Source: Gammaproteobacteria bacterium (GTDB lineage: Bacteria > Pseudomonadota > Gammaproteobacteria > Steroidobacterales > Steroidobacteraceae). From it: DNA of 64,000 nt. The translations under genes and the position numbers were made by a program. The stretch covers positions 186,001 to 250,000 of the forward strand of contig JAJPKM010000021.1 in assembly GCA_021323735.1 (NCBI GenBank), in the 5' to 3' direction. Of this stretch, positions 1 through 64,000 are shown piece by piece (the stretch's first letter is position 1; every line of letters begins with the position of its first letter). The notes beneath the pieces are model-generated. The model ran no database searches. It was not told where the DNA came from and was given only the letters and a program-made list of their open reading frames with translations.

Positions 1-254
1 GCGCGGTCGTATGCCCTGCGACGCGCCGATGCATAAAGATACAACCCCGCCAAGGCGGTCATGAGAAAGCCCACCAGCAGCGCCCCCCAAGCGTTTGCCG
101 GCACCGCTCCAGGGTGGGCTCCCGCAAGGGATACTGACGCGGTGGTCCAGGCTTGACCGGAGGACGTCACAGTCCGCGTGAAGAGCAGGCCGATCCCGAT
201 GACCGCGGCAACCGGCCAATAGCGTCTCGCGCCTGCGCTATCTAACACTTTCAT
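1..254 (-). CDS. Partial small membrane protein (3' end outside the window)
   Basis: The minus-strand frame opens at an ATG at 254 and stays free of stops to base 1, giving at least 84 codons. The visible part has a short basic N-terminus, a hydrophobic segment at about residues 13-25 (PVAAVIGIGLLF), a Ser/Thr/Gly-rich linker, and a second hydrophobic segment at about 57-76 (GALLVGFLMTALAGLYLY) followed by an Arg-rich stretch (SARRRAYDR). This looks like an inner-membrane protein with two helices so far. I do not recognise the family. No clear ribosome binding site precedes the ATG. The 275 bases between this gene and the next one (255-529) show nothing I can name. Confidence 0.5.
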   Translation of the reverse strand, partial: MKVLDSAGARRYWPVAAVIGIGLLFTRTVTSSGQAWTTASVSLAGAHPGAVPANAWGALLVGFLMTALAGLYLYASARRRAYDR

Positions 255-529
255 CTATACGATCATCCGGTGGAGTGATGATGAAGTGCAGTGCAGCACA
301 TCCTAATCCCACACCCCTGCCCTGGCCGCCGTACAAGCGTCTTGCCGAATTGACGCACGGATTCGCCGACCCTGGCTCGTCGTAATCGCCTACCCAACCG
401 CTGGAGCAAACACGACAATTAGTTGCGTGTCAACCATGGTCCTGGGGATGGCCCGCAGCAATCGATTCACCCCATACGATTGTCTGGCCTATAAGCGTTG
501 CCAGCACCGCGATGCCCTAGATTCCCTAC

Positions 530-1024
530 CTATTTTCGTTTAGCGAATCTATTTCGCCAATTCTCCCGCGCTTGGCGACGTACTTCCTCAAGATCGAATT
601 TCGAGGGCTGCTGCACTCGCATACGTTTCCATACTTCCCTGGCTCTTAGCTGGATTTCCGCGAGTCCCATTGTTCGTTTCGAACCAACGCCATGAGGTGG
701 TTTCGCCGACCGATTGCTTTCGGAGTCGACCGACGCCGCAAATTTTCTGACCGGTAGCGGTGGTGCCGGATACCTGCCCATCTTGGAATTCCAGTAAGCC
801 CAAGATCGAGGATCGATGATGCCGGGAGGAGCCTTATCGAGCGCTTCACGAATATCGTCATCGGTCACATGGCGGCGTATCAGCTGCATATCTTCGTGAC
901 GAGCGTAAGTCATGGCATAAGCCATGAAACGAATCGGCTCGGCGAGCGCTTGCTCCGGCGGTTCAAACCAAATGATCCGCCGCGCTATCTCGCGAGTTAG
1001 CGCCGTCAGCGGGATGGCGTTCAT
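530..1024 (-). CDS. Hypothetical partner of AbiEii-like nucleotidyltransferase
   Basis: This 164-residue protein starts at an ATG that overlaps the stop of the upstream nucleotidyltransferase gene by four bases (ATGA at 1021-1024), so the two are almost certainly co-translated. It is soluble, with a helical N-terminal half (a run around residues 24-65 rich in Arg, Asp and Glu) and a conserved-looking core (IDPRSWAYWNSKMGRYPAPP, near 70-90), then a basic C-terminus. I recognise no named domain. Its position makes it a candidate antitoxin or specificity partner of the upstream enzyme, but that rests only on the coupling. In classical AbiE systems the antitoxin gene comes first, so the order here would be reversed. 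Confidence 0.6.
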   Translation of the reverse strand: MNAIPLTALTREIARRIIWFEPPEQALAEPIRFMAYAMTYARHEDMQLIRRHVTDDDIREALDKAPPGIIDPRSWAYWNSKMGRYPAPPLPVRKFAASVDSESNRSAKPPHGVGSKRTMGLAEIQLRAREVWKRMRVQQPSKFDLEEVRRQARENWRNRFAKRK

Positions 1025-1707
1025 ATTTCCTGCTCGTAGTCGTCATCGGACCTGGAGGAGTTGCGATCCAGAGGCGGCAAATGATCCAAGTCCACTTGCC
1101 TTACGGTATCAACCAAGCGCTGCTTTAGGTCTTTCGGCAAGTCTTGCAAATTCCCGTCATCGAAAAAGGATAAGGCCTTCAGCGTGACCTCGGGATTGAA
1201 GCTGGGACCGTACAGCATTTGCGCCGCGGACAGGGCAGTAGGCAGATCGATCTTGCCGGAAGTTAGGAGCGCGTCCATATCCACGTAATCCTTGGCTTCG
1301 GCGCGAACCTGAATCACAGATGCTTTGGCGCCAGCCAGATCGAGCAACGAGGCAATTTTCAAATCGTTCTCTTTCACCACATGAGGCTGTGCCAACCTTG
1401 GCAATTTCGGCACGCCAAAAAAGGAAACCTTTACAGGCTCGCCTCGGTCCACTATCGCAGTCAGCGTGTTCTTTTCGCGCTGAATTGTTTTTGCGTCTCT
1501 CAGGAAGGGAATGCTGCCCTCCAGAGCTTCCAGATTTAGCGGCCGGTTGCAAAAAAAATCAAAATCAACTGACGTCCGATGCCCGAGGTGCAGAGCAATG
1601 GCAGTTCCACCATACAGAACAAATTCATCGGGCACCGCCGACAATTCGCGCCAAAGACGCAGTTGTGCTGCGGGAAGAATGTCCGTGCGCGGAGAAAACT
1701 CCTTCAT
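1021..1707 (-). CDS. AbiEii/AbiGii-like nucleotidyltransferase (putative toxin)
   Basis: The 228-residue protein has the minimal nucleotidyltransferase signature of the AbiEii/DUF1814 family: a GG pair at residues 33-34 (LYGGTAIALHLGHR) followed by Ser-Val-Asp-Phe-Asp, with Asp48 and Asp50 as the likely metal ligands. Family members transfer nucleotides to tRNA or other targets and act as toxins in type IV toxin-antitoxin and phage-abortive systems; whether this one is toxic cannot be read from sequence. A four-base overlap couples it to the small downstream gene. It lies about 120 bases beyond the 3' end of tRNA-Gly, a usual place for acquired genes, although no integrase is visible in the window. 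Confidence 0.75.
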   Translation of the reverse strand: MKEFSPRTDILPAAQLRLWRELSAVPDEFVLYGGTAIALHLGHRTSVDFDFFCNRPLNLEALEGSIPFLRDAKTIQREKNTLTAIVDRGEPVKVSFFGVPKLPRLAQPHVVKENDLKIASLLDLAGAKASVIQVRAEAKDYVDMDALLTSGKIDLPTALSAAQMLYGPSFNPEVTLKALSFFDDGNLQDLPKDLKQRLVDTVRQVDLDHLPPLDRNSSRSDDDYEQEI

Positions 1708-1829
1708 CTAAGGGAGTTTAAAGGCACGGCCGCGCGCGCGGAAGGCTGATCTTGCCGATCAGTTGCTTGCGCCTCCCCCGATAGGATTAACCGGAGGGAA
1801 TGCCGCCTGGGAGCGCGCTGTGAAAATTT

Positions 1830-1905
<76 letters not shown>

Positions 1906-1921
1906 CTCAAACAGAGGCGCA

Positions 1922-1949
1922 ATTGTAGGGCCGTACTGCCGGGAGTCAA
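1922..1949 (-). promoter_or_regulatory. Sigma-70 promoter of tRNA-Gly
   Basis: On the minus strand there is a -35 box TTGACT (1949-1944), a 16-base spacer and a -10 box TACAAT (1927-1922), each one mismatch from consensus. The bases right after the -10 box are GC-rich (TGCGCC), the kind of discriminator seen in stringently controlled stable-RNA promoters. Transcription would begin about 10 bases before the mature tRNA end. Confidence 0.8.
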
Positions 1950-2074
1950 GAAGAAATCACCGAAAAATGCGGCTAACGCCTTGAACCGCCCGACAATTTC
2001 AGTGGACAGCAGTCTCGGCGCGTGCTCCAGCCTGGTGGGGCGGCTCAGTCGCTGATTCTCGCCGCCGCCGGGGC

Positions 2075-2187
2075 GTCCATGCCGAAACGGGGTGTCCTGT
2101 CGAGCCAGACGCCAATGCCTAGCCCTTACCCTCGAGCCTGTACGCCTGAGGCAGGGTATCCATGCTGAGTGGGGTGTCTATCCCGAG
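2075..2187. repeat. Imperfect direct repeat in the pgsA-tRNA gap
   Basis: The 360 bases between tRNA-Gly and pgsA hold no convincing gene. They contain two related stretches of about 30 bases, at 2075-2104 and 2158-2187, which share CCATGC, GGGGTGTC and a terminal CGAG in the same order. A weaker third match may sit near 2230-2255. The purpose is unknown; it could be the residue of a duplicated or decayed sequence. Confidence 0.35.
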
Positions 2188-2267
2188 TCGCGGCGCCCAT
2201 ACCAAGCCGACGTAAACCGCGTCGGGGTTCACATGCCGTGCGGCGGTGCTTATGAGGTGCCGCGACG

Positions 2268-2867
2268 CTACAGACGCGAGCTATTACGCAATTCCGGCCA
2301 TGCCAAACGCAGGTACAAAACCATGGACCACAGGGTCAGTACCGCCGCGACGGCGGTGAGCACCAGCCCCAGCTTGTAGATGGGAATCCCGAGCAGCGCA
2401 TGCCGGAACAACATCATCGACAGCCCGGTGATTTGCATGATGGTCTTGTACTTGCCCAGCATCGACACCTTGATGCGGCCGCGCGCGCCGATCTCAGCCA
2501 TCCATTCGCGCAGCGCCGATACGGCGATCTCACGGCCGATGATCACCGTAGCCATGATGGTGATGAACCAACGCGGATCCGCGCTGACGATCAGCACCAG
2601 GGCGGCGGCGACGATCAGCTTGTCGGCGACGGGATCCAGGAACGCGCCCAGCCGTGAGGTCAATCCCAGTTTGCGCGCGAAGTAACCGTCCAGGGTGTCG
2701 GTGATGCCCGCCAATGCAAAGCCCACGCCCGCGGCCGCGTGCGCCCACCAAAAAGGCAAATAAAACAGGACCACGACGCCTGGAATCATCAGTATGCGCA
2801 ACCACGTCAGCGTGTTCGGCAAATTCCAGTGGGATTTGGGTTCAGCGTCCGGGATGGAGGTGCTCAT
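2268..2867 (-). CDS. pgsA: CDP-diacylglycerol-glycerol-3-phosphate 3-phosphatidyltransferase
   Basis: PgsA makes phosphatidylglycerol phosphate from CDP-diacylglycerol and glycerol-3-phosphate, the committed step to phosphatidylglycerol and cardiolipin, in the inner membrane. The 199-residue protein carries the complete CDP-alcohol phosphotransferase motif: Asp57, Asp60-Gly61, Ala64-Arg65, Gly74, Asp78 and Asp82 with exact family spacing. Several hydrophobic helices surround it. The N-terminus is about 13 residues longer than E. coli PgsA. The start lies 26 bases inside the end of uvrC, so translation is probably coupled. The order uvrC-pgsA-tRNA-Gly is conserved in gammaproteobacteria. Confidence 0.96.
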   Translation of the reverse strand: MSTSIPDAEPKSHWNLPNTLTWLRILMIPGVVVLFYLPFWWAHAAAGVGFALAGITDTLDGYFARKLGLTSRLGAFLDPVADKLIVAAALVLIVSADPRWFITIMATVIIGREIAVSALREWMAEIGARGRIKVSMLGKYKTIMQITGLSMMLFRHALLGIPIYKLGLVLTAVAAVLTLWSMVLYLRLAWPELRNSSRL

Positions 2868-4683
2868 AGACTACCTGCGCCAGTTCCCGCCCAAGACCCC
2901 GAACCTGAATGAAGTCCTCGATGCCCGCACGGAGTATTCCTTGTAGGCCGCCGAACCGTTTCAGCAGTTCGCGCCGTTTCACCGGCCCCAAACCCGGGAT
3001 GGTCTCAAGTATCGACTGGCTATGACGTTTGGCCCGCTTGCGGCGGTGACCCGAGATCGCGAAACGATGCGCTTCATCGCGCACGCGTTGAACCAAATGC
3101 AATGCGCGTGAATCGGGGGGCAGTATAGTGGGCGTGCTCTCCCCCAACAAGAACAGTTGCTCCTGGCCGGCGCGCCGGTCGGCGCCCTTGGCAACGCCAA
3201 CCAAGGTAATACCCTCGACGCCGAGCTCCTCCAGTACTTTGGCTGCCTCCGCCAGCTGTCCCTTGCCGCCATCGATCAAGAGAACATCGGGCTTGATGAA
3301 TTCACCCTCCCGCACCCGCTTGTAGCGCCGAGTCAACGCCTGATACATCGCCGCATAGTCGTCGCCCGGTTCAATGCCGGAGATGTTGAAGCGCCGATAC
3401 TCGCTCTTCAGCGGGCCCTCAACGCCGAACACCACGCAGGAGGCCACCGTGTCCGTGCCTCCGGTGTGGCTGATGTCGAAGCATTCCAGCCGATTCGGCG
3501 CCTCCGCAAGGTCGAACGCCTCGCGCAGATCTTCCAGGCTCGACTCGATGCCTGCGCGCGCCAGCCGCCGCATGGTGAGGGCCTGTTCGGCATTGTTGTG
3601 CGTCATCTCCAACCAGCGTGCACGAATGCCGCGTACCGAAGAACAGATGCGCACCTTGTGCCCCAGCCGCCCGCCTAAGGCGGATTCCAGAAGCGGCATC
3701 TCATCGAAATCTTGCTCGACGATGATCTCGGCGGGCGCGTCGCGTTCCAAATAATATTGCATCACAAAGGCGGAAAGCACCTCCTGCGGCTCCGCCAACA
3801 GTGCCTTCGGGAAAAACGTCGTGCTGCCGAGGCTCCGGCCCGCCCGCACGAACATCAGTGCCACGCAGTACTCACCGTTGGCGGCTGCAATCGCGATAAC
3901 GTCCGCGTCGTGATCCGCGCCCGCGGTAACGATTTGCTGGGCCTGAATGACTTTGAGCTTCGCCAGCTGGTCGCGCAGCGTCGCGGCTTCTTCGAAGTCC
4001 AGGCGCCCGGCGGCTGCCTCCATCCGCCGCCCGAGATCTTCGCTGACTTCGTCATTGCGGCCCTCGAGCACCTTGATGGCCGCACCCACATCGCGCGCAT
4101 AGTGCTCCTTGGACACGAGACCTACGCAAGGTGCCGTGCAGCGCTGGATTTGGTACTGCAGGCAAGGCCTGGACCGATTGGCAAAATACGTATCGTCGCA
4201 GTTGCGGATGCGAAACAGTTTCTGCAGCTGCTGCAGCGTATCCCGGACCGCGCCGGCGGAGGGGTACGGCCCGAAGTACTTGCCCGGTTCCTTGCGCGAG
4301 CCGCGGTAGAAACTCAAACGTGGAAACTCATGCTGGGTTTCCAGATGCAGGTAGGGGAAACTCTTGTCGTCGCGCAGCACCACATTGAATCGCGGCCGGT
4401 GTTTCTTGATCAGGTTGTATTCAATCAGCAGCGCTTCGGTGTCGGAATTGGTGATCGTGACTTCCATGCTGGCCGTCTTGGCGATGAGGGCCTGAACCTT
4501 GGGCTGCACGTTGCTCGGCTGGAAGTACGAGGCAACCCGGCTCTTGAGATTGCGCGCCTTGCCGACGTAGAGGATCTGCCCTCCCGAGTCGAGCATTCGG
4601 TATATCCCGGGTCGGCCCGGCAGGGTATCGACGAACACCTTGGCGTCGAAGCGTTCCGCGGGTATGGAGAACTCGGTACTCAC
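2842..4683 (-). CDS. uvrC: Excinuclease ABC subunit C
   Basis: UvrC makes both incisions around bulky DNA lesions after UvrAB has loaded. The 613-residue protein is full length (E. coli 610). The N-terminal GIY-YIG nuclease spans about residues 20-98 (GIYRM at 26, LYVGKARNLKSR at 38), a Cys-rich region follows (CDDTYFANRSRPC), then the UVR helix that binds UvrB (LDFEEAATLRDQLAKLK), the RNase H-like endonuclease (FDISHTGG) and C-terminal helix-hairpin-helix motifs (ETIPGLGPVKRRELLKRFGG). The start is GTG, overlapping the stop of the glycosylase gene by four bases (GTGA), so udg, uvrC and pgsA form one DNA-repair and lipid operon. Confidence 0.98.
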   Translation of the reverse strand: MSTEFSIPAERFDAKVFVDTLPGRPGIYRMLDSGGQILYVGKARNLKSRVASYFQPSNVQPKVQALIAKTASMEVTITNSDTEALLIEYNLIKKHRPRFNVVLRDDKSFPYLHLETQHEFPRLSFYRGSRKEPGKYFGPYPSAGAVRDTLQQLQKLFRIRNCDDTYFANRSRPCLQYQIQRCTAPCVGLVSKEHYARDVGAAIKVLEGRNDEVSEDLGRRMEAAAGRLDFEEAATLRDQLAKLKVIQAQQIVTAGADHDADVIAIAAANGEYCVALMFVRAGRSLGSTTFFPKALLAEPQEVLSAFVMQYYLERDAPAEIIVEQDFDEMPLLESALGGRLGHKVRICSSVRGIRARWLEMTHNNAEQALTMRRLARAGIESSLEDLREAFDLAEAPNRLECFDISHTGGTDTVASCVVFGVEGPLKSEYRRFNISGIEPGDDYAAMYQALTRRYKRVREGEFIKPDVLLIDGGKGQLAEAAKVLEELGVEGITLVGVAKGADRRAGQEQLFLLGESTPTILPPDSRALHLVQRVRDEAHRFAISGHRRKRAKRHSQSILETIPGLGPVKRRELLKRFGGLQGILRAGIEDFIQVRGLGRELAQVVYEHLHPGR

Positions 4684-5345
4684 GGCGCTCCGCCTGAGCC
4701 CTCCCGGGCCCCTGGGTGCGCGAGGTCCCGTGCCCTTGCGACGACGGCCTCGAACATCTCAGTGGTGAGCCGCCGTGTCTGCGTGTTGTAGCGGCTGCAG
4801 TGATACGAGTCGAGCAACACCCGCCCGGCGCCCAGTGAGTGCTCTGCCGCATGGGCAAAACGATATCCTGCAACGGGCAGACCGTACGCACGCAGCACCG
4901 CGACGTGCGCGATAGCACCGAGCGCGAGTATGACGCGCGCGCTACGGCTGTGTTCGAGTTCCGCCTTAAGGTACGCGTTGCATTCCTTGATCTCTGCGGG
5001 CAGCGGTTTGTTGGCGGGTGGCAGGCACTTGACGGAGTTGGTGATCCGCGCATCCTTGAGCATGAGCCCATCGTCCGTGGCGATCGACTCAGGTGCCGAG
5101 GCCAGTCCGAACTTGTACAGGGTGCGGTATAGCAATATGCCGGCATGATCGCCGGTGAAGGGTCGCCCCGTGCGGTTGGCACCGTGCATGCCGGGCGCCA
5201 GGCCGACCAAAACAATACGCGCCGCAGGATCGCCGAACGGCGGCACCGGCCGGCAGTAGTACTCGGGCTCCCCGACGTGCACGGCATCCAGAAAAGCCGC
5301 CAGACGCGGACAGCGCCGGCAATCGGCGTCAAAAATAGAACTCAT
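4680..5345 (-). CDS. Uracil-DNA glycosylase, family 5 (UDGb-like), Fe-S
   Basis: This enzyme removes uracil, and in this family also other deaminated purines, from DNA. From the ATG at 5345 the protein is 221 residues. Motif A reads GLAPGMHGANRTGR (48-61), the polar-poor family-5 version; the second active-site motif is SYHCSRYNTQT (His182). Cys9, Cys12, Cys107 and Cys122 form the C-x2-C, C-x14-C set that binds a 4Fe-4S cluster in family 4 and 5 enzymes. An in-frame start at 5405 would add 20 residues of poor quality, so 5345 is preferred. It is coupled to uvrC by a GTGA overlap, which pairs base-excision with nucleotide-excision repair. Confidence 0.9.
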   Translation of the reverse strand: MSSIFDADCRRCPRLAAFLDAVHVGEPEYYCRPVPPFGDPAARIVLVGLAPGMHGANRTGRPFTGDHAGILLYRTLYKFGLASAPESIATDDGLMLKDARITNSVKCLPPANKPLPAEIKECNAYLKAELEHSRSARVILALGAIAHVAVLRAYGLPVAGYRFAHAAEHSLGAGRVLLDSYHCSRYNTQTRRLTTEMFEAVVARARDLAHPGAREGSGGAP

Positions 5346-5403
5346 ACAGCGAAGATGTATCACAACGCCGGGCTCATGATCAGGTGGGCCCCGCCGAGCG
5401 CAC

Positions 5404-5438
5404 AAAAAAAACGGGCTACGCGGATCACGCGTAGCCCG
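5404..5438 (-). terminator. Strong intrinsic terminator (minus strand)
   Basis: An 11-bp perfect inverted repeat, CGGGCTACGCG at 5412-5422 and CGCGTAGCCCG at 5428-5438, encloses a 5-base loop. On the minus strand it is followed by eight uninterrupted T (A-run at 5404-5411). There is no T-run on the plus side, so it serves minus-strand transcripts only. It could end either the candidate small RNA starting near 5690 or a long 3' untranslated region of the P450 gene. Confidence 0.9.
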
Positions 5439-5688
5439 CCATCGATCGCGCTTGGACTTTGGACTAACCCGAGCGCAACTGAACCTGAAGCCCGGTAGGC
5501 TTAGAACCCGTCAGACCCCCATGTCGGAGGAAAGGTTTCTCGCAGTTAGCCAATTATTTTTGTTGGCTGTCCCTCAAGACTCGAGCGGTCTCGAATCGCT
5601 CAAGTATCGGGCTGCGGGATGGTTCCAGCGCAGAATAGCACCTGCTGGCACTGGGGCAAGCCGGCTTTTCAAAAACTGCCGGCCGTGA
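5405..5688 (-). ncRNA. Candidate FNR/Anr-controlled small RNA
   Basis: No gene is supported between 5439 and 5795. On the minus strand an FNR box centred at 5728.5 is followed about 41 bases later by this stretch, which ends in the intrinsic terminator at 5404-5438; the transcript would be about 280 nt. It has further hairpins: 5661-5682 (CCGGC/GCCGG), 5583-5601 (GAGCG/CGCTC) and 5548-5568 (AGCCAA/TTGGCT around an A/U-rich loop). A single-stranded CCUUUCCUCC (about 5526-5535) is complementary to Shine-Dalgarno sequences. This layout resembles the FNR/Anr-activated sRNAs FnrS and PhrS in design, not visibly in sequence. The exact start is inferred; the -10 region (AACAAT, 5696-5691) is weak. 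Confidence 0.45.
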
Positions 5689-5721
5689 ATATTGTTAAAT
5701 CGAGATATACGCTGTAAGATA

Positions 5722-5735
5722 TTGATTTAAATCAA
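5722..5735 (-). promoter_or_regulatory. Perfect FNR/Anr box
   Basis: TTGATTTAAATCAA matches the FNR/Anr consensus TTGAT-N4-ATCAA without mismatch and sits in a markedly AT-rich island (about 5690-5755) within GC-rich DNA. Centred near -41.5 from a minus-strand start at about 5687, it would be a class II activator site. The plus strand has no gene to control, and the P450 gene ends 61 bases away reading through the box. Confidence 0.65.
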
Positions 5736-5795
5736 TTATATGGCAATTTACATTTGGAGCCAATGGTCACCTCCGCCACCGCTAACCCAGGAGGG

Positions 5796-7199
5796 CTAGC
5801 CCCCGGCGCGCGGGCCTCCCCTGCCCGTCAGGAGCATTTTCATCCCATGACGGGCCCGTAAGGTAATCAGACCTTGAGGTTCGACCGGGTGCCCCGGCAC
5901 CATCCGTAAGGTATACCGCTGCGCCAAGGTCGCGAGCAGAATCGTCGCTTCCGCCAACGCAAAAGCAGCCCCGATGCAGATTCGCTTGCCGCCGCCGAAC
6001 GGCAGATAGGAGAATCGCGCCCGTTCGGACGAGCGTTCGGGAGAAAAGCGTTCCGGATCGAAGCGTCCCGGCTGGTCCCACAACTTGACATGACGATGCA
6101 GCAGCCATGGCACGATCATCACGGTCGAACCCTTCGGTATGCGCCGGCCGACGAGTGTGTCCTCGGTCATGGCTTGGCGTGCGATGGTGTGTACCGGCGG
6201 ATAGATGCGCATGGATTCCTCCACCACCATCCGCGTGTAAATGAGCTTATTCAGATCCTCGTTTCCCGGCGCGCGTCCGCCGAGCACCGTATCGAGCTCG
6301 GCGTGCAGCTTCGCCTCCTCCGCCGGATGCTGCGACAGCAGAAACCAAGTCCAGGTCATCGCCATGGCCGTGGTCTCGTGGCCGGCCAGAAAAATCGTGA
6401 TCACCTGATCGCGCACTTCCTGCGCCGTCATGCCCGCACCGCCCTGCTCGTCGCGTGCCGCGATCAGCCTTGCCAGCAGATCTTTCGGATGGCTTCCAGG
6501 ATTACGCGTGCGCTCCTCGATCAGACGGTCGATGATCTTGTCGAATTCGCCTAGGGTGCGCTGTGCAACCCCGGAACGCGCAAGGCCCGCCAGCCACTTG
6601 GGCCACCCCATCATGTCGAAAATATTCGGCCGCATCTCCAGTTGGTAATCACCGGCGCTGCGAGCCATGATCTCGACGATATCGTCGGAATCGTTGGAAA
6701 ACATGGTGCGTGAAATGATATTGAGCGTCACCTCCATCATCGCCGTCGAAACGTCGATACCGGTGTCTGCCGGGACCTTGCTCCATTCGGCCATTAGCTC
6801 TTCCGCGGCACCGGTCATGATGGGGGTGTAGGCGGCAACGCTTCGATGATCGAAAGCCGGCGACATGGTGCGCCGATGCTGCCGCCAGACCTCGCCTTCC
6901 GAGGTGATCAGCCCTCTTCCCAGGCCCGGTTCGAGTATTCGTCGGGTAAGTTCGGTCTTCCGGTAGTTGGCTGCGTTGTCGATGAGAACCTGCTTGATGG
7001 CCGCCAGATCGTTCACCACGAAAATACGGCGCCCAAACATCTTTCGCTCGATAATGTCGAGTTCGTAGGCCTCTTGCGCAAAGGACGTTATGGCGCTGTC
7101 GCGCAGCGCGCGCACGAACTGGAAAAAGGGCAGGCGACGTGGCCGTGGTATGGGTGCGGGTAGCGCGGGCGCTGCCACCGGATTGCCGAGGGTGGTCAT
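5796..7199 (-). CDS. Cytochrome P450
   Basis: This 467-residue haem monooxygenase has all the P450 landmarks: the I-helix oxygen-binding motif AGHETT, the K-helix ExxR (EESMR), and the haem-ligand loop FGGGKRICIG with Cys408 as the thiolate ligand. There is no N-terminal membrane helix, so it is a soluble bacterial type that needs separate electron carriers; no ferredoxin or ferredoxin reductase gene is near it in the window. The substrate cannot be predicted from sequence; fatty-acid, alkane or terpenoid hydroxylation are all possible. It is transcribed divergently from the repeat-bearing gene at 7333. Confidence 0.95.
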   Translation of the reverse strand: MTTLGNPVAAPALPAPIPRPRRLPFFQFVRALRDSAITSFAQEAYELDIIERKMFGRRIFVVNDLAAIKQVLIDNAANYRKTELTRRILEPGLGRGLITSEGEVWRQHRRTMSPAFDHRSVAAYTPIMTGAAEELMAEWSKVPADTGIDVSTAMMEVTLNIISRTMFSNDSDDIVEIMARSAGDYQLEMRPNIFDMMGWPKWLAGLARSGVAQRTLGEFDKIIDRLIEERTRNPGSHPKDLLARLIAARDEQGGAGMTAQEVRDQVITIFLAGHETTAMAMTWTWFLLSQHPAEEAKLHAELDTVLGGRAPGNEDLNKLIYTRMVVEESMRIYPPVHTIARQAMTEDTLVGRRIPKGSTVMIVPWLLHRHVKLWDQPGRFDPERFSPERSSERARFSYLPFGGGKRICIGAAFALAEATILLATLAQRYTLRMVPGHPVEPQGLITLRARHGMKMLLTGRGGPRAGG

Positions 7200-7266
7200 G
7201 GCCGCAATTTAACACGAGACGTCAGGAAACTCGCGCCTGGCCGAATTTGTCAAATATCCGCCCGAC

Positions 7267-7285
7267 GGTTAATTCGGGGTTAATT
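7267..7285. repeat. Two GGTTAATT direct repeats upstream of the 7333 gene
   Basis: GGTTAATT occurs at 7267-7274 and again at 7278-7285, one helical turn (11 bases) apart, in the 133-bp divergent gap between the P450 gene and the gene at 7333. Same-face spacing is typical of an activator or repressor site, but I recognise no regulator for it. Confidence 0.3.
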
Positions 7286-7332
7286 ATCATGGATGTTCGC
7301 CCGGCATCGCACGCAAAGAGGATAATCGGCTC

Positions 7333-8079
7333 ATGAACAAGGAGCGCGGTCTGGCCTGGATCTTGAGCGGTCTCACGCTGGCGACAGCGGCGGCCGCCAT
7401 GACCATGGTCATTGCGCGCAGGCAGGTGCCGGCTTGGCTCCCTTCAAGTGCGGGTGCGGCACAGATCGCTGCTGAACCTGCTTCGCTGCCGTTGAATGCT
7501 GCGCCGGTGGCACTCCCCGCAACGGCGAGCCTTGCCCCGCCCTCTCCTGACACAGCGCAGGCGTCCGCGACAGAGGGCCCCACTTTCCAGCCGCCGGATC
7601 AGACCCAGGTCGCAGCGACCGAACCGCCGGCGGACAGCGGGCAGATTTGGGAATGTACGACGAACGGCATCAAGACCTTCTCCGGCAATCCCTGCGGTGA
7701 GAAGTCGACCCTGCTCGAAGTGCGCGCCATCAACACCATGAATCCAGCGCCTGACGCGCATTACGCGCGGGCGTACGCCGATCCTCATTACGCCGATCCT
7801 CATTACGCCGATCCTCGTTACGCCGACCCACGTTACGCCGACCCACGCTACGCCGATCCGCGTTATGCGCCGCGCTACACCGATTCCAATGCCTATGGCG
7901 ATCCGAACGGCTATGACCAAGATAGCCCGCCCGACCAGATCAACGGGGACTACAACGGCGGCTATGCCGGCAATTCCTATGTCATCGTGCCGGGGTACGC
8001 ATTCCTGCCCCACAGAAGGCCTGAGCATCCGCATCGGCCGGACTCGCACCATAATTCCGCACCCGTGCGCAAGAATTAA
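7333..8079 (+). CDS. DUF4124-like envelope protein with YADPR/H pentapeptide repeats
   Basis: The 248-residue protein has a membrane anchor or uncleaved signal at about residues 7-26, an Ala/Pro-rich linker, and a short Cys-containing module at about 106-126 (WECTTNGIKTFSGNPCGE) that looks like the DUF4124 domain of proteobacterial periplasmic proteins. Six exact or near-exact 15-base units at 7774-7863 encode a tandem Tyr-Ala-Asp-Pro-Arg/His repeat (residues 148-177), and the tail is rich in Tyr, Gly, Asn, His and Pro. The tail is probably disordered and exported. No function is known. Slippage in the repeat should make its copy number variable. Confidence 0.7.
   Translation: MNKERGLAWILSGLTLATAAAAMTMVIARRQVPAWLPSSAGAAQIAAEPASLPLNAAPVALPATASLAPPSPDTAQASATEGPTFQPPDQTQVAATEPPADSGQIWECTTNGIKTFSGNPCGEKSTLLEVRAINTMNPAPDAHYARAYADPHYADPHYADPRYADPRYADPRYADPRYAPRYTDSNAYGDPNGYDQDSPPDQINGDYNGGYAGNSYVIVPGYAFLPHRRPEHPHRPDSHHNSAPVRKN
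7774..7863 (+). repeat. 15-bp tandem repeat, six copies, coding YADP(R/H)
   Basis: Six consecutive 15-base units begin with TACGCC at 7774, 7789, 7804, 7819, 7834 and 7849. The first two are identical and the others differ mainly at third codon positions and at the Arg/His codon, which suggests repeated duplication with selection for the peptide. Confidence 0.9.
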
Positions 8080-8192
8080 GCTGACAGGCGATGCGGCTGG
8101 GAGATTCTCGCGAGGTGCCTGCCCGGTAATCTGCGCCGTTCCCGTGGCGTTGGAAGCAGTCGCGGCGCCCAAAATAACCATGGAGCAAGACA

Positions 8193-8978
8193 TTGCACGC
8201 TGATCTCAAGACCGTTGCGCTCGTTACCGGGGCCTCGCGTGGCATCGGCAGAAGTATTGCCATGCAGCTCGCACAGCGAGGCGTGCGCGTCGCGATTCAT
8301 TATCGCGGCAACAGGCCTGCCGCCGAGGAGTGCCTCGGCGCTCTTGCAGGCAGCGGCCATGCCCTGTTCGCGGCCGACCTGTCGCAGCCTGCGGCAGCGC
8401 CGCTTCTCTGGCAGCAGGTTGTCGAGCGTCTGGGCGCGATCGACATTCTGATCAACAACGCCGGTCTGTATCTCGATCATTCGCCGCTGAAAGCGGGCTA
8501 TGACGCTTGGACTGCGGCCTGGCAGCAGACGCTGTCGACCAATCTCGTCGCGCCGGCGAATCTTTCGCTGCTCGCGGCACAGAGCATGGCGTCTCGGAAA
8601 ACCGCGCGAGCCGAGCCCTTCGGCCGCGGCCGCATCGTCAACATTTCCTCACGCGGGGCATTTCGCGGCGAACCCGACGCACCCGCCTATGGCGCGAGCA
8701 AGGCGGGACTGAATGCCCTTTCGCAATCCCTGGCCAAGGCACTGGCCCCAAACGGCATCTACGTCTACTGCGTCGCTCCCGGCTGGGTCGAGACCGAAAT
8801 GGCCACCAGCCATCTGCAAGGACCCGACGGCCCGTCGATCCTGGCCCAGCATCCGCTCGGGCGCGTGAACCAAACGGACGAAGTCGCGCATGCCGCGGTC
8901 TACTGTGCTCTGGATGCGCCGGCCGCAATGACCGGCTGCGTGATCGACGTCAACGGTGCGAGTTACCTGCGGACCTGA
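8193..8978 (+). CDS. SDR family oxidoreductase (FabG-like)
   Basis: A classical short-chain dehydrogenase/reductase of 261 residues. The cofactor loop TGASRGIG (12-19), the NNAG motif (88-91) and the catalytic Ser152 or 153, Tyr166 and Lys170 (YGASK) are all present. The basic residue in the nucleotide loop suggests NADP(H). It starts at TTG, chosen because GGAG lies seven bases upstream (8182-8185). The closest well-known type is 3-oxoacyl-ACP reductase, but family members act on many alcohols and ketones and the gene is not in a fatty-acid cluster, so the substrate is open. Confidence 0.88.
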   Translation: MHADLKTVALVTGASRGIGRSIAMQLAQRGVRVAIHYRGNRPAAEECLGALAGSGHALFAADLSQPAAAPLLWQQVVERLGAIDILINNAGLYLDHSPLKAGYDAWTAAWQQTLSTNLVAPANLSLLAAQSMASRKTARAEPFGRGRIVNISSRGAFRGEPDAPAYGASKAGLNALSQSLAKALAPNGIYVYCVAPGWVETEMATSHLQGPDGPSILAQHPLGRVNQTDEVAHAAVYCALDAPAAMTGCVIDVNGASYLRT

Positions 8979-9018
8979 AGCGAGCGCGACGCAACCGCTC
9001 CTGCGCCCCGCCGGTCGC

Positions 9019-9369
9019 TTACTCGAGCAGCGGGTCCTGCATCAGGCCGGTGAGCGACAGGGCTCCGGTCAGCTCGAGGTAGGTCAGTACCGGCAGGAGC
9101 AGCAGCGTGAGCACCGCGGAGATGCGTACCACGCGCGCCAGCAGCGGTGATTTAGAATTCTTCGCGCACCGATACGTGGCGAGGGTCACGTACATTCCGA
9201 AAAAGAAACCCAAAATGGTGTAGACGCGCATGACGAACTGATTCTCCGGGTCGAGAAACAATTCGACGGCGCCGATGAGTAGCGAGCCTACGACCCCATA
9301 CAACCACACCACCCGCGAGAGCGAGGTCTTGCCTTCCAAGGGTTCCTTCAGAAAAGCGCTGAGGGTCAT
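9019..9369 (-). CDS. Small integral membrane protein, unknown
   Basis: The 116-residue protein has three hydrophobic helices, at about residues 20-40, 45-65 and 82-104, joined by short charged loops. It has no catalytic motif that I recognise. It follows the class II DAHP synthase gene on the same strand with a 30-base gap and may be co-transcribed with it. The function is unknown. Confidence 0.65.
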   Translation of the reverse strand: MTLSAFLKEPLEGKTSLSRVVWLYGVVGSLLIGAVELFLDPENQFVMRVYTILGFFFGMYVTLATYRCAKNSKSPLLARVVRISAVLTLLLLPVLTYLELTGALSLTGLMQDPLLE

Positions 9370-9399
9370 AATGAAAAAGATCGACGCGCCGGGCGCGGG

Positions 9400-10785
9400 T
9401 CAACCCAATCGCGGCGCCTTGCCCGGCCGGTAGCCGGCCCCGGCCCGGCGGGCAATCAGCATGGCCAGCTCCAGCGCCTGTTCAGCATTCAGGCGCGGAT
9501 CCACCTGAGATCGGTAGGCACGAGCCAGGTCGTTCTCGGTCAGTCCCCGCGCACCGCCGGTGCACTCGGTCACATCCTCGCCGGTAAGCTCGATGTGCAC
9601 GCCGCCCAGCATCGACCCCTCCTCGCGGTGAATGCGAAATGCGGCCTCCACTTCGCCCAAAATATTGTCGAAGCGCCGCGTCTTGACCCCGCCGGCCGTG
9701 GTTTCGGTGTTGCCGTGCATGGGATCGCACACCCACAGCACCTGCGAGCCCGTCGCGCGAACCGCATGGATCATGTCGGGCAGTCGTTTCTCGATATCCT
9801 TGATGCCGAATCGATGAATGAAGGTCAGACGGCCGGGCTGATTCTGGGGGTTGAGCGCTTGGATCAGTTCCTGCAGCCACTCCGCGCTCATGGAGGCACC
9901 TACTTTCACGCCGATCGGGTTGGAGATCCCTCGAAAGTACTCGACATGTGCGCCATCGATGTTGGCGGTGCGCATGCCGATCCATGGCATGTGCGTGGAT
10001 AAGTTGTACCAGCGCTTCTGGCGCTCGATGTAGCGCGTTTGAGCCTGCTCCGAGAGTAGATGCAGTCCCTCGTGGCTGGTGTAAAAATCCACGCGTGAGG
10101 CGGCGTGCACCCGCTGTCCGCTCATGGATTCGAAGAAATCCATCGATTCTGCAATCGAATCCACGATCTGTTGGTATGCATCGCGCAGCGGCGCGTGGTG
10201 CAAGAATCCCAGGTCCCAGTATTCCGGGTGATGCAGGTCCGCGAAGCCGCCGTCGATCAGCGCGCGCACGAAATTCAAAGTCAGCGCCGACCGCTCGTAA
10301 CCGCGCAGCAGCAGCTGTGGATCCGGCTCTCGATCCGCCGGCGTGAAACCGGGGCGGTTGACATTGTCGCCGCGATACGACGGCAGCGTGATCCCGTCAC
10401 GGGTTTCGGTATCCGCGGAACGCGGCTTGGCGTACTGCCCGGCAAATCGCCCGACGCGCACGATGGGCTTTTTCAGGCCCTGCAGCAGCACCAGGCTCAT
10501 TTGCAGGAGAATCTTCAGCCGCCGCGCAATATTGTCCGATTCGCAATCCTCGAAGCTTTCGGCGCAATCCCCGCCCTGCAGCAGGAATTGCTCGCCGCGC
10601 TGCGCCTGGGCCAGCTTTGCCGTCAACGCCTCGACCTCCCAGGACACCACCAAGGGCGGTAGACGGCTCAGTGAAGCCACCGCTCGCTGCAGCGCCAGGC
10701 CATCGGCGTAAGTAGGCTGCTGAGCGGCAGGCCGGCCGGCCCAAGTCGCCGGATGCCAATTCGTCAAGGTGGGGGAGTTCGACAT
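9400..10785 (-). CDS. 3-deoxy-7-phosphoheptulonate synthase, class II
   Basis: This enzyme condenses phosphoenolpyruvate and erythrose-4-phosphate, the first step of the shikimate pathway. At 461 residues, with the N-terminal W-x-P-x-x-W pattern (NWHPATW), the LLQGGDCAESF motif and the RVGRFAGQYAKPRS stretch, it belongs to the class II (plant-like, AroA-II) type found in plants, actinobacteria and xanthomonads. Later motifs (WVCDPMHGNT, GGVHIELTGEDVTEC) carry conserved metal and substrate residues. A second, class I enzyme is encoded at 30365-31435, so the organism has two unrelated isozymes that probably differ in feedback control. It is divergent from the aldehyde dehydrogenase gene. Confidence 0.96.
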   Translation of the reverse strand: MSNSPTLTNWHPATWAGRPAAQQPTYADGLALQRAVASLSRLPPLVVSWEVEALTAKLAQAQRGEQFLLQGGDCAESFEDCESDNIARRLKILLQMSLVLLQGLKKPIVRVGRFAGQYAKPRSADTETRDGITLPSYRGDNVNRPGFTPADREPDPQLLLRGYERSALTLNFVRALIDGGFADLHHPEYWDLGFLHHAPLRDAYQQIVDSIAESMDFFESMSGQRVHAASRVDFYTSHEGLHLLSEQAQTRYIERQKRWYNLSTHMPWIGMRTANIDGAHVEYFRGISNPIGVKVGASMSAEWLQELIQALNPQNQPGRLTFIHRFGIKDIEKRLPDMIHAVRATGSQVLWVCDPMHGNTETTAGGVKTRRFDNILGEVEAAFRIHREEGSMLGGVHIELTGEDVTECTGGARGLTENDLARAYRSQVDPRLNAEQALELAMLIARRAGAGYRPGKAPRLG

Positions 10786-10854
10786 CGCGGGATGCTAGCG
10801 TTGTAGCCCAGCCCAAGTCAAAATGCGCCCCCCTATCATTGACCGTGGCCCCAC

Positions 10855-12384
10855 ATGAAGCACAGCAGCAATCCGCTCGAGTCCCTGGGACTCAAGGACA
10901 TCAACGCCGGTACCTGGTCGGGAAGCCGCGGCTGGAGCACTGAAACCAACGGCCCCCTGATCGAGTCGATCAATCCCGCCACCGGTCAACGCCTCGCGCA
11001 CGTGCGCGGCGCAACGTCGGCGGATTACGAACAGGTCATGGCTGCGGCAGTGGCGGCGGCGGCCGCATGGCGTGCCGTGCCCGCGCCGAAGCGCGGTGAA
11101 ACAGTGCGACTCGTCGGCGAGGAACTTCGGCTGCACAAAGATGCACTCGGCAACCTGGTGTCCTTGGAGAACGGCAAGATCAAGGCGGAGGGCGACGGCG
11201 AAGTCCAGGAGATGATCGACATCGCCGATTTCGCGGTCGGGCAGTCGCGCATGCTGTACGGCCACACCATGCACTCCGAGCGCACGCAGCACCGCATGTA
11301 CGAACAATGGCATCCGCTCGGCGTCGTCGGCGTCATATCGGCATTCAATTTCCCCGTGGCGGTATGGGCCTGGAATGCCTTCCTGGCAGCCATCGCCGGC
11401 AATGCCACGGTGTGGAAACCCTCACCCAAGACTTCATTGTGCGCACTGGCGGTACAGCATGTCTGCAATCGCGTGATGGAACGCCATGGACTGCCTGCCG
11501 TGTTTCAGATTTTCATCGACGCGGGCACGGAGCTCGCGGGCCGATTTGTCGACGATCCACGCGTGGCGCTGGTTTCGTTCACCGGCTCGACGCACGTCGG
11601 CCGGCAGATCGGGGTGCGCGTCGCCCAGCGCTTGGGAAAGAGCCTGCTCGAACTCGGCGGCAACAATGCTCTCATCGTGGATGAAAACGCCAACCTGGAC
11701 CTTGCGGTGCCGGCGATCGTCTTCGGCGCCGTGGGAACGGCCGGCCAACGCTGCACCACCACGCGGCGCGTGCTGGTCCATCGTTCGCGCGCCGCGGAAC
11801 TTGAACGGCGCTTGGTGGCCGCCTATGCCCAGGTGCGCATCGGTGATCCGCTCGACAGCGATACCCTCATGGGCCCGCTGATCGATGCCGGCGCGGTCGC
11901 TCGCTATGGCGGGGCGGTCGCTGCCGCGCAGGCCCAGGGCGGACAGTTGCTGTGCGGCGGCAAAGTCCTGAAGCGGCCGGGGAATTTTGTCGAGCCGACC
12001 ATCATTCGTGCCAAGGCCGGCATGGCCGTGGTGCAAACCGAGACCTTCGCCCCCATTTTGTATGTGATGAGCTTCGACACCCTCGAAGAGGCGCTGGCCA
12101 TGCAGAACTCGGTGTCTTATGGACTGTCCTCGGCCATATTCTCCGACAACTTACAGGCGGCCGAACGTTTCTTGTCCGCGGATGGCAGCGACTGCGGCAT
12201 CGCCAATGTGAACTTGGGAACATCGGGCGCCGAAATCGGCGGTGCCTTCGGCGGCGAGAAGGACACCGGCGGCGGCCGCGAAGCGGGTTCGGATTCTTGG
12301 AAGGCGTATATGCGCCGCCAGACCAACACCATCAACTGGAGCGGAAAGATGGCGCTCGCCCAGGGCATTCGCTTCGACGTTTAG
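10855..12384 (+). CDS. Aldehyde dehydrogenase, ALDH7 (antiquitin) type
   Basis: The 509-residue protein belongs to the ALDH7 group, which oxidises L-2-aminoadipate semialdehyde (piperideine-6-carboxylate) in lysine breakdown. The catalytic Cys300 (GTAGQRC), Glu266 (LELGGN) and Asn165 (AFNFP) are in place, and the C-terminal signature [15 protein letters not shown] then [10 protein letters not shown] is the one of antiquitin. Aminoadipate semialdehyde dehydrogenase (AmaB/Pcd) is the most likely role; no other lysine genes are nearby, so a broader aldehyde range cannot be excluded. It converges with hrpA, and the two coding regions overlap by four bases. Confidence 0.9.
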
Positions 12385-15300
12385 CGCCGTAACCAGGCTT
12401 CAATCTCGGCGGCCCGCTCGCCCAAGCGCGCCGCCGAGATGGGCACCAGGGTTTTCAGCTCCTGGGCGTATAGCGACACCCGGTATTCCTCGATCCAGTG
12501 TCGAAGCTCATCGAGCTTGGAAGTCCAGCGCCGTTCCGCGGCGAGCTGGGTTTCCAACCCTTGCCAACGCGAGGACCATTGCAGGAGTTCGCGCGCCACG
12601 GCCGGCGGCTCTCCGCCGCGCACCGCGTTGCGCTGCCAGCGGCGCTGCTCGGCTTTGAAATAGCGCGGCCATTGGCGCAGCCAATCCGGCGGCGCGGCCA
12701 GTATCACTCGAGGGTCCAAGAGGCGGCGCAGATGTTGACGCGTTTCCTCGGCGGCATCGGATAGGACCCGAAGGCGGGGGTCATCCAGCGCCTGGCGCAC
12801 CGCACCTGCCTCCTTCAGCCATCCCGACACCATGGCGATTGCCGCGTCCAGACTGGGATAGAGGCGTTCGCGGCCGGCATCGACGGCGGCTTCGTATGCT
12901 GCGCGCGTGCGCGGCGCGTCGGCCTCGCCGAAACATGCGTTGCGGAAACTCAGCTGCAGCAGCATATCGGTGAGCTCATCGCTGTTGACATAGGGGCTTG
13001 CACTCAAGAGCAATGGAACCGCGCCGGCAATCGTCTTGCCGAGATCCCGTGCCTGCCGCTCGAGCATCGTCCTTGCCAGGCGCACCGCACCCTCGCGCCA
13101 GGTGCGCCGCGCCTCTTCGGCGGACCATTCGTAGTGAACCTGCAGCGCAGTCCCGTGGCACATGAGCGTGGGATACACCGATACGGTCCCCTGCTCCACC
13201 GGCAGCGCCACGCTCTCCGGCAATTCCTCCGCTTCGAATCGGCGCCAAACCCCAAGCACCGCATGGTTCTCGCGCGCGCGACGCTCGAGTTCCGCTCGCC
13301 CCGCAGCCGCGCAGCGGCGGCGCAACTCCGCAAGATCGCTGCCATGCGCGACTTCTCGGGTCTCCTGCGTGACGCGCAGGTGCACCGTCAGATGCGCAGG
13401 CACCGCCGCCGGATCGAAGCGGATCTGCGTATCGGCAAGGCCGCGCCGCTCCTTGAGCCAGGCCTTCACGTGCGCGGCGTCCGACCCGCCCGCGCCGGCG
13501 TCCGCCACGAAAGCCGCGGCCGTTTCCGCTATGGGGATCAAATTGCGGCGTGCTTCCTTGGGCAGCGAGCGCAACAAGGCCTCCACCCGAGGCGCCGCGA
13601 AGCCGGGAATCGCGGCATCGACCATCGCACGGGTCAGCCCGGGCAGTGCCAGCAGCGGCGCATTGAGATTGGCGCCATCCTGCCACTCCCCGGGAGAGAA
13701 CCGATATTCGACGCTGAGGTTCAAAGCCTGCACCCGGGTGCTCTCGGGAAACCGTGCCAGGGCATCGGCGTCCGGCCGACGCGCGAAGATTACCTCGGGC
13801 GTCAGCTCGAGCGCGCGCTGCTGCTCATCGGACAGGTGTCTGGAGAAGAACTCCAGCGACGCCGCGCTCGACACCTGGCGCGGCAATCGCCGGTCATAGA
13901 ACTCGACGAAGGATTCGGCGCTCTGCACAAGATCGCGGGTACGCAGGCGCTCCTCGGCCTGCTGCGCCTCGCGTATCGCGGCATCGTTGGCCAAGATCCA
14001 ATCCGGCCGGCGGCGCAGCCGTTGATATACGATCGCCTCGCGCGCGAAGATCCGGCGCGCCTCCTCAGGTGCGATGGGCCCGTAGTTCACCGGCCGCCCG
14101 GCGCTCAACACAAGGCCGAGGAAACTCACGCGTTCGCGCGCCATGACTTCCTCGCGAGCCTCATCCCAATCGGGCTCGAGATATTCTCGCTTCACCAGAT
14201 GCGCTGCCGCGGACTCGATCCACGTCGGTTCGACTTCCGCGACGCGGCGCGCAAATACCCGCGAGGTCTCGACGATGCTGGCGGCCATCACCCAACGAAC
14301 CCGCCGCCGCGCGAGCTGCGACCCGGGAAAGATGTGAAAATGCACGCCCCGCGTGCCGGTATAAACGCCGTCCTCGCCACGGGTACCCACCATGGTGCAG
14401 AAACCCGCCAACAAGGAGCGGTGCACGCCGGTGTAGCTGGCCGCCCGGCGCTGCGCCACGATGCCGATTTCGCGCGCGCGATCGATCACCTGGGTATACA
14501 CGTCGTCCCACTCCGACAGTCGCAGCACGGACAAATGGCGTTCCTGGCACCAGCGACGCAGTTCACGCCGGCTGCTCGCCTCACGGGCGGCGCGATACGC
14601 GCGCCATAGTTTCAGCAGCGCGGAGAATTCCGATTTTCCGTCCTCGAACACCGCGCCGGCCGGAGGATCCTCGCCCACGCGCACATCCGGCACGCTCAAC
14701 CCCGACACGATCGCCAGCAGTTCGCTCTCGGCGTGGAAGCGCTTGCTTTCCAGCAACGCCCGCCCAAGCCTCGGGTCGAGCGGCAACCGCGCCATGGCGC
14801 GGCCGCGGCGCGTGATACGGCGTTCCTCGTCCAGTGCTTGTAATTCCTGCAGCAGGCGATACCCATCGTTGAGCGCGCGCGAATCCGGCGGATCGATGAA
14901 GGGAAAGTCCTCCGCTGCACCCAGCCCGTCGGCGGCCAAGCGCAGCAGCAGCGCGGCCAGATTGGTGCGCAGCACTTCCGGCTCGGTAAAAGGCGCCCTG
15001 CCATCGAAATCCTCTGAGCTGTAGAGCCGCATGCAGAGCCCCGGCGCCAGCCGGCCGCAGCGGCCTTTGCGCTGATCGGCACCGGCGCGGGAAACCGGCT
15101 CGATGGGCAGACGCTGCAGGCGATTGCGCACGCTGTAGCGGCTGATGCGCGCCAGTCCCGAATCGATCACCGCGCGAATACCCGGCACGGTGATCGAAGT
15201 CTCGGCCAGATTGGTGGACAGCACGATCCGCCGACGGTCGCCGCGCTGAAATATCTTGCTCTGCTGATCCCACGACAGGCGCGAGTACAAGGTCAGTATC

Positions 15301-16190
15301 TCGACGCCGGATTGCAGTTCGCGCTCCAACAACTCCCCCACATCGCGGATCTCCCGCTCCCCCGGCAGGAAAACCAGGACATCGCCGCTGCCGATGTCGC
15401 CGGGTTCGGTCGCGATTTCCCGGTAGGCCTCGAGGACCGCCACCGGCAGATCGGGATCTTCCCGATCTTGATCCGCCGGGCGATAGCGCACTTCGATGGG
15501 ATAACTGCGCCCGCTCACCTTGATGATCGGCGCACCGCCGAAGAACTCCGCGACCCGTTCCACGTCCAGGGTCGCCGAGGTCACGATGAGCTTCAAGTCC
15601 GGGCGACGCGGCAGCAAGCGCTTGAGTACCCCCAGCAGCAAATCGATATTCAGCGTGCGTTCGTGCGCTTCGTCCACGATGATGGTGTCATAGCGGCGCA
15701 ACAGAGGATCGGAGGCCAACTCCGCCAGCAGCAGGCCATCGGTGAGCAGTACCAGGCGTGTTGCCTCGGACACTTGGTCCGCAAAGCGCACGCGAAATCC
15801 CACGGTTCGGCCGACAGGCTGGCTCAACTCCTCGGCAATTCGCGCGGCGAGAGCGCGCGCGGCCAGCCTGCGCGGCTGGGTATGCGCGATCCTTGCGGCA
15901 ATGCCCCGCCCGAGCTCGAGACAATATTGCGGCAGCTGCGTGCTCTTGCCCGAGCCGGTATCGCCCGCCACGATGAGCACTTGCTCCGCTTGCAGCGCTT
16001 CCAAGATCGCTTCGCGCCGCGCGGTGATGGGCAGTTCCGGATCGCGCTTGAATTCGAGCCGCGGTACCGCACGGGCAGCGGCTTCACGCTCCGCAGCTGC
16101 TTGTTCTGAAGTTTCACGCGCCGAAGCTTGGCGTTCCGAAGCTCCACGCCCGGTGCGGCTCCGGTCCTCTCGGTCCCGATCGGCGCTCAC
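12381..16190 (-). CDS. hrpA: ATP-dependent RNA helicase HrpA (DEAH box)
   Basis: HrpA is a DEAH helicase that resolves collided ribosomes and processes mRNA in E. coli. From the GTG at 16190 the protein is 1269 residues, close to the family's roughly 1300. The Walker [10 protein letters not shown] (76-84), DEAH (173-176), SAT (205-207), and the C-terminal HA2, OB and DUF3418 regions are present. The reading frame stays open for another 100 codons upstream, but those overlap mazG and look non-natural (very Arg-rich), so the GTG that overlaps the mazG stop (GTGA, 16187-16190) is chosen. It is the last gene of the fumC-nudL-mazG-hrpA operon. Confidence 0.95.
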
Positions 16191-16984
16191 TCGCCACGCT
16201 TGACGGCTTGCCAGAGACCTTCCTGTGCGGCCAGGTCCAGCCGGGCGAACACCAACCCGCGCTGCGCGGCAAGCGATTCCATGGCGCGAAAGCGGCGCTC
16301 GAATTTCGCATTGGCGGCACGCAGCGCGGCCTCCGCGTCGATATCGAGTTTGCGCGCGAGGTTCGCGGCCGCGAACAGCAGATCGCCGATTTCCTCGAAG
16401 ATCTGCGCGGACTCGCCCGGTGATTCGAGCGTGCCGGCGGAATCGCGGCACGCGGCGCGTACTTCGGCCAGTTCTTCCTCGACCTTCTCCGCGCATTGAC
16501 CGGCATGCTCGAAATCAAACCCGACGTGTGCCGCCCGCTTGCTCAGCTTATGGGCACGCGCCAGGGCCGGCAGCGCGTTCGGCACGCCCTGCAGCGCCGA
16601 TGAGTCCGTTGCGGCACGCTCAGCCGCCTTGATGTCCTCCCAGGCCACGCCTTGCTCGGCGATACTCATGGGACCTGCAGCGCCGAAGACATGCGGATGG
16701 CGCCGGGTGAGTTTGTCGCAAATGGCGGCGGCAACGTCCTCGAAATCGAACTCACCCGCTTCGCGCGCGATCTGCGCATGGAATACCACTTGGAACAGCA
16801 GATCGCCCAGTTCGTCCTTGAGGTTAGCGATATCGCCACGCTCGATCGCGTCGGCCACCTCGTAGGCCTCTTCGATGGTATAGGGCGCGATGCTGGCAAA
16901 GGTTTGCCGACGATCCCACGGGCAACCGTCCGCGGCGCGCAGCCGCGCCATGACGGCGAGCAATTCAGCAACCTTGGAATTCAC
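16187..16984 (-). CDS. mazG: Nucleoside triphosphate pyrophosphohydrolase MazG
   Basis: MazG hydrolyses (d)NTPs to monophosphates and pyrophosphate, cleaning the nucleotide pool and, in E. coli, lowering ppGpp. From the GTG at 16984 the protein is 265 residues (E. coli 263). The all-alpha NTPase motifs EEAYE (38-42) and DELGDLL (57-63) carry the magnesium ligands, and the second copy of the fold begins at about residue 140. The GTG overlaps the NudL stop by four bases, while the longer frame adds only non-conserved residues from inside the neighbour. It is coupled at both ends to nudL and hrpA. Confidence 0.95.
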   Translation of the reverse strand: MNSKVAELLAVMARLRAADGCPWDRRQTFASIAPYTIEEAYEVADAIERGDIANLKDELGDLLFQVVFHAQIAREAGEFDFEDVAAAICDKLTRRHPHVFGAAGPMSIAEQGVAWEDIKAAERAATDSSALQGVPNALPALARAHKLSKRAAHVGFDFEHAGQCAEKVEEELAEVRAACRDSAGTLESPGESAQIFEEIGDLLFAAANLARKLDIDAEAALRAANAKFERRFRAMESLAAQRGLVFARLDLAAQEGLWQAVKRGE

Positions 16985-17634
16985 CGCGCGGCAGCCGTGA
17001 GCGATTGCAGCCGCCGCCGCAAGGTCATCAACATACCCGCAGTCGCGCCCCAAATATTGCGTTCCCCGTAAGGAATATCGTGGATATCGATGGTCAACTC
17101 ACCGATCTTGCGCTGTCGGGACTTGTGATTGGCCGCATCCAAGATAAAAGCCAGCGGGACTTCGAAGACATCGTGCACTTCTGCCGCGGCGATCTGCAGC
17201 TGATATTGCGGCCGGACGAAGCCCACCACGGGTGTCACTTGGAAGCCCGAAATCACGATGTGGTCCGGCAGATAGCCCGCGAATTCGACCAGCTCCGGCT
17301 CGAGGCCGATCTCCTCGTGTGCCTCGCGCAACGCCGCATGCCACGCGTCGGCGTCCTCAGGTTCGATGCGGCCGCCGGGAAAGCTGATCTGGCCGGCATG
17401 ATCCTTGAGCGTGGTCGCGCGCTGGGTCAGCAGTACGGTCATCCCGTCCGCATGCTCTACGAGCGGCACCAGTACCGCCGCCGGCGTGCGCCGCGTCGTG
17501 AACGTGGCACGCACCTTGGCGGCCACTTCGGGCGAAGCACCGGCAAGCCAATGGATGTCTTCCTCGGGCGTCGAGGGCTTAAGGTCTAGCGCATCGCGAA
17601 TATGCGATTTGGTATACACCGGATCCATCGTCAT
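16981..17634 (-). CDS. Nudix hydrolase, CoA pyrophosphatase (NudL/YeaB-like)
   Basis: This 217-residue Nudix protein has the UPF0035 signature that marks CoA pyrophosphatases: VLLTQRA then GQISFPGG (81-88), followed directly by the Nudix box with REAHEEIGL (103-111) as metal ligands. Such enzymes cut CoA and its derivatives to phosphopantetheine and 3',5'-ADP. The start ATG overlaps the fumC stop by four bases (17631-17634), and its own stop overlaps mazG, so two pool-cleaning hydrolases sit together in one operon. Confidence 0.9.
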   Translation of the reverse strand: MTMDPVYTKSHIRDALDLKPSTPEEDIHWLAGASPEVAAKVRATFTTRRTPAAVLVPLVEHADGMTVLLTQRATTLKDHAGQISFPGGRIEPEDADAWHAALREAHEEIGLEPELVEFAGYLPDHIVISGFQVTPVVGFVRPQYQLQIAAAEVHDVFEVPLAFILDAANHKSRQRKIGELTIDIHDIPYGERNIWGATAGMLMTLRRRLQSLTAAAR

Positions 17635-19028
17635 CCCGTGCCTGCGCCCTTGATGCCCCCTTCGGTCAGGGATCTAGGATCCAGCAGTCGGCGCAGTTCG
17701 TCGCCGCTCAAATCCGTCATCTCCGCCGCCACCTCCAGAATGGGCCGGCCCTCTCGATAGGCTTGCTTCGCGATGGCCGCCCCCTTTTCATAGCCGATCA
17801 ACGGATTGAGCGCCGTCACCAGAATGGGGTTGCGCGCCAGCGCGGCATTCATACGCTCACGATTGACCGTAAAGCCGTTGAGCGCATGGTCCGCCAGATT
17901 GCGGCAGGCGATGCCCAGCAGTTCCAGGCTCTGCAGTAAATCATAGGCGATCACCGGCAGCATCACATTGAGCTGGAAATTTCCCGACTGACCGGCCAGC
18001 GTAATGGTCGCGTCGTTGCCGATCACCTGCGCGGCGATCATGGTCACCGCCTCCGCAACCACCGGATTGACCTTGCCGGGCATGATGCTGCTGCCCGGCT
18101 GCAGCGCCGGCAGTGCAATCTCGGCCAATCCGGCCAGCGGTCCGCTGTTCATCCAGCGCAAATCGTTCGCAATTTTCATCAGGCTGACGCTCAAGACCTT
18201 GAGCTGGCCCGATAATTCGACTGCGGTATCCTGGCTCGACAGCGCCTCGAAGTAGTTGTCGCTGGGGCGGAACGGGATCCTGGTGCGCTCGGCCAGATGG
18301 CGCGCAAACACCGCGCCAAATTGCGGACGTGCGTTGATGCCGGTGCCGACGGCGGTACCGCCTTGCGCCAGTGCGTACAAACGCGGCGTCACCGACCTCA
18401 AGCGCGCCTCGGCCGCGGCGATCTGCGCGCGCCAGGCCCCCATCTCCTGCGCCAGCGTGATGGGCATGGCATCCATCAAATGCGTGCGCCCGGTCTTGAC
18501 CACGTCGACGAACTCCGCGCAGCGCACCGCCAGAATCTCCCGCAACCGCTCGAGCGCAGGCAGCAGATGTTCGTGCAGCATCAAGGCAGACGCGACGTGG
18601 ATCGCGGTGGGAACGGCGTCATTGCTGCTCTGGCTCATGTTGACATGATCGTTCGGGTGCACGGCGGTTCCCAGCGAGCGCGCCGCCAGCGCGGCAATGA
18701 CCTCGTTGGCGTTCATGTTGCTGCTGGTGCCCGAACCGGTCTGGAATACATCCACCGGAAACTGATCGTCGTAATCCCCCGCGGCCACCGCGAGCGCGGC
18801 CTCCTGAATTGCGGCCGCCAGCGGTGCCGGCAGATCGCCCAGCTCGGCATTTGCGCCGGCAGCGGCGTGCTTGATGAGGGCAAGCGCGCGAATGAACGCG
18901 CGCGGCATGCGCAGTCCGCTGGGCGGGAAATTCTGGATCGCGCGCTGCGTTTGCGCGCCCCACAGCGCCTCCGCCGGTACATCCAGAGGCCCCATGCTGT
19001 CGCGCTCGACGCGGGTGGTTGCGGTCAT
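17631..19028 (-). CDS. fumC: Fumarate hydratase, class II
   Basis: FumC converts fumarate and malate in the TCA cycle without an iron-sulphur cluster, so it tolerates oxygen and iron shortage. The 465-residue protein contains the superfamily signature GSSIMPGKVN (312-321) with the catalytic serine, the substrate-site TGSGTSSNMN (97-106) and the GRTHLMDAMP stretch with the conserved His183. It is the first gene of a four-gene minus-strand operon. It is transcribed divergently from purB, whose product is in the same superfamily. The common intergenic region holds a palindrome that contains the likely -10 boxes of both genes. Confidence 0.96.
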   Translation of the reverse strand: MTATTRVERDSMGPLDVPAEALWGAQTQRAIQNFPPSGLRMPRAFIRALALIKHAAAGANAELGDLPAPLAAAIQEAALAVAAGDYDDQFPVDVFQTGSGTSSNMNANEVIAALAARSLGTAVHPNDHVNMSQSSNDAVPTAIHVASALMLHEHLLPALERLREILAVRCAEFVDVVKTGRTHLMDAMPITLAQEMGAWRAQIAAAEARLRSVTPRLYALAQGGTAVGTGINARPQFGAVFARHLAERTRIPFRPSDNYFEALSSQDTAVELSGQLKVLSVSLMKIANDLRWMNSGPLAGLAEIALPALQPGSSIMPGKVNPVVAEAVTMIAAQVIGNDATITLAGQSGNFQLNVMLPVIAYDLLQSLELLGIACRNLADHALNGFTVNRERMNAALARNPILVTALNPLIGYEKGAAIAKQAYREGRPILEVAAEMTDLSGDELRRLLDPRSLTEGGIKGAGTG

Positions 19029-19054
19029 CGCGCCTTACTCCGCTGCTTGTTTAC

Positions 19055-19076
19055 GGTAGAATCAGCGCATTCTACC
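19055..19076. promoter_or_regulatory. Palindrome with overlapping divergent -10 boxes (fumC/purB)
   Basis: GGTAGAAT (19055-19062) and ATTCTACC (19069-19076) form a perfect 8-bp inverted repeat with a six-base centre in the 71-bp gap between fumC and purB. Each arm contains TAGAAT, five of six matches to a -10 box, facing purB on the plus strand and fumC on the minus strand. The two promoters would therefore overlap. I see no strong -35 boxes. Confidence 0.5.
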
Positions 19077-19099
19077 ACTCCAGCCGCCGGCGCTTTCAG

Positions 19100-20476
19100 A
19101 TGCACACCTCTTTCACCGACGCCCTGTCGCCCCTAGATGGCCGCTATGCCGGCAAGCTCGCCGAGGTACGGCACATCTTCAGCGAAGCGGGCCTCATGCG
19201 CGAACGCGTGCGCGTCGAGTGCACATGGCTTCTCGCCCTTGCCGCCGGACCCGCCGAGCAGGCGCTGCGCGAACTGCCGGACGCCGCCAGGCAGCTGCTG
19301 GTGGAGCTTTCCCAAGATCCGCGCCGGGCCGATGTTGCGGCCATCAAGCAGATCGAGACGCGTACCAACCACGATGTCAAAGCCGTCGAAATTTGGTTGC
19401 GCAACGAACTGAGCTCGCGCGGTGCGAGTGCCGCCGCGCTCGAGTGGACGCACTTCGCCTGCACCTCCGAAGACATCAACAACTTAAGCTATGCGCTGAT
19501 GCTCAAAAACGCCCGCGCGACGCTGCTCGAGCCGATGCTGGCGGATCTGGGCTCGAAGATCGACGCACTGGCGGCCCGGCACGCCGCCGTCGGCATGCTG
19601 GCACGCACTCATGGCCAGACCGCCTCGCCCACCACGGTGGGGAAAGAGCTCGCCAATGTCGCCGCAAGGCTCGAGGCTCAGCGTGCGGGCCTTGCCCGAG
19701 TGGCGATTCTGGGAAAGATGAACGGAGCGGTGGGCAATTTCAACGCACACGTGGCCGCGTTGCCGCGCGTCGATTGGCCGGCCTTCAGCGCCGCCTTCGT
19801 CGAATCGCTGGGACTTTCGTCCAATGCCTACACCACGCAGATCGAACCTCATGATTGGATTGCCGAATACTGCCATGCGCTGATGCGCGCAAACACGGTG
19901 CTGCTGGATTTTTCGCGCGACATGTGGAGCTATATTTCGCTGGGCTATTTCAAGCAGCGCGCCATTGAAGGCGAGGTGGGTTCATCGACCATGCCGCACA
20001 AGGTCAATCCCATCGATTTTGAAAACGCCGAGGGCAATTTCGGATTGGCGAATGCGTTACTCGGGCACTTCGCCGACAAGCTACCGGTGTCGCGGCTGCA
20101 GCGCGATCTGACCGATTCGACCGTCATGCGCAATCTCGGCGTGGCCGTCGGACACGCCGTGCTGAGCTTCAAGTCGCTGAGCGTGGGGCTGTCGAAAATC
20201 GACCTTGACGGCAAGCGCGTGGCCGAAGATTTGGACCGCGCCTGGGAGGTATTGGGCGAAGCGGTACAAACGGTGATGCGCGCCCATGGCATCCCCGATG
20301 CCTACGATAAGCTAAAGATCTTCTCCCGGGGCCGACCCGTGGACGAATCCGCCTTGCGCGAATTCATTGCTTCCCTCACCCTGCCTCCTGAGGACAAGGC
20401 GCGCTTGCTGGAGCTGACGCCCGGAGCCTACGTCGGTCTGGCGCCCCGCTTGGCGCTGCGCGGACGCCGCCCCTGA
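19100..20476 (+). CDS. purB: Adenylosuccinate lyase
   Basis: PurB cleaves SAICAR and adenylosuccinate to release fumarate in purine synthesis. From the ATG at 19100 the protein is 458 residues, matching the E. coli enzyme (456); the open frame back to 19019 would run into the promoter region. The N-terminal LSPLDGRYAGK, the TRTNHDVKAVE motif near residue 88, the GRTHGQTASPTT-type motif (here ARTHGQTASPTT) and the catalytic loop SSTMPHKVNP at about 295-304 are typical. It faces away from fumC; the link is suggestive because PurB makes fumarate and FumC consumes it. Confidence 0.97.
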   Translation: MHTSFTDALSPLDGRYAGKLAEVRHIFSEAGLMRERVRVECTWLLALAAGPAEQALRELPDAARQLLVELSQDPRRADVAAIKQIETRTNHDVKAVEIWLRNELSSRGASAAALEWTHFACTSEDINNLSYALMLKNARATLLEPMLADLGSKIDALAARHAAVGMLARTHGQTASPTTVGKELANVAARLEAQRAGLARVAILGKMNGAVGNFNAHVAALPRVDWPAFSAAFVESLGLSSNAYTTQIEPHDWIAEYCHALMRANTVLLDFSRDMWSYISLGYFKQRAIEGEVGSSTMPHKVNPIDFENAEGNFGLANALLGHFADKLPVSRLQRDLTDSTVMRNLGVAVGHAVLSFKSLSVGLSKIDLDGKRVAEDLDRAWEVLGEAVQTVMRAHGIPDAYDKLKIFSRGRPVDESALREFIASLTLPPEDKARLLELTPGAYVGLAPRLALRGRRP

Positions 20477-20639
20477 GTCCCGTATGACGTTTTCCGCGTG
20501 TCGCGTTTGCGATAGGGGAACGGATGGTACGGTAAGGCGGGTTTTTCAGGCTTATGCGAAACGTGACGCAGTTGGCACGGCATCCTTTGGGCCAAACGGT
20601 ACTATCGAGTTCAAAGTACGCGGGGTCAAAGTCAAGCAT

Positions 20640-21197
20640 ATGGCGGGTAATACGGAAGAACGCTCGAAACCGGTGGCGCGCAAGATCCTTGCGCCCGGCA
20701 GCGATGCTTCCATGGGATCGGGCACCCGCACGATCTTGAGCACGATGCCCGAAGTGCGCGACGCCAGTCTCAAAGTGGCCAAATCCGCGCAGCGCCTGCT
20801 GTCGATTTTCACTCAGGATTTGGAGCCCTCGGTGTACGGCGAGGAGCCCTTTCTCGAGGCCATCAAACGCCTGGTGTTGGCGCGCTCCTATGCCAAAGTC
20901 AGGGTACTGCTCGCCGACCCGTCGCGCGCCATGGTGGACAACAATCGCTTTCTCGCGCTGGCACGCCGGCTGACCAGCTGCATCGATCTTCGCGCGATGA
21001 GTCCGGAATATCCGGCCAGCGCTGGGGCGTTCATCATTGCGGATGACAAGGCGCTGGTGTACCGATTGCAGGCCGACCGCTGGGACGGCATTTCGGACAT
21101 GAACGATCCGGCCGTGGTGCGCCGCTACCTGAACTTCTTTGACGAAGTCTGGCAGACGAGCATGCAAGAATCGCAAATGCGGCAAATGCTCATGTAA
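20640..21197 (+). CDS. Conserved hypothetical protein between purB and mnmA
   Basis: From the ATG at 20640 this is a 185-residue soluble protein; the frame is also open back to 20484, but those residues look unlike the rest. The core (about residues 60-170) alternates hydrophobic strands with charged helices: LVLARSYAKVRVLLADP, then FLALARRL, SAGAFIIADDKALVYR and VVRRYLNFFDEVWQTS. The pattern recalls the C-terminal half of phospholipase D-like folds (and a small proteobacterial family sometimes named DUF7931), but I see no HKD motif, so it would be non-catalytic. It probably shares transcription with purB. The function is unknown. Confidence 0.6.
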   Translation: MAGNTEERSKPVARKILAPGSDASMGSGTRTILSTMPEVRDASLKVAKSAQRLLSIFTQDLEPSVYGEEPFLEAIKRLVLARSYAKVRVLLADPSRAMVDNNRFLALARRLTSCIDLRAMSPEYPASAGAFIIADDKALVYRLQADRWDGISDMNDPAVVRRYLNFFDEVWQTSMQESQMRQMLM

Positions 21198-21221
21198 ATC
21201 TTCGTCTTCCGGCATTGCCCG

Positions 21222-21227
21222 TATAAT
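21222..21227 (+). promoter_or_regulatory. Consensus -10 box seven bases before the mnmA ATG
   Basis: TATAAT at 21222-21227 is a perfect -10 box. A start seven bases downstream falls on the A of the mnmA ATG (21234), so the message may be leaderless; there is also no Shine-Dalgarno sequence before mnmA. The -35 region is weak. Confidence 0.5.
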
Positions 21228-21233
21228 GGGCGG

Positions 21234-22403
21234 ATGCAGAAGATCCTGCCCGATCCTTCCTCAGGCGATACCGTGATCGTCGGCATGTCCGGCGGCGTCG
21301 ACTCGGCCGTTGCCGCGTTGTTGTTGCGCGATGCCGGCTACTCGGTGCAGGGCCTGTTCATGTCCAACTGGGAGGACGATGACGGCTACTGCACCACCGC
21401 CGCCGACTTCCAAGACGCGCGCCGGGTTTGCGAGACGCTGGGAATAGCCCTGCATCGCGTAAGTTTCGCCGCTGAGTATCGCGCTCGGGTCTTCGGCAAT
21501 TTCCTCCGGGAATATGCGGCGGGCCGCACCCCGAATCCCGATGTTCTGTGCAATCGCGAGATCAAATTCGGCGTCTGCCTGGATTACATGCAGCGTTTGG
21601 GTGCGGCGTGGATTGCAACCGGCCACTATGCGCAGATTCGCCGCACCGCCGGCTATCCTGAATTGCTGAAGGCCGCGGACGGCGCCAAGGATCAGAGTTA
21701 TTTCCTGCACAGCCTCGCGGCTCCAGCCCTGTCTAAGACGCTCTTTCCCATTGGCGGGCTGCACAAGGCGCAGGTGCGCGGGATGGCACATGCGGCCGGC
21801 CTGCCGGTGTTCGACAAACCAGACAGCACCGGCATCTGCTTCATCGGCGAGCGGCCGTTCCAGGAGTTCTTGAGCCGCTATCTGCACACCGCACCCGGTC
21901 CGATCGAGACGGCCGAGGGCATGGTCGTCGGCGAACATCGCGGGCTCGCCCTGTACACCCTGGGGCAGCGCTCGGGACTTCGGGTCGGCGGTCGCATCGG
22001 CGCCGCGGCCGCACCGTGGTACGTGGCGGACAAAATCATGGCGCGCAACGCGCTCGTCGTGGTCCAGGACCAGGATCATCCCCTGCTGCAATCGGACTCT
22101 TTCGACGCGGAACAGATGCATTGGATCGATCCCGCTGACGCAGATGCGCCGGCCGACTGCATGGTGAAGACGCGTTATCGCCAGGCTGACATGCCCTGCG
22201 CCATCCGCTTGGGCGACGCGGGGCGCTGGCGCGTGACATTGAAGCGTCCGGCGCGCGCGGTCACACCGGGTCAGTATGCCGTGTTCTATCGCGGCGAGCG
22301 CTGCTTGGGCGGCGGCGTCATAGCGCGGCGCTTCAATGCGCAGCTCGCGCCCGGCGCGCACAGAATCACTTATAATTCTCCTATTTCCGCGGAGGGATCA
22401 TGA
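21234..22403 (+). CDS. mnmA: tRNA 2-thiouridylase MnmA
   Basis: MnmA thiolates U34 of tRNA-Lys, -Glu and -Gln, using sulphur from IscS via the Tus relay and ATP. The 389-residue protein has the PP-loop SGGVDS (19-24), the catalytic Cys106 in [12 protein letters not shown], and the second active-site Cys202 in [10 protein letters not shown]. The TGHYAQI motif is at 129-135. The start is preceded by a perfect -10 box and no ribosome binding site, suggesting leaderless initiation. The stop overlaps the acnA ATG by four bases (22400-22403), and the acnA promoter appears to lie in the last codons of mnmA. Confidence 0.97.
22371..22400 (+). promoter_or_regulatory. Likely acnA promoter and strong ribosome binding site
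   Basis: TATAAT at 22371-22376 lies inside the last codons of mnmA. It is followed by a strong Shine-Dalgarno GGAGGG at 22391-22396, three bases before the acnA ATG at 22400. This would allow acnA to be transcribed apart from mnmA. The -35 region is not obvious. Confidence 0.5.
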
Positions 22404-25102
22404 CGGACAGCTTCAAGGCACGAACCACGCTCAACGTGGGCTCACGGCAATACGACATCCTGAGTCTCGCGGCGCTCAAGGGGCGCAACGTCGAGCGCCT
22501 GCCCTTCTCCTTGAAAGTGCTCCTGGAAAATCTGCTGCGATTCGAGGATGGAGTCAACGTCACCCAGGATGATATCGAGGCTCTGCTCAAGTGGGATCCG
22601 AAGGCTGCGCCCAGCCATGAAATTGCCTTTACACCGGCGCGCGTCATCATGCAGGATTTCACGGGAGTCCCCTGCATCGTCGATCTGGCCGCGATGCGCG
22701 AGGCCATCGTCAAACTCGGCGGCGACCCGCAGAAGGTCAACCCGCTGGCGCCCGCCGAATTGGTCATCGACCACTCGGTTCAAGTCGACGAATATGGCGC
22801 CGCCGATTCCTTGCGGCACAACAATGAGATCGAGTTCCAGCGCAACGGTGAGCGCTACATGTTCCTGCGCTGGGGACAGACGGCATTCAGTAACTTCAAG
22901 GTCGTTCCGCCCAACACCGGCATCGTGCACCAGGTCAACATCGAACGGCTGGCCCGGGTCATTTTCGCCGACGACGCCGGCGGCAAGACGACCGCCTATC
23001 CGGACACGCTGGTGGGTACGGACTCGCATACCACCATGGTGAACGGCCTGGGCGTCTTGGGCTGGGGCGTGGGAGGGATCGAAGCGGAAGCGGCCATGCT
23101 GGGTCAGCCGGTGACGATGCTCATTCCGCAGGTGATCGGCTTCAAACTCTCCGGCGTGCTGCCGCCGGGAACGACCGCAACCGACCTGGTGCTCAGCGTC
23201 ACCGAAATCCTGCGCAAGAAAGGCGTGGTGGACAAGTTCGTCGAGTTCTTCGGCGACGGCCTCAAAGGCCTACCGCTCGCCGATCGCGCCACCATCGCGA
23301 ACATGTCGCCCGAGTTCGGTTCGACTTGCGCAATTTTTCCGATCGATGGGGAAACCATTCGCTACCTGGAACTGACCGGCCGGCCCGCCGAGCAGATCGC
23401 GCTGGTCGAGGCCTATGCCAAGGCACAGGGACTGTGGCGCATCGACGGTGCACCGGCCGCCGACTACACCGACGTCGTGGAACTGGATCTGTCCACGGTG
23501 GAGCCGTCGCTCGCCGGACCGAAGCGCCCCCAAGACCGCGTCCCGTTGCGCAACGCCAAGAGCGTGTATCGGAACAGCGTCAAAAAGATGGCCGAGGAAC
23601 GGGCGCAGAAGAATCCTAACGCTACCGGCAATGCGGCAATCCAAGTAGGCACGGAAAACTTCGAGGTGAAGGACGGCGCGGTGCTGATCGCGGCCATCAC
23701 CAGCTGTACCAACACCTCGAATCCCGCGGTGCTGGTGGCCGCCGGGCTGCTGGCACGCAACGCCGTCGAGAAAGGCCTCTCCTCCAAACCCTGGGTCAAA
23801 ACCTCGCTGGCGCCGGGTTCGCGTGTGGTGACGGATTACTTGACCAAGGCAGGCCTGCTGCACGACTTGGAGCGGCTCGGGTTCTACACCGTGGGCTACG
23901 GCTGCACGACTTGCATCGGAAACTCCGGGCCCTTGAAGCCGGAGATCTCCGACGCGGTGAGAAGCGCCGATGTGATCGCATGTTCGGTGCTGTCCGGCAA
24001 TCGCAACTTCGAGGGACGGGTGCATCCGGAAATCAAGATGAATTTTCTCGCCTCGCCGCCGCTGGTGGTAGCCTATGCCCTGGCGGGTAGCTTAGACATA
24101 GACATCACCACCGAGCCCCTGGGGAAGTCCAAGGACGGCAAGCCTGTCTATCTCAAGGACATCTGGCCGAGCGCCAAGGACGTTGCAGCCGCCGTCGGCT
24201 CGTCGGTCGATTCCGCCATGTTCAAGAAGGGCTATGCCAATGTATTTGCCGGCGATGCCAACTGGGCGGCGATCAAGACGCCGGCCGGAAAGATTTATGC
24301 CTGGGACGGAAAATCCACCTATGTGAAGAATCCGCCTTATTTCGACGGCATGACCATGACGCCGGCGCCGGTGAGCGACATCAAGGGCGCGCGTGCGCTG
24401 GCCGTGCTCGGCGATTCGGTCACCACCGATCACATCTCACCGGCCGGCAACATTTCAAAGTCCAGCCCAGCGGCGAAGTACCTGGTGTCGCAAGGCGTGC
24501 AGGCGGCGGACTTCAATTCCTATGGGGCGCGCCGCGGCAATCATGAGGTCATGATGCGCGGCACATTCGCCAATATCCGGTTGCGCAATCTGCTGCTGCC
24601 CGGCACCGAGGGCGGCGTGACGCTGCACATTCCCAGCGGCGAGCAAATGTCCATATTCGACGCCTCGGTCAAATACAAGGCTGCCAATACCCCTCTGGTG
24701 ATCCTCGCCGGCAAGGAGTACGGCACCGGCAGCTCGCGCGATTGGGCCGCCAAGGGCACGATGCTGCTCGGCGTGAAGGCGGTGATCGCAGAGAGCTTCG
24801 AGCGCATCCATCGCTCGAATCTGATCGGCATGGGCGTTCTGCCGCTGCAGTTCAAGGACGGACAGAGCGCGCAAAGCCTCAAGCTCACGGGCCGCGAGAC
24901 CTTCGAAATCGCCGGGCTGAATCGCGGCGCGGCGAAGTTCGTGACCGTCATCGCCAAATCCGATGACGGCACGCGGACGCTAACCACGCAATTCGAGGCC
25001 CGCCTGCGCATCGATACCCCGAAGGAACTCGACTACTACCAACACGGCGGCATTCTGCAATACGTATTGCGGCAACTCGCAGCGACCACCAAGGCAGCAT
25101 AA
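22400..25102 (+). CDS. acnA: Aconitate hydratase A
   Basis: This 900-residue TCA-cycle enzyme interconverts citrate and isocitrate with a 4Fe-4S cluster. The length and N-terminus ([18 protein letters not shown]) are of the AcnA/IRP1 type rather than AcnB. The cluster ligands are Cys436 (TSCTNTSNP), Cys502 and Cys505 (GCTTCIGN). The swivel domain with [10 protein letters not shown] and the SSRDWAAKG motif is at the C-terminal end. AcnA is typically the stable, stress-phase aconitase and can bind RNA as an apo-protein. Its start overlaps the mnmA stop and has its own promoter-like sequence. Confidence 0.97.
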
Positions 25103-25105
25103 ATC

Positions 25106-25624
25106 ATGACTTTGACGATGCATCAAGCAACCGTATTACCCTGCAGCCGGGCCTTGAACAGCTTGGCCGCGATTCTCGACAAGGCAGTCGCCTACGCGCA
25201 GGCGCGAAAGATCGATCCTGCGGTATTGCTCCAAACCCGGCTGGTTCCCGACATGCTGCCCTTGAGCTCGCAAATATTTATTGCGAACGATATTGCCGGG
25301 GGCGGCGCGGCGCGACTCGCCGACGTGGAGGTACCTACCTTCGATGGCAAGGACAAGAGTTTGCCGGAATTGATCGCCAATACCCGCCGTACGGTTGCGT
25401 ATCTGGGCTCATTGAAACCGCAGCAGTTCGAGGGCGCCGAAGACAGAACGATCAACTGGCAAACCCGCAGTGCCAGCAAGAGCATGCAGGGCATGCCCTA
25501 TCTGCTCACCCATGTGCTACCCAACGTGTATTTCCACGTCACCACCGCCTACGACATTCTCCGGCAGGCAGGCCTGGAAATCGGCAAGCAGGACTACCTG
25601 GGCACTGTGAATTCGAGCGGTTAG
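25106..25624 (+). CDS. DUF1993 family protein
   Basis: The 172-residue protein begins three bases after acnA and so belongs to its transcript. Its pattern (helical start LNSLAAILDKAVAYAQARKID, then LVPDMLPLSSQI, and ASKSMQGMPYLLTHVLPNVYFHVTTAYDILRQAGLEIGKQDYLG at the end) matches the DUF1993 family, which is predicted to adopt the DinB-like four-helix fold. No activity is known for the family. It converges with the M16 peptidase genes; only 18 bases separate the stops. Confidence 0.8.
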   Translation: MTLTMHQATVLPCSRALNSLAAILDKAVAYAQARKIDPAVLLQTRLVPDMLPLSSQIFIANDIAGGGAARLADVEVPTFDGKDKSLPELIANTRRTVAYLGSLKPQQFEGAEDRTINWQTRSASKSMQGMPYLLTHVLPNVYFHVTTAYDILRQAGLEIGKQDYLGTVNSSG

Positions 25625-25642
25625 CCTGTCGCGAAGGGTCAC

Positions 25643-26971
25643 TCAGGGCGGTGCTTTGGCGCTCGCTGCGACGCTGCCGGCTTCCACCAATACCATGGCG
25701 CCGGGATTCAGATGCGCCTTGATGGCGGCATTGACTTGTTCGCGGGTGAGCGCCTTCACCGCCTTGGGATAGGCGTCCAGCCACGTGGGGTCGAAGCCCC
25801 TCTGGGTGTTGACCAGAATGGTCTCGGCCAGCCCTAGGGTGGTCGACATACCGACGAAGTAGCTGCCGACGGCGCCCTGCTTTCGCGTCGCCAATTCTTG
25901 CTCGGTCACGCCATCGCTCCACCATTTGCCGACTTCGCGGCGCGTCGACTCCACCCCCTTGGACAGCAGCGCCGGCGCGAAGGAGGCGGAAATCTCCCAA
26001 ACGCCGTCGACGATGCTGTCATCGGCCACGGTGGCGCCGATGTTGTAGGTCAGGCCCTCCTTGTCGCGCACCGTACCCATCAGCCTTCCGGTAAATCCAC
26101 GGCCGAGAATCGCCGTGCCGACCCGCAGCGCCAGCGTATCGGGGTCGCTGTAGCGAAGTCCCGTCGCCTGGCCGAGCAGCACCGAGACGCTGGGCTTGTC
26201 CGCCAGCGGCACGGTTGCCTCGCTCGCGGCAGCGGCGATGGCAGGTTTGGCAGGCCGGATGTAGTCCTGGCCGCCGCTCCATCCCGCAAACGCCTTGCTC
26301 ATCTCGGATTGCGTATCGGCATCGGAAACATCGCCGACCACCACCAAGGTCATATGCGCCGGACCGTAGTATTTCGCTTGGAAATTACGGATCTCCTCGA
26401 TGCTGGCCAGGCGCGCCGCGGCGAGGTATTCATTCAACGTATGCGGATGATTGGGGTGACCCGCGGGAAATACCGCGCGATTGAACGCCTCGGTGGCGCG
26501 AGCCCCGGTATTCTGCGCGGAGGCCTCCAACTCGCCGATGAATTGCTGCTTCGCCTTGTTGAACTCCGTAACCTGTAGCGCCGGTGTGCGCAGCTCCGCT
26601 GCGATCGTTTCTATGATCAGCGGCAAGTCCTTCCGCAGACACTTGGCGCGGATCTCCAGAGACTGCACGCCCACGGTGAAGCTGATCTCCGCGCCGACGT
26701 TGTCCAATTTATCGGCAATCGCAAACTTGTCGAGTGCCTTGGTGCCGCGATCGAGCATCATGCCGGACAGCGTGGGAACGGCAATGTTGCCGGGCTCCGC
26801 CATGGCATCGCCCGCAGGCAGTACCCCCAGTAGGATGACCACGTCCTTGACGTTGGTGCGGTATGTGATCAGATCGATGCCATTGATCTTCGAGCGCTGC
26901 GCCTGATCCGCCATATTCGCCGCGGCGGTACTGCCTATCAACAGCAGCGCCATCATGGAAAGTCGAATCAC
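25643..26971 (-). CDS. M16 family peptidase, non-catalytic subunit
   Basis: From the GTG at 26971 this is a 442-residue exported protein with a short signal sequence (MMALLLIGSTAAANM). It has the two-lobed M16 architecture, but the first lobe lacks the HxxEH zinc site (the segment reads LSGMMLDRGTKALDKFAIADKL). It retains the C-lobe RDKEGLTYNIGA loop with the Arg and Tyr used for substrate binding. In bacterial M16B heterodimers one subunit holds the zinc and the other this R/Y pair. The start overlaps the stop of the catalytic partner by four bases (GTGA, 26968-26971), so both should be made in equal amounts and act in the periplasm. Confidence 0.85.
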   Translation of the reverse strand: MIRLSMMALLLIGSTAAANMADQAQRSKINGIDLITYRTNVKDVVILLGVLPAGDAMAEPGNIAVPTLSGMMLDRGTKALDKFAIADKLDNVGAEISFTVGVQSLEIRAKCLRKDLPLIIETIAAELRTPALQVTEFNKAKQQFIGELEASAQNTGARATEAFNRAVFPAGHPNHPHTLNEYLAAARLASIEEIRNFQAKYYGPAHMTLVVVGDVSDADTQSEMSKAFAGWSGGQDYIRPAKPAIAAAASEATVPLADKPSVSVLLGQATGLRYSDPDTLALRVGTAILGRGFTGRLMGTVRDKEGLTYNIGATVADDSIVDGVWEISASFAPALLSKGVESTRREVGKWWSDGVTEQELATRKQGAVGSYFVGMSTTLGLAETILVNTQRGFDPTWLDAYPKAVKALTREQVNAAIKAHLNPGAMVLVEAGSVAASAKAPP

Positions 26972-28416
26972 GAGCCCTTCTCCGTTTTGGACGCCACGGG
27001 CACGAACCAGCCGGTCGTACTTTGATCCGCGACGAAATATTGCCTGGCCACGCGCTGCACGTCCGCGGGGGTGACTTGCTGCACCTTTTGCGGAAAGGTC
27101 ACATACAGCGTCCAATCGCCGACGCCGATCCATTCGCTGATTTCGCTGGCCACCGCGGCCGTCCCATCGCGCTTATAGGCATCTTCGGCGATGTATTGCT
27201 GCTTCACGGTGGCCACTTCGGCCGGCGTGACGCCGCTGGTCTTGATCTTGTTGATTTCCGCCAGCAGCGCCTTCTCCACCTCATCGTGGCTCGCCCCGGG
27301 GGTCAACGCCGCGAACAAGGTATGCAGCGACAGGTCGTGATGCAGATCCGTACCGGCACCGGCACTCAATGCCAACCCTTGATCCACCAGGGCACGGTAC
27401 AGGCGCGCGTTCTTACCCGAACTCAAGATGGCATCGAGCATCTCCAGAGGTGCCTGGTCGGCATCTCTGCCGTTCGGCACCTTGTGCGCGACGATGATGG
27501 TGCCGAGTTCCCCGGGACGCTTGACCACCACGCGCCGCTCACCGCTCTGCACCGGCTCCTCCGTGTAGACCGTCGGAATGGGCGCGGGCGAACGAGGATA
27601 CACCCCGTAGTACTTCCTGATCAGCGCCAAAACCGGCTCGGTCTCGATGTCGCCCACGACCGTGACCGTGGCATTGTTCGGCCAATAAAATGTGTCGTAG
27701 AACTCGCGCAATTTGGCAATGGGCACGTGCTCGATATCGCTCTTCCATCCAATCGTCGGATGGTGATAGGGCAAGGCCACGTAGGCTGCCGCGCTCACCT
27801 CCTCCAACAGCACATTTTCCGGATCGTTCTTGCCGCGCTCGTACTCATTGCGCACCACGGTCATTTCGGATTGCCGGTCCGCATCGTGCAACCAGAGGTG
27901 GCGCATGCGGTCCGCTTCGATGGCAATATAACTCTCCAGGCTCTCGCGGCCGATCGTCGCAAAGTAGTTGGTGCGATCGAAGGATGTGCTGGCGTTGAAC
28001 TGCCCACCGACGCGCTCGAGCAATTGCTTGATACTGTTGCCCTTCGGATCATTGAACGCCTCGCTGCCCTTGAACATCATATGCTCGAGGATGTGCGTGG
28101 CCCCGGTGGTACCGGTCACCTCGTTGCGCGATCCAACCTGGTAGGTGACTTCGAACGTAACGACGGGCGCGGAATGATCCGGTACCAGAAGCACGGTCAA
28201 CCCGTTGCTATCGAGCCGGTACTCGTCGATACCGCCCAAAGATTTGACGTGCGAAAAACCGGCGCCGGGCGAACTCTGAGCGGCTGCGGAAGCGGGCGGC
28301 GGCGCCTGTTGAACTGCGGCAGCCCCCTTGAGGGGCGCGGCTTGAATGGCTGCGGCCAGGAGACAGCCCACACCAGCCCAAACCAGGCACGAATTGTCAA
28401 TGCCGATCTCGCGCAT
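26968..28416 (-). CDS. M16 family zinc peptidase, catalytic subunit
   Basis: This 482-residue exported insulinase-family peptidase has the inverted zinc motif HILEH (His108, Glu111, His112) and the downstream acidic ligand region (ERGKNDPENVLLEEV). An N-terminal hydrophobic stretch (about residues 11-27) acts as signal or anchor and is followed by an Ala/Pro/Gln linker. It pairs with the coupled non-catalytic subunit downstream. Related pairs degrade peptides in the periplasm; PqqL/FusC types cut imported ferredoxins, but no TonB receptor is nearby to support that here. Confidence 0.9.
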   Translation of the reverse strand: MREIGIDNSCLVWAGVGCLLAAAIQAAPLKGAAAVQQAPPPASAAAQSSPGAGFSHVKSLGGIDEYRLDSNGLTVLLVPDHSAPVVTFEVTYQVGSRNEVTGTTGATHILEHMMFKGSEAFNDPKGNSIKQLLERVGGQFNASTSFDRTNYFATIGRESLESYIAIEADRMRHLWLHDADRQSEMTVVRNEYERGKNDPENVLLEEVSAAAYVALPYHHPTIGWKSDIEHVPIAKLREFYDTFYWPNNATVTVVGDIETEPVLALIRKYYGVYPRSPAPIPTVYTEEPVQSGERRVVVKRPGELGTIIVAHKVPNGRDADQAPLEMLDAILSSGKNARLYRALVDQGLALSAGAGTDLHHDLSLHTLFAALTPGASHDEVEKALLAEINKIKTSGVTPAEVATVKQQYIAEDAYKRDGTAAVASEISEWIGVGDWTLYVTFPQKVQQVTPADVQRVARQYFVADQSTTGWFVPVASKTEKGS

Positions 28417-28473
28417 GCTCTCTCCAACCCTTGCGGAAATCGGTAATTCTAGTGCTTTCCTGCGTGCGAGTGG

Positions 28474-29439
28474 CTACATTCGCGCGGCCAGCGTGGTCAA
28501 TCCCAGCGCCGCGCGCAGAAAAGGCACGGGAATGTTCAACCAGCGCGCGATCTCGACTACCGCCCCGAGCTGCGGCTGCAGTTCCAAAGTGCGGCCGGCC
28601 TCCATATCCGCGAGCATCGAAGTCTTGAAATCGCCCAGCCGCTGCGTCACCGCGATGCGCTCCTCCGCCGACATGTCGATCTCGAGGTGCAGCCGTTCTG
28701 CACAGCGCTGCATCTCCTGCATCATGTGAATGCACAGCTCGCGCACCTCGGCATTGGCGAGCATCTTTCCCGTACCGCAGCGGGTCAGCGCACTTAAAGG
28801 GTTCATGGTCATGTTGCCCCAGAGCTTGGTCCACACGTCGCGCCGAATGCCATCCGACGCATGAGTGTTGATGCCGCCTGCCCGCAGCACGCTCACCACG
28901 GATTCAACCCGTGCCGAGAGCGTTCCGCGCGGTTCGCCCAGGATGATTCGATCGGCGGCCACGACTTGGACATCCGCCGGCGCAACGACACGTACCGAGG
29001 CATGTACCACGGATCCAAGCGTGCGTTCGCGCGGGAAGGTCCGCTCCTGCGACCCATCAGGATCCACGGACCGAAGGCATCGATTGGACAGCGGTCCCCC
29101 AAAGTCATGGAAGAACCACCAGGGAATGCCGTTGGTGCCGCTGATCACCACCGTCGAGGGGCCGATGAGGGAACTCAAGTCCGGCGCGAGCTGCGGCAGC
29201 AGGTGAGCTTTGACGGCGAGAAACACATAGTCATGCACGCCAAGCTCGGCGGCAGAGCCCGCGCGCGGACGGCTGGTGCGGCTCACGGCGCCATGGGTGA
29301 CGCGCATTCCTGAGGCGCGCAAGATATCGAGCGTGGCACCCCTCGCAAGCATGGACACCGGCCAGCCTGCACGGTCGAAGGCATCGCCTATCCACACGCC
29401 GATTGCGCCTGCCCCCACGATGGCCACGGATGCACTCAT
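28474..29439 (-). CDS. Ketopantoate reductase family (PanE/ApbA-like)
   Basis: The 321-residue protein has the Rossmann motif GAGAIG (9-14) and the C-terminal helical domain with VWTKLWGNMTMNPLSALT, where the Lys and Asn match the PanE active site. PanE reduces 2-dehydropantoate with NADPH in pantothenate synthesis. Many genomes carry several homologues with other 2-oxo-acid substrates, and this one is not with panBC. The GPSTVVISGTNGIPWWFF segment is typical of this broader group. A role in CoA synthesis is possible, not shown. Confidence 0.8.
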   Translation of the reverse strand: MSASVAIVGAGAIGVWIGDAFDRAGWPVSMLARGATLDILRASGMRVTHGAVSRTSRPRAGSAAELGVHDYVFLAVKAHLLPQLAPDLSSLIGPSTVVISGTNGIPWWFFHDFGGPLSNRCLRSVDPDGSQERTFPRERTLGSVVHASVRVVAPADVQVVAADRIILGEPRGTLSARVESVVSVLRAGGINTHASDGIRRDVWTKLWGNMTMNPLSALTRCGTGKMLANAEVRELCIHMMQEMQRCAERLHLEIDMSAEERIAVTQRLGDFKTSMLADMEAGRTLELQPQLGAVVEIARWLNIPVPFLRAALGLTTLAARM

Positions 29440-29638
29440 CGCGGCGACAATTCCGGCGGCGACAACACCGGCGAACTCATGAATGAGCCCATCCTCGACG
29501 GACCGATATAGACTAGCTGGGACAAGAGCGCCGAATTCATGCCGTCATATCCAATCGAGATAATATTTATATGCAATTGTTTTTAAAGGTAATTATCTGA
29601 ATAAAAAAAAGACAACCGGCGGGGCCTCGACGCCCTGG

Positions 29639-30280
29639 GTGGCGCTGTTCGATCTGGACGGCACCCTGACTTGGCAGGATACCTTGCTGCCGTTCCTGTT
29701 GGGATTTTTGATGCGGCGTCCGCATAGGGCCTTGGGTCTATGGCGGTTGCCTTTCACCCTTGGACGCTACTGGCAAGATCGTGACCACGGCATGCTCAAG
29801 TCACGTGTCATCCGCATGATCATGGGCGGCGAGCGGCGTTCCGTCATCGATGCCTGGGCCGAAACTTTCGTTGGCAGCCTCGCGCCGACCCAGCGCTTTC
29901 GCCCGGTTGCCCTGGCGGTCGTGGAAGCACACCGCGCGGCCGGCGATCGCCTGGTGCTCATGTCCGCCAGTCCGGATCTTTACGTTCCGCTCATCGGCGA
30001 GCTTCTCGGCTTCGAACGCACCGTCTGCACCGAGTTGACCTGGCAAGGCGAGCGTCTCGATGGACACCTCAAAACTCCCAATCGCCGCGGCGAGGAGAAG
30101 CTGCGCTGCATGGCGCTGTTGCGCGAGCAATACCGCGGCCTACCCATCATCGCTTATGGAAATTCAGCCTCGGACTTGGATCATATGCGCGAAGCGGAGC
30201 GAGCACTGCTGGTCAACGGCAATGATGCCGCGCGCCGCCTCGCCGCGAAGTGGAATATTGCCGTCTCCTACTGGAACTAG
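29639..30280 (+). CDS. HAD-IB family phosphatase (SerB-like)
   Basis: The 213-residue protein has the HAD motif I FDLDGTLT (Asp5 and Asp7), motif II in VLMSASPD, a motif III Lys (GEEKLR) and motif IV YGNSASDLDHM. Length and motifs fit the HAD-IB group that includes phosphoserine phosphatase and lysolipid phosphatases. It is annotated from the GTG at 29639, which leaves only four residues before motif I and lacks a ribosome binding site. A CTG at 29597 in the same frame has AAAGG seven bases upstream and would add a 14-residue Lys/Thr-rich start. The AT-rich gap upstream (29550-29610) probably holds the promoter. Confidence 0.85.
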   Translation: MALFDLDGTLTWQDTLLPFLLGFLMRRPHRALGLWRLPFTLGRYWQDRDHGMLKSRVIRMIMGGERRSVIDAWAETFVGSLAPTQRFRPVALAVVEAHRAAGDRLVLMSASPDLYVPLIGELLGFERTVCTELTWQGERLDGHLKTPNRRGEEKLRCMALLREQYRGLPIIAYGNSASDLDHMREAERALLVNGNDAARRLAAKWNIAVSYWN

Positions 30281-30364
30281 CCTGAACAAACCATGAAGTG
30301 AAGAGGGCCGCATGCCTTCTCAAGGCTTTCCCATTGTTCATGAATTGTTGAGGCTGGGAGCCTG

Positions 30365-31435
30365 TTACCGCGCTGGCCCACCCTGGAGCGAGTGGTGCAA
30401 CTTCCGCAACAAGCTCTCCGTGGTGGGCCAGTCGATGCAGGGATCGGTAATGGACATCCCGTACTCGAGCTTGCTCAAATCCTTCGGGATGGATTGCCTG
30501 CCGCCCTTCAGATGGCTTTCGAGCATGAGTCCGACGATGGAGCGGTTGCCCTCGGTGATTTGGGCGATGCAGTTTTCGGCGACCAGCGGCTGCAAATCCG
30601 CATCCTTGTTCGAATTGCCATGACTGCAGTCGACCACGATGATGGGCGGCAGCCCGGCGGCGGTCAGTTCGCGCTCCGCGACGGCAATGCTGACGGCATC
30701 ATAGTTGACCCGGCCTCCTCCACCGCGCAATACGATGTGCGCGTGCGGGTTGCCCTTGGTCCGAAACACCGCCGATTGCCCCTGCTGTGTGATCCCGAGG
30801 AAATGGTGCGGATGGCGCACGGAGTGCAGCGCATTGATGGAGGTGGCCAGCGCACCGTCGGTGCCGTTCTTGAATCCCACCGGCGTGGACAAGCCGCTGG
30901 CCATTTCCCGGTGCGTCTGCGATTCGGTGGTGCGCGCACCGATCGCGGTCCAGGTAATGAGTTCCGACAGGTACTGCGGCATGATCGGATCCAGCGCTTC
31001 GGTACCCGCGGGAAGCCCGAGTTCCGCGACGTACAGCAGCAGTTCCCGCGCCAGCAGAATGCCTTTTTCGATATGGAATGAATCGTCCAGATCCGGATCG
31101 TTGATCAACCCCTTCCAGCCCACGGTAGTGCGCGGCTTTTCGAAGTACACGCGCATGATCAGCAACAGCGTGGAGCTGACTTCGTCCGACAGCTGTTTCA
31201 GGCGCCCCGCATATTCGCGCGCCGCGGCCACATCGTGAATCGAACAGGGACCTACGACCACGAATAGGCGCGGATCGCGCCTCTCCAAAATCGCGCGCAC
31301 CGCTTCACGGGACTTCACCACCGTCTCCGCCGCTCGGGCGGTCAGCGGCAAACGCCGTTTGACTTCCTCCGGTGTCGCCAACAGGTCGCTGGAGGTGACA
31401 TTGACGTTCTGCAATTGTTCTTGAATATTCGCCAT
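30365..31435 (-). CDS. 3-deoxy-7-phosphoheptulonate synthase, class I
   Basis: The 356-residue class I DAHP synthase (AroG/AroF/AroH type) catalyses the same first shikimate step as the unrelated enzyme at 9400-10785. GPCSIHD (62-68, with the metal ligand Cys64), the KPRTTVGWKGL phosphate site, and the SHGNSNKD and ITEGNRSIVGLMLESHL motifs are intact. Which aromatic amino acid inhibits it cannot be read reliably. It follows the tryptophan 2,3-dioxygenase gene by seven bases, so a biosynthetic entry enzyme and a tryptophan-degrading enzyme share a transcript. Confidence 0.96.
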   Translation of the reverse strand: MANIQEQLQNVNVTSSDLLATPEEVKRRLPLTARAAETVVKSREAVRAILERRDPRLFVVVGPCSIHDVAAAREYAGRLKQLSDEVSSTLLLIMRVYFEKPRTTVGWKGLINDPDLDDSFHIEKGILLARELLLYVAELGLPAGTEALDPIMPQYLSELITWTAIGARTTESQTHREMASGLSTPVGFKNGTDGALATSINALHSVRHPHHFLGITQQGQSAVFRTKGNPHAHIVLRGGGGRVNYDAVSIAVAERELTAAGLPPIIVVDCSHGNSNKDADLQPLVAENCIAQITEGNRSIVGLMLESHLKGGRQSIPKDLSKLEYGMSITDPCIDWPTTESLLRKLHHSLQGGPAR

Positions 31436-31442
31436 GCTCGCT

Positions 31443-32300
31443 CTACATCGAAGTTCGAATGGTCCAAAGCTCGGGAAAAAACTTCAGCTCCAGCGCCTTG
31501 GTCAAGTACGAGACGCCGCCGGTGCCGCCGGTGCCGCGCTTGTCGCCGATGATCCGCTCAACGGTCTTCACGTGCGCAAATCGCCACAACTGGAATTTGT
31601 AGTCCAGGTCGACCAGGCGCTCGGCCAGCTCGTACAAGTCCCAGTCCTTGACGGAATTGTGGTACACGCTGAGCCATGCCGCGGCGACCTGCTTATTGGC
31701 CTGATACGGCTGGGTAAAGTCCCGATCGATGGCCTCGGCGGGCACATCCAGCCCGCGCCGGCTCAGGAGGCGCAAGACCTCATCGTACAGGCTCGGTGCG
31801 CGCAGCGCCCGGTCAAGCGTCTCATGGACCTGCGGATCGCTGCGGAACACTTTGATCGTGTCGGCATTCTTGTTGCCGATCAAGAACTCCAACATCCGAT
31901 ACTGCGGCGACTGAAATCCGGAGGATTTTCCCAGTGAATTGCGAAACGCGGAGTAGTCGTAAGGCGTGATGGTCGCCAGCACATCCCATGATTGCAACAG
32001 CTGTTGTTGAATAGTGGAGACGCGTGCCAACATTTTAAAGGTCGGTCCGAGATCATCGCGCCGCACGCAGGCGATCGTGGCATTCAGCTCGTGTAAACAT
32101 AGCTTCATCCACAGCTCGGACACCTGATGAATGATGATGAACAGCATTTCATCGTGCTGGTAGGACAGCGGGCGCTGCGCGCCGAGCAACTTATCCAGCC
32201 CTAGGTACTGCGAATAGCTCAAGTCCGCGCTCAAGTCCCAGTGGACTTGCTCGTCGCTCAAGTCCACGAATGGTTTGACCCGTGGCGGCGTTTCATTCAT
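31443..32300 (-). CDS. kynA: Tryptophan 2,3-dioxygenase
   Basis: This haem enzyme opens the indole ring of L-tryptophan to N-formylkynurenine, the first step of the kynurenine route. The 285-residue protein is the usual bacterial length and carries the N-terminal LSYSQYLGLDKLL, the HDEMLFIIIHQVSELWMKL helix of the active site, and the proximal haem ligand His243 (RFAHVKTVERIIG). The glycine-rich GTGGTGG loop that closes over substrate is also present. No kynureninase or formamidase gene is nearby. It lies between the metallopeptidase-like gene and the class I DAHP synthase with tiny gaps. Confidence 0.96.
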   Translation of the reverse strand: MNETPPRVKPFVDLSDEQVHWDLSADLSYSQYLGLDKLLGAQRPLSYQHDEMLFIIIHQVSELWMKLCLHELNATIACVRRDDLGPTFKMLARVSTIQQQLLQSWDVLATITPYDYSAFRNSLGKSSGFQSPQYRMLEFLIGNKNADTIKVFRSDPQVHETLDRALRAPSLYDEVLRLLSRRGLDVPAEAIDRDFTQPYQANKQVAAAWLSVYHNSVKDWDLYELAERLVDLDYKFQLWRFAHVKTVERIIGDKRGTGGTGGVSYLTKALELKFFPELWTIRTSM

Positions 32301-32312
32301 GTCGTTCGGGGG

Positions 32313-33041
32313 CTAATTCTTGAACACCCAGGCCGGAACCGTGCGCCAACCGGCCAACAACTCGCGGTCGAGCCGCCGATAGTCCGGCTCGATCTTTTCC
32401 ACCAGTCGCCAGAAACTCGCGGAATGATTCATATGCTTGGTGTGCGCCAGCTCGTGAATGAACAGGTAACGCACCACCTCCGGACGCAGGAACACCAGGG
32501 AACAGTTCAAACTGACGGTTCCGCGCGTCGAACAGCTGCCCCAGCGCGTGCGCTGGCAGCGGATCCTCACCCGCGCCACGGAGTACTTGAGCTCATCTGC
32601 CAGTTCGAGCAGCCGCGGGGCGAGCCGTTCCTCTGCCGCGGCCTTCAGCCAGCTTTGCAGCAGCATCCGCGCCGCCGAATCATCCGGCGCCTGCAGCACC
32701 AGACGATCGGCGTGCCGCTCGAGCCTGCGGCTAGGCCCACGCCGCCATTCCACCGCCAGTTGTTCTCCCGTGAAGGCGAACGCGATCGACGGCGGCACGG
32801 GTTCCGCGGGGGCGACGAAGCAGCGCATCGCCGCCACCTTGCGATCGATCCAAGGCGTGAAGCGCTGGACGAAGTCGCGCACCGCATGTGCATTGACACC
32901 TACAGGTACCACGATCTCGACACGGCCGCCCACGTGGACCCGTGCCGTGAGGCGCCGCGCGCGGGGACTTACCCGTACCGCGAACGGGTCGCTCAAGCTT
33001 CGCGTCTCGAACAAGGACAGCTGCGTGCCGTGTGGCTTCAT
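32313..33041 (-). CDS. YgjP/M48-like metallopeptidase domain protein (DUF45)
   Basis: The 242-residue protein has the DUF45 (YgjP/SprT-related) signature: RTRWGSCS (165-171), then LVFLRPEVVRYLFIHELAHTKHMNHSASFW with the zinc motif HELAH (His196, Glu197, His200) and a third His further on. Such proteins are predicted zinc-dependent proteases; the family has no settled substrate. It is cytoplasmic by sequence. The gene is 12 bases before kynA and probably co-transcribed with it. Confidence 0.85.
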   Translation of the reverse strand: MKPHGTQLSLFETRSLSDPFAVRVSPRARRLTARVHVGGRVEIVVPVGVNAHAVRDFVQRFTPWIDRKVAAMRCFVAPAEPVPPSIAFAFTGEQLAVEWRRGPSRRLERHADRLVLQAPDDSAARMLLQSWLKAAAEERLAPRLLELADELKYSVARVRIRCQRTRWGSCSTRGTVSLNCSLVFLRPEVVRYLFIHELAHTKHMNHSASFWRLVEKIEPDYRRLDRELLAGWRTVPAWVFKN

Positions 33042-33095
33042 CGCAGCGAATGATACCAGGTTGGGAGCGCCGACCGGCGCGCCGCCAGGAGGCTC

Positions 33096-33842
33096 CTATG
33101 GCTTTGCCAATGATGCCAGCTGCCGCTGCGCCGGTTTATAATCGGGCGCCGCGATGAGGGCCTTCTCGATCCAGTTGCGCGCACCCAAGTGGTCGCCGCG
33201 CGCCCGCAGCTCGCGGCCGAGGGTCAGGTACGCCTCCGCATGCCCCCAACCCGGCGCATCGATCTGGGTGCCGGAAGATTGCTCGAACAACTGTGCCGCC
33301 GTCTGCAACTGCACGAAACCCTTCTGGCTTTCGGCGGAACCGGGTTTTGCACCGCGCATGTCCTGTATCGCCAGCAGCAGCACGGCACGCGGATTGCGAG
33401 GCTCCAGTTTGAGCGCGGCCCTCAAGCGATCGGCTGCGCGCGCCCGGAGCAGCACGGCCTCCAATGACTTCAAGTCCGCAAGGGCGGCATAGCAGGCCGA
33501 CTGCAGCACCATGGCTTCGACCGAACCGGCATTCTTGTCGAGCACGGGTTTCAGCTCATCGATGCAATCGCCGAACGCCGCCTCCGCGCCCCGGGCGCGG
33601 CCCTCGTGCGACGCCTGTCCGAAGCGGTATTGTGCATGCGCGAGGTGATAGCGGGCGTTGATGTCCTGAGGATCGTTCTTGACTTGCGTAGTCAAATTTT
33701 GCACGAGATTCGCCAGGCTGTTCGCATCCTCGGTCTGGTAGGCATACTCGATCCGAGCTTGAGTATCGCCGCCCTCCTGCGCTTCGGGCGCATCGGCGGC
33801 GCCGAGCATGATGGCCAACAAAGTGAGTCGGGCAATGCGCAT
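33096..33842 (-). CDS. TPR-repeat exported protein
   Basis: From the ATG at 33842 the protein is 248 residues with a signal-like start (MRIARLTLLAIMLGAADA). The rest is helical and contains tetratricopeptide-like units: INARYHLAHAQYRFGQASHEG, VEAMVLQSACYAALADLKS, and the C-terminal YLTLGRELRARGDHLGARNWIEKALIAAPDY. An upstream start at 33932 is open but would run into tatD control DNA. It is probably a periplasmic protein-protein interaction factor. It is divergent from tatD and 54 bases before the metallopeptidase-like gene. Confidence 0.75.
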   Translation of the reverse strand: MRIARLTLLAIMLGAADAPEAQEGGDTQARIEYAYQTEDANSLANLVQNLTTQVKNDPQDINARYHLAHAQYRFGQASHEGRARGAEAAFGDCIDELKPVLDKNAGSVEAMVLQSACYAALADLKSLEAVLLRARAADRLRAALKLEPRNPRAVLLLAIQDMRGAKPGSAESQKGFVQLQTAAQLFEQSSGTQIDAPGWGHAEAYLTLGRELRARGDHLGARNWIEKALIAAPDYKPAQRQLASLAKP

Positions 33843-33875
33843 ACTATCGAAGATATCACAAAGGGGATTGCAAGC

Positions 33876-34676
33876 TTGGTCCTGGATCTGATCGATATCG
33901 GTGCGAATCTCACCCACGACAGTTTTGCGCAAGATCGTGAAGAGGTCATGACGCGTGCGTTACAAGCCGGTGTGCGCCGGCAAATCGTCACCGGAGCCGA
34001 CCTGCCCAGTTCCCGCCAAGCCGCGGCACTCGCGGCCTCCCATCCGTCGCTGCTTTGGAGCACGGCCGGCTTCCATCCACATCATGCGCATTCATTCAAT
34101 TCGTCGGATCGCAGTGAACTCCTGGACCTGGTGAACGCCGACGGCGTGGTGGCAGTCGGCGAGTGCGGCCTGGACTATTTCCGCAACCTCTCCCCGCCGT
34201 CCGCGCAGCGCGCAGCCTTCGTGGCGCAGTTGGAAATCGCCGTGCAGCTGCGCAAGCCGGTATTTCTCCATCAACGCGAGGCGCACGCCGATTTTGCCGC
34301 AATCTTGAACGAGTTCGGCGGCAGACTGCACGGCGGCGTCGCGCACTGCTTCACGGGAGGCAAGCTCGAACTGGAAGCGTACTTGGCGCTCGGCCTGTAC
34401 ATCGGCATTACCGGCTGGGCCTGCGACGAGCGCCGCGGTACCGAACTGCGCGGCGTGGTGCCGCTCATCCCCGCCGACCGGCTGTTGATCGAGACCGATG
34501 CGCCATACCTGCTGCCGCGGGACATGACCCCGCTGCCGAAGTCACGGCGCAACGAACCGGCCTATCTGCCGCACATCGCGGCGACGGTGGCGCGCCTGCG
34601 CGGCGAATCCCTCGAGGCGATTGCCGCTCACACCACGCGCAATGCCGTGGCGCTGTTCGGCCTCACAAATTCGTGA
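33876..34676 (+). CDS. tatD: TatD family 3'-5' DNA exonuclease
   Basis: TatD is a metal-dependent nuclease of the amidohydrolase fold that acts in DNA repair and turnover. From the TTG at 33876 the protein is 266 residues, the usual length (E. coli 260), and this start is supported by AAGGGG nine bases upstream (33861-33866). Motifs include DIGANLTH, GFHPHHA, GECGLDYFRN, the HQREAH ligand motif, HCFTGG and ETDAPYLLPRD. The frame is open back to 33606, but that part overlaps the divergent TPR gene and is not conserved. It converges with the NERD-domain gene; the coding ends overlap by 14 bases. Confidence 0.92.
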   Translation: MVLDLIDIGANLTHDSFAQDREEVMTRALQAGVRRQIVTGADLPSSRQAAALAASHPSLLWSTAGFHPHHAHSFNSSDRSELLDLVNADGVVAVGECGLDYFRNLSPPSAQRAAFVAQLEIAVQLRKPVFLHQREAHADFAAILNEFGGRLHGGVAHCFTGGKLELEAYLALGLYIGITGWACDERRGTELRGVVPLIPADRLLIETDAPYLLPRDMTPLPKSRRNEPAYLPHIAATVARLRGESLEAIAAHTTRNAVALFGLTNS

Positions 34677-35262
34677 ACAGGTGCGGGCTCGGCCGCAGCT
34701 GCGCAAGCAGCCGATTCCAGGCATCGGCGTACGCCTCGGAGTTCGGCATGGCGTGGACGCCGCGATGGACCAGGGGAAATTCCATTTCGATGCCATCCAG
34801 CATCACCACCCACTTCGGGATACCCTTGGTGAATTTACCCACGTTGGAGAACAGCAGCCGACCCTCGACCGGCACCTCGCCGACCAAGGCCTTGACCGCT
34901 GCGATCCGATCGTACAGCGCGGGCTGCGGATTATCGAAGGTGTAGCGGTGCCCGCGGCCCATGACGGTCCAATCGCTCATCTGATCGCCGCCGAAGATCA
35001 GGCCCACCACGCGTCGTGTATCGAGGACCACCAATCCGCGCGGCGTGAGGAGAATGTGATCGATGTGGATGAAGCCGCCCATCCCGTCCGGAACGAGCAC
35101 TTGATGCGTGGCCGCCAAGGCGACACGCTCCAATCGCTGCAGCAGGGATTTGCGGCGCGCACGGCGCCCATAGGCGCGCAACCCCCAAACCGCCAGCGCA
35201 ACCGCCAGCAGCAGCGCCGCGCCAAGACCTATCCACTGCGGTTCGATGTGCAAGTCCGTCAT
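34663..35262 (-). CDS. NERD domain membrane protein coupled to thrC
   Basis: This 199-residue protein has one N-terminal transmembrane helix (about residues 10-28) followed by a cytoplasmic NERD (nuclease-related) domain: a pattern GFIHIDHILLTPRGLVVLDTRR near residues 63-85 with the conserved Asp, His and Asp positions. NERD domains are related to Holliday-junction resolvase and restriction-like folds, but few have been tested. Its ATG overlaps the thrC stop by four bases, so it is tied to threonine-operon translation without an obvious metabolic reason. Confidence 0.75.
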   Translation of the reverse strand: MTDLHIEPQWIGLGAALLLAVALAVWGLRAYGRRARRKSLLQRLERVALAATHQVLVPDGMGGFIHIDHILLTPRGLVVLDTRRVVGLIFGGDQMSDWTVMGRGHRYTFDNPQPALYDRIAAVKALVGEVPVEGRLLFSNVGKFTKGIPKWVVMLDGIEMEFPLVHRGVHAMPNSEAYADAWNRLLAQLRPSPHLFTNL

Positions 35263-36569
35263 GCCAGCACGGCGGCCAGCGCGTCGAGCGTTGGAGGTAG
35301 GTCCACGCAGCGCTGAGGCAAGCGCAAGAGCCTCCCGAGACTCTCCGGCACTGCGATGGGCTTGCCAATGACAGGCTCGACGACTTCATCGAATTTTGCC
35401 GGGTGCGCCGTGGCGACCAGGACCCAAGGTGACGCCCGCCGCTCCGCCGCGCTCAGACGGCTGTAGACCTCCGCCGCGGTCGCGGTATGCGGGCACCATT
35501 CGCGTCCGTACTGCATGAAATCCTCTCTCATACGAGCGCGAATTGTAACGTCATCGACGCTGTCCGCGCTCAAGTGTTCGCGCATGCTCTTCCAGTTCGG
35601 ATAAAGCGCGCGAATGCGCTCCATGTTGCTCGGGTTGCCCACATCCATGGCCGACGCCAAGGTCGCGATGCTGGGGCGAGGTTCCCACCGTCCGCTGCTC
35701 ATGAAATCAGGAACGGCGCGGTTGATGTTATGCGCCAGGACGATGCGCCCGAGGGGAAACCCCATGGCGCGGGCCCACAATGCCGCGCAGGCATTGCCCA
35801 AATTGCCGGCCGGAATGATGTAGGACGGGGCCAATCCGGTGCGCCCCGCAATTTCAAGACTGGAGGCAATGTAGTAGATCATCTGCGGCAACAACCGGCC
35901 GACATTGATGCTGTTGGCCGAACTGAAGCGAAATTGCCGGCTCAGGGCCGGATCGCGGAATGCCTTCTTGACCAATCCTTGACAATCGTCGAAGGTGCCG
36001 GCCACGCGCAGCGACAGCACATTTCCTCCCCAGCAAGTCAATTGCTGCTCCTGGCGCGGACTCACCAATCCCTTCGGATAGAGGATGACGACTCGGACCC
36101 AGGGACGGCCATGGAAGGCGGCGGCCACGGCGCTTCCGGTATCGCCCGACGTCGCCACCAGCAAGGTCATGGGGCGCGCCGATGGCGAGGCCTCGAGCCG
36201 CTGCTGGCTTTCGGCGAGAAACCGCGCCCCGAAATCCTTGAACGCTGCGGTAGGACCGTGATAGAGCTCTAGCACGAACAAAGGGTCGGAGCAGGCCTCA
36301 ACCGCCGTCGTCGGGGCGGGGAGATCTAAAGCGGCATCGGCAATTTCTCCCAGCGCGTCCTGCAAACCATCCCCTGCGAAGAAGCCGGCGAGCGCCGCAC
36401 GCGCGATTTGCGGCAGGCCGGAGAGGGAAGCGAACGCCCCGGCGTGGAGAGTCGGCAGCTGGGTAGGAATATACAGCCCACCGTCCGGCGCCAGGCCCTG
36501 TGCAATGGCATCGCTCAAACTCACCGGCGCATCCGCGCCTCGTGAGCTTGCAAATTTGAGTCCCGGCAT
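35259..36569 (-). CDS. thrC: Threonine synthase
   Basis: ThrC converts O-phosphohomoserine to L-threonine with pyridoxal phosphate. From the ATG at 36569 the protein is 436 residues (E. coli 428). The PLP lysine is Lys111 in HGPTAAFKDFGARF, and the phosphate-binding SGDTGSA and the SSANSINVGRLLPQ motifs follow. The ATG shares one base with the thrB stop (TGATG), so the chosen start keeps ribosome coupling; the frame is open another 16 codons into thrB. It is the third gene of the thrABC operon. Confidence 0.97.
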   Translation of the reverse strand: MPGLKFASSRGADAPVSLSDAIAQGLAPDGGLYIPTQLPTLHAGAFASLSGLPQIARAALAGFFAGDGLQDALGEIADAALDLPAPTTAVEACSDPLFVLELYHGPTAAFKDFGARFLAESQQRLEASPSARPMTLLVATSGDTGSAVAAAFHGRPWVRVVILYPKGLVSPRQEQQLTCWGGNVLSLRVAGTFDDCQGLVKKAFRDPALSRQFRFSSANSINVGRLLPQMIYYIASSLEIAGRTGLAPSYIIPAGNLGNACAALWARAMGFPLGRIVLAHNINRAVPDFMSSGRWEPRPSIATLASAMDVGNPSNMERIRALYPNWKSMREHLSADSVDDVTIRARMREDFMQYGREWCPHTATAAEVYSRLSAAERRASPWVLVATAHPAKFDEVVEPVIGKPIAVPESLGRLLRLPQRCVDLPPTLDALAAVLA

Positions 36570-37501
36570 CAGGCCTTTACCACTCGAGCGCCGTAGTTCT
36601 GCATGAGGGACACCCACGAGTCCGACTGCAAATCATGCCTGGCGAAGGCGGCCACCATGGCACCGCGCACCGCCTCCGCATGCTGAATCGCGGACCATGC
36701 AAAGACCGCCGGACCGGCCCCGGATATCGAGCAGCCGAGAGCACCCGCCGACATGGCCGCGCGCTGCACATCCTTGAAGCCGGGAATTAGGGAATGCCGC
36801 TGCGGCTCGATGATCACGTCGTTGAAGGAATCGCGGATCAGCTCCAAGTCGTTGGAATAGCAGCCGCTGATGAAACCTGCGAGATTCGCGCTCTGCCAAA
36901 CGTAGTCCGATCGGCTGACGTTGATGTTGAGAATGGCCCGCGCCTCGCGGGTCCCGAGATACATGTGAGGGTGCACCAGGACGCAACGTAGGCCGCGCGG
37001 CACGGGTATTTGCTTCACGCGCGGATTGTCGATGCCCACGGTCAGGGTGAGGCCACCGTACAAGCACGGTGCAATATTGTCGATGTGTGCCGAGCCGCTC
37101 GCGACTATCTCCCCTTCCATGGCAAATTTGAGCAACTGCAGCTGCGCGGCGGGCGCATGCAGCAATGCATTGGCGGCAACGACGGCGGCGACGGCCGACG
37201 CGGCCGACCCGCCCATGCCGGATCCTAAGGGAATGCCTTTTTCGATGTCCAGCTCAAATCCAAAGCCCGGCGACAATGTCGCGTGCATGGCTTGCACCGC
37301 GCGGCCGGCAGTGTTTGCCTGGGGTTCGACCGGCAACTCACCGGCAACGCCGGTGATGGATCGAATGCGCACCTCGTTCTCCTCGATGCGGCGAATCCGG
37401 ACCCGATCGCCGACCTCATCGACGGCATGCCCCAGAATGTCGAACCCAATCCCCACGTTGGCCACCGTGGCCGGCGCGAAAGCGGTAACGTCAGTGAGCA
37501 C
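36569..37501 (-). CDS. thrB: Homoserine kinase (GHMP family)
   Basis: ThrB phosphorylates homoserine with ATP. From the GTG at 37501 the protein is 310 residues, exactly the E. coli length, with APATVANVGIGFDILG at the N-terminus, the GHMP phosphate loop PLGSGMGGSAAS, and the C-terminal GCSISGAGPAVFAW. The GTG is supported by a strong AGGAGG nine bases upstream. An open extension to 37627 overlaps thrA and is not conserved. It sits between thrA (14-base gap) and thrC (one-base overlap). Confidence 0.97.
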   Translation of the reverse strand: MLTDVTAFAPATVANVGIGFDILGHAVDEVGDRVRIRRIEENEVRIRSITGVAGELPVEPQANTAGRAVQAMHATLSPGFGFELDIEKGIPLGSGMGGSAASAVAAVVAANALLHAPAAQLQLLKFAMEGEIVASGSAHIDNIAPCLYGGLTLTVGIDNPRVKQIPVPRGLRCVLVHPHMYLGTREARAILNINVSRSDYVWQSANLAGFISGCYSNDLELIRDSFNDVIIEPQRHSLIPGFKDVQRAAMSAGALGCSISGAGPAVFAWSAIQHAEAVRGAMVAAFARHDLQSDSWVSLMQNYGARVVKA

Positions 37502-37515
37502 GGTCCTCGAGCCTC

Positions 37516-39987
37516 CTAAAGGTGGGCGCCAAGATAAGCCGACAGGCGCAGCAGATCCGAAAACACGCCCGCGGCTGTGACCTCGGGCCCCGCACCGGGA
37601 CCTTGCACGATGAGCGGATTGTCGCAATAGCGGCGCGTGGCGAAGCGCACCACGTTGTCGGTGAGTGCGATATTGGCGAAGGCATGCTTGCCGTGCAGCC
37701 GCATCAAACCCACGGTGGCCCTGCCGCCGGCATCCACGCGTCCAACATAGCGCAGCACCTGATTCTTGGCCCGTGCATCGGCGAGTGCCGTGGCCATGGC
37801 GGCGTCGGACTCCGGCAGCCGCGCCATGAATTCCTCCACGCTGCAGCGGGTGAGCGCTTCCGGGACCAGGCCCTCAATCTGCACATCCGATATTTCCAGC
37901 GTAAGGCCCATCTCGCGCCCGAGGATGATGAGCTTGCGCGCCACGTCCACGCCCGACAGGTCATCGCGAGGATCCGGTTCGGTGTAGCCCTTCGCCCTAG
38001 CTGCGCGCACGATCGAGGAGAAGGACTCGCTGCCGTCGAACACATTGAACAGATAAGCCAGCGTGCCGGAGAATATGCCCTCGATCTGGGTGATGTCGTC
38101 GCCGGTGCCGCGCAGGTCGCGCAGAGTGTGAATGACCGGCAGCCCGGCGCCCACCGTCGCCTCGTACAGATAATGCGTGCCTGCCGCCCGTCTCGCCTCT
38201 TGCAGCGACCGATAATAGGGAAGCGTGCCGCTATTGGCCTTCTTGTTGGGCGTTACGATGTGAATGCCGCGCGACAGCCAGTCCCGATACCGGTCGGCCA
38301 CCTCATTGCTGGCGGTACAGTCGATCACCACGGTGTGCGGTACGTAGTCCGCCTGCACATGGTTGATGAATCTTTGCATATCCAGCGGTTCGCCCGCCTC
38401 GGCCATGCGCTCCTTCCAGCGGCTCAAGTCCACCGAAGTGTCCTCGAGCAGCATGCGGGTGGAGGTGGTGATGCCACGCACGCGCAAGTCCAGCTTCAGA
38501 TCCCTCAGGCTCTCGAGCTGAGTGGCAATCTGCCCCAGCAGAGCCCGGCCGACGGTGCCCGGCCCGATCAAGCCGATCGAGAGCGTATTCGGCGACAGAT
38601 AGAAGGCAGCATGCACCGCGCGCAACGCTTTGGCGGCCCCCTTGCCGTCCACGACCACCGAGATATTGCGCTCGGAGGCCCCTTGGGCAATCGCCCTTAC
38701 GCTGATTCCCGCGGCGCCAAGCGAATTGAACACCTTGGCGGCGACGCCGTGCACTCCGGCCATGCCATCGCCGACCACTGCCAGAATACTCATGCCCAGC
38801 GCCACTTCCACATGTTGGATCTGGCCATCGCGCAACTCGGCATCGAATGCCCGGCGCACGGCTTCCTCGACGCGTACCGCCTGGCCTTCAGGAATCGCGA
38901 AGCAGATGGAATGCTCCGAACTGCCCTGCGAAATCAAGATGACCGAGATCCCCGCGTCGCGCAATGCGCCAAACAGCCGGTGGGCCGTCCCCGGCACGCC
39001 GATCATGCCCGCGCCTTCGAGATTCACCAGCGCCACCGAATCGATGCTCGTAATGCCCTTCACCTTCAGCGCCGAGACCGGATTGGCGCATATCAAGGTG
39101 CCGCGCTTTTGAGGCGCGAAGGTATTGCGAATGAAAATGGGAATGTCGCGCGCCACGGCCGGCGCCATGGTCTGCGGGTGAATGACCTTGGCACCGAAGT
39201 AAGCCAGCTCCATCGCCTCGTTGTACGACAGCTGGTCGATGACCTGCGCATTCGGCACCAATCGCGGATCGGCCGAGAGCACGCCGTCGACGTCGGTCCA
39301 TATGCTGATCTCAGAGGCATCGAGCAGAGCTCCGAAGATGGAGCCCGAGAAATCGCTGCCGTTGCGCCCGAGAGTGGTTTGCTTTCCCTTGGTCGTGGTG
39401 GCGACAAAGCCGGTGACAATGAGGCGCCCGGTAAATTCCGGGGGCACCAGTTTCCGCAGATTCGCTTCGCTCTGCGGCCACTGCACCGCCGCTCCCAGCG
39501 ATCCCCATTCGACCACGATCACCTCGCGGGCATCGACCCACAGTATCTCGCCCCGGACGAGCCCGCGCTCGTGCAAAAAGGGTGTGAACAGGCGCGTCGA
39601 CCAGATCTCGCCGAAGCCGGCGATCACGTCGCGCATCGAATAGGTCGATGAGCGGATGAGCCGCACGGTCTGCAGCATGCCGGCAATGTCCAGACAATCG
39701 CGCTCGAACTGCGCCTTGTAGGTGTCGTAGGCACCGGGCGATATCAATTCCGCGGCCAGGTTCAAATGCCGCGCCTTCAGTGCCCGGATGGCCGCTCCGA
39801 ATTCCTGGTGGGGCTGCTCGGCCAGCGTGACCAATTCGAGCAAGGAATCAGTGACGCCGCGGCAGGCGGAGAGCACGATGGCCTCGCGCGGGTTCGATGA
39901 GGCCTCGATGATGTCGGCAACCTGGCGGAAGCAGGCGGCGTCGGCGACGCTGGAACCCCCAAATTTATGTACTACCCACTTGTCCAT
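37516..39987 (-). CDS. thrA: Bifunctional aspartokinase / homoserine dehydrogenase I
   Basis: ThrA catalyses the first and third steps from aspartate toward threonine. From the ATG at 39987 the protein is 823 residues (E. coli 820). The kinase part begins KFGGSSVADA and extends to about residue 290, two ACT-type regulatory regions follow (about 310-460, where threonine would bind), and the dehydrogenase part begins at the NAD loop IGLIGPGTVGRALLG. The upstream frame to 40080 lacks conservation. The 219-bp gap to ygiQ contains a small GGCGGC-ATA-GCCGCC hairpin and two ATTCATGA repeats, but no leader peptide rich in Thr or Ile codons, so classical thr attenuation is not supported. Confidence 0.97.
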   Translation of the reverse strand: MDKWVVHKFGGSSVADAACFRQVADIIEASSNPREAIVLSACRGVTDSLLELVTLAEQPHQEFGAAIRALKARHLNLAAELISPGAYDTYKAQFERDCLDIAGMLQTVRLIRSSTYSMRDVIAGFGEIWSTRLFTPFLHERGLVRGEILWVDAREVIVVEWGSLGAAVQWPQSEANLRKLVPPEFTGRLIVTGFVATTTKGKQTTLGRNGSDFSGSIFGALLDASEISIWTDVDGVLSADPRLVPNAQVIDQLSYNEAMELAYFGAKVIHPQTMAPAVARDIPIFIRNTFAPQKRGTLICANPVSALKVKGITSIDSVALVNLEGAGMIGVPGTAHRLFGALRDAGISVILISQGSSEHSICFAIPEGQAVRVEEAVRRAFDAELRDGQIQHVEVALGMSILAVVGDGMAGVHGVAAKVFNSLGAAGISVRAIAQGASERNISVVVDGKGAAKALRAVHAAFYLSPNTLSIGLIGPGTVGRALLGQIATQLESLRDLKLDLRVRGITTSTRMLLEDTSVDLSRWKERMAEAGEPLDMQRFINHVQADYVPHTVVIDCTASNEVADRYRDWLSRGIHIVTPNKKANSGTLPYYRSLQEARRAAGTHYLYEATVGAGLPVIHTLRDLRGTGDDITQIEGIFSGTLAYLFNVFDGSESFSSIVRAARAKGYTEPDPRDDLSGVDVARKLIILGREMGLTLEISDVQIEGLVPEALTRCSVEEFMARLPESDAAMATALADARAKNQVLRYVGRVDAGGRATVGLMRLHGKHAFANIALTDNVVRFATRRYCDNPLIVQGPGAGPEVTAAGVFSDLLRLSAYLGAHL

Positions 39988-40078
39988 TCTGCACACGCGC
40001 CCTGACAGCCCAGGCGTGCTCGCGCTCCCAAACCGTAAACGTTGATGAAATACGGCGGCATAGCCGCCAGCCTGAACC

Positions 40079-40135
40079 ATTCATGAGCAACGGGAAAGCT
40101 CGAAGAAGGCCTGCAAAAATACCGCTCATTCATGA
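40079..40135. repeat. Two ATTCATGA repeats in the thrA upstream region
   Basis: ATTCATGA occurs at 40079-40086 and 40128-40135, 49 bases apart, in the 219-bp gap between ygiQ and thrA. It might be an operator pair, but nothing identifies a binding protein. The rest of the gap shows no gene. Confidence 0.25.
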
Positions 40136-40206
40136 ATAGTGCAGGCTAGACAGCCCGGAACTCTAATCGCATCAAAGGCAGGCAGGCAAGCGATTCCGTT
40201 CGCGTT

Positions 40207-42471
40207 TTATCTTCGACCTCGCCGTGAGGTGGTGCCGCCCTTGCCGGATTTAGGCAGCCCCGTGTGCTGCGTGCGGAACGGGCGCATCGGTGCGGCACGA
40301 CTCGTTGTGACCGGTTGGTAGGCGGGAATGAGATGCTGCTTGCCGTTGCCGATCAAATCCGCGCGGCCCATGCGCTTCAAGGCCTCGCGCAAGACGGGCC
40401 AATTGTCCGGATCATGATAGCGCAAGAAGGCTTTGTGCAGACGCCGTACCTTCATGCCCTTTGGAATCACCACTTCCTCGCTCGAACGGCTGACCCGCTT
40501 GAGAGGATTCTTGGATGAATGATACATCGCGGTGGCCGTGGCCATGGGCGACGGCAGGAACGCTTGCACTTGATCGGCGCGAAATCCGTTCTTCTTCAGC
40601 CACAGCGCCAGCTCCAGCATGTCCACATCGCGGGTACCCGGGTGAGCGGCGATGAAATAGGGTATCAGATACTGTTCCTTGCCCGCCTCCTTCGAGTACT
40701 TGTCGAACAACTCCTTGAATCGGTAGTAGCTGCCCACGCCGGGCTTCATCATTTTGGACAGTGGCCCATCGCCGATGGCCTCGGGCGCAATCTTCAGATA
40801 GCCCCCCGTGTGATGAGTCGCCAGTTCCTTGACGTAGTCCGGCGATTCGATGGCCAGATCGTAGCGCACGCCCGACGCGATCAAAACCTTCTTGATCCCC
40901 TTCAGCGTACGCGCGCGGCGGTACAAACCGATGAGCGGCGCATGATCGGTGTTGAGGTTGGGACATACGCCCGGAAACACACAGGACGGACGGCGGCAGG
41001 CCGACTCGATAGCGGTGCTCTTGCAATGCAGGCGATACATGTTGGCCGTCGGGCCGCCCAAATCGGAAATGACGCCGGTGAATCCCTTGACCTTATCGCG
41101 AATGGTTTCGATCTCGCGGATGACGGAATCTTCGGAACGGCTCTGAATAATCCGGCCTTCGTGCTCGGTGATGGAGCAAAACGTGCACCCGCCGAAACAG
41201 CCGCGTTGGATCGATACCGAGAAGCGGATCATGTGGTAGGCGGGAATCTTGGCATCCCCATAGCCCGGGTGCGGCCTGCGCGCGTAGGGCAATTCGTAAA
41301 CGGCATCCATGTCGGCGGTCGCCAAGGGAAGCGGCGGCGGATTCAGCCACAGCTCCTGCGTTCCATGTCGCTGCACGAGCGCGCGCGCGTTTCCCGGATT
41401 TGACTCAAGATGCAGGATGCGCGAGGCGTGTGCATACAGCACCGGATCGCGGCTGACTTGCTCGAAGGAAGGCATGCGGATGACACTATGCTCGCGCTGT
41501 GCGTTCGGTACCTTGCGATAAAACTTGACGACCTTTTCAGAAACCGCCGGCGCGGACGACGCAACCTGCGTCATCGCCCCAGCGTGCGCCGTTGCCCCAG
41601 CCTGTGCCGGCACGTCAGACGGCATCGACATTCCGGTCTGGATCGATGGCCCGGCCTGCGCCGATGGCGCAGCCTGAACCGCGACGGCTGTCGCCGACAG
41701 GCGCCTGCGCTCTTCCTCGCCGGCGTACGGATCGACGGGCGCGCTCAAGGGTCCCGGGGTGTCCAATTCGCTGGAGTCGATTTCCACCCAGCCCGCGGGC
41801 ATCCCGCGCCGCAAATACGCCGTGCCGCGCAAATCCGTGATATCGGCCATCGACGAGCCCTGGTCCAGGCGCCGCGCGATCTCCCCGATCTGGCGCTCCG
41901 CATTGCCGTACACCAGCAGATCCGCCTTCGAATCCACCAATACGGAACGGCGCACCTGTTCGGACCAATAATCGAAGTGTGCGATTCGCCGCAGGCTCGC
42001 TTCGATACCGCCAATGACGATGGGCACACTCTTGTAGGCTTCGCGGATGCGCTGCGAGTACACGATGACGCAGCGGTCCGGCCGCTTGCCGCCGATCCCA
42101 CCGGGTGTGTAGGCATCGTCGCTGCGCACCCGGCGGTCCGAGGTGTAGCGATTGACCATCGAATCCATGTTGCCGCCGGTGACACCGAAGAACAGGCGCG
42201 GCGCGCCCAGGACTTGGAAATCTCGGACGCTGTGCCAATCCGGCTGCGCAATGATCCCGACTTTAAATCCTTGCGCCTCGAGCACCCGCCCTATGATGGC
42301 CATTCCGAAACTGGGATGATCGACGTAGGCATCGCCCGTGACGATGATAATGTCGCATTGCGACCAGCCGAGAGCCGCCATTTCCGCGCGCGACGTGGGC
42401 AGGAAAGCCGCCGGGGGTGAGCCGGCGGCACGTGAATTAGGACTGGGGAACAGGGGGGCCGCGTTTTGCAC
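40207..42471 (-). CDS. YgiQ family radical SAM protein
   Basis: This 754-residue protein belongs to the YgiQ (UPF0313) radical SAM family. The cluster motif is [11 protein letters not shown] (Cys-x3-Cys-x2-Cys), preceded by an N-terminal DUF5752/B12-like region ([20 protein letters not shown]) and followed by a C-terminal extension rich in basic residues. The reaction is unknown for the family. An unusual low-complexity insert of about 50 residues (about 259-311) made of Ala, Gln, Pro, Gly, Ser and Thr separates the N-terminal region from the catalytic part. It lies upstream of thrA on the same strand, 219 bases away. Confidence 0.9.
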
Positions 42472-42630
42472 GCCGGCGATTAGGCCTGATTACAAGGCTT
42501 AAGTACAACGAAACTCGTCAACCCCACCGCGGCGTCATCGGCTCCATAGGCCATCTGCCAGGCTGCTTCAGGGCTCTTGGTGCCTGCCTGATTCCGCATG
42601 TCGCGTAGGCAAAGGGAGCGGATGCATCAC

Positions 42631-42668
42631 GCGGGGCCGGCCATGGCGGAATCCACGGCCAGCCCCGC
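42631..42668 (-). terminator. Directional 16-bp hairpin after htrA
   Basis: Seven bases beyond the htrA stop, arms 42631-42646 and 42653-42668 pair around a six-base loop. In the minus-strand RNA all 16 positions pair (two as G-U). In a plus-strand RNA the same two positions would be C-A mismatches, so the element is built for htrA transcripts. There is no U-run, so it may act as a stability hairpin or a Rho-assisted terminator. The rest of the 204-bp gap to ygiQ shows nothing. Confidence 0.6.
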
Positions 42669-42675
42669 AAAGCGT

Positions 42676-44163
42676 TCAGCCCAGATCGATCGGAAAATAG
42701 CTCTGAGCATCTTCGCGCTGTACCAGCAGAGCCACGTTATGCCCCGCCCGCGCGACTTCGCGCTTGAGCTCAGCCACAGTGGCGACGCCCACACCATTGA
42801 CCCCCAGCACCACGTCCCCGGGCTGCAGGCCGGCGGCCAGCGCCGGGCCCGTCACATCCTCGATCAACAGACGGCCCTTGGTTCGCAATTCCTGCTGCTC
42901 GCTGGGCTGTAGCGACCGCAGCACCAGCCCCAGCTTGCCGCCGCCGTCCTCACCTCCTGAATTGCGCGCCACCTGGGTGGGCGAATCCTCCAGCAGTACG
43001 GTCTTCACGGTCACTTCGGTGGCCTTCTTATCGTGCCAAATCCCGAGCCGCGCCTGTGAGCCGGGCGGCAATTGCGAAATCATGGCGGGCAAGTCCCAGG
43101 AGTGATCGACGTTGCGCCCATTCACGCTGGTAATGACATCGCCGGTCTTCAAGCCGGCCTTTTCGCCGGGGCCCGTGGGGTCCACCGCGCTGATCAAGGC
43201 ACCATGCGGCGTGGTCAATCCGAATGACAGCGCGAGTTGCTGGCGGATGTCCTGCACCGACACACCGATGCGGCTACGCAGCACTTTGCCGTTCTTCTGT
43301 AGTTGGTCTTTGACATTCAAAGCCAAATCAATGGGGATGGCAAAGGAAACGCCCATGTAGCCGCCGGTGCGGCTGTAGATCTGCGAGTTGATGCCGATGA
43401 CCTCGCCATCCATGTTGAACAGCGGACCACCGGAATTACCCGGGTTCACCGCCGCGTCGGTCTGAATGAAGGTCACATAATTGGAGTTGCTGCCATCCAG
43501 CAAGGGACGCCCGATGGCGCTGATGACACCGGCCGTCACGCTGTTCGCGAAACCAAAGGGCGAGCCGATGGCAATGGCCCATTGGCCGGGACGCAGTTTG
43601 GACGGATCTCCAAAGCGCACCGTCGGCAAGCCGCTTGCCGCGATTTTGAGCAGCGCCACGTCGCTGGCCTGGTCGATACCAATCACTTTGGCGGTGAATT
43701 CGCGGCGGTCCGTCAGGGTGACGACGACTTCGGAGGCATCGGCAACCACATGCGCATTGGTCAACACATAGCCGTCGGAGCTGACGATGAACCCGGAGCC
43801 CACACCTCTGCTCGGCGGGGTGCGATCGGGACCCTGGTTGGGCGCCTGAAAGCGGCGGAAGAACTGCGACAGCGGATCATCCCCGTCGCCTGGGCCCTGC
43901 CCCTGACCTTGCCCAATGAAGCCCTGAACTTTTTGCGCCTTCTCCGTGACGCTGACGTTCACCACGGCACCCCCGGCATCGGCCACCAGACCGGAAAAAT
44001 CCGGCAGTCCCGTCACACGCCCCGGGGAGGCCACCGGAGCGGCTGCCACGGCCGGCGCGCCGGACGGGGCCGTCCCCGCATCGGCGTTCGAGCGCTGATG
44101 AACCACGACCATCACCGAGATACCGGCCACAGCGGCCAGCGACCAAGTTCTGATACTTCCCAT
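42676..44163 (-). CDS. DegP/HtrA-type periplasmic serine endoprotease (Do)
   Basis: This 495-residue protease degrades misfolded proteins in the periplasm. The start at 44163 gives a signal or anchor (about residues 6-22). The trypsin-like domain has His138 (TNAHVV), Asp168 (SDVALLK) and Ser244 (GNSGGPL), with a Gly/Gln-rich LA-loop (QGQGQGPGDGDD) before it. Two PDZ domains follow, ending in the QREDAQSYFPIDL tail. This is the DegP/MucD type of Do proteases. I looked for a sigma-E promoter upstream and did not find a convincing one. It is divergent from the Ser/Thr kinase gene. Confidence 0.95.
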   Translation of the reverse strand: MGSIRTWSLAAVAGISVMVVVHQRSNADAGTAPSGAPAVAAAPVASPGRVTGLPDFSGLVADAGGAVVNVSVTEKAQKVQGFIGQGQGQGPGDGDDPLSQFFRRFQAPNQGPDRTPPSRGVGSGFIVSSDGYVLTNAHVVADASEVVVTLTDRREFTAKVIGIDQASDVALLKIAASGLPTVRFGDPSKLRPGQWAIAIGSPFGFANSVTAGVISAIGRPLLDGSNSNYVTFIQTDAAVNPGNSGGPLFNMDGEVIGINSQIYSRTGGYMGVSFAIPIDLALNVKDQLQKNGKVLRSRIGVSVQDIRQQLALSFGLTTPHGALISAVDPTGPGEKAGLKTGDVITSVNGRNVDHSWDLPAMISQLPPGSQARLGIWHDKKATEVTVKTVLLEDSPTQVARNSGGEDGGGKLGLVLRSLQPSEQQELRTKGRLLIEDVTGPALAAGLQPGDVVLGVNGVGVATVAELKREVARAGHNVALLVQREDAQSYFPIDLG

Positions 44164-44335
44164 GAAATCCGTCCTCTGAAGAAGATTTGACTGAAATACC
44201 TGACCCCGGAAATGGGGTGTTGGTTTCAATTTTCCAGGCTAAAGGGGCAAAAATTCAAGGTATTCGGCCTCCCAGGGGGTCGAAATGTGAATTCCCCACG
44301 GGCAGCCGGATGCTATCACCACTACCCTTCGGAGT

Positions 44336-45586
44336 ATGGCAGAGGCAGGTCCAATTCTGGTGGTGGTGGGGGGCGAAACCAAGCGTCTGCAATGGTTGAC
44401 CCACCATGTGACCAGCCACTGGCCGAACGCCCAAGTGACCACCCTCCGTGCCGGCGAGTCGGCGCCCTTAAGCCGGCTGATCAGCGAACGTAGCCCCGAT
44501 GCCGTCATCTTACAAGCCGATTTCGCCAATGAGTCTTTGGCCAGCGCGGTGCTCAGCGTCATGGGCCAGCTGCTGCGCATGCAACCCGCCTTGCACTGCA
44601 TCCTGTTGGCGGACAACGGCAATGAAATGTCGGCGGTCCGTGCTTTGAAGGGCGGTGCCAAGGACTACCTGCCGCTGGCGCAAATCACGCGCGACCATCT
44701 GCTGACGGCCGTCGGCGAGGCCTGCGCAAAACGCCGGATCGCCGCGCAGGCTGCAGCCATGATGGCCAACAGCGAAAATTCCACGCTCATCGAGGTCCCC
44801 GGCTACTCCATCGTGAAGGAAATTGCGACCAGCAACTTCTCGTCCGTGTTCCTCGCGCGCAGCGAGCGGCTGCGCCGGAACGTGGTCCTCAAGGTGATGA
44901 CGCGCGGGGAATCCGATCGCGAGATCGGCGATGCCGAACGCTTCCAGCGCGAGTACGAAATCATTTCCAGCATCACGCACCGGGCAATTGCGGAGATTCA
45001 TGACTTCGGTTCCCAGCCCGGACACCTTTACCTGGCCATGGAATACTTTCCCTGCGGAGACCTGCGCGATCGCCTGCGCAATCCCTTGAGCGTGGAAGAA
45101 AGCCTTTACTACTTGCGTGCCATCGCAGAGGCACTGCGCGTCATCCATGTGTTCGGCATCTTGCATCGGGATCTTAAGCCCGCGAACGTCATGCTGCGTG
45201 AGGACAACTCCCCCGTCCTCATCGACTTCGGGTTGGCCCGCCGCTCGCTCGATGAAATCGGCAATACCGGGGTGGGCCAGGTGCTCGGTTCGCCGTACTA
45301 CATCAGCCCCGAACAAGCGCAGGGTCAAAGAGTGGACGCGCGCACCGACCTCTACAGCCTGGGCGTGATGTTCTACGAAATGCTCACCGGTCAGCGTCCC
45401 TATGGCGGCCGAAGTGCCGTCGCCATCATGTCGCAGCACACCAACTCGCCGGTACCCATTTTGCCGGAGTCAACGGCGATGCAGCAGCCGCTGCTCGACC
45501 GGCTCATGGCCAAGCAGCCGAGCGCGCGCTATACATCGGCGGATGAACTGCTGGCGGACTTGGGACCCATCGCCGCCGTGGCGTAG
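44336..45586 (+). CDS. Receiver-like domain fused to Ser/Thr protein kinase
   Basis: The 416-residue protein has two parts. Residues 5-125 have the length and strand pattern of a two-component receiver (PILVVVGGE, PDAVILQADF, CILLADN, GAKDYLPL), but the phospho-acceptor Asp position is Gln60 and the acidic pair at the first strand is missing, so it cannot be phosphorylated in the usual way. Residues 156-410 are a Hanks-type kinase with the ATP lysine Lys186, HRDLKPAN (277-284), DFG (297-299) and a SPEQ segment (324-327), all intact, so catalysis is expected. No membrane helix is present. The next gene encodes a histidine-kinase-like protein with a matching defect. Confidence 0.9.
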   Translation: MAEAGPILVVVGGETKRLQWLTHHVTSHWPNAQVTTLRAGESAPLSRLISERSPDAVILQADFANESLASAVLSVMGQLLRMQPALHCILLADNGNEMSAVRALKGGAKDYLPLAQITRDHLLTAVGEACAKRRIAAQAAAMMANSENSTLIEVPGYSIVKEIATSNFSSVFLARSERLRRNVVLKVMTRGESDREIGDAERFQREYEIISSITHRAIAEIHDFGSQPGHLYLAMEYFPCGDLRDRLRNPLSVEESLYYLRAIAEALRVIHVFGILHRDLKPANVMLREDNSPVLIDFGLARRSLDEIGNTGVGQVLGSPYYISPEQAQGQRVDARTDLYSLGVMFYEMLTGQRPYGGRSAVAIMSQHTNSPVPILPESTAMQQPLLDRLMAKQPSARYTSADELLADLGPIAAVA

Positions 45587-45791
45587 GACGGCATGGAGGC
45601 CTGACCGGTTCGTCTAACGGTGCCGGGCACTTCCACCTATCGCATCGGCAGCGAAGGAGCGGATGCAAGGCGCAAGCGTGACGCGTGTCACAGGCTGCTG
45701 CGTCGGCGCGCACATTAAGTCAATTGCGCCGCTTAGGCTGTGACAGCCATCATCCCCCTGATGCGCGGCGTTTGGCACCCTGTCCTATGTC

Positions 45792-47348
45792 ATGTTCATC
45801 TCCGCCAAGCGCCACGAACGCGAAAAACAGGAACTGATCAGCGCCGGCAATCGGCTGGCGGATGCCATCCTGAAGACCAGCGCGATCGGGCTGTTTCTGA
45901 TGGACGCCAAGGGCAAGATTCAGCCGCAGGTTTCCGCCTCGCTGGGCACGCTGTTCCGGCGCCAAGATTTTGCCAATCTGACGGTGGAAAAATTGCTCGG
46001 TCCCTTGGTATCGGCGAAAACATTGAGTGTGGTTCGCACTCACATGGCGCAGTTTCTGGAGACCGGCGGCAGCGAGGCAGCCGATGATCCGTTGCAGGAC
46101 GTGGAAGTCAAGTTGACCAACGTCGACGGCAGCTTCGTCAGCGCTCATTATTCCTTCGAGTTCAGCCCCGTCGAAGTCGCGAACGAAGCCCGCTCCTGGA
46201 TGGTGCGCGTCAGTGACATCACGGCGCGCACACAGCAACAGCGTGAGCTCGAGGACTTGCGCGTGCAGGTGCTCACGCAAGGCGAAATTCTGCGCAGCGT
46301 TCTTCAAGTGGGCGGCACACGATTCGGAACGTTCCTGCAAAGGACCGACGCCTCGATGAAAACCATCAACGGCGTGCTGAAGAAGCCGGCGCGCGAGGCC
46401 TCCGCCTTCCGCCACAAGCTGGAGGAGACTCTCGATGAGGTCGATCGCATCCGCCGTGATGCCGCGGCCCTCCAACTCACCGGACTGCAGGACTCGGCTC
46501 GAGACTTCGAAGACGCGCTGCAGGAACTGCGCAGCCGCGAAACCTTGAGCGGCAGCGATTTTCTGCCGCTGGCCGTCAAGCTCGATGCGCTGTACGGACA
46601 GTTCGCCAATCTGCGATCCCTGACGTCGCAGGCCGCTCCCGTGCGTGAGGCCGAGAGCACGGCGCCCGAGGCACGAGTGACGCAAAACGGCACGCAAATC
46701 ATGGAGGCGCCGAAATTTTTCGCCGAACTCGCGGCGCAGAGACAGGCGCCGGCGGCGCAGCGCGTGGCCGCCGCGGGCAGCCTGGAAAGCACTCTGGCAA
46801 CGCTGACCGACGTGGTCGCACAGGAGAATCAGAAATCCGTCGTCCTCGTGTGCAGCGGCTTGGATTTGGTACCCATGCGCTACCAAGCGACGGTGAAGAA
46901 TGTGGCGATCCAGCTCATTCGCAATGCGGTCGTGCACGGCGTCGAATCTGCCGCCGAGCGGGAGGCCGCGGGCAAGCCCGGAGATGCCACCTTGCGTCTC
47001 GAGTTCAGAGCCGTAGCGGGCAACGGTTTCGAACTAGCTTTCCAGGATGACGGACGGGGTTTGGATCCGGAGAAAGTCCGCGGCGTCGCGATCGCCAAAG
47101 GCCTCGTTACCGCGGAAGAAGCCAGTCTCCTGCGCGACCGTCAGGCCATCAAACTCATTTTCCGATCCGGCTTTACCACCATGGCCGCTGACGGCGAAAC
47201 CAAACACGGCAGCGGCATGTCGCTGGTCCGCCGTTATGTACACGAAGCCTGCGGCAAAATTGCCCTCGCCAGCGTGGTGGGTCAGGAAACCCGCTTCAAA
47301 GTCACTCTCCCCCCGCTAGATATCGCGAGTGACGCGCAAGTCGCCTGA
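45792..47348 (+). CDS. PAS/CheA-like histidine kinase with degenerate HPt helix
   Basis: The 518-residue protein has a PAS-like region (about 25-145), then an HPt-like helical region (about 196-250) that aligns with CheA HPt helices except that the phosphorylated His is Asp218 (VDRIRRDAAALQLTGL). A CheA-type ATPase follows: N-box LIRNAVVHGVE (Asn378, His382), DDGRGLDP (419-426), LIFRSGFTT, and GSGMSLVRR (473-481). No CheW-like domain follows. The kinase may phosphorylate something in trans or act as an ATP-dependent switch. The N-terminus may be cut short: an open frame from GTG at 45740 could supply a membrane helix if one base shift exists near 45770-45785. It follows the receiver-kinase gene on the same strand. 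Confidence 0.82.
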   Translation: MFISAKRHEREKQELISAGNRLADAILKTSAIGLFLMDAKGKIQPQVSASLGTLFRRQDFANLTVEKLLGPLVSAKTLSVVRTHMAQFLETGGSEAADDPLQDVEVKLTNVDGSFVSAHYSFEFSPVEVANEARSWMVRVSDITARTQQQRELEDLRVQVLTQGEILRSVLQVGGTRFGTFLQRTDASMKTINGVLKKPAREASAFRHKLEETLDEVDRIRRDAAALQLTGLQDSARDFEDALQELRSRETLSGSDFLPLAVKLDALYGQFANLRSLTSQAAPVREAESTAPEARVTQNGTQIMEAPKFFAELAAQRQAPAAQRVAAAGSLESTLATLTDVVAQENQKSVVLVCSGLDLVPMRYQATVKNVAIQLIRNAVVHGVESAAEREAAGKPGDATLRLEFRAVAGNGFELAFQDDGRGLDPEKVRGVAIAKGLVTAEEASLLRDRQAIKLIFRSGFTTMAADGETKHGSGMSLVRRYVHEACGKIALASVVGQETRFKVTLPPLDIASDAQVA

Positions 47349-47390
47349 CCGCGAAGGCCGTCTGACTGCGAAAGTCGTCTGAGCGTTTAA
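47340..47390. repeat. 17-bp degenerate tandem repeat across the kinase stop codon
   Basis: Three 17-base units (47340-47356, 47357-47373, 47374-47390) share the pattern G(T/C)CG(C/T)CTGA(C/G)(C/T)GCGAA and are followed by a partial fourth. They span the stop codon of the PAS/CheA-like gene and fill the 63-bp gap to the convergent mccA gene. Confidence 0.55.
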
Positions 47391-47411
47391 GTCGCCGACT
47401 GCCTGTCCGCG

Positions 47412-49370
47412 TTACAGCGGCGAAAGCTCCACCAGAACGGCACCCGCCTGAACCCGATCGGTTAGCCCGTAGGCAATGCGCGATACCGTACCGTCATAAG
47501 GAGCCGTGAGGGTGTGCTCCATTTTCATGGCCTCGACGGTGACCAAGGGTAGGCCGCGCGCAACCTGCTGACCCACCGCGACATGCACGGCCACCACGGT
47601 TCCCGGCAGCGGCGTGAGCAATGACCCTTGTTCGATGCCGCCTGCGGCCTGCAAGGTGTCGTCGGTGCGCACCCGCGTCAGCGTCACATGCCGCCCGCCG
47701 AGAAATAAATGCAGCTCACGGCCGGCATCGAAGATGCCTGCACGGTACACCTGACCCTGGCATTCCGCGTGCAGCGTCTTTGCGCCACGTGCCAGTACTT
47801 GCACGGTGAACCGCTCATCGCCCACTTGCACCGAATAGGTATTCGGTGCCAGGCACTCGACACCGGCCGTACCCTCGGCGAAACGCCACGTCGTCGTCGG
47901 CGCCGCCGCGAGGCGCCAGCCCCGGCTGTCTTCCCACAGCGCATTGTCGGCAGTGTTATTGCTTGCACACCACACCGCGGCAAGCGCCATGTCAGCATGC
48001 GCCGCGTCGGGTTCGCCGAATGACAGCTGCGCGCGCCGCAGATGCAGAAAATCGGTGCCCACGGCCCCCGCGCGAAACACCTCGTCGGCGAGCACGCTCG
48101 ACAGCAGCGCCCGATTGGTGGTCACTCCGGCTATTTCGGTCTCGCTCAAGGCGCGGCGCAAGAGATCGATGGCCGCGGCTCGCGATTCGCCCCAGGCAAT
48201 GATTTTCCCCAGCATCGGGTCATAATAGGTCGACACCTCATCGCCCGCCTCGACCCCGGTATCCAACCGCAATCCTGCCGCGTCCTCCGGCCAGCGTAAG
48301 TGGGCAATTTTCCCGACGCTCGGCAGGTAATCCCGCGCCGGATCCTCGGCGTACAAGCGCGCCTCGACGGCAAAGCCGCGTTGCGTGATGTCCGGCTGGG
48401 CGCGTGGTAGGCGTTCCCCCTGCGCAATGCGCAGCTGCCATTCGACCAAGTCGATGCCGGCAATGAGTTCTGTGACCGGGTGTTCTACCTGCAGGCGGGT
48501 GTTCATCTCCATGAAGTAGAAATTCTGGGCATCGTCGACCAGAAATTCCACGGTGCCTGCGCCGACATAACCCACGGCCTGAGCGGATTTGACGGCTGCC
48601 CGAGCCATGGACGCACGTACCTCGGCGCGCAGACCCGGTGCAGGTGCTTCTTCGATGATCTTCTGATGGCGGCGCTGCACCGAGCAGTCGCGATCGAACA
48701 GACTCAAAGTTTGACCGTGCGAGTCGGCAAAGATCTGCACTTCTACATGGCGCGCCTTGGGGAAGTAGCGCTCCATGAGCAAGCGATCATCGCCGAAGGC
48801 GGTGCGTGCCAGGCGCTGCGCCGATTCCACCGCAGCGGCCACCTCGGCGGCGGAATTGACCACTTGCATGCCCTTGCCGCCGCCGCCCGCGCTGGCCTTG
48901 ATGATCAGGGGAAATCCGACGCGCGTCGCTTCCGCGGCGAGGCGCTGCGGTGTTTGCTCATCCCCGTGATAGCCCGGCGCCACCGGTACTCCCACAGCTG
49001 CCATGGCAGCCTTGGATTCGCTCTTCGAGCCCATGGCCTTGATCGCCGCCGCGGGGGGGCCCACGAAGATCAAGCCGGCATCGTGGCAGCCTTCGGCGAA
49101 TTGTGCGTTCTCCGAGAGAAATCCATAACCGGGGTGAACGGCATCGGCGCCGACGCGCTGAGCCAGGGCGATCAGCTTGTCGATATGCAGATAGCTCTCG
49201 GCCGCGGCAGCCCCTCCCAGATGGTAGGCCTCGTCCGCGACGCGCACGTGTTGCGCTTGCCGATCGGCGTCGGAATATACCGCAATCGTGGTGATCCCGA
49301 GGCGCCGCGCGCTGCGCACGATGCGACAGACGATTTCTCCGCGGTTGGCCACCAGCAGCCGTCGGATCAT
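47412..49370 (-). CDS. Methylcrotonyl-CoA carboxylase, biotin-containing alpha subunit
   Basis: Alpha subunit of an acyl-CoA carboxylase, probably methylcrotonyl-CoA carboxylase of leucine breakdown (LiuD/MccA). From the ATG at 49370 it is 652 residues: biotin carboxylase (about 1-445, ATP-grasp with KASAGGGGKGMQVV), a BT linker region and a C-terminal biotinyl domain with EAMKMEH, the biotin lysine being Lys616. A GTG at 49382 that overlaps the beta-subunit stop (GTGA) would add four residues and is a real alternative. Propionyl- or geranyl-CoA carboxylase are weaker alternatives; the neighbouring isovaleryl-CoA dehydrogenase favours methylcrotonyl. Confidence 0.9.
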   Translation of the reverse strand: MIRRLLVANRGEIVCRIVRSARRLGITTIAVYSDADRQAQHVRVADEAYHLGGAAAAESYLHIDKLIALAQRVGADAVHPGYGFLSENAQFAEGCHDAGLIFVGPPAAAIKAMGSKSESKAAMAAVGVPVAPGYHGDEQTPQRLAAEATRVGFPLIIKASAGGGGKGMQVVNSAAEVAAAVESAQRLARTAFGDDRLLMERYFPKARHVEVQIFADSHGQTLSLFDRDCSVQRRHQKIIEEAPAPGLRAEVRASMARAAVKSAQAVGYVGAGTVEFLVDDAQNFYFMEMNTRLQVEHPVTELIAGIDLVEWQLRIAQGERLPRAQPDITQRGFAVEARLYAEDPARDYLPSVGKIAHLRWPEDAAGLRLDTGVEAGDEVSTYYDPMLGKIIAWGESRAAAIDLLRRALSETEIAGVTTNRALLSSVLADEVFRAGAVGTDFLHLRRAQLSFGEPDAAHADMALAAVWCASNNTADNALWEDSRGWRLAAAPTTTWRFAEGTAGVECLAPNTYSVQVGDERFTVQVLARGAKTLHAECQGQVYRAGIFDAGRELHLFLGGRHVTLTRVRTDDTLQAAGGIEQGSLLTPLPGTVVAVHVAVGQQVARGLPLVTVEAMKMEHTLTAPYDGTVSRIAYGLTDRVQAGAVLVELSPL

Positions 49371-49378
49371 GGCCTTGC

Positions 49379-50995
49379 TCACATCCGAAACACGCCGAAG
49401 CGTGTTGCCACGGGGTCTTGGGTTCGAGTCAGTGCCAGCGCCAGTCCCAGCGCTCGCCGCGTGTCCAGGGGATCGATGACCCCGTCGTCCCACAAACGCG
49501 CGGACGCATAGTAGGGATGTCCTTGGCGCTCGAATTGCTCGCGAATGGGTGCCTTGAGTTTTTCCTCCTCGATGGCACTGAAGGTTTCCCCGTTACGCTC
49601 GAGTGCCTCGCGCTTGATCGTCGCCAAGACGCTCGCGGCCTGCTCGCCGCCCATGACCGAGGTGCGCGCGTTCGGCCACTGGAATAGAAAGCGCGGACCA
49701 TAGGCACGCCCGCACATTGCATAGTTGCCCGCGCCGAAACTGCCGCCGATCACCACGGTGTACTTCGGCACCGAGGCACAGGCCACGGCGGTGACCAGTT
49801 TTGCCCCGTCCTTGGCAATGCCGCCCGCTTCGGCGGCCTGGCCCACCATGAAGCCCGCGATGTTCTGCAGGAATACCAAGGGGATGCCATCGCGGCAGCA
49901 CAGTTCGATGAAGTGCGCGCCTTTCAGTGCGCTTTCGGAGAACAAGATGCCGTTGTTGGCCAGGATGCCGACCGTGATGCCATGGATATCGGCAAAGCCG
50001 CATACCAACGTGGTGCCATACAGCGCCTTGAACTCATCGAACCAAGCACCGTCGACCAGGCGGGCGATGAGTTCATGGACGTCGTAGGGTTTGCGGGAAT
50101 TTTGCGGAATGATGCCGTACAGCTCGGCCGGGTCGAAGGGATTCTCGATGCCGCTTGCCGCCGAACTCGAGGTCGCGGCATGCACCGTGGGCGGCCGCAA
50201 GCGCGCCACGGCGCGGCGCGCAAAAGCCAGCGCGTGCGTGTCATTCTCCGCATAGTAATCGGTTACCCCGGAACGACGGCAATGAACATCCGCGCCGCCC
50301 AGGGATTCCGCATCGATCTCCTCGCCCGTGGCCGCACGCACCAGTGGCGGGCCACCCAAGAACACTCGCCCTTGATTGCGAACGATGATGGCATGATCGG
50401 ACATCGCCGGCACGTACGCCCCGCCTGCCGTGCACGAGCCATGCACCACGGCGATCTGCGCGATTCCCTGGGACGAGAGCCTGGCCTGATTGAAGAAAAT
50501 GCGGCCGAAGTGGTCGCGGTCGGGGAATACCTCGTCCTGCCGGGGCAGAAATGCGCCGCCGCTTTCGACCAGGTAGATGCAGGGCAAGGCGTTGTCCGCG
50601 GCAATTTCCTGCGCCCGCAAATGTTTCTTCACCGTCAGCGGGTAGTAGGTGCCGCCCTTCACCGTGGGATCGTTGGCCACCACCATGCATTCTCGCGAAG
50701 CGACCCGGCCGATACCGCTGATCAATCCGGCGCCCGGCAGCTCTTCCCCGTAGACCCCCTGCGCCGCGAGCGCCGAGAGTTCGAGGAACGGAGAACCGGG
50801 ATCGAGCAATGCGGCTATGCGCTCGCGCGCCAACAGCTTGCCGGCCTTGGTGTGCTTGTCGCGGGCCGCGGCACTGCCGCCGGCCGCATTGCGGCGCAGC
50901 GTGAGCCGCAGATCATCGACGGTCGCCTGCATCGCAGCGCGGTTGGCGGCGAATTCCTGCGAGCGGACATCCAATTTGGAGACTAATTTGGCCAT
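49379..50995 (-). CDS. Methylcrotonyl-CoA carboxylase, carboxyltransferase beta subunit
   Basis: The 538-residue beta subunit transfers CO2 from biotin to 3-methylcrotonyl-CoA. The start is taken at the ATG at 50995; the open frame extends to 51313 but into the divergent dehydrogenase gene. Carboxyltransferase motifs include [50 protein letters not shown] and the C-terminal [27 protein letters not shown] is the usual signature of the MCC and LiuB branch. It precedes and is coupled with the alpha subunit, and lies back to back with isovaleryl-CoA dehydrogenase. Confidence 0.93.
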
Positions 50996-51024
50996 TGGCT
51001 TTGGCGCCTCAAGCGTGGCAGAAT

Positions 51025-51038
51025 TGTCGGACAGTCCG
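51025..51038. promoter_or_regulatory. Candidate GntR operator in the mccB/ivd divergent promoter
   Basis: TTGTCGGACAGTCCG lies in the 87-bp divergent gap. It contains two overlapping palindromes: TGTC-G-GACA and CGGAC-A-GTCCG. TTGTCGGACAG fits the FadR-type GntR consensus T-N-G-T-N3-A-C-N-A with one mismatch. The regulator encoded just after ivd belongs to that subfamily, making it the obvious candidate to bind here and control both directions. Confidence 0.5.
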
Positions 51039-51082
51039 ATTATCCAACGATCCTGTGCCTCTGACAATGGGGGTCGGTAAAA

Positions 51083-52252
51083 ATGCCCAATTCCGCATAT
51101 CGCGAGTTCAACTTCGGCCTGGGCGAGGTCATCGACACCGTGCGCGACCAGGTGCGGCGTTTCGCCGAGGAGCGCATCGCCCCGCGCGCGAATGAAATAG
51201 ATCGCAGCAACCTCTTCCCGAGGGATTTGTGGCGCGAAGCCGGCGACCTGGGGTTGCTGGGACTGACCGTGACCCCGGAGCACGGCGGTGCGGGTCTCGG
51301 CTATCTCGCCCACACGATCGCCATGGAGGAAATCTCCCGTGCATCCGCCGCCGTGGGCCTAAGCTACGGCGCGCATTCGAACCTGTGCGTGAATCAGCTG
51401 GCGCTCAACGCCACCGATGAGCAGAAGCGCCGATACTTGCCGGGACTGCTCAGCGGCGAGCATGTCGGCGCGCTCGCCATGTCCGAGCCCGGCGCCGGCT
51501 CGGACGTCGTGTCCATGCAGCTAAAGGCGCTGCGCGACGGTGACCACTATGTGCTGGACGGCCGCAAGATGTGGATCACCAACGGCCCGGAAGCCGATGT
51601 CTTGGTGGTATATGCCAAGACGTCGCCCGACGCAGGCGCGCGCGGCATCAGCGCCTTCATCATCGAGAAAGGGTTCAAAGGGTTCACCGCCGCCCAGAAA
51701 CTCGACAAACTGGGCATGCGCGGCTCGAGCACCAGTGAATTGGTGTTCGATAAGTGCCGGGTCCCCGCCGAGAACCTGCTGGGCACCCTGAATCAGGGTG
51801 TTAGCGTGCTGATGCGGGGGCTCGACTACGAGCGCGTGGTGCTCTCCGGCGGCCCGCTGGGCATCATGGCAGCTGCACTGGATGTGGCCGTGCCATACGT
51901 GCGCGAACGGAAGCAATTCGGGCAAGCCATAGGCACCTTCGAGCTGGTGCAGGGAAAGCTGGCGGACATGTACGCCTCGCTGAATGCGTGTCGCAGCTAT
52001 GTCTACATGGTGGCCGCGGCATGCGACCGCGGCGATGCCACCCGCAAGGATGCCGCAGCGTGCATCTTGTTCTGCGCCGAGGCGGCCACTCGCGCCTCCC
52101 TGGACGCCATTCAATTGTTGGGCGGAAACGGCTATATCAACGACTATCCCACCGGCCGGTTGCTGCGCGACGCCAAACTCTACGAAATCGGCGCGGGTAC
52201 CTCAGAGATTCGCCGCATGCTGATCGGCCGCGAGCTCTTCGGGGAGGGCTGA
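51083..52252 (+). CDS. Isovaleryl-CoA dehydrogenase
   Basis: This 389-residue FAD enzyme oxidises isovaleryl-CoA to 3-methylcrotonyl-CoA in leucine catabolism, the substrate of the carboxylase encoded opposite. The catalytic Glu250 in [16 protein letters not shown] sits at the position special to isovaleryl-CoA dehydrogenases rather than at the usual C-terminal site. Flavin and substrate motifs include [11 protein letters not shown] and WITNGP, and the C-terminal [13 protein letters not shown] and [14 protein letters not shown] one-base overlap (TGATG) joins it to the GntR regulator. Other liu genes (enoyl-CoA hydratase, HMG-CoA lyase) are not in this cluster. Confidence 0.94.
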
Positions 52253-52965
52253 TGAGCGATCTGTTCGCGCCGCTGGACGACCATCCCGCCTACCGGCAGA
52301 TCGCCAACCTGATCGAGGAGCGTATCGTCGCCAGGGTCTTGCGCACCGGCGATGCGCTGCCCTCCGAGACCGATCTCGCGCGGCAGTTCGGCGTGAACCG
52401 CTCGACGATACGCGAGGCCATTCGCGAATTGGAAATCCATGGATTGCTCGGACGCGGGCGCGGCGAGAAGCGCCTGCGAGTCACCCGGCCGGAGCCCGGC
52501 AGTGTCAGTTCAGGCGTCAGCCGTGCATTGGCCCTGCATGATGTGACGTTCATGGAACTGTGGGAAGCCATGATGGCCATCGAGCCGGCCGCCGCACAAT
52601 ATGCCGCCACGCGGCGCACCGCTGACCAATTGCGGAGCATCACTCGCGCCCACGCGCGCTTCAATCGCGAGATCGCCGACACCGCCGCGACCGTTTCCGC
52701 CGTGCTCGACTTCTTCACGGCGGTTGCCGCTGCCAGCGGCAACCAGGTGCTGGCGCTCTCGCAAGCACCTCTCAACTTATTGCTGGAGCCCGCGCTGTCG
52801 AGCATCGTCGACCGTGTGCCGCAGGCCCGCGCACGGATTCAAACCGCGCAGGGCAAGATCATCGATGCCATCAAGCTCAACAAGAGCGAGCAGGCGCGCA
52901 GCTGGATGGAGAAGCACATCCGAGATTTCAAGCGTGGCCACGAACTCGAGACGTCCATGGCTTGA
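52252..52965 (+). CDS. GntR family regulator, FadR/FCD subfamily
   Basis: The 237-residue regulator has an N-terminal winged helix-turn-helix (about 12-78: AYRQIANLIEERIVARVLRTGDALPSE then NRSTIREAIRELEIHGLLGRG) and a C-terminal all-helical effector domain (about 95-230) of the FCD type. The start ATG shares one base with the ivd stop, so it is translated with the dehydrogenase. It is the natural candidate to sense an acyl-CoA of the leucine route and act on the palindrome in the mccB/ivd promoter. Known liu regulators of proteobacteria are MerR (LiuR) or TetR (LiuQ), so a GntR here would be a less usual choice. Confidence 0.87.
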   Translation: MSDLFAPLDDHPAYRQIANLIEERIVARVLRTGDALPSETDLARQFGVNRSTIREAIRELEIHGLLGRGRGEKRLRVTRPEPGSVSSGVSRALALHDVTFMELWEAMMAIEPAAAQYAATRRTADQLRSITRAHARFNREIADTAATVSAVLDFFTAVAAASGNQVLALSQAPLNLLLEPALSSIVDRVPQARARIQTAQGKIIDAIKLNKSEQARSWMEKHIRDFKRGHELETSMA

Positions 52966-53061
52966 AGGGGGAGCTGTATGCTGCCTACCCCGAGACAGCG
53001 TCCTACTGCCCGGGACACGCTGCGCGCGGGCCTCGAGCCAGGCTGCGGAATGGACCGGCTC

Positions 53062-53505
53062 CTAAAGGATCTGCTCCCGCTGCGTATCGGCGCCGGTCGG
53101 ATCGTGCAGATTCGTGCTGAAAGATACCAACACCATTGCTGACTCGCCGATGTTGTGAAAGGCGTGCACGACGCCAGGCGGAATGGTCAGGCGCAATATT
53201 TCACCCGCCGGCACCTTGATGTCGCGAACGATCCCCTGCTCTTTCAGCCTGATCAGCGCCGGTCCGACCAGCGTGGTGGTCTCCACCGCCGTGCGATGCA
53301 CGTGATTGCCGCGAATCTCGCCGGGCTGAGTAAGCACCACGTGCACATTCCTTTGTGCTTGCAATTCAGTGTCGGTCAACGGTTCGAAGAGCACGCCGCG
53401 CGCATCTCGGTGGGTTTTCACCGCTTGCACGCTGGCCTCGCGCGGCTGGGACTCTTTCGTGAACTGGCCTTCCATACGCTGGGTTTTCATACGCTCGTCC
53501 GTCAT
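53062..53505 (-). CDS. Cupin-domain protein (sugar epimerase-like fold)
   Basis: From the ATG at 53505 this is a 147-residue protein with a single cupin barrel: HRDARGVLFEPL, EIRGNHVHRTAVETTTLV with a His-x-His pair, and the IPPGVVHAFHNIGE motif with a second His. The spacing resembles WbmF/FdtA-like and dTDP-sugar 3,5-epimerase relatives, but it is shorter and lacks their Lys/Tyr context, so activity is uncertain; a small-molecule binder or isomerase is likely. A perfect -10 box TATAAT (53518-53513 on the minus strand) puts the start on or next to the ATG. No sugar genes are nearby. Confidence 0.75.
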   Translation of the reverse strand: MTDERMKTQRMEGQFTKESQPREASVQAVKTHRDARGVLFEPLTDTELQAQRNVHVVLTQPGEIRGNHVHRTAVETTTLVGPALIRLKEQGIVRDIKVPAGEILRLTIPPGVVHAFHNIGESAMVLVSFSTNLHDPTGADTQREQIL

Positions 53506-53512
53506 AGCGTGG

Positions 53513-53518
53513 ATTATA
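53513..53518 (-). promoter_or_regulatory. Consensus -10 box just before the cupin ATG
   Basis: TATAAT on the minus strand ends eight bases before the A of the cupin ATG at 53505, and there is no Shine-Dalgarno sequence. A start at or within a base of the ATG would make the transcript leaderless. The -35 region is weak. Confidence 0.45.
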
Positions 53519-53576
53519 CCCTGCCGTATTCCCATGTCCCGGGAACCGAGAGCCTACTTTTCAGGCTCTTCAGCTC

Positions 53577-56051
53577 TCAAGGCCGCCGCCGCGCGGCATG
53601 GCCGCGGACGACGAGCAGCACGCCGGCCAGCAGCAGGATATCCATCCAATCCATCGAGCCGCCGCCACCTCCGCTTGCGCTGGCCGCAGTGACCGTCAGG
53701 GTGGCCGATGCCGGCGCGGCATTACCTCCGGCGGGCCCGGTCGCCAGTCCGTTCGCCGCCACCGACGCCACATAAGTCCCGGGTGTGGCGGTGTTTACAC
53801 TCAATGAAATATTGCAGCTGCCGCCGGCGGGAATATTGGCGTCGGCGAGCGTGACGCTGCCGGTGGCGCTGGTCAGCTTCAGCCCAGCGCCGCTGCAAGT
53901 GCTGGCGGGTGCCGACGAAGCCAACGGCGCAAGACCGGCGGGCAGCGATAAGGTGATCCCCGACTGAGTCAGCGCGAACGCATTGGTATTGGTGAAGGTC
54001 AACACCAGCGTGGCAGGCGCATTCACGGCCACGCTGGTCGGGGAAAAGGCCGCGCCGACGGTCGGCGCTACCGGTGTCACCGTCAGGGGCGAGATGCAGG
54101 CCGAGGAGGCGCCGCCGGCCGCTGCGGGTGCCGTGCTGGTGGCGCCGTTCGCCGTGAAATTCACGACGGCGGTATCCGTATTGCCGGCCGAGTCCTTCAC
54201 CACCAGCGTCAAGGTCCCCGCGCCGCTCACCAAGGCATTGACCGCAGAGCTGCTGCCGCCCGATACGATGCGTACCGCGCCGGATGCACTCCACGCGTAA
54301 GAGGCAATCGTCGCGTTGCACGCAGCGGCGCTGCCGGCGCCATCGAAAGTTGCACTGCCCGAGGTGAAGCCCGCCGGTATCGACACTGCCGCAATCGGAT
54401 TGAGCGCGGCGATGACGGCGCTCAATGCGTTCACCATGCCCGCGCCGCAGGTGCTCGTGGTGCAAGCGCACTCGACGCTCGAGGAGGATCCAGCGACACA
54501 TTGCGGGGTCGGCGGGTTCGTGACCGGCTGCGGAAACGGGGTCGCGCTGGCCTTCATGCGTGCGATGATCTGCGGCGGGGTGAGATTCGCGTTCGCAGCG
54601 CGCATCAACGCGGCGATACCGGTCACTATGGGCGCCGAAAAGCTCGTACCGAGATTGGAGTTTGTCTGGTCGGTGTACGAATTGATTCCCGGGACGGTGG
54701 CCCCTTCGTTCGTCGTGGTATCGATGGACCGCAGACAGGGGTTGCCGAGATTCACGCAGTTGCCGGCGGGCGCCGCGATACCGACTTCCGGCCCCAAACT
54801 GCTGTAGCCGACCTTGGTGCCGACGTTTCTCAATCCGGCGACCGCCAACACGCCCGGGCAGTTGGCGGGTATGTCGACGGGGCCGCTTTCATTGCCGGCG
54901 GATGCCACGACCAGCACACCCATGCGCGTGAGCGTCGTGAGCAACGTCTGGTAGGAGCTAGGACAGGTGCCGGTGCCGCCGAGACTCAAGTTGATGATGT
55001 CGGCCGGATAGGGATTGTCCGGCACACCGCTGACGGTCATGCCGACGGCCCACTGAATTCCGGTAATGATGTCGGAGTCCAGGCCGCCGCACTTGCCCAA
55101 GGCACGCACCGGAAGCAAGTACGGATTCCAGGTCATCCCCGCAATACCGACGTCGTTGTTGGTCGCCGCACCGAGCAGGCCTATGACCCGGGTGCCATGC
55201 CACGAGCTGCCCTGCACGCTGCAGCTCTTGCTGGGAAAAACTTTGCTGTTGGCGAGATCCGTGCTGTCGATCCAATCACCGGGGTCGGACGGGTCAGGAT
55301 CCCAGCCGTCGCCGTCGTTGGCCACCAGAAACGTGCCCTGCGGACTGCCGTTGGTCGAATCCACGTCCTCGCTGACGAAATCATAGCCCGGCAACAAGCG
55401 GCCACCGAACCCGGCACGCAGCAAGTCCGGATGGTCGAAGCGAACCCCGCTGTCGATATCGGCGATGACGCTGCCGGAACTGCCCTTGGTGATGTTCCAT
55501 GCGGAGACCGCGTCGGTCGCCGCCGCGTCGCTGGTCGGCGTGAGGCTGCTCGGTGTCTGCAGGTACCACTGTCCGCTGGCCGTGGCGGTAGGAACGAACA
55601 ACGGATCGTTGGGCAGGACGTGCGCATAGCGCCGTTGATCGACGTCGGCAAACGCCACCGCCGGATCCGCTCTCAGCCGCTCGAGCAGGCTCTGGACGTC
55701 CGCCCCGTAGACGGCGTTCTGAAGGAACAGGACATGCATGCTGGGCGTGAGCTGCCGCGACCGCGACATGGCGATGCCGGTGCGTTGGGTCAGGCTGCGC
55801 AGATCCGCGTCGGTGGTCTGCGCCTGGACGCTCAGATATTGTGCCTTGGAGCGCAAGCGAATGGCCTTCGTCACCGCGTTGCTCGAATTCGCCCGAAACC
55901 CGACGATCAGCCGGCTGGCCTGCGGCCCAATCTCAGTCGGATGCGACCGAATCGGGTTCCATTCCACGGCCGCGACTGCGGCCGTGACCCAGCAGAGGGC
56001 CATAAGTCCGGCAATCACAGACTTCGGGAGCGGAATTCCGGCGTTTTTCAT
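53577..56051 (-). CDS. Secreted S8 (subtilisin-type) serine protease with GlyGly-CTERM-like tail
   Basis: From the ATG at 56051 the preproprotein is 824 residues. An N-terminal signal (SVIAGLMALCWVTAAVAA) is followed by a propeptide-like region and the subtilase domain with Asp200 (ADIDSGV), His285 (WHGTR), oxyanion Asn387 (AGNESG) and Ser470 (GTSFSAP). The C-terminal third (from about 560) has Ala/Ser/Thr/Val-rich beta domains with many small residues. The tail is a Gly run (ASGGGGGS), a helix MDWMDILLLAGVLLVV and a basic end RGHAARRRP, as in GlyGly-CTERM proteins cleaved by rhombosortase. So it is probably exported and processed at the surface. The rhombosortase gene is not in the window. 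Confidence 0.93.
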   Translation of the reverse strand: MKNAGIPLPKSVIAGLMALCWVTAAVAAVEWNPIRSHPTEIGPQASRLIVGFRANSSNAVTKAIRLRSKAQYLSVQAQTTDADLRSLTQRTGIAMSRSRQLTPSMHVLFLQNAVYGADVQSLLERLRADPAVAFADVDQRRYAHVLPNDPLFVPTATASGQWYLQTPSSLTPTSDAAATDAVSAWNITKGSSGSVIADIDSGVRFDHPDLLRAGFGGRLLPGYDFVSEDVDSTNGSPQGTFLVANDGDGWDPDPSDPGDWIDSTDLANSKVFPSKSCSVQGSSWHGTRVIGLLGAATNNDVGIAGMTWNPYLLPVRALGKCGGLDSDIITGIQWAVGMTVSGVPDNPYPADIINLSLGGTGTCPSSYQTLLTTLTRMGVLVVASAGNESGPVDIPANCPGVLAVAGLRNVGTKVGYSSLGPEVGIAAPAGNCVNLGNPCLRSIDTTTNEGATVPGINSYTDQTNSNLGTSFSAPIVTGIAALMRAANANLTPPQIIARMKASATPFPQPVTNPPTPQCVAGSSSSVECACTTSTCGAGMVNALSAVIAALNPIAAVSIPAGFTSGSATFDGAGSAAACNATIASYAWSASGAVRIVSGGSSSAVNALVSGAGTLTLVVKDSAGNTDTAVVNFTANGATSTAPAAAGGASSACISPLTVTPVAPTVGAAFSPTSVAVNAPATLVLTFTNTNAFALTQSGITLSLPAGLAPLASSAPASTCSGAGLKLTSATGSVTLADANIPAGGSCNISLSVNTATPGTYVASVAANGLATGPAGGNAAPASATLTVTAASASGGGGGSMDWMDILLLAGVLLVVRGHAARRRP

Positions 56052-56149
56052 GGACGGCAAGCCTAGCAACTAAAGTAGGGTCAAGATGCGAACCACGACC
56101 ATAAACTTACGCGAAATCACGACCGTCGCGCAGCCCCCGTCCCGCGGGG

Positions 56150-56155
56150 TAGAAT
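56150..56155 (+). promoter_or_regulatory. -10-like box upstream of aldehyde dehydrogenase
   Basis: TAGAAT at 56150-56155 is one mismatch from a -10 box and lies in the 144-bp divergent gap, 41 bases before the ATG at 56196. AAGGGG (56183-56188) precedes that ATG and is a good ribosome binding site. No clear -35 box is visible. Confidence 0.4.
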
Positions 56156-56195
56156 ACCGGCAGTCAAACAACCGCATTTCCGAAGGGGCTTTGCA

Positions 56196-57629
56196 ATGAC
56201 ATATGACAATCGACAGTTCTATATCGATGGCGCTTGGGTGGATCCGGCCGAACCGAAGGAACTGAAGGTCATCAATCCCGCGACCGAAGAAGTCGCCGGC
56301 GTCATCTCCATGGGAAGCAGCAAAGATGTCGAGCGGGCGGTAATGGCCGCGCGGCGCGCATTCGACAGCTATTCACGCACGACGCCCGCGGAGCGCCTCG
56401 CCCTCCTGGAGCGCATGCTGGCTGCCTACAAGGCTCACTACGATGAAATAGCGCAGGCCATGACCATAGAGATGGGCGCACCGGTGACATTGTCGAAGGG
56501 CGCACAGACTCGAATCGGCGTCGGTCACATCAGCGCCATGATCGATGTGCTGAAAACCTTCAAGTTCGAGGAACTGCGCGGCACCGTTCGCCTGGTACAG
56601 GAGCCCGTCGGCGTTTGCGCGCTGATCACGCCGTGGAATTGGCCGATGAATCAAGTGGCGGCCAAGGTCGTGCCGGCACTTGCGGCCGGCTGCACCATGG
56701 TGCTGAAGCCTTCGGAGTACTCACCGTTCAGCGCCATCATCTGGGCCAAAGTCATGCACGAGGCCGGCGTCCCCGCCGGTGTCTTCAATCTCATCAACGG
56801 GGATGGCGCGAGCGTCGGCGCACCGCTGTCCTCGCACCGGGAAGTGGACATGGTCTCCTTTACAGGATCCACGCGCGCGGGCACCGAAGTGGCCAAGAAC
56901 GCAGCGGCATCAGTCAAGCGGGTGCACCAAGAACTGGGCGGCAAATCGCCGAACGTGTTGCTGGACGATGCCGACTTCGAGCGTGCCGTCAAACAGAGCG
57001 TGCTGCATGTCTTCCAGAATTCAGGACAATCATGCAACGCGCCGACGCGCATGCTGGTGCCGGCCGCCAAACTGGCGCAAGTCGAAGCCATTGCAAAACG
57101 TGTCGCGGAATCCGTGGTCACGGGCGATCCGTCTTCGGACAAGACGAACATAGGCCCCCTCGTGTCGAAAGTGCAGTTCGAACGCGTTGAAGGGTACATT
57201 GCCAAGGGCATCGCCGAAGGCGCGAAAGTGGTCATCGGCGGCTCAGGCAGGCCGGACGGCCTCGCCAAGGGCTACTACGTCAAGCCCACCATATTCTCCA
57301 ATGTGCGCAACGACATGACCATTGCACGCGAGGAGATCTTCGGACCCGTGCTCTGCATCCTGCCCTATGAGAGCGAGGAACAGGCGGTGCAGATCGCCAA
57401 CGACACGCCCTATGGCCTCGCGGCCTACGTCTGGTCGCAGGACAATCTGCGCGCACGCCGGGTGGGCGGACAGATTCGCGCAGGCCAAGTGACGCTCAAT
57501 GGCGCCTCGGGTAATATGAATACGCCGTTCGGCGGTTTCAAGATGTCAGGCAACGGGCGCGAGTACGGCGAGTTTGGATTGCGCGACTTCCTCGAGGTCA
57601 AGGCCGTGATCGGAGTCGACGCCGCTTGA
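56196..57629 (+). CDS. NAD(P)-dependent aldehyde dehydrogenase
   Basis: This 477-residue enzyme of the large ALDH family has all catalytic residues: Asn148 (TPWNWP), Glu246 (ELGGKS) and Cys280 (NSGQSC), plus the C-terminal GGFKMSGNGREYGEFGL. The sequence is closest to a general aldehyde dehydrogenase group (DhaS/AldA-like); I cannot name a substrate. The ABC transporter gene starts 16 bases downstream on the same strand, so it may be co-transcribed with the transport set. The ribosome binding site AAGGGG is good. Confidence 0.9.
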   Translation: MTYDNRQFYIDGAWVDPAEPKELKVINPATEEVAGVISMGSSKDVERAVMAARRAFDSYSRTTPAERLALLERMLAAYKAHYDEIAQAMTIEMGAPVTLSKGAQTRIGVGHISAMIDVLKTFKFEELRGTVRLVQEPVGVCALITPWNWPMNQVAAKVVPALAAGCTMVLKPSEYSPFSAIIWAKVMHEAGVPAGVFNLINGDGASVGAPLSSHREVDMVSFTGSTRAGTEVAKNAAASVKRVHQELGGKSPNVLLDDADFERAVKQSVLHVFQNSGQSCNAPTRMLVPAAKLAQVEAIAKRVAESVVTGDPSSDKTNIGPLVSKVQFERVEGYIAKGIAEGAKVVIGGSGRPDGLAKGYYVKPTIFSNVRNDMTIAREEIFGPVLCILPYESEEQAVQIANDTPYGLAAYVWSQDNLRARRVGGQIRAGQVTLNGASGNMNTPFGGFKMSGNGREYGEFGLRDFLEVKAVIGVDAA

Positions 57630-57645
57630 GGTCCCTGGACCGCGG

Positions 57646-58329
57646 GTGATTGATCCCATCCTCCAGCTCGAGGGCCTCAGCAAGCGGTACTCGAAAGATC
57701 GGCCGGCGATCTTCGAGGACGTCGATCTTACGCTTCGCAGCGGCGAGTACCTTGCCATCATGGGCGAATCCGGCGTCGGCAAGTCGACGTTGCTCAATCT
57801 CTTGGCGGGACTCGATACTCCGGACACCGGACGTGTGGTGCTCGAAGGGGTCGATCTGACCACTCTGGACGATGACGCCACGACCCGGCTGCGGCGCCGC
57901 ACCGTGGGCTTTGTATTCCAAGCCTTTCATGTGCTGCCCTATTTGTCGGTCGAACAAAACGTTGCCCTTCCCCTGGACCTGCTGGGAGTGGCTGAGCCCG
58001 AGCGCGGCCGGCGCACGCAGGAAATGTTGACGGCGGTGGGGATCGAGGCGCTCTCGCAGCGCCATACGCGAGAGCTGTCGGGCGGCGAAGTGCAACGCGT
58101 TGCCATTGCACGTGCCCTCGTCCATCGGCCCCGCCTGGTACTGGCCGATGAGCCGACAGGCAACCTCGACGCGCGCAGCGCCGCGCAGACGCTCACGCTG
58201 CTGCGCGCGCAGATTAAGGCGAATGCCGGCGCGGGCATTCTCATTACGCATTCCAGAGCCGCGGCGGACACCGCGGATCGCATCGTGGTGCTCGAGGCGC
58301 GCGGACTCAAAGCGCTGGAAGCGGCGTGA
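57646..58329 (+). CDS. ABC transporter ATP-binding protein (LolD/AttE-like)
   Basis: This 227-residue ATPase has Walker A GESGVGKST (40-48), a Q-loop (FVFQAFHVLP), the signature LSGGEVQR (144-151), Walker B VLADEP (165-170) and the H-loop THS (201-203). The short LolD/MacB-type domain fits ATPases that work with FtsX-like permeases and drive lipoprotein or envelope processes rather than import. The start is GTG. The permease gene overlaps its stop by four bases (GTGA), so both proteins are coupled. Confidence 0.92.
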   Translation: MIDPILQLEGLSKRYSKDRPAIFEDVDLTLRSGEYLAIMGESGVGKSTLLNLLAGLDTPDTGRVVLEGVDLTTLDDDATTRLRRRTVGFVFQAFHVLPYLSVEQNVALPLDLLGVAEPERGRRTQEMLTAVGIEALSQRHTRELSGGEVQRVAIARALVHRPRLVLADEPTGNLDARSAAQTLTLLRAQIKANAGAGILITHSRAAADTADRIVVLEARGLKALEAA

Positions 58330-60845
58330 GCCGCACGGGCTCCTATGGGATTTGGCGGATCCTGCTGCTGGCGCAGCTAAGAGAGCAGCCGGGACGATTC
58401 CTGGTCACGGTGCTGGCACTGGCGCTGGGCGTGGCGTTGGGTTCATCGGTTTACCTGGTCAACACGTCCGCGCTCAATGAATTCGGCCTCGCTACCAAGC
58501 GCTTGGTCGGCGAGGCCGACATCGTGGTACGCGGTCCGCGCGACGGCTTCCCTGAGCAGCTGTTCGTCGATCTTGCCCACACCCCATCGGTCAGCGCATT
58601 GAGCCCGGTGCTGGAATTGGAAGTGGCGCTGTCCGACCGCAAGGAAACGCTCAAGGTGCTGGGGCTCGATCCCTTCAGGGCGGCCGTTTTGCAACCGGCC
58701 ATCATGGGGGATATCGGCGAGGCCATGTTTCAGCTGTTCGATACGGATGCAATCTATCTGAGCAGCGCCGCCGCGCAGGAACTGAAGCTCAAGCGCGGTG
58801 AGCAGCTGCGGGTCACCGTCGGAAGCACCTCCAAAGCGCTGCGGGTGATCGGCATCCTGTCGCAGAACACTTATTCGCAGTCGCTTGGGCTGATGGACAT
58901 CGCCTCGGCGCAGTGGATTTTCAATGCCCTCGGCCGCGTAAATCGCATCGACATGCGACTTTCACCCGGCACCGACGTGAATTCGTTTCGCCGGGATCTG
59001 GGCACGAAGCTTCCGCCCGGTGTTCTGGCACTGGCGCCGCAAGTCGAGCGCGACAGGGCCGTCACCGTGACCAAGGCCTATCGGGTAAATCTCAACATGC
59101 TGGCGTTGGTGGCCTTGTTTACCGGCGCCTTCCTGGTGTTCTCCACCCAATCGCTCTCCGTGTTGCGCCGACGCCGCTCACTTGCACTGCTGCGGGCGCT
59201 CGGAGTCACGCGCAGCCAGCTGCGCAACGCCTTGCTCGGTGAAGGCCTTGCCTTGGGAGTACTGGGCTCGCTGCTCGGCGTGGTTCTCGGCATGATCATT
59301 GCCGCGGCGGTCCTGAAGTTCCTCACCGCCGATCTCGGGAACGGCCAATTGCGCGCGGCGGGCGCCTCGTTGCGCAGCGCGCCGCTGCAGACGGTGGCCT
59401 TTTTCGCCATCGGCGTCGCAGTCGCCGGCATCGGCGCCTGGGTACCGGCTCGCAATGCCGCGCGGCAGCCGCCGGCTCGCGCGCTGAAAGGCGGTGATGG
59501 AGATTTCAAGGCCGCGGCACGAACGGGCTGGCGCTCCGGTCTTGCGATGCTGGTACTAGGTTCGGCTCTTGCTTGGCTACCGCCCGTCGGCGGCCTACCC
59601 CTATTCGGCTATGCGGCCATCGCCGCGCTGCTGCTGGGCGCCGTCCTGCTGGTGCCCACGGTCACCATCCAGGGCTTGAGGCTGGCTCCGCGGACCCATC
59701 GCATCGTGTTGGACACGGCCGTGTCCCAGTTGCGCGAGAACGTGAGCCTGTCCGCCTTGAGCCTTGCATCCATCATCGTGAGCTTCAGCCTCATGGTGGC
59801 CATGGCCATCATGATTCATTCATTCCGCATCTCCTTCGATCATTGGCTGGGCAAGCTGCTGCCCGCGGACATGCTGCTGCGTGAACCGCCGGGCAATGAC
59901 ACGGCATTCTTGTCCAAGGACGACCAGGCGAAACTCGGCACGGTGACCGGCATCGCTCGCGCGGAATTTCGCAGGACCCTGCAAGTGCTCCTGGATCCAA
60001 CACGCGCGCCTATCACCTTGATCGCTCGCGGCATGAGTGAGGCAGATACCGCCGCGGAATTGCCGCTGATACGCAGCGTATCGGCCAAGGAATCACCCAC
60101 GCCCACTGCGTTTATTTCAGAGGCTCTGCAGGATGTTTATGGCTACAAGATCGGTGACGTGCTGCAGATTCCGCTGGGCGGCAGGAACCGCGCCTTCCTG
60201 ATCGCAGGCGTCTGGCGCGACTATGCGCGGCTGTCCGGATCGGTGGTCGTCTCGCGGCATGCGTACACGGCCGCTACCGGCGATGACAGTGCCAACGAGG
60301 GCTCGCTCTGGCTCAACACCGGGACGGACTCCGATACCGTCGCGCGGATGCTGCGCCAAACGGTGGGAAACGGCGACGCGCTGGAAATTACCACCAGCAC
60401 CGCGCTGCACGAGCGCTCGTTGCAGATCTTCGATCGCGCCTTCGCCATTACCTATGCGCTCGAGATCATCGCCGTCATCATCGGCTTGACGGGCGTGAGC
60501 TTTGCGGCGAGTTCCACTGCCCTCGCCCGCCGCGCCGAATTCGGCATGTTGCGGCACATCGGCATGCTGCGCCGGCAGATCATCGGCATGCTGGCCGACG
60601 AGGGAGTTCTGACCAGCACGTTCGGCGTGGTCTACGGTCTTGGCCTCGGCGCGGCGCTGAGCCTGGTTTTGGTCTACGTCATCAATCGGCAGTCTTTCAA
60701 TTGGAGCATCGATTTTGCCGTTCCGGTGTTGCCGCTGGTATTGCTCAGCGTCGTGCTAATCGGCGCCGCTGCCGTCACCGCCATTTGGAGCGGCCGCGCC
60801 GCCCTCAGCCAGGACGCGGTACGCGCCGTGCGAGAGGACTGGTGA
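58326..60845 (+). CDS. FtsX-family ABC permease, two fused units
   Basis: The 839-residue membrane protein has an N-terminal helix (LVTVLALALGVALGSSVYL), a large periplasmic region, a cluster of membrane helices near residues 250-390, a second periplasmic region and a last cluster of helices (about 720-825). This is the DUF214/FtsX layout seen twice, as in LolC/E-like or AttFG-type permeases, where two units may be encoded separately. It probably works with the ATPase upstream and the AttH-like protein downstream to move a lipid or hydrophobic compound across or out of the inner membrane. The GTG start overlaps the ATPase stop. Confidence 0.9.
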   Translation: MSRTGSYGIWRILLLAQLREQPGRFLVTVLALALGVALGSSVYLVNTSALNEFGLATKRLVGEADIVVRGPRDGFPEQLFVDLAHTPSVSALSPVLELEVALSDRKETLKVLGLDPFRAAVLQPAIMGDIGEAMFQLFDTDAIYLSSAAAQELKLKRGEQLRVTVGSTSKALRVIGILSQNTYSQSLGLMDIASAQWIFNALGRVNRIDMRLSPGTDVNSFRRDLGTKLPPGVLALAPQVERDRAVTVTKAYRVNLNMLALVALFTGAFLVFSTQSLSVLRRRRSLALLRALGVTRSQLRNALLGEGLALGVLGSLLGVVLGMIIAAAVLKFLTADLGNGQLRAAGASLRSAPLQTVAFFAIGVAVAGIGAWVPARNAARQPPARALKGGDGDFKAAARTGWRSGLAMLVLGSALAWLPPVGGLPLFGYAAIAALLLGAVLLVPTVTIQGLRLAPRTHRIVLDTAVSQLRENVSLSALSLASIIVSFSLMVAMAIMIHSFRISFDHWLGKLLPADMLLREPPGNDTAFLSKDDQAKLGTVTGIARAEFRRTLQVLLDPTRAPITLIARGMSEADTAAELPLIRSVSAKESPTPTAFISEALQDVYGYKIGDVLQIPLGGRNRAFLIAGVWRDYARLSGSVVVSRHAYTAATGDDSANEGSLWLNTGTDSDTVARMLRQTVGNGDALEITTSTALHERSLQIFDRAFAITYALEIIAVIIGLTGVSFAASSTALARRAEFGMLRHIGMLRRQIIGMLADEGVLTSTFGVVYGLGLGAALSLVLVYVINRQSFNWSIDFAVPVLPLVLLSVVLIGAAAVTAIWSGRAALSQDAVRAVREDW

Positions 60846-61966
60846 GGACCTTCATGCGGCCTGGCGGATGTCTGCTGGCAGGATACCTGTTGACCAGGTG
60901 CCTGTTGACCGGATGTCTGTTGTCCGGATGCCTGCTGGCCATGCCCGCTGCCGCCGGCACCCAATATGCGCCCGTCGTTCCCGGACACCCGTTCCGATTC
61001 CCGGCGGACTTGGGCAGTCACCCTGAGTTTCGGACCGAATGGTGGTATGTCACCGGTTGGCTGATGACCGAACAGGGCGAGTCCCTGGGATTTCAAATTA
61101 CCTTTTTCCGCTCCAAACCCGACATCGACGCCAACAACCCGAGTGCCTTTTCGCCACGCCAGCTTCTGGTGGCGCATTGCGCCCTGAGCGATCCGAAACG
61201 CGGCCGGCTGTGGCAGGATCAAAGGATTCGTCGGGCGGGATTGAACCTTGCCGACGCCGCCGAAGGCGATACCAACGTTTGGATCGATACCTGGTCCTTG
61301 CGCCACGCGGGTCAGAGTTATGCGGCGAAGATCGACGCGGATGGGTTTTCCTTCGATCTGATGCTTGCCGAGACACAGGCCGCGTTGATCAATGGACAGG
61401 GCGGCGTGAGCCGCAAAGGACCGCAGCCCGAGGCGTCGAGCTACTACTACAGCCTGCCGCACATGCGGGTCGCGGGAACCCTGTCGCGCAACACCGCCAA
61501 GACCAGGGTGACCGGTGAAGCCTGGTTCGACCATGAATGGTCCAGTGAATATCTGGACCCGGAAGCCACCGGCTGGGACTGGATCGGCGTCAACTTCAAC
61601 GACGGTGCCGCCCTGATGGCATTTCGAATCCGCAGTCTCCATGGTGAGCCGCGCTGGGCGGGCGGCACGCTGCGCGGCGCCGACGGCGACATGCGCGTTC
61701 TCGAACCGGCCGACGTGGACTTCCACGCCGGCAGGCGCTGGATCTCGCCGCGTACCGGCATTGCGTATCCGGTCGAGTGGACGGTTCGGGCCGGCTCGCA
61801 CGAGATCAGCCTACGGCCGCTGCTCGACGATCAGGAGAACGATACGCGGCTGTCCACCGGCGCCATCTACTGGGAAGGCGCGGTGCAGGCTTACGAGCGA
61901 AACTCAATCGTAGGCCGGGGCTACCTGGAATTGACTGGATATGGCGAACGCTTGAAATTGCGGTAA
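60842..61966 (+). CDS. AttH/CrtC-like lipocalin-fold protein, exported
   Basis: From the GTG at 60842, which overlaps the permease stop by four bases, this is a 374-residue exported protein. After a repeat-built signal peptide (about residues 8-33) comes the family region with TEWWYVTGWL, GFQITFFRS, EAWFDHEWSSE and WDWIGVNFNDG, typical of the AttH/CrtC (hydroxyneurosporene synthase) group, two lipocalin-like barrels. Family members act on lipids or carotenoid-like substrates, often alongside an ABC transporter of this kind. LLTGC and LLSGC within the signal look like lipoboxes, so it may be a lipoprotein; Ala cleavage (MPAAAG) is the alternative. Confidence 0.85.
   Translation: MRTFMRPGGCLLAGYLLTRCLLTGCLLSGCLLAMPAAAGTQYAPVVPGHPFRFPADLGSHPEFRTEWWYVTGWLMTEQGESLGFQITFFRSKPDIDANNPSAFSPRQLLVAHCALSDPKRGRLWQDQRIRRAGLNLADAAEGDTNVWIDTWSLRHAGQSYAAKIDADGFSFDLMLAETQAALINGQGGVSRKGPQPEASSYYYSLPHMRVAGTLSRNTAKTRVTGEAWFDHEWSSEYLDPEATGWDWIGVNFNDGAALMAFRIRSLHGEPRWAGGTLRGADGDMRVLEPADVDFHAGRRWISPRTGIAYPVEWTVRAGSHEISLRPLLDDQENDTRLSTGAIYWEGAVQAYERNSIVGRGYLELTGYGERLKLR
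60866..60940 (+). repeat. 15-bp tandem repeat inside the AttH-like signal peptide
   Basis: Five 15-base units start at 60866, 60881, 60896, 60911 and 60926 and share the pattern GGATGYCTGYTGRCC. They encode a Gly/Cys-Leu-Leu-x-x repeat that forms the hydrophobic core of the signal sequence and creates Cys residues with lipobox-like contexts. Confidence 0.9.
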
Positions 61967-63073
61967 AACCGCGCGGCGCGGCCCGACGCCGGGACGTCGC
62001 GGGAGCACATCTTTGTCCGCGCAGTACTTCACCAAGAACGCAATCTTGTGATCATCGAACGCGCTGTCGCGGTAATAGCCAAGATCCTGGGGAAGATTAG
62101 CTCCCTCCAACACCCGTGCTCTAGGTTCAGTGCCCAACATAGAGCTACTTGAACAGGCTGCGCAACCTATTGATCCGGCGGCGCAGAAGAACGACAGGAA
62201 ATGCCGGTGAGAATGCCGGTCGGACCGCAGCACCCGCAGCAACTCGGGGAAGATACCACCGTGCATCAGATAGCTCCTGCGCTGCTGCTGATTGGCGCTG
62301 CGTAGATGCTCGAGCCAGGGAGATGGGCGGATGTGCCTGCTCATTTTCACCGGCGTGGTGTACTGCAAGATGTAGGCGAGTCTCGATGACGCGGTCTTAT
62401 TGCCAAAGGATCCGTGTACGGTCAAGCCATGATGAATGATCATGGCACCGGCCGGGATGGGGCGCACCGCCGCGGTCTGTGGATCGAATCCCTCGTAACA
62501 TTCGATGGTGTTGGCATCCTTCGCTCCGCCGTGCAACCGATGCGGCAGCAATCCCAAACGGTGCGATCCTGGGATGTATGCCATGGCACCGTTGTCCAGC
62601 GTGCTCTCCGTCACCGCGATCCAGATACTCAACTCGTTATAGTCGAAGCCCGGCTCTCGGAATGCCTCGTCCTGATGCCAGGGCGTGGGATGGCCCTTGT
62701 GGCTGGGTTTGAAGATGGCATGATCGCCGGCAAATTCGGCATCGTCACCCAACAGTTGGCGCGCCGTAGCCAGCGCAGTCTTCCGATAGGAAAGCTTCCG
62801 GAGTTCAGTGGCGTACAACGATGGCTGCAGCACACTGGGCGAGGTCATGTCCCCGGCACCGTCCTTGGCGGTCAGATCCAGATTCCTGCCTTCGCTGCGC
62901 CGCTCGCCGCCGAGGATCATGCGCATGAGGACATCGCGGCACCAGTCGAGCTCCGCCGGTGCTATCTGGGGTTTCTCGATGACGAGAAATCCCAGCCGAG
63001 AAAACTCATCGACTTGTTCGGCGGTAAGCGGCTGTTGATGCTGTAAGCTTGTCACTTTCGCACGAGTCAACAT
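61904..63073 (-). CDS. Phytanoyl-CoA dioxygenase (PhyH) family protein
   Basis: This 389-residue Fe(II)/2-oxoglutarate enzyme has the iron ligands His133 and Asp135 (PWHQDEAF) and His220 (TVHGS), with Arg231 to hold 2-oxoglutarate. The family hydroxylates diverse small molecules; the substrate is not predictable. Up to about residue 290 it looks normal. The last 100 residues (Cys/Ser-rich, then HKIAFLVKYCADKDV and Pro/Arg-rich) are unlike the family, and the end overlaps the convergent AttH-like gene by 63 bases. A frameshift or lost stop near the end of the true domain is possible. Confidence 0.8.
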   Translation of the reverse strand: MLTRAKVTSLQHQQPLTAEQVDEFSRLGFLVIEKPQIAPAELDWCRDVLMRMILGGERRSEGRNLDLTAKDGAGDMTSPSVLQPSLYATELRKLSYRKTALATARQLLGDDAEFAGDHAIFKPSHKGHPTPWHQDEAFREPGFDYNELSIWIAVTESTLDNGAMAYIPGSHRLGLLPHRLHGGAKDANTIECYEGFDPQTAAVRPIPAGAMIIHHGLTVHGSFGNKTASSRLAYILQYTTPVKMSRHIRPSPWLEHLRSANQQQRRSYLMHGGIFPELLRVLRSDRHSHRHFLSFFCAAGSIGCAACSSSSMLGTEPRARVLEGANLPQDLGYYRDSAFDDHKIAFLVKYCADKDVLPRRPGVGPRRAVLPQFQAFAISSQFQVAPAYD

Positions 63074-63122
63074 CGGTCAACGATCCACACGCCGCGACCG
63101 CGGCGATACCGAGGGTGAGAGT

Positions 63123-64000
63123 ATGTTGCGCCCATATACCGCCATCAATGTTTCTATCGCCATTGCTGCTTGCCTATGTTTGTTGGTGTTTCCCGCAGCG
63201 CAGGGCACTGCCGATTCGTTGCATCAAAATTCGCGCATGAGCGGCGACGATTCCTGCCTGCCATTCACCATGCCTGCCTCGGACATACTGTTCAGCTCGC
63301 AGAAAAAAGTTTTCGCCCACTATTTTTATCCATTTCCATTGTCCGTGGAGAACAAACCGGCGTCAGACGATTACTACAACCGCAACTACCTCAGCCCCAA
63401 CGGCGAGAAGGGTAAGTGGGCCGCGAACGGAGGTTTTTTGCGCCAACGGCCACTGCCTGTCGGCGAGAATTCCGACCATAATTGGCAGTTATCAAACATG
63501 CAGCGCGAAGTGCGCATGGCGATTGCGCGTGGCATCACAGGTTTTACTTTCGACGTGCTCTCCGCCAAGGAGGCTGTAGGCGCAGACTCGCATCTGCAAT
63601 TGCTGTTGAACGCCGCCCACGCCGTCGACCCGCGCTTTAAGATAGTCGTCATGCCGGATATCTCGGCCCTGAAGTCCGATGCCGAGGCGGTGATCGGCAG
63701 TATCGCCACCGCGGCAGCAAGTCCTGCGGGTTACCGCCTCGACGATGGCCGGCTCGTGGTCACGGCCTTCAATGCCGGCGCCAATTCGCCGGATTGGTGG
63801 GCCACGGTTCTTGCGCAGCTCAAGGCCCGCGGCATCGCGGTCGCTTTCGTTCCCACCTTTCTGGGCTGGAAAGGGCAAGCAGGCGCATTTTCGCCGCTCA
63901 GCCATGGCTTTGCGGATTGGGGCACAGCCACGGCGGAGGTTTCGGGGAGCATGAAAGGCGATGTGCAATTGGCGCACAATAATTACGGCAAGATATTCAT
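63123..64000 (+). CDS. GH71-like glycoside hydrolase, truncated by the window edge
   Basis: The frame opens at the ATG at 63123 and has no stop to base 64000 (292 codons visible). A signal peptide (about residues 7-28) suggests export. The first part of the mature protein has KVFAHYFYPFPLSVEN, ARGITGFTFDVLSAK, PRFKIVVMPDIS and a TIM-barrel-like alternation of strands and helices that fits the GH71 / GH99-like group of endo-alpha-1,3-glucanases and mannanases. The catalytic residues would lie further on. It probably degrades a polysaccharide outside the cell. It is divergent from the PhyH gene, with 49 bases between. Confidence 0.7.
   Translation, partial: MLRPYTAINVSIAIAACLCLLVFPAAQGTADSLHQNSRMSGDDSCLPFTMPASDILFSSQKKVFAHYFYPFPLSVENKPASDDYYNRNYLSPNGEKGKWAANGGFLRQRPLPVGENSDHNWQLSNMQREVRMAIARGITGFTFDVLSAKEAVGADSHLQLLLNAAHAVDPRFKIVVMPDISALKSDAEAVIGSIATAAASPAGYRLDDGRLVVTAFNAGANSPDWWATVLAQLKARGIAVAFVPTFLGWKGQAGAFSPLSHGFADWGTATAEVSGSMKGDVQLAHNNYGKIF

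Follow-up and report, generated by a model that had tools for sequence, protein, structure and literature searches.

Several described systems resemble parts of the gene pair analyzed here, in which a kinase with an N-terminal receiver-like domain (gene 1) is followed by a homologue of sensor histidine kinases (gene 2). DivL of Caulobacter is a pseudo-histidine kinase that has no histidine-kinase activity and acts via protein contacts; it shares the histidine-kinase layout with gene 2, but acts on the histidine kinase CckA, and the available part of its description mentions no Ser/Thr kinase partner (PMC9430884). NifL consists of PAS, H-, and GHKL domains and binds ATP and ADP without hydrolyzing them (PMC9866876). 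In plants, the histidine kinase domain of ETR1-type receptors directly binds a CTR1-like Ser/Thr kinase, LeCTR2 binding receptors of subfamily I and not those of subfamily II (PMC2440563); this system, however, is eukaryotic, is not homologous to our genes as a pair, and has a receiver that belongs to the receptor rather than to the kinase. Rim15p of fungi is a kinase with a pseudo-receiver, in which Glu replaces the Asp in Ascomycota; it differs from gene 1 in being eukaryotic and in the C-terminal location of the pseudo-receiver, and no pseudo-HPt partner is mentioned in the accessible portion of the source (PMC12632262). PA3346 of Pseudomonas aeruginosa is, like gene 1, a fusion of a receiver with an enzyme of Ser/Thr phosphorylation, but the enzyme is a phosphatase and its receiver is a substrate of a histidine kinase (PMC12189002).

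Domains that lack the phospho-acceptor are rare (2.0% of receiver and 0.9% of Hpt domains), and the mechanisms of activation and inactivation of bacterial pseudo-receivers remain a mystery according to the same 2025 review (PMC12632262). Some proteins that lack His or Asp and are hypothetical or partial are excluded from a domain census (PMC4558063, as far as its available text goes), hence, pairs of a pseudo-receiver and a pseudo-HPt are easily missed; no description of a gene pair of this kind was found in the open-licence PMC literature.

Gene Pair and Its Conservation

The window is a stretch of 64,000 nucleotides from a gammaproteobacterial contig, and the pair occupies the positions given in Table 1; the open reading frames and translations agree with the coordinates and frames of the preliminary description. 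An upstream extension of gene 2 was considered and rejected, given a stop two codons 5′ of the start in an orthologue (L057, the same as L037).

Table 1. Features of the gene pair, in coordinates of the window.
Feature	Coordinates	Strand	Description and basis
Gene 1	44336..45586	+	416 aa; pseudo-receiver fused to Hanks-type Ser/Thr kinase; ORF, translation, Pfam, orthologues
Pseudo-receiver domain (predicted), residues 7–137	44354..44746	+	AF2 (beta-alpha)5 pattern; sub-threshold PF00072 match
Gln60 codon, phospho-Asp position	44513..44515	+	strand alignment with intact members L251, L252, L254, L256
Asp62 codon, acceptor position +2 residues	44519..44521	+	D62-F63 invariant in 19/19 aligned rows
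Hanks kinase domain, residues 155–410	44798..45565	+	Pfam Pkinase, alignment; Lys186, HRD, DFG intact; Gly loop without Gly
Gene 2	45792..47348	+	518 aa; PAS, HPt-like bundle, linker, CheA-P4-like ATPase
PAS-like domain, residues about 20–150	45849..46241	+	AF2 secondary structure; weak PAS sequence match
HPt-like helical bundle, residues about 175–282	46314..46637	+	AF2 helices; Pfam Hpt match in the corresponding stretch of paralogue L049
Asp218 codon, HPt His position	46443..46445	+	alignment with homologues
Linker motif NGTQIMEAPKF, residues 299–309	46686..46718	+	conserved; T301 is the candidate Ser/Thr kinase phosphosite
HATPase_c domain, residues about 331–510	46782..47321	+	Pfam, alignment, Foldseek; N, G1, G2 boxes present

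A scan of genome contigs with a single protein query found no relative. The homologue search shows the adjacent pair in 18 of the 23 genomes of the genus, well beyond a single strain, and in a fixed place with conserved housekeeping genes on either side; the shared neighbors are ThrA, YgiQ, DegQ, and acyl-CoA carboxylase subunits on the other strand. The dN/dS ratios, calculated from computed dS and dN for the three least saturated pairs, are approximately 0.06–0.26 over the domains; the pair, both ATP sites included, is under purifying selection. Local decay is ruled out by the occurrence in 18 of 23 genomes, the fixed place, and the purifying selection. The earlier view of a pair that is rewired rather than decayed therefore stands: the pair is conserved, the acceptors are lost across the orthologues examined, and both ATP sites are retained under purifying selection.

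Gene 1: Pseudo-Receiver and Ser/Thr Kinase

The kinase domain of gene 1 has a Pkinase match of 152.6 bits. The residues assigned to catalytic roles are invariant in all 19 aligned rows: Lys186, Glu206, HRD 277–279, DFG 297–299, and SPE 324–326. The Gly-rich loop (EIATSNFSS) contains zero glycines, with EIATSNFSSVFLA in place of GxGxxG. Judged by its motifs, gene 1 classes as a Hanks-type kinase on the catalytic Lys, HRD, DFG, and SPE/APE; the kinase had been described as complete, which holds for the catalytic motifs but overlooks the loop.

The N-terminal domain matches PF00072 with 13.1 bits, below the cut-off of 30.2. The AlphaFold2 secondary structure of residues 7–144 alternates as (beta-alpha)5 (block pLDDT 68–89 over residues 1–140), and the domain is thus assigned to the receiver fold by prediction. 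Aligned with family members that have a canonical-looking site (L251, L252, L254, and L256), it shows GG in place of the acidic pair, Gln60 in place of Asp, Ala92 in place of Thr, and Leu114 in place of Lys; Gln60 at the phospho-Asp position and the missing acidic pair had been noted before and are confirmed by this alignment. Position 60 is occupied by Gln in 15, His in 3, and Ser in 1 of the 19 orthologues, with no phospho-Asp in any of these rows; Gly is found here in 8 of 68 rows. A shift of the beta-3 strand that would make Asp62 the true acceptor was rejected, since the Asp-bearing members align their Asp with Gln60, and Asp62 lies two residues further on. The whole-domain alignment with Asp-bearing members of the same fusion thus identifies the domain, at the level of sequence, as a pseudo-receiver that has lost its acceptor Asp.

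The four reference members, which come from related families, share with gene 1 the fusion of a receiver to a Ser/Thr kinase (frames of 410–474 aa), but retain the acidic pair, Asp, and Lys. They are followed by an OmpR-type regulator (L252 by Pfam, the other three by eye), and no homologue of gene 2 was found beside them in the stretch fetched. All 39 kinase-fused receivers with an adjoining same-strand homologue of gene 2 (a weak one in L242) lack the Asp. The alpha-1 stretch HHxTSxWP of the receiver is conserved; it is family-wide, being present also in intact-Asp members without a gene 2 neighbor, and was hence dismissed as evidence that the receiver docks on the HPt-like bundle.

Gene 2: Pseudo-Histidine Kinase

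The AlphaFold2 model of gene 2 has a mean pLDDT of 86.2. By sequence, the PAS domain scores only 12.7 bits against a cut-off of 22.9, and the assignment of this domain depends mainly on the predicted fold. In the HPt-like bundle, HxxKG of the relatives, with its phospho-His, is replaced by DxxRR, and no Pfam Hpt match is listed at E ≤ 1, whereas the paralogue from the same genome (L049) matches with 35.2 bits against a cut-off of 24.6. The preliminary description was right in placing Asp218 at the His position, but overstated the case in calling the surrounding HPt sequence otherwise normal. The His is absent from all 18 rows of the genus, each having Asp; both acceptors are thus missing in the orthologues, as had been proposed. 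Among 83 rows, this position is H in 61, D in 18, R in 2, V in 1, and S in 1. Asp is fixed only within the genus; relatives have V, S, R, A, G, E, T, or D. A special family-wide role of Asp218 is therefore not borne out, and the idea that it replaces the acceptor, or mimics phosphorylation, throughout the family was dropped.

The ATPase domain has a HATPase_c match of 45.9 bits and its fold matches CheA P4 in Foldseek (E = 1.6e-14); with the N, G1, and G2 boxes present, it is of the CheA (P4) type, in line with the earlier assignment of gene 2 as a PAS/CheA-like protein with an intact ATPase. The acceptor His is absent and no CheY-like gene adjoins gene 2 in the window; given the histidine-kinase homology and the loss of phospho-His in the tree of 93 homologues, sequence comparison classes gene 2 as a pseudo-histidine kinase. 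L235 and L236 have lost the G2 box, and L061 and L066–L068 of the genus have a degenerate one; ATP turnover has therefore not been preserved in every case.

The variety of residues at the His position and the loss of the G2 box in some relatives are what one would expect if selection on both genes had been relaxed and they were mere relics that do not function together; the low dN/dS, the adjacency in 18 of 23 genomes, the fixed neighbors, and the frame-intact conservation make this highly improbable. The GHKL fold with ATP motifs and without phospho-His would also suit a protein Ser/Thr kinase, acting, e.g., on gene 1. RsbW and SpoIIAB are GHKL proteins that phosphorylate Ser/Thr; the best Foldseek matches, however, are to CheA P4, and we consider this reading very unlikely.

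The PAS, helical, and GHKL layout also recalls NifL, and Foldseek also returns a match to the NifL–NifA complex (9qq6, E = 5.2e-10). Gene 2 might thus be a nucleotide-controlled regulator with a third protein as the target, the Ser/Thr kinase being just one of its regulators. NifL, in contrast to gene 2, keeps the conserved His, and it acts with a transcription activator, NifA, as its partner; no third signalling gene is found at the place of the pair among the shared neighbors in the genus, which speaks against a local target and leaves one elsewhere in the genome. This reading seems rather unlikely.

Relatives With His and CheY

A paralogous operon of the same genome (G000 contig 58, L049) has the same order of genes: a pseudo-receiver fused to a Ser/Thr kinase, a PAS-HPt-HATPase kinase, and CheY. 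Identity to the window pair is 44% over the kinase domain and 35% over gene 2. Unlike gene 2, the paralogous histidine kinase keeps the HPt His (RQVHSVKGEAA), is directly followed by the CheY gene, and has a longer N-terminus, membrane-bound in look (735-aa frame, judged by eye).

We compared 123 loci reached through gene 2 (the window, L049, L050, L051–L130, and L161–L200, with many near-copies from Psychrobacter), counting as a CheY-like neighbor a frame within 4 kb by stop-to-stop distances. Of these, 94 have His and CheY; five have His, CheY, and the Ser/Thr kinase; one (L195) has His and the kinase without CheY; and 23 have the kinase with neither. Hence, a CheY-like gene is nearby in 99 of 100 His loci vs. 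0 of 23 His-less loci, the latter all having the Ser/Thr kinase. The set of 93 rows used for the tree and motif analysis omits most near-copies, the truncated L073, and the weak L242, and adds eleven loci from L231–L249; these were found through the kinase and hence have it by choice, their “no CheY” state is taken from the locus listing, and some end soon after gene 2, so that a CheY gene could lie past the contig end. On this tree CheY changes once and His twice, giving two independent pairs, and a sign test is uninformative. The pattern thus corresponds to approximately one ancestral switch; the correlation therefore does not prove function statistically, and it was dropped as a test.

The relatives occur in several states: His and CheY alone; an Asp-bearing receiver–Ser/Thr kinase back to back with His and CheY; a pseudo-receiver–Ser/Thr kinase in one operon with His and CheY; and a pseudo-receiver–Ser/Thr kinase with neither. 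In L049, L050, L169, and L171, degenerate kinase-fused receivers are already found next to homologues in which His and CheY are retained. By gene neighborhood, the relay partner of the histidine-kinase family of gene 2 is a separate CheY-like gene. The proposed loss of two ends of one His-to-Asp relay is accordingly not supported: in the paralogous operon the receiver is already degenerate, while the HPt His and CheY are kept.

The intact N, G1, and G2 boxes in the window and the His-bearing paralogue with CheY in the same genome are compatible with gene 2 still being a histidine kinase in trans, phosphorylating the HPt His of another protein (the contig 58 paralogue or a CheA), similar to the split CheA3/CheA4 of Rhodobacter sphaeroides. 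However, several His-less homologues have damaged G2 boxes, and 4 of the 18 pair-bearing genomes (G001, G007, G010, and G016; completeness 91–99%) have no second full-length homologue at E ≤ 1e-10; three of these contain large open frames with shorter matches to the ATPase, and G007 has none. Phosphorylation of a paralogue as the general function was therefore set aside as the main reading and is, in our estimate, unlikely.

Linker Motif and Candidate Phosphosite

The linker motif is a conserved island within the variable, disordered linker of gene 2 (pLDDT < 50 at 284–323). Its strict pattern is seen in 19 of 33 His-less rows vs. 0 of 60 His rows of the 93-row set, with no match outside the linker region in any row; L063 has it twice in tandem. 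The other 14 His-less rows do not have it; among them are three from the same genus (L060, L061, and L065) and the entire group of eleven from L231–L249. T301 in this GTQII-type motif is the best candidate phosphosite in gene 2, providing a putative site for the phosphorylation by the Ser/Thr kinase that the preliminary description suggested.

Proposed Mechanism

Starting from the homology, conservation, pattern of losses, selection, and linker motif observed in this analysis, we conclude that the pair goes back to an ordinary two-component sensor and that it has probably abandoned histidine signalling to become a regulator or target of the Ser/Thr kinase. The best explanation, to which we give an even chance, is that gene 2 is a pseudo-histidine kinase serving as a dedicated partner of the gene 1 kinase. 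The ancestor of gene 2 would have been a membrane-bound PAS-HPt-ATPase kinase working with a CheY-like receiver; in the window lineage, the membrane part, the phospho-His, and the partner CheY would have disappeared, gene 2 becoming the dedicated partner of the pseudo-receiver–Ser/Thr kinase. DivL, NifL, and the ETR1-type histidine kinase domain serve as precedents for this explanation. In gene 2, the PAS domain and the GHKL domain with bound ATP may set a conformation, control presumably running in this direction; the HPt-like bundle would dock the pseudo-receiver and hold the kinase, such docking, already suggested in the preliminary description, being possible; and the kinase would phosphorylate the conserved Thr of GTQII in the linker. 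The output would be via Ser/Thr phosphorylation, perhaps read by FHA proteins, for which the genome has six matches.

More tentatively, and with some doubt, a whole two-component sensor may now serve a Ser/Thr kinase as its regulatory subunit, with the pseudo-receiver still docking on the pseudo-HPt via the old receiver/HPt surfaces, PAS and the ATP state gating the kinase, and the Thr of GTQII being the phosphosite; the relay would have turned into a Ser/Thr circuit stepwise, with living intermediates.

Here, a pseudo-receiver and a pseudo-HPt are found in neighboring genes, with relatives in several states. This series of relatives makes testable both the binding partner of the pseudo-receiver and the takeover of a histidine kinase by a Ser/Thr kinase.

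Domain composition of the gene pair

Open reading frames and their translations confirm both genes of the preliminary description on the plus strand (see the table; L and G numbers denote homologous loci and genomes). In the alignment, the receiver of gene 1 has none of the canonical active-site residues, with GG at the acidic pair, Gln60 at the phospho-Asp position, Ala92, and Leu114; in its kinase, only the Gly-rich loop deviates, containing no glycine, and the catalytic motifs are otherwise kept. This nucleotide loop (residues 162–171) is devoid of glycine in all aligned orthologues, and the remaining catalytic motifs are invariant. In gene 2, Asp218 does replace the HPt His, but the HPt sequence, described initially as otherwise normal, has also lost K and G of the HxxKG motif.

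Coordinates and content of the gene pair (positions in the window) and of the second, paralogous operon of the same genome
Feature	Position	Strand	Length	Content
Gene 1	44336–45586	+	416 aa	Receiver-like domain, then Hanks Ser/Thr kinase
Gene 2	45792–47348	+	518 aa	PAS-like domain, HPt-like helical bundle, disordered linker, CheA P4-like ATPase
Paralogous operon (L049)	contig 58, 37284–40995			Pseudo-receiver–Ser/Thr kinase; 735-aa PAS–HPt(His)–HATPase kinase with longer N-terminus; CheY-like gene

Conservation of the pair

A survey of 40 genomes, own included, with gene 2 as the query shows its orthologue with an adjoining gene 1 in 18 of the 23 genomes of the genus. Of two additional genomes from the same family, one (G024) has the pair; G344 is a third holder outside the genus (L211 and L073 being the same locus), and the G020 contig carries just a fragment of gene 1. 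The named copies come from metagenome-assembled Gammaproteobacteria or Proteobacteria. Recurring neighbours are ThrA, YgiQ, and DegQ on one flank of the pair and, at the opposite flank, two acyl-CoA carboxylase subunits, as judged in orthologue loci long enough to show neighbours (DegQ in 16/18, YgiQ in 15/18, the subunits in 12/18 and 10/18). For the three least saturated pairs, dN/dS, computed from dS and dN, is 0.06–0.14 for the kinase and pseudo-receiver and 0.07–0.26 for the parts of gene 2; window comparisons, being near dS saturation, were left out. Conservation of the pair, fixed flanks, and low dN/dS together make a clear case against local decay, the alternative raised in the preliminary description.

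Acceptor positions

The HPt acceptor position is Asp in all 18 rows of the genus; Val and Ser in the sister genus; Arg in L071, L080, and L194; and R, S, A, G, D, V, E, A, S, T, and T in eleven further paired loci. At position 60 of gene 1, the Asp is lost in all 19 orthologues, with Gln in 15, His in three, and Ser in one; paralogues have Ile (L049) or Phe (L050). Among 68 receiver-kinase proteins, 13 keep Asp, eight have Gly, and 47 another residue. Asp is absent from all 39 proteins with an adjoining same-strand gene-2 homologue and also from 16 of the 28 without one (counted apart is L168, which keeps Asp and has its two genes in back-to-back orientation); hence, its loss is not strictly bound to this partner. 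Receiver-kinase matches occur in 310/396 genomes of the order (E ≤ 1e-60), some spanning the kinase part alone.

Other contexts of such fusions are also seen. Four from related families with intact Asp (L251, L252, L254, L256) precede an OmpR-type response regulator (assigned by Pfam for L252, by eye for the others); further along in L252 come proteins of 198 aa and then 640 aa, the latter matching OmpA below threshold. Three (L255, L257, L263) lie directly 3' of an amidophosphoribosyltransferase-like gene (GATase and phosphoribosyltransferase domains), Asp being kept in L255 and L263, not L257. Asp-less fusions in L268, L269, L270, and L248 have no gene-2 homologue and precede a glycosyltransferase-like gene (by eye). 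In the L071/L080/L194 clade, a long receiver-to-kinase linker carries repeated HIATHTGA-type motifs.

Probable exchange of the partner gene

Among 123 loci reached through gene 2, His is present in 100, accompanied by a CheY-like gene in 94, by both CheY and receiver-kinase in five, and by receiver-kinase only in one (L195, where KG is not retained and no CheY gene is seen nearby). All 23 loci without His have the receiver-kinase, and none has a CheY-like gene nearby. On an unrooted tree of 93 homologues, with the HPt columns excluded, a single change accounts for the CheY labels and two changes account for those of His; given just two independent pairs, the pattern is close to one historical event rather than a statistical law.

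As the tree is unrooted, we infer the direction. In the simplest history, the starting point would have been a membrane kinase that had a CheY of its own, as is widespread today (Psychrobacter and Rhodocyclaceae among others); a receiver-kinase gene would have joined it, as in L049, L050, L169, and L171; CheY would then have been lost, leaving His free to drift. The window gene 2 has also lost the N-terminal part found in the 735-aa paralogue. The two missing residues had been taken for the two ends of one relay; this is contradicted by the fused receivers of these four loci, already degenerate beside His and CheY, and by the proposed order of events (degenerate receiver, CheY loss, His drift).

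Linker motif of gene 2

The linker between the HPt-like bundle and the ATPase, disordered in the predicted structure, carries in the genus the motif T-[DE]-N-G-T-Q-I-I-[ED]-A-P-[KR]-F; T301 is seen in 16/18 and P307 in 17/18 rows, most flanking positions being common to far fewer. The strict pattern is matched by 19/33 His-less homologues vs. 0/60 with His; three members of the genus (L060, L061, L065) and the eleven loci L231–L249 do not match it. Carriers include the distant clade L071/L080/L194 (as GTTIRQP), and L063 has the motif twice, in tandem. The degenerate DNA pattern of the window's motif has a single match in the 4.2 Mb genome, at gene 2. Lying in a disordered linker encoded beside a Ser/Thr kinase gene, T301 is a reasonable candidate phosphosite. 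Linkers of the His-bearing kinases L184, L188, L190, L193, and L049 contain [GRA]DT[AT]V[IL] motifs resembling Ser/Thr kinase or FHA motifs; of these, L049 only adjoins a receiver-kinase gene.

Proposed function

The cited papers describe pseudo-receivers and pseudo-histidine kinases as known kinds, fungal Rim15p being a kinase with a pseudo-receiver (PMC12632262); the pseudo-histidine kinase DivL as able to work by contacts (PMC9430884); and, in tomato, the histidine-kinase domain of an ETR1-type receptor as binding a CTR1-like Ser/Thr kinase, which subfamily II receptors did not bind in that study (PMC2440563). The DivL and tomato parallels are drawn from these descriptions. In searches of open-licence papers, we found no description of a conserved bacterial pair of pseudo-receiver and pseudo-histidine kinase tied to a Ser/Thr kinase, with intermediates. 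The G2 box of the ATP site is damaged in some relatives (L235, L236, L061, L066–L068), which suggests that what matters is ATP binding rather than turnover, as in NifL (PMC9866876), to which gene 2 has a Foldseek match. Most likely, gene 2 would sense via PAS and nucleotide state and serve gene 1 both as a regulatory partner and as a substrate; the pseudo-receiver of gene 1 probably supplies the contact.
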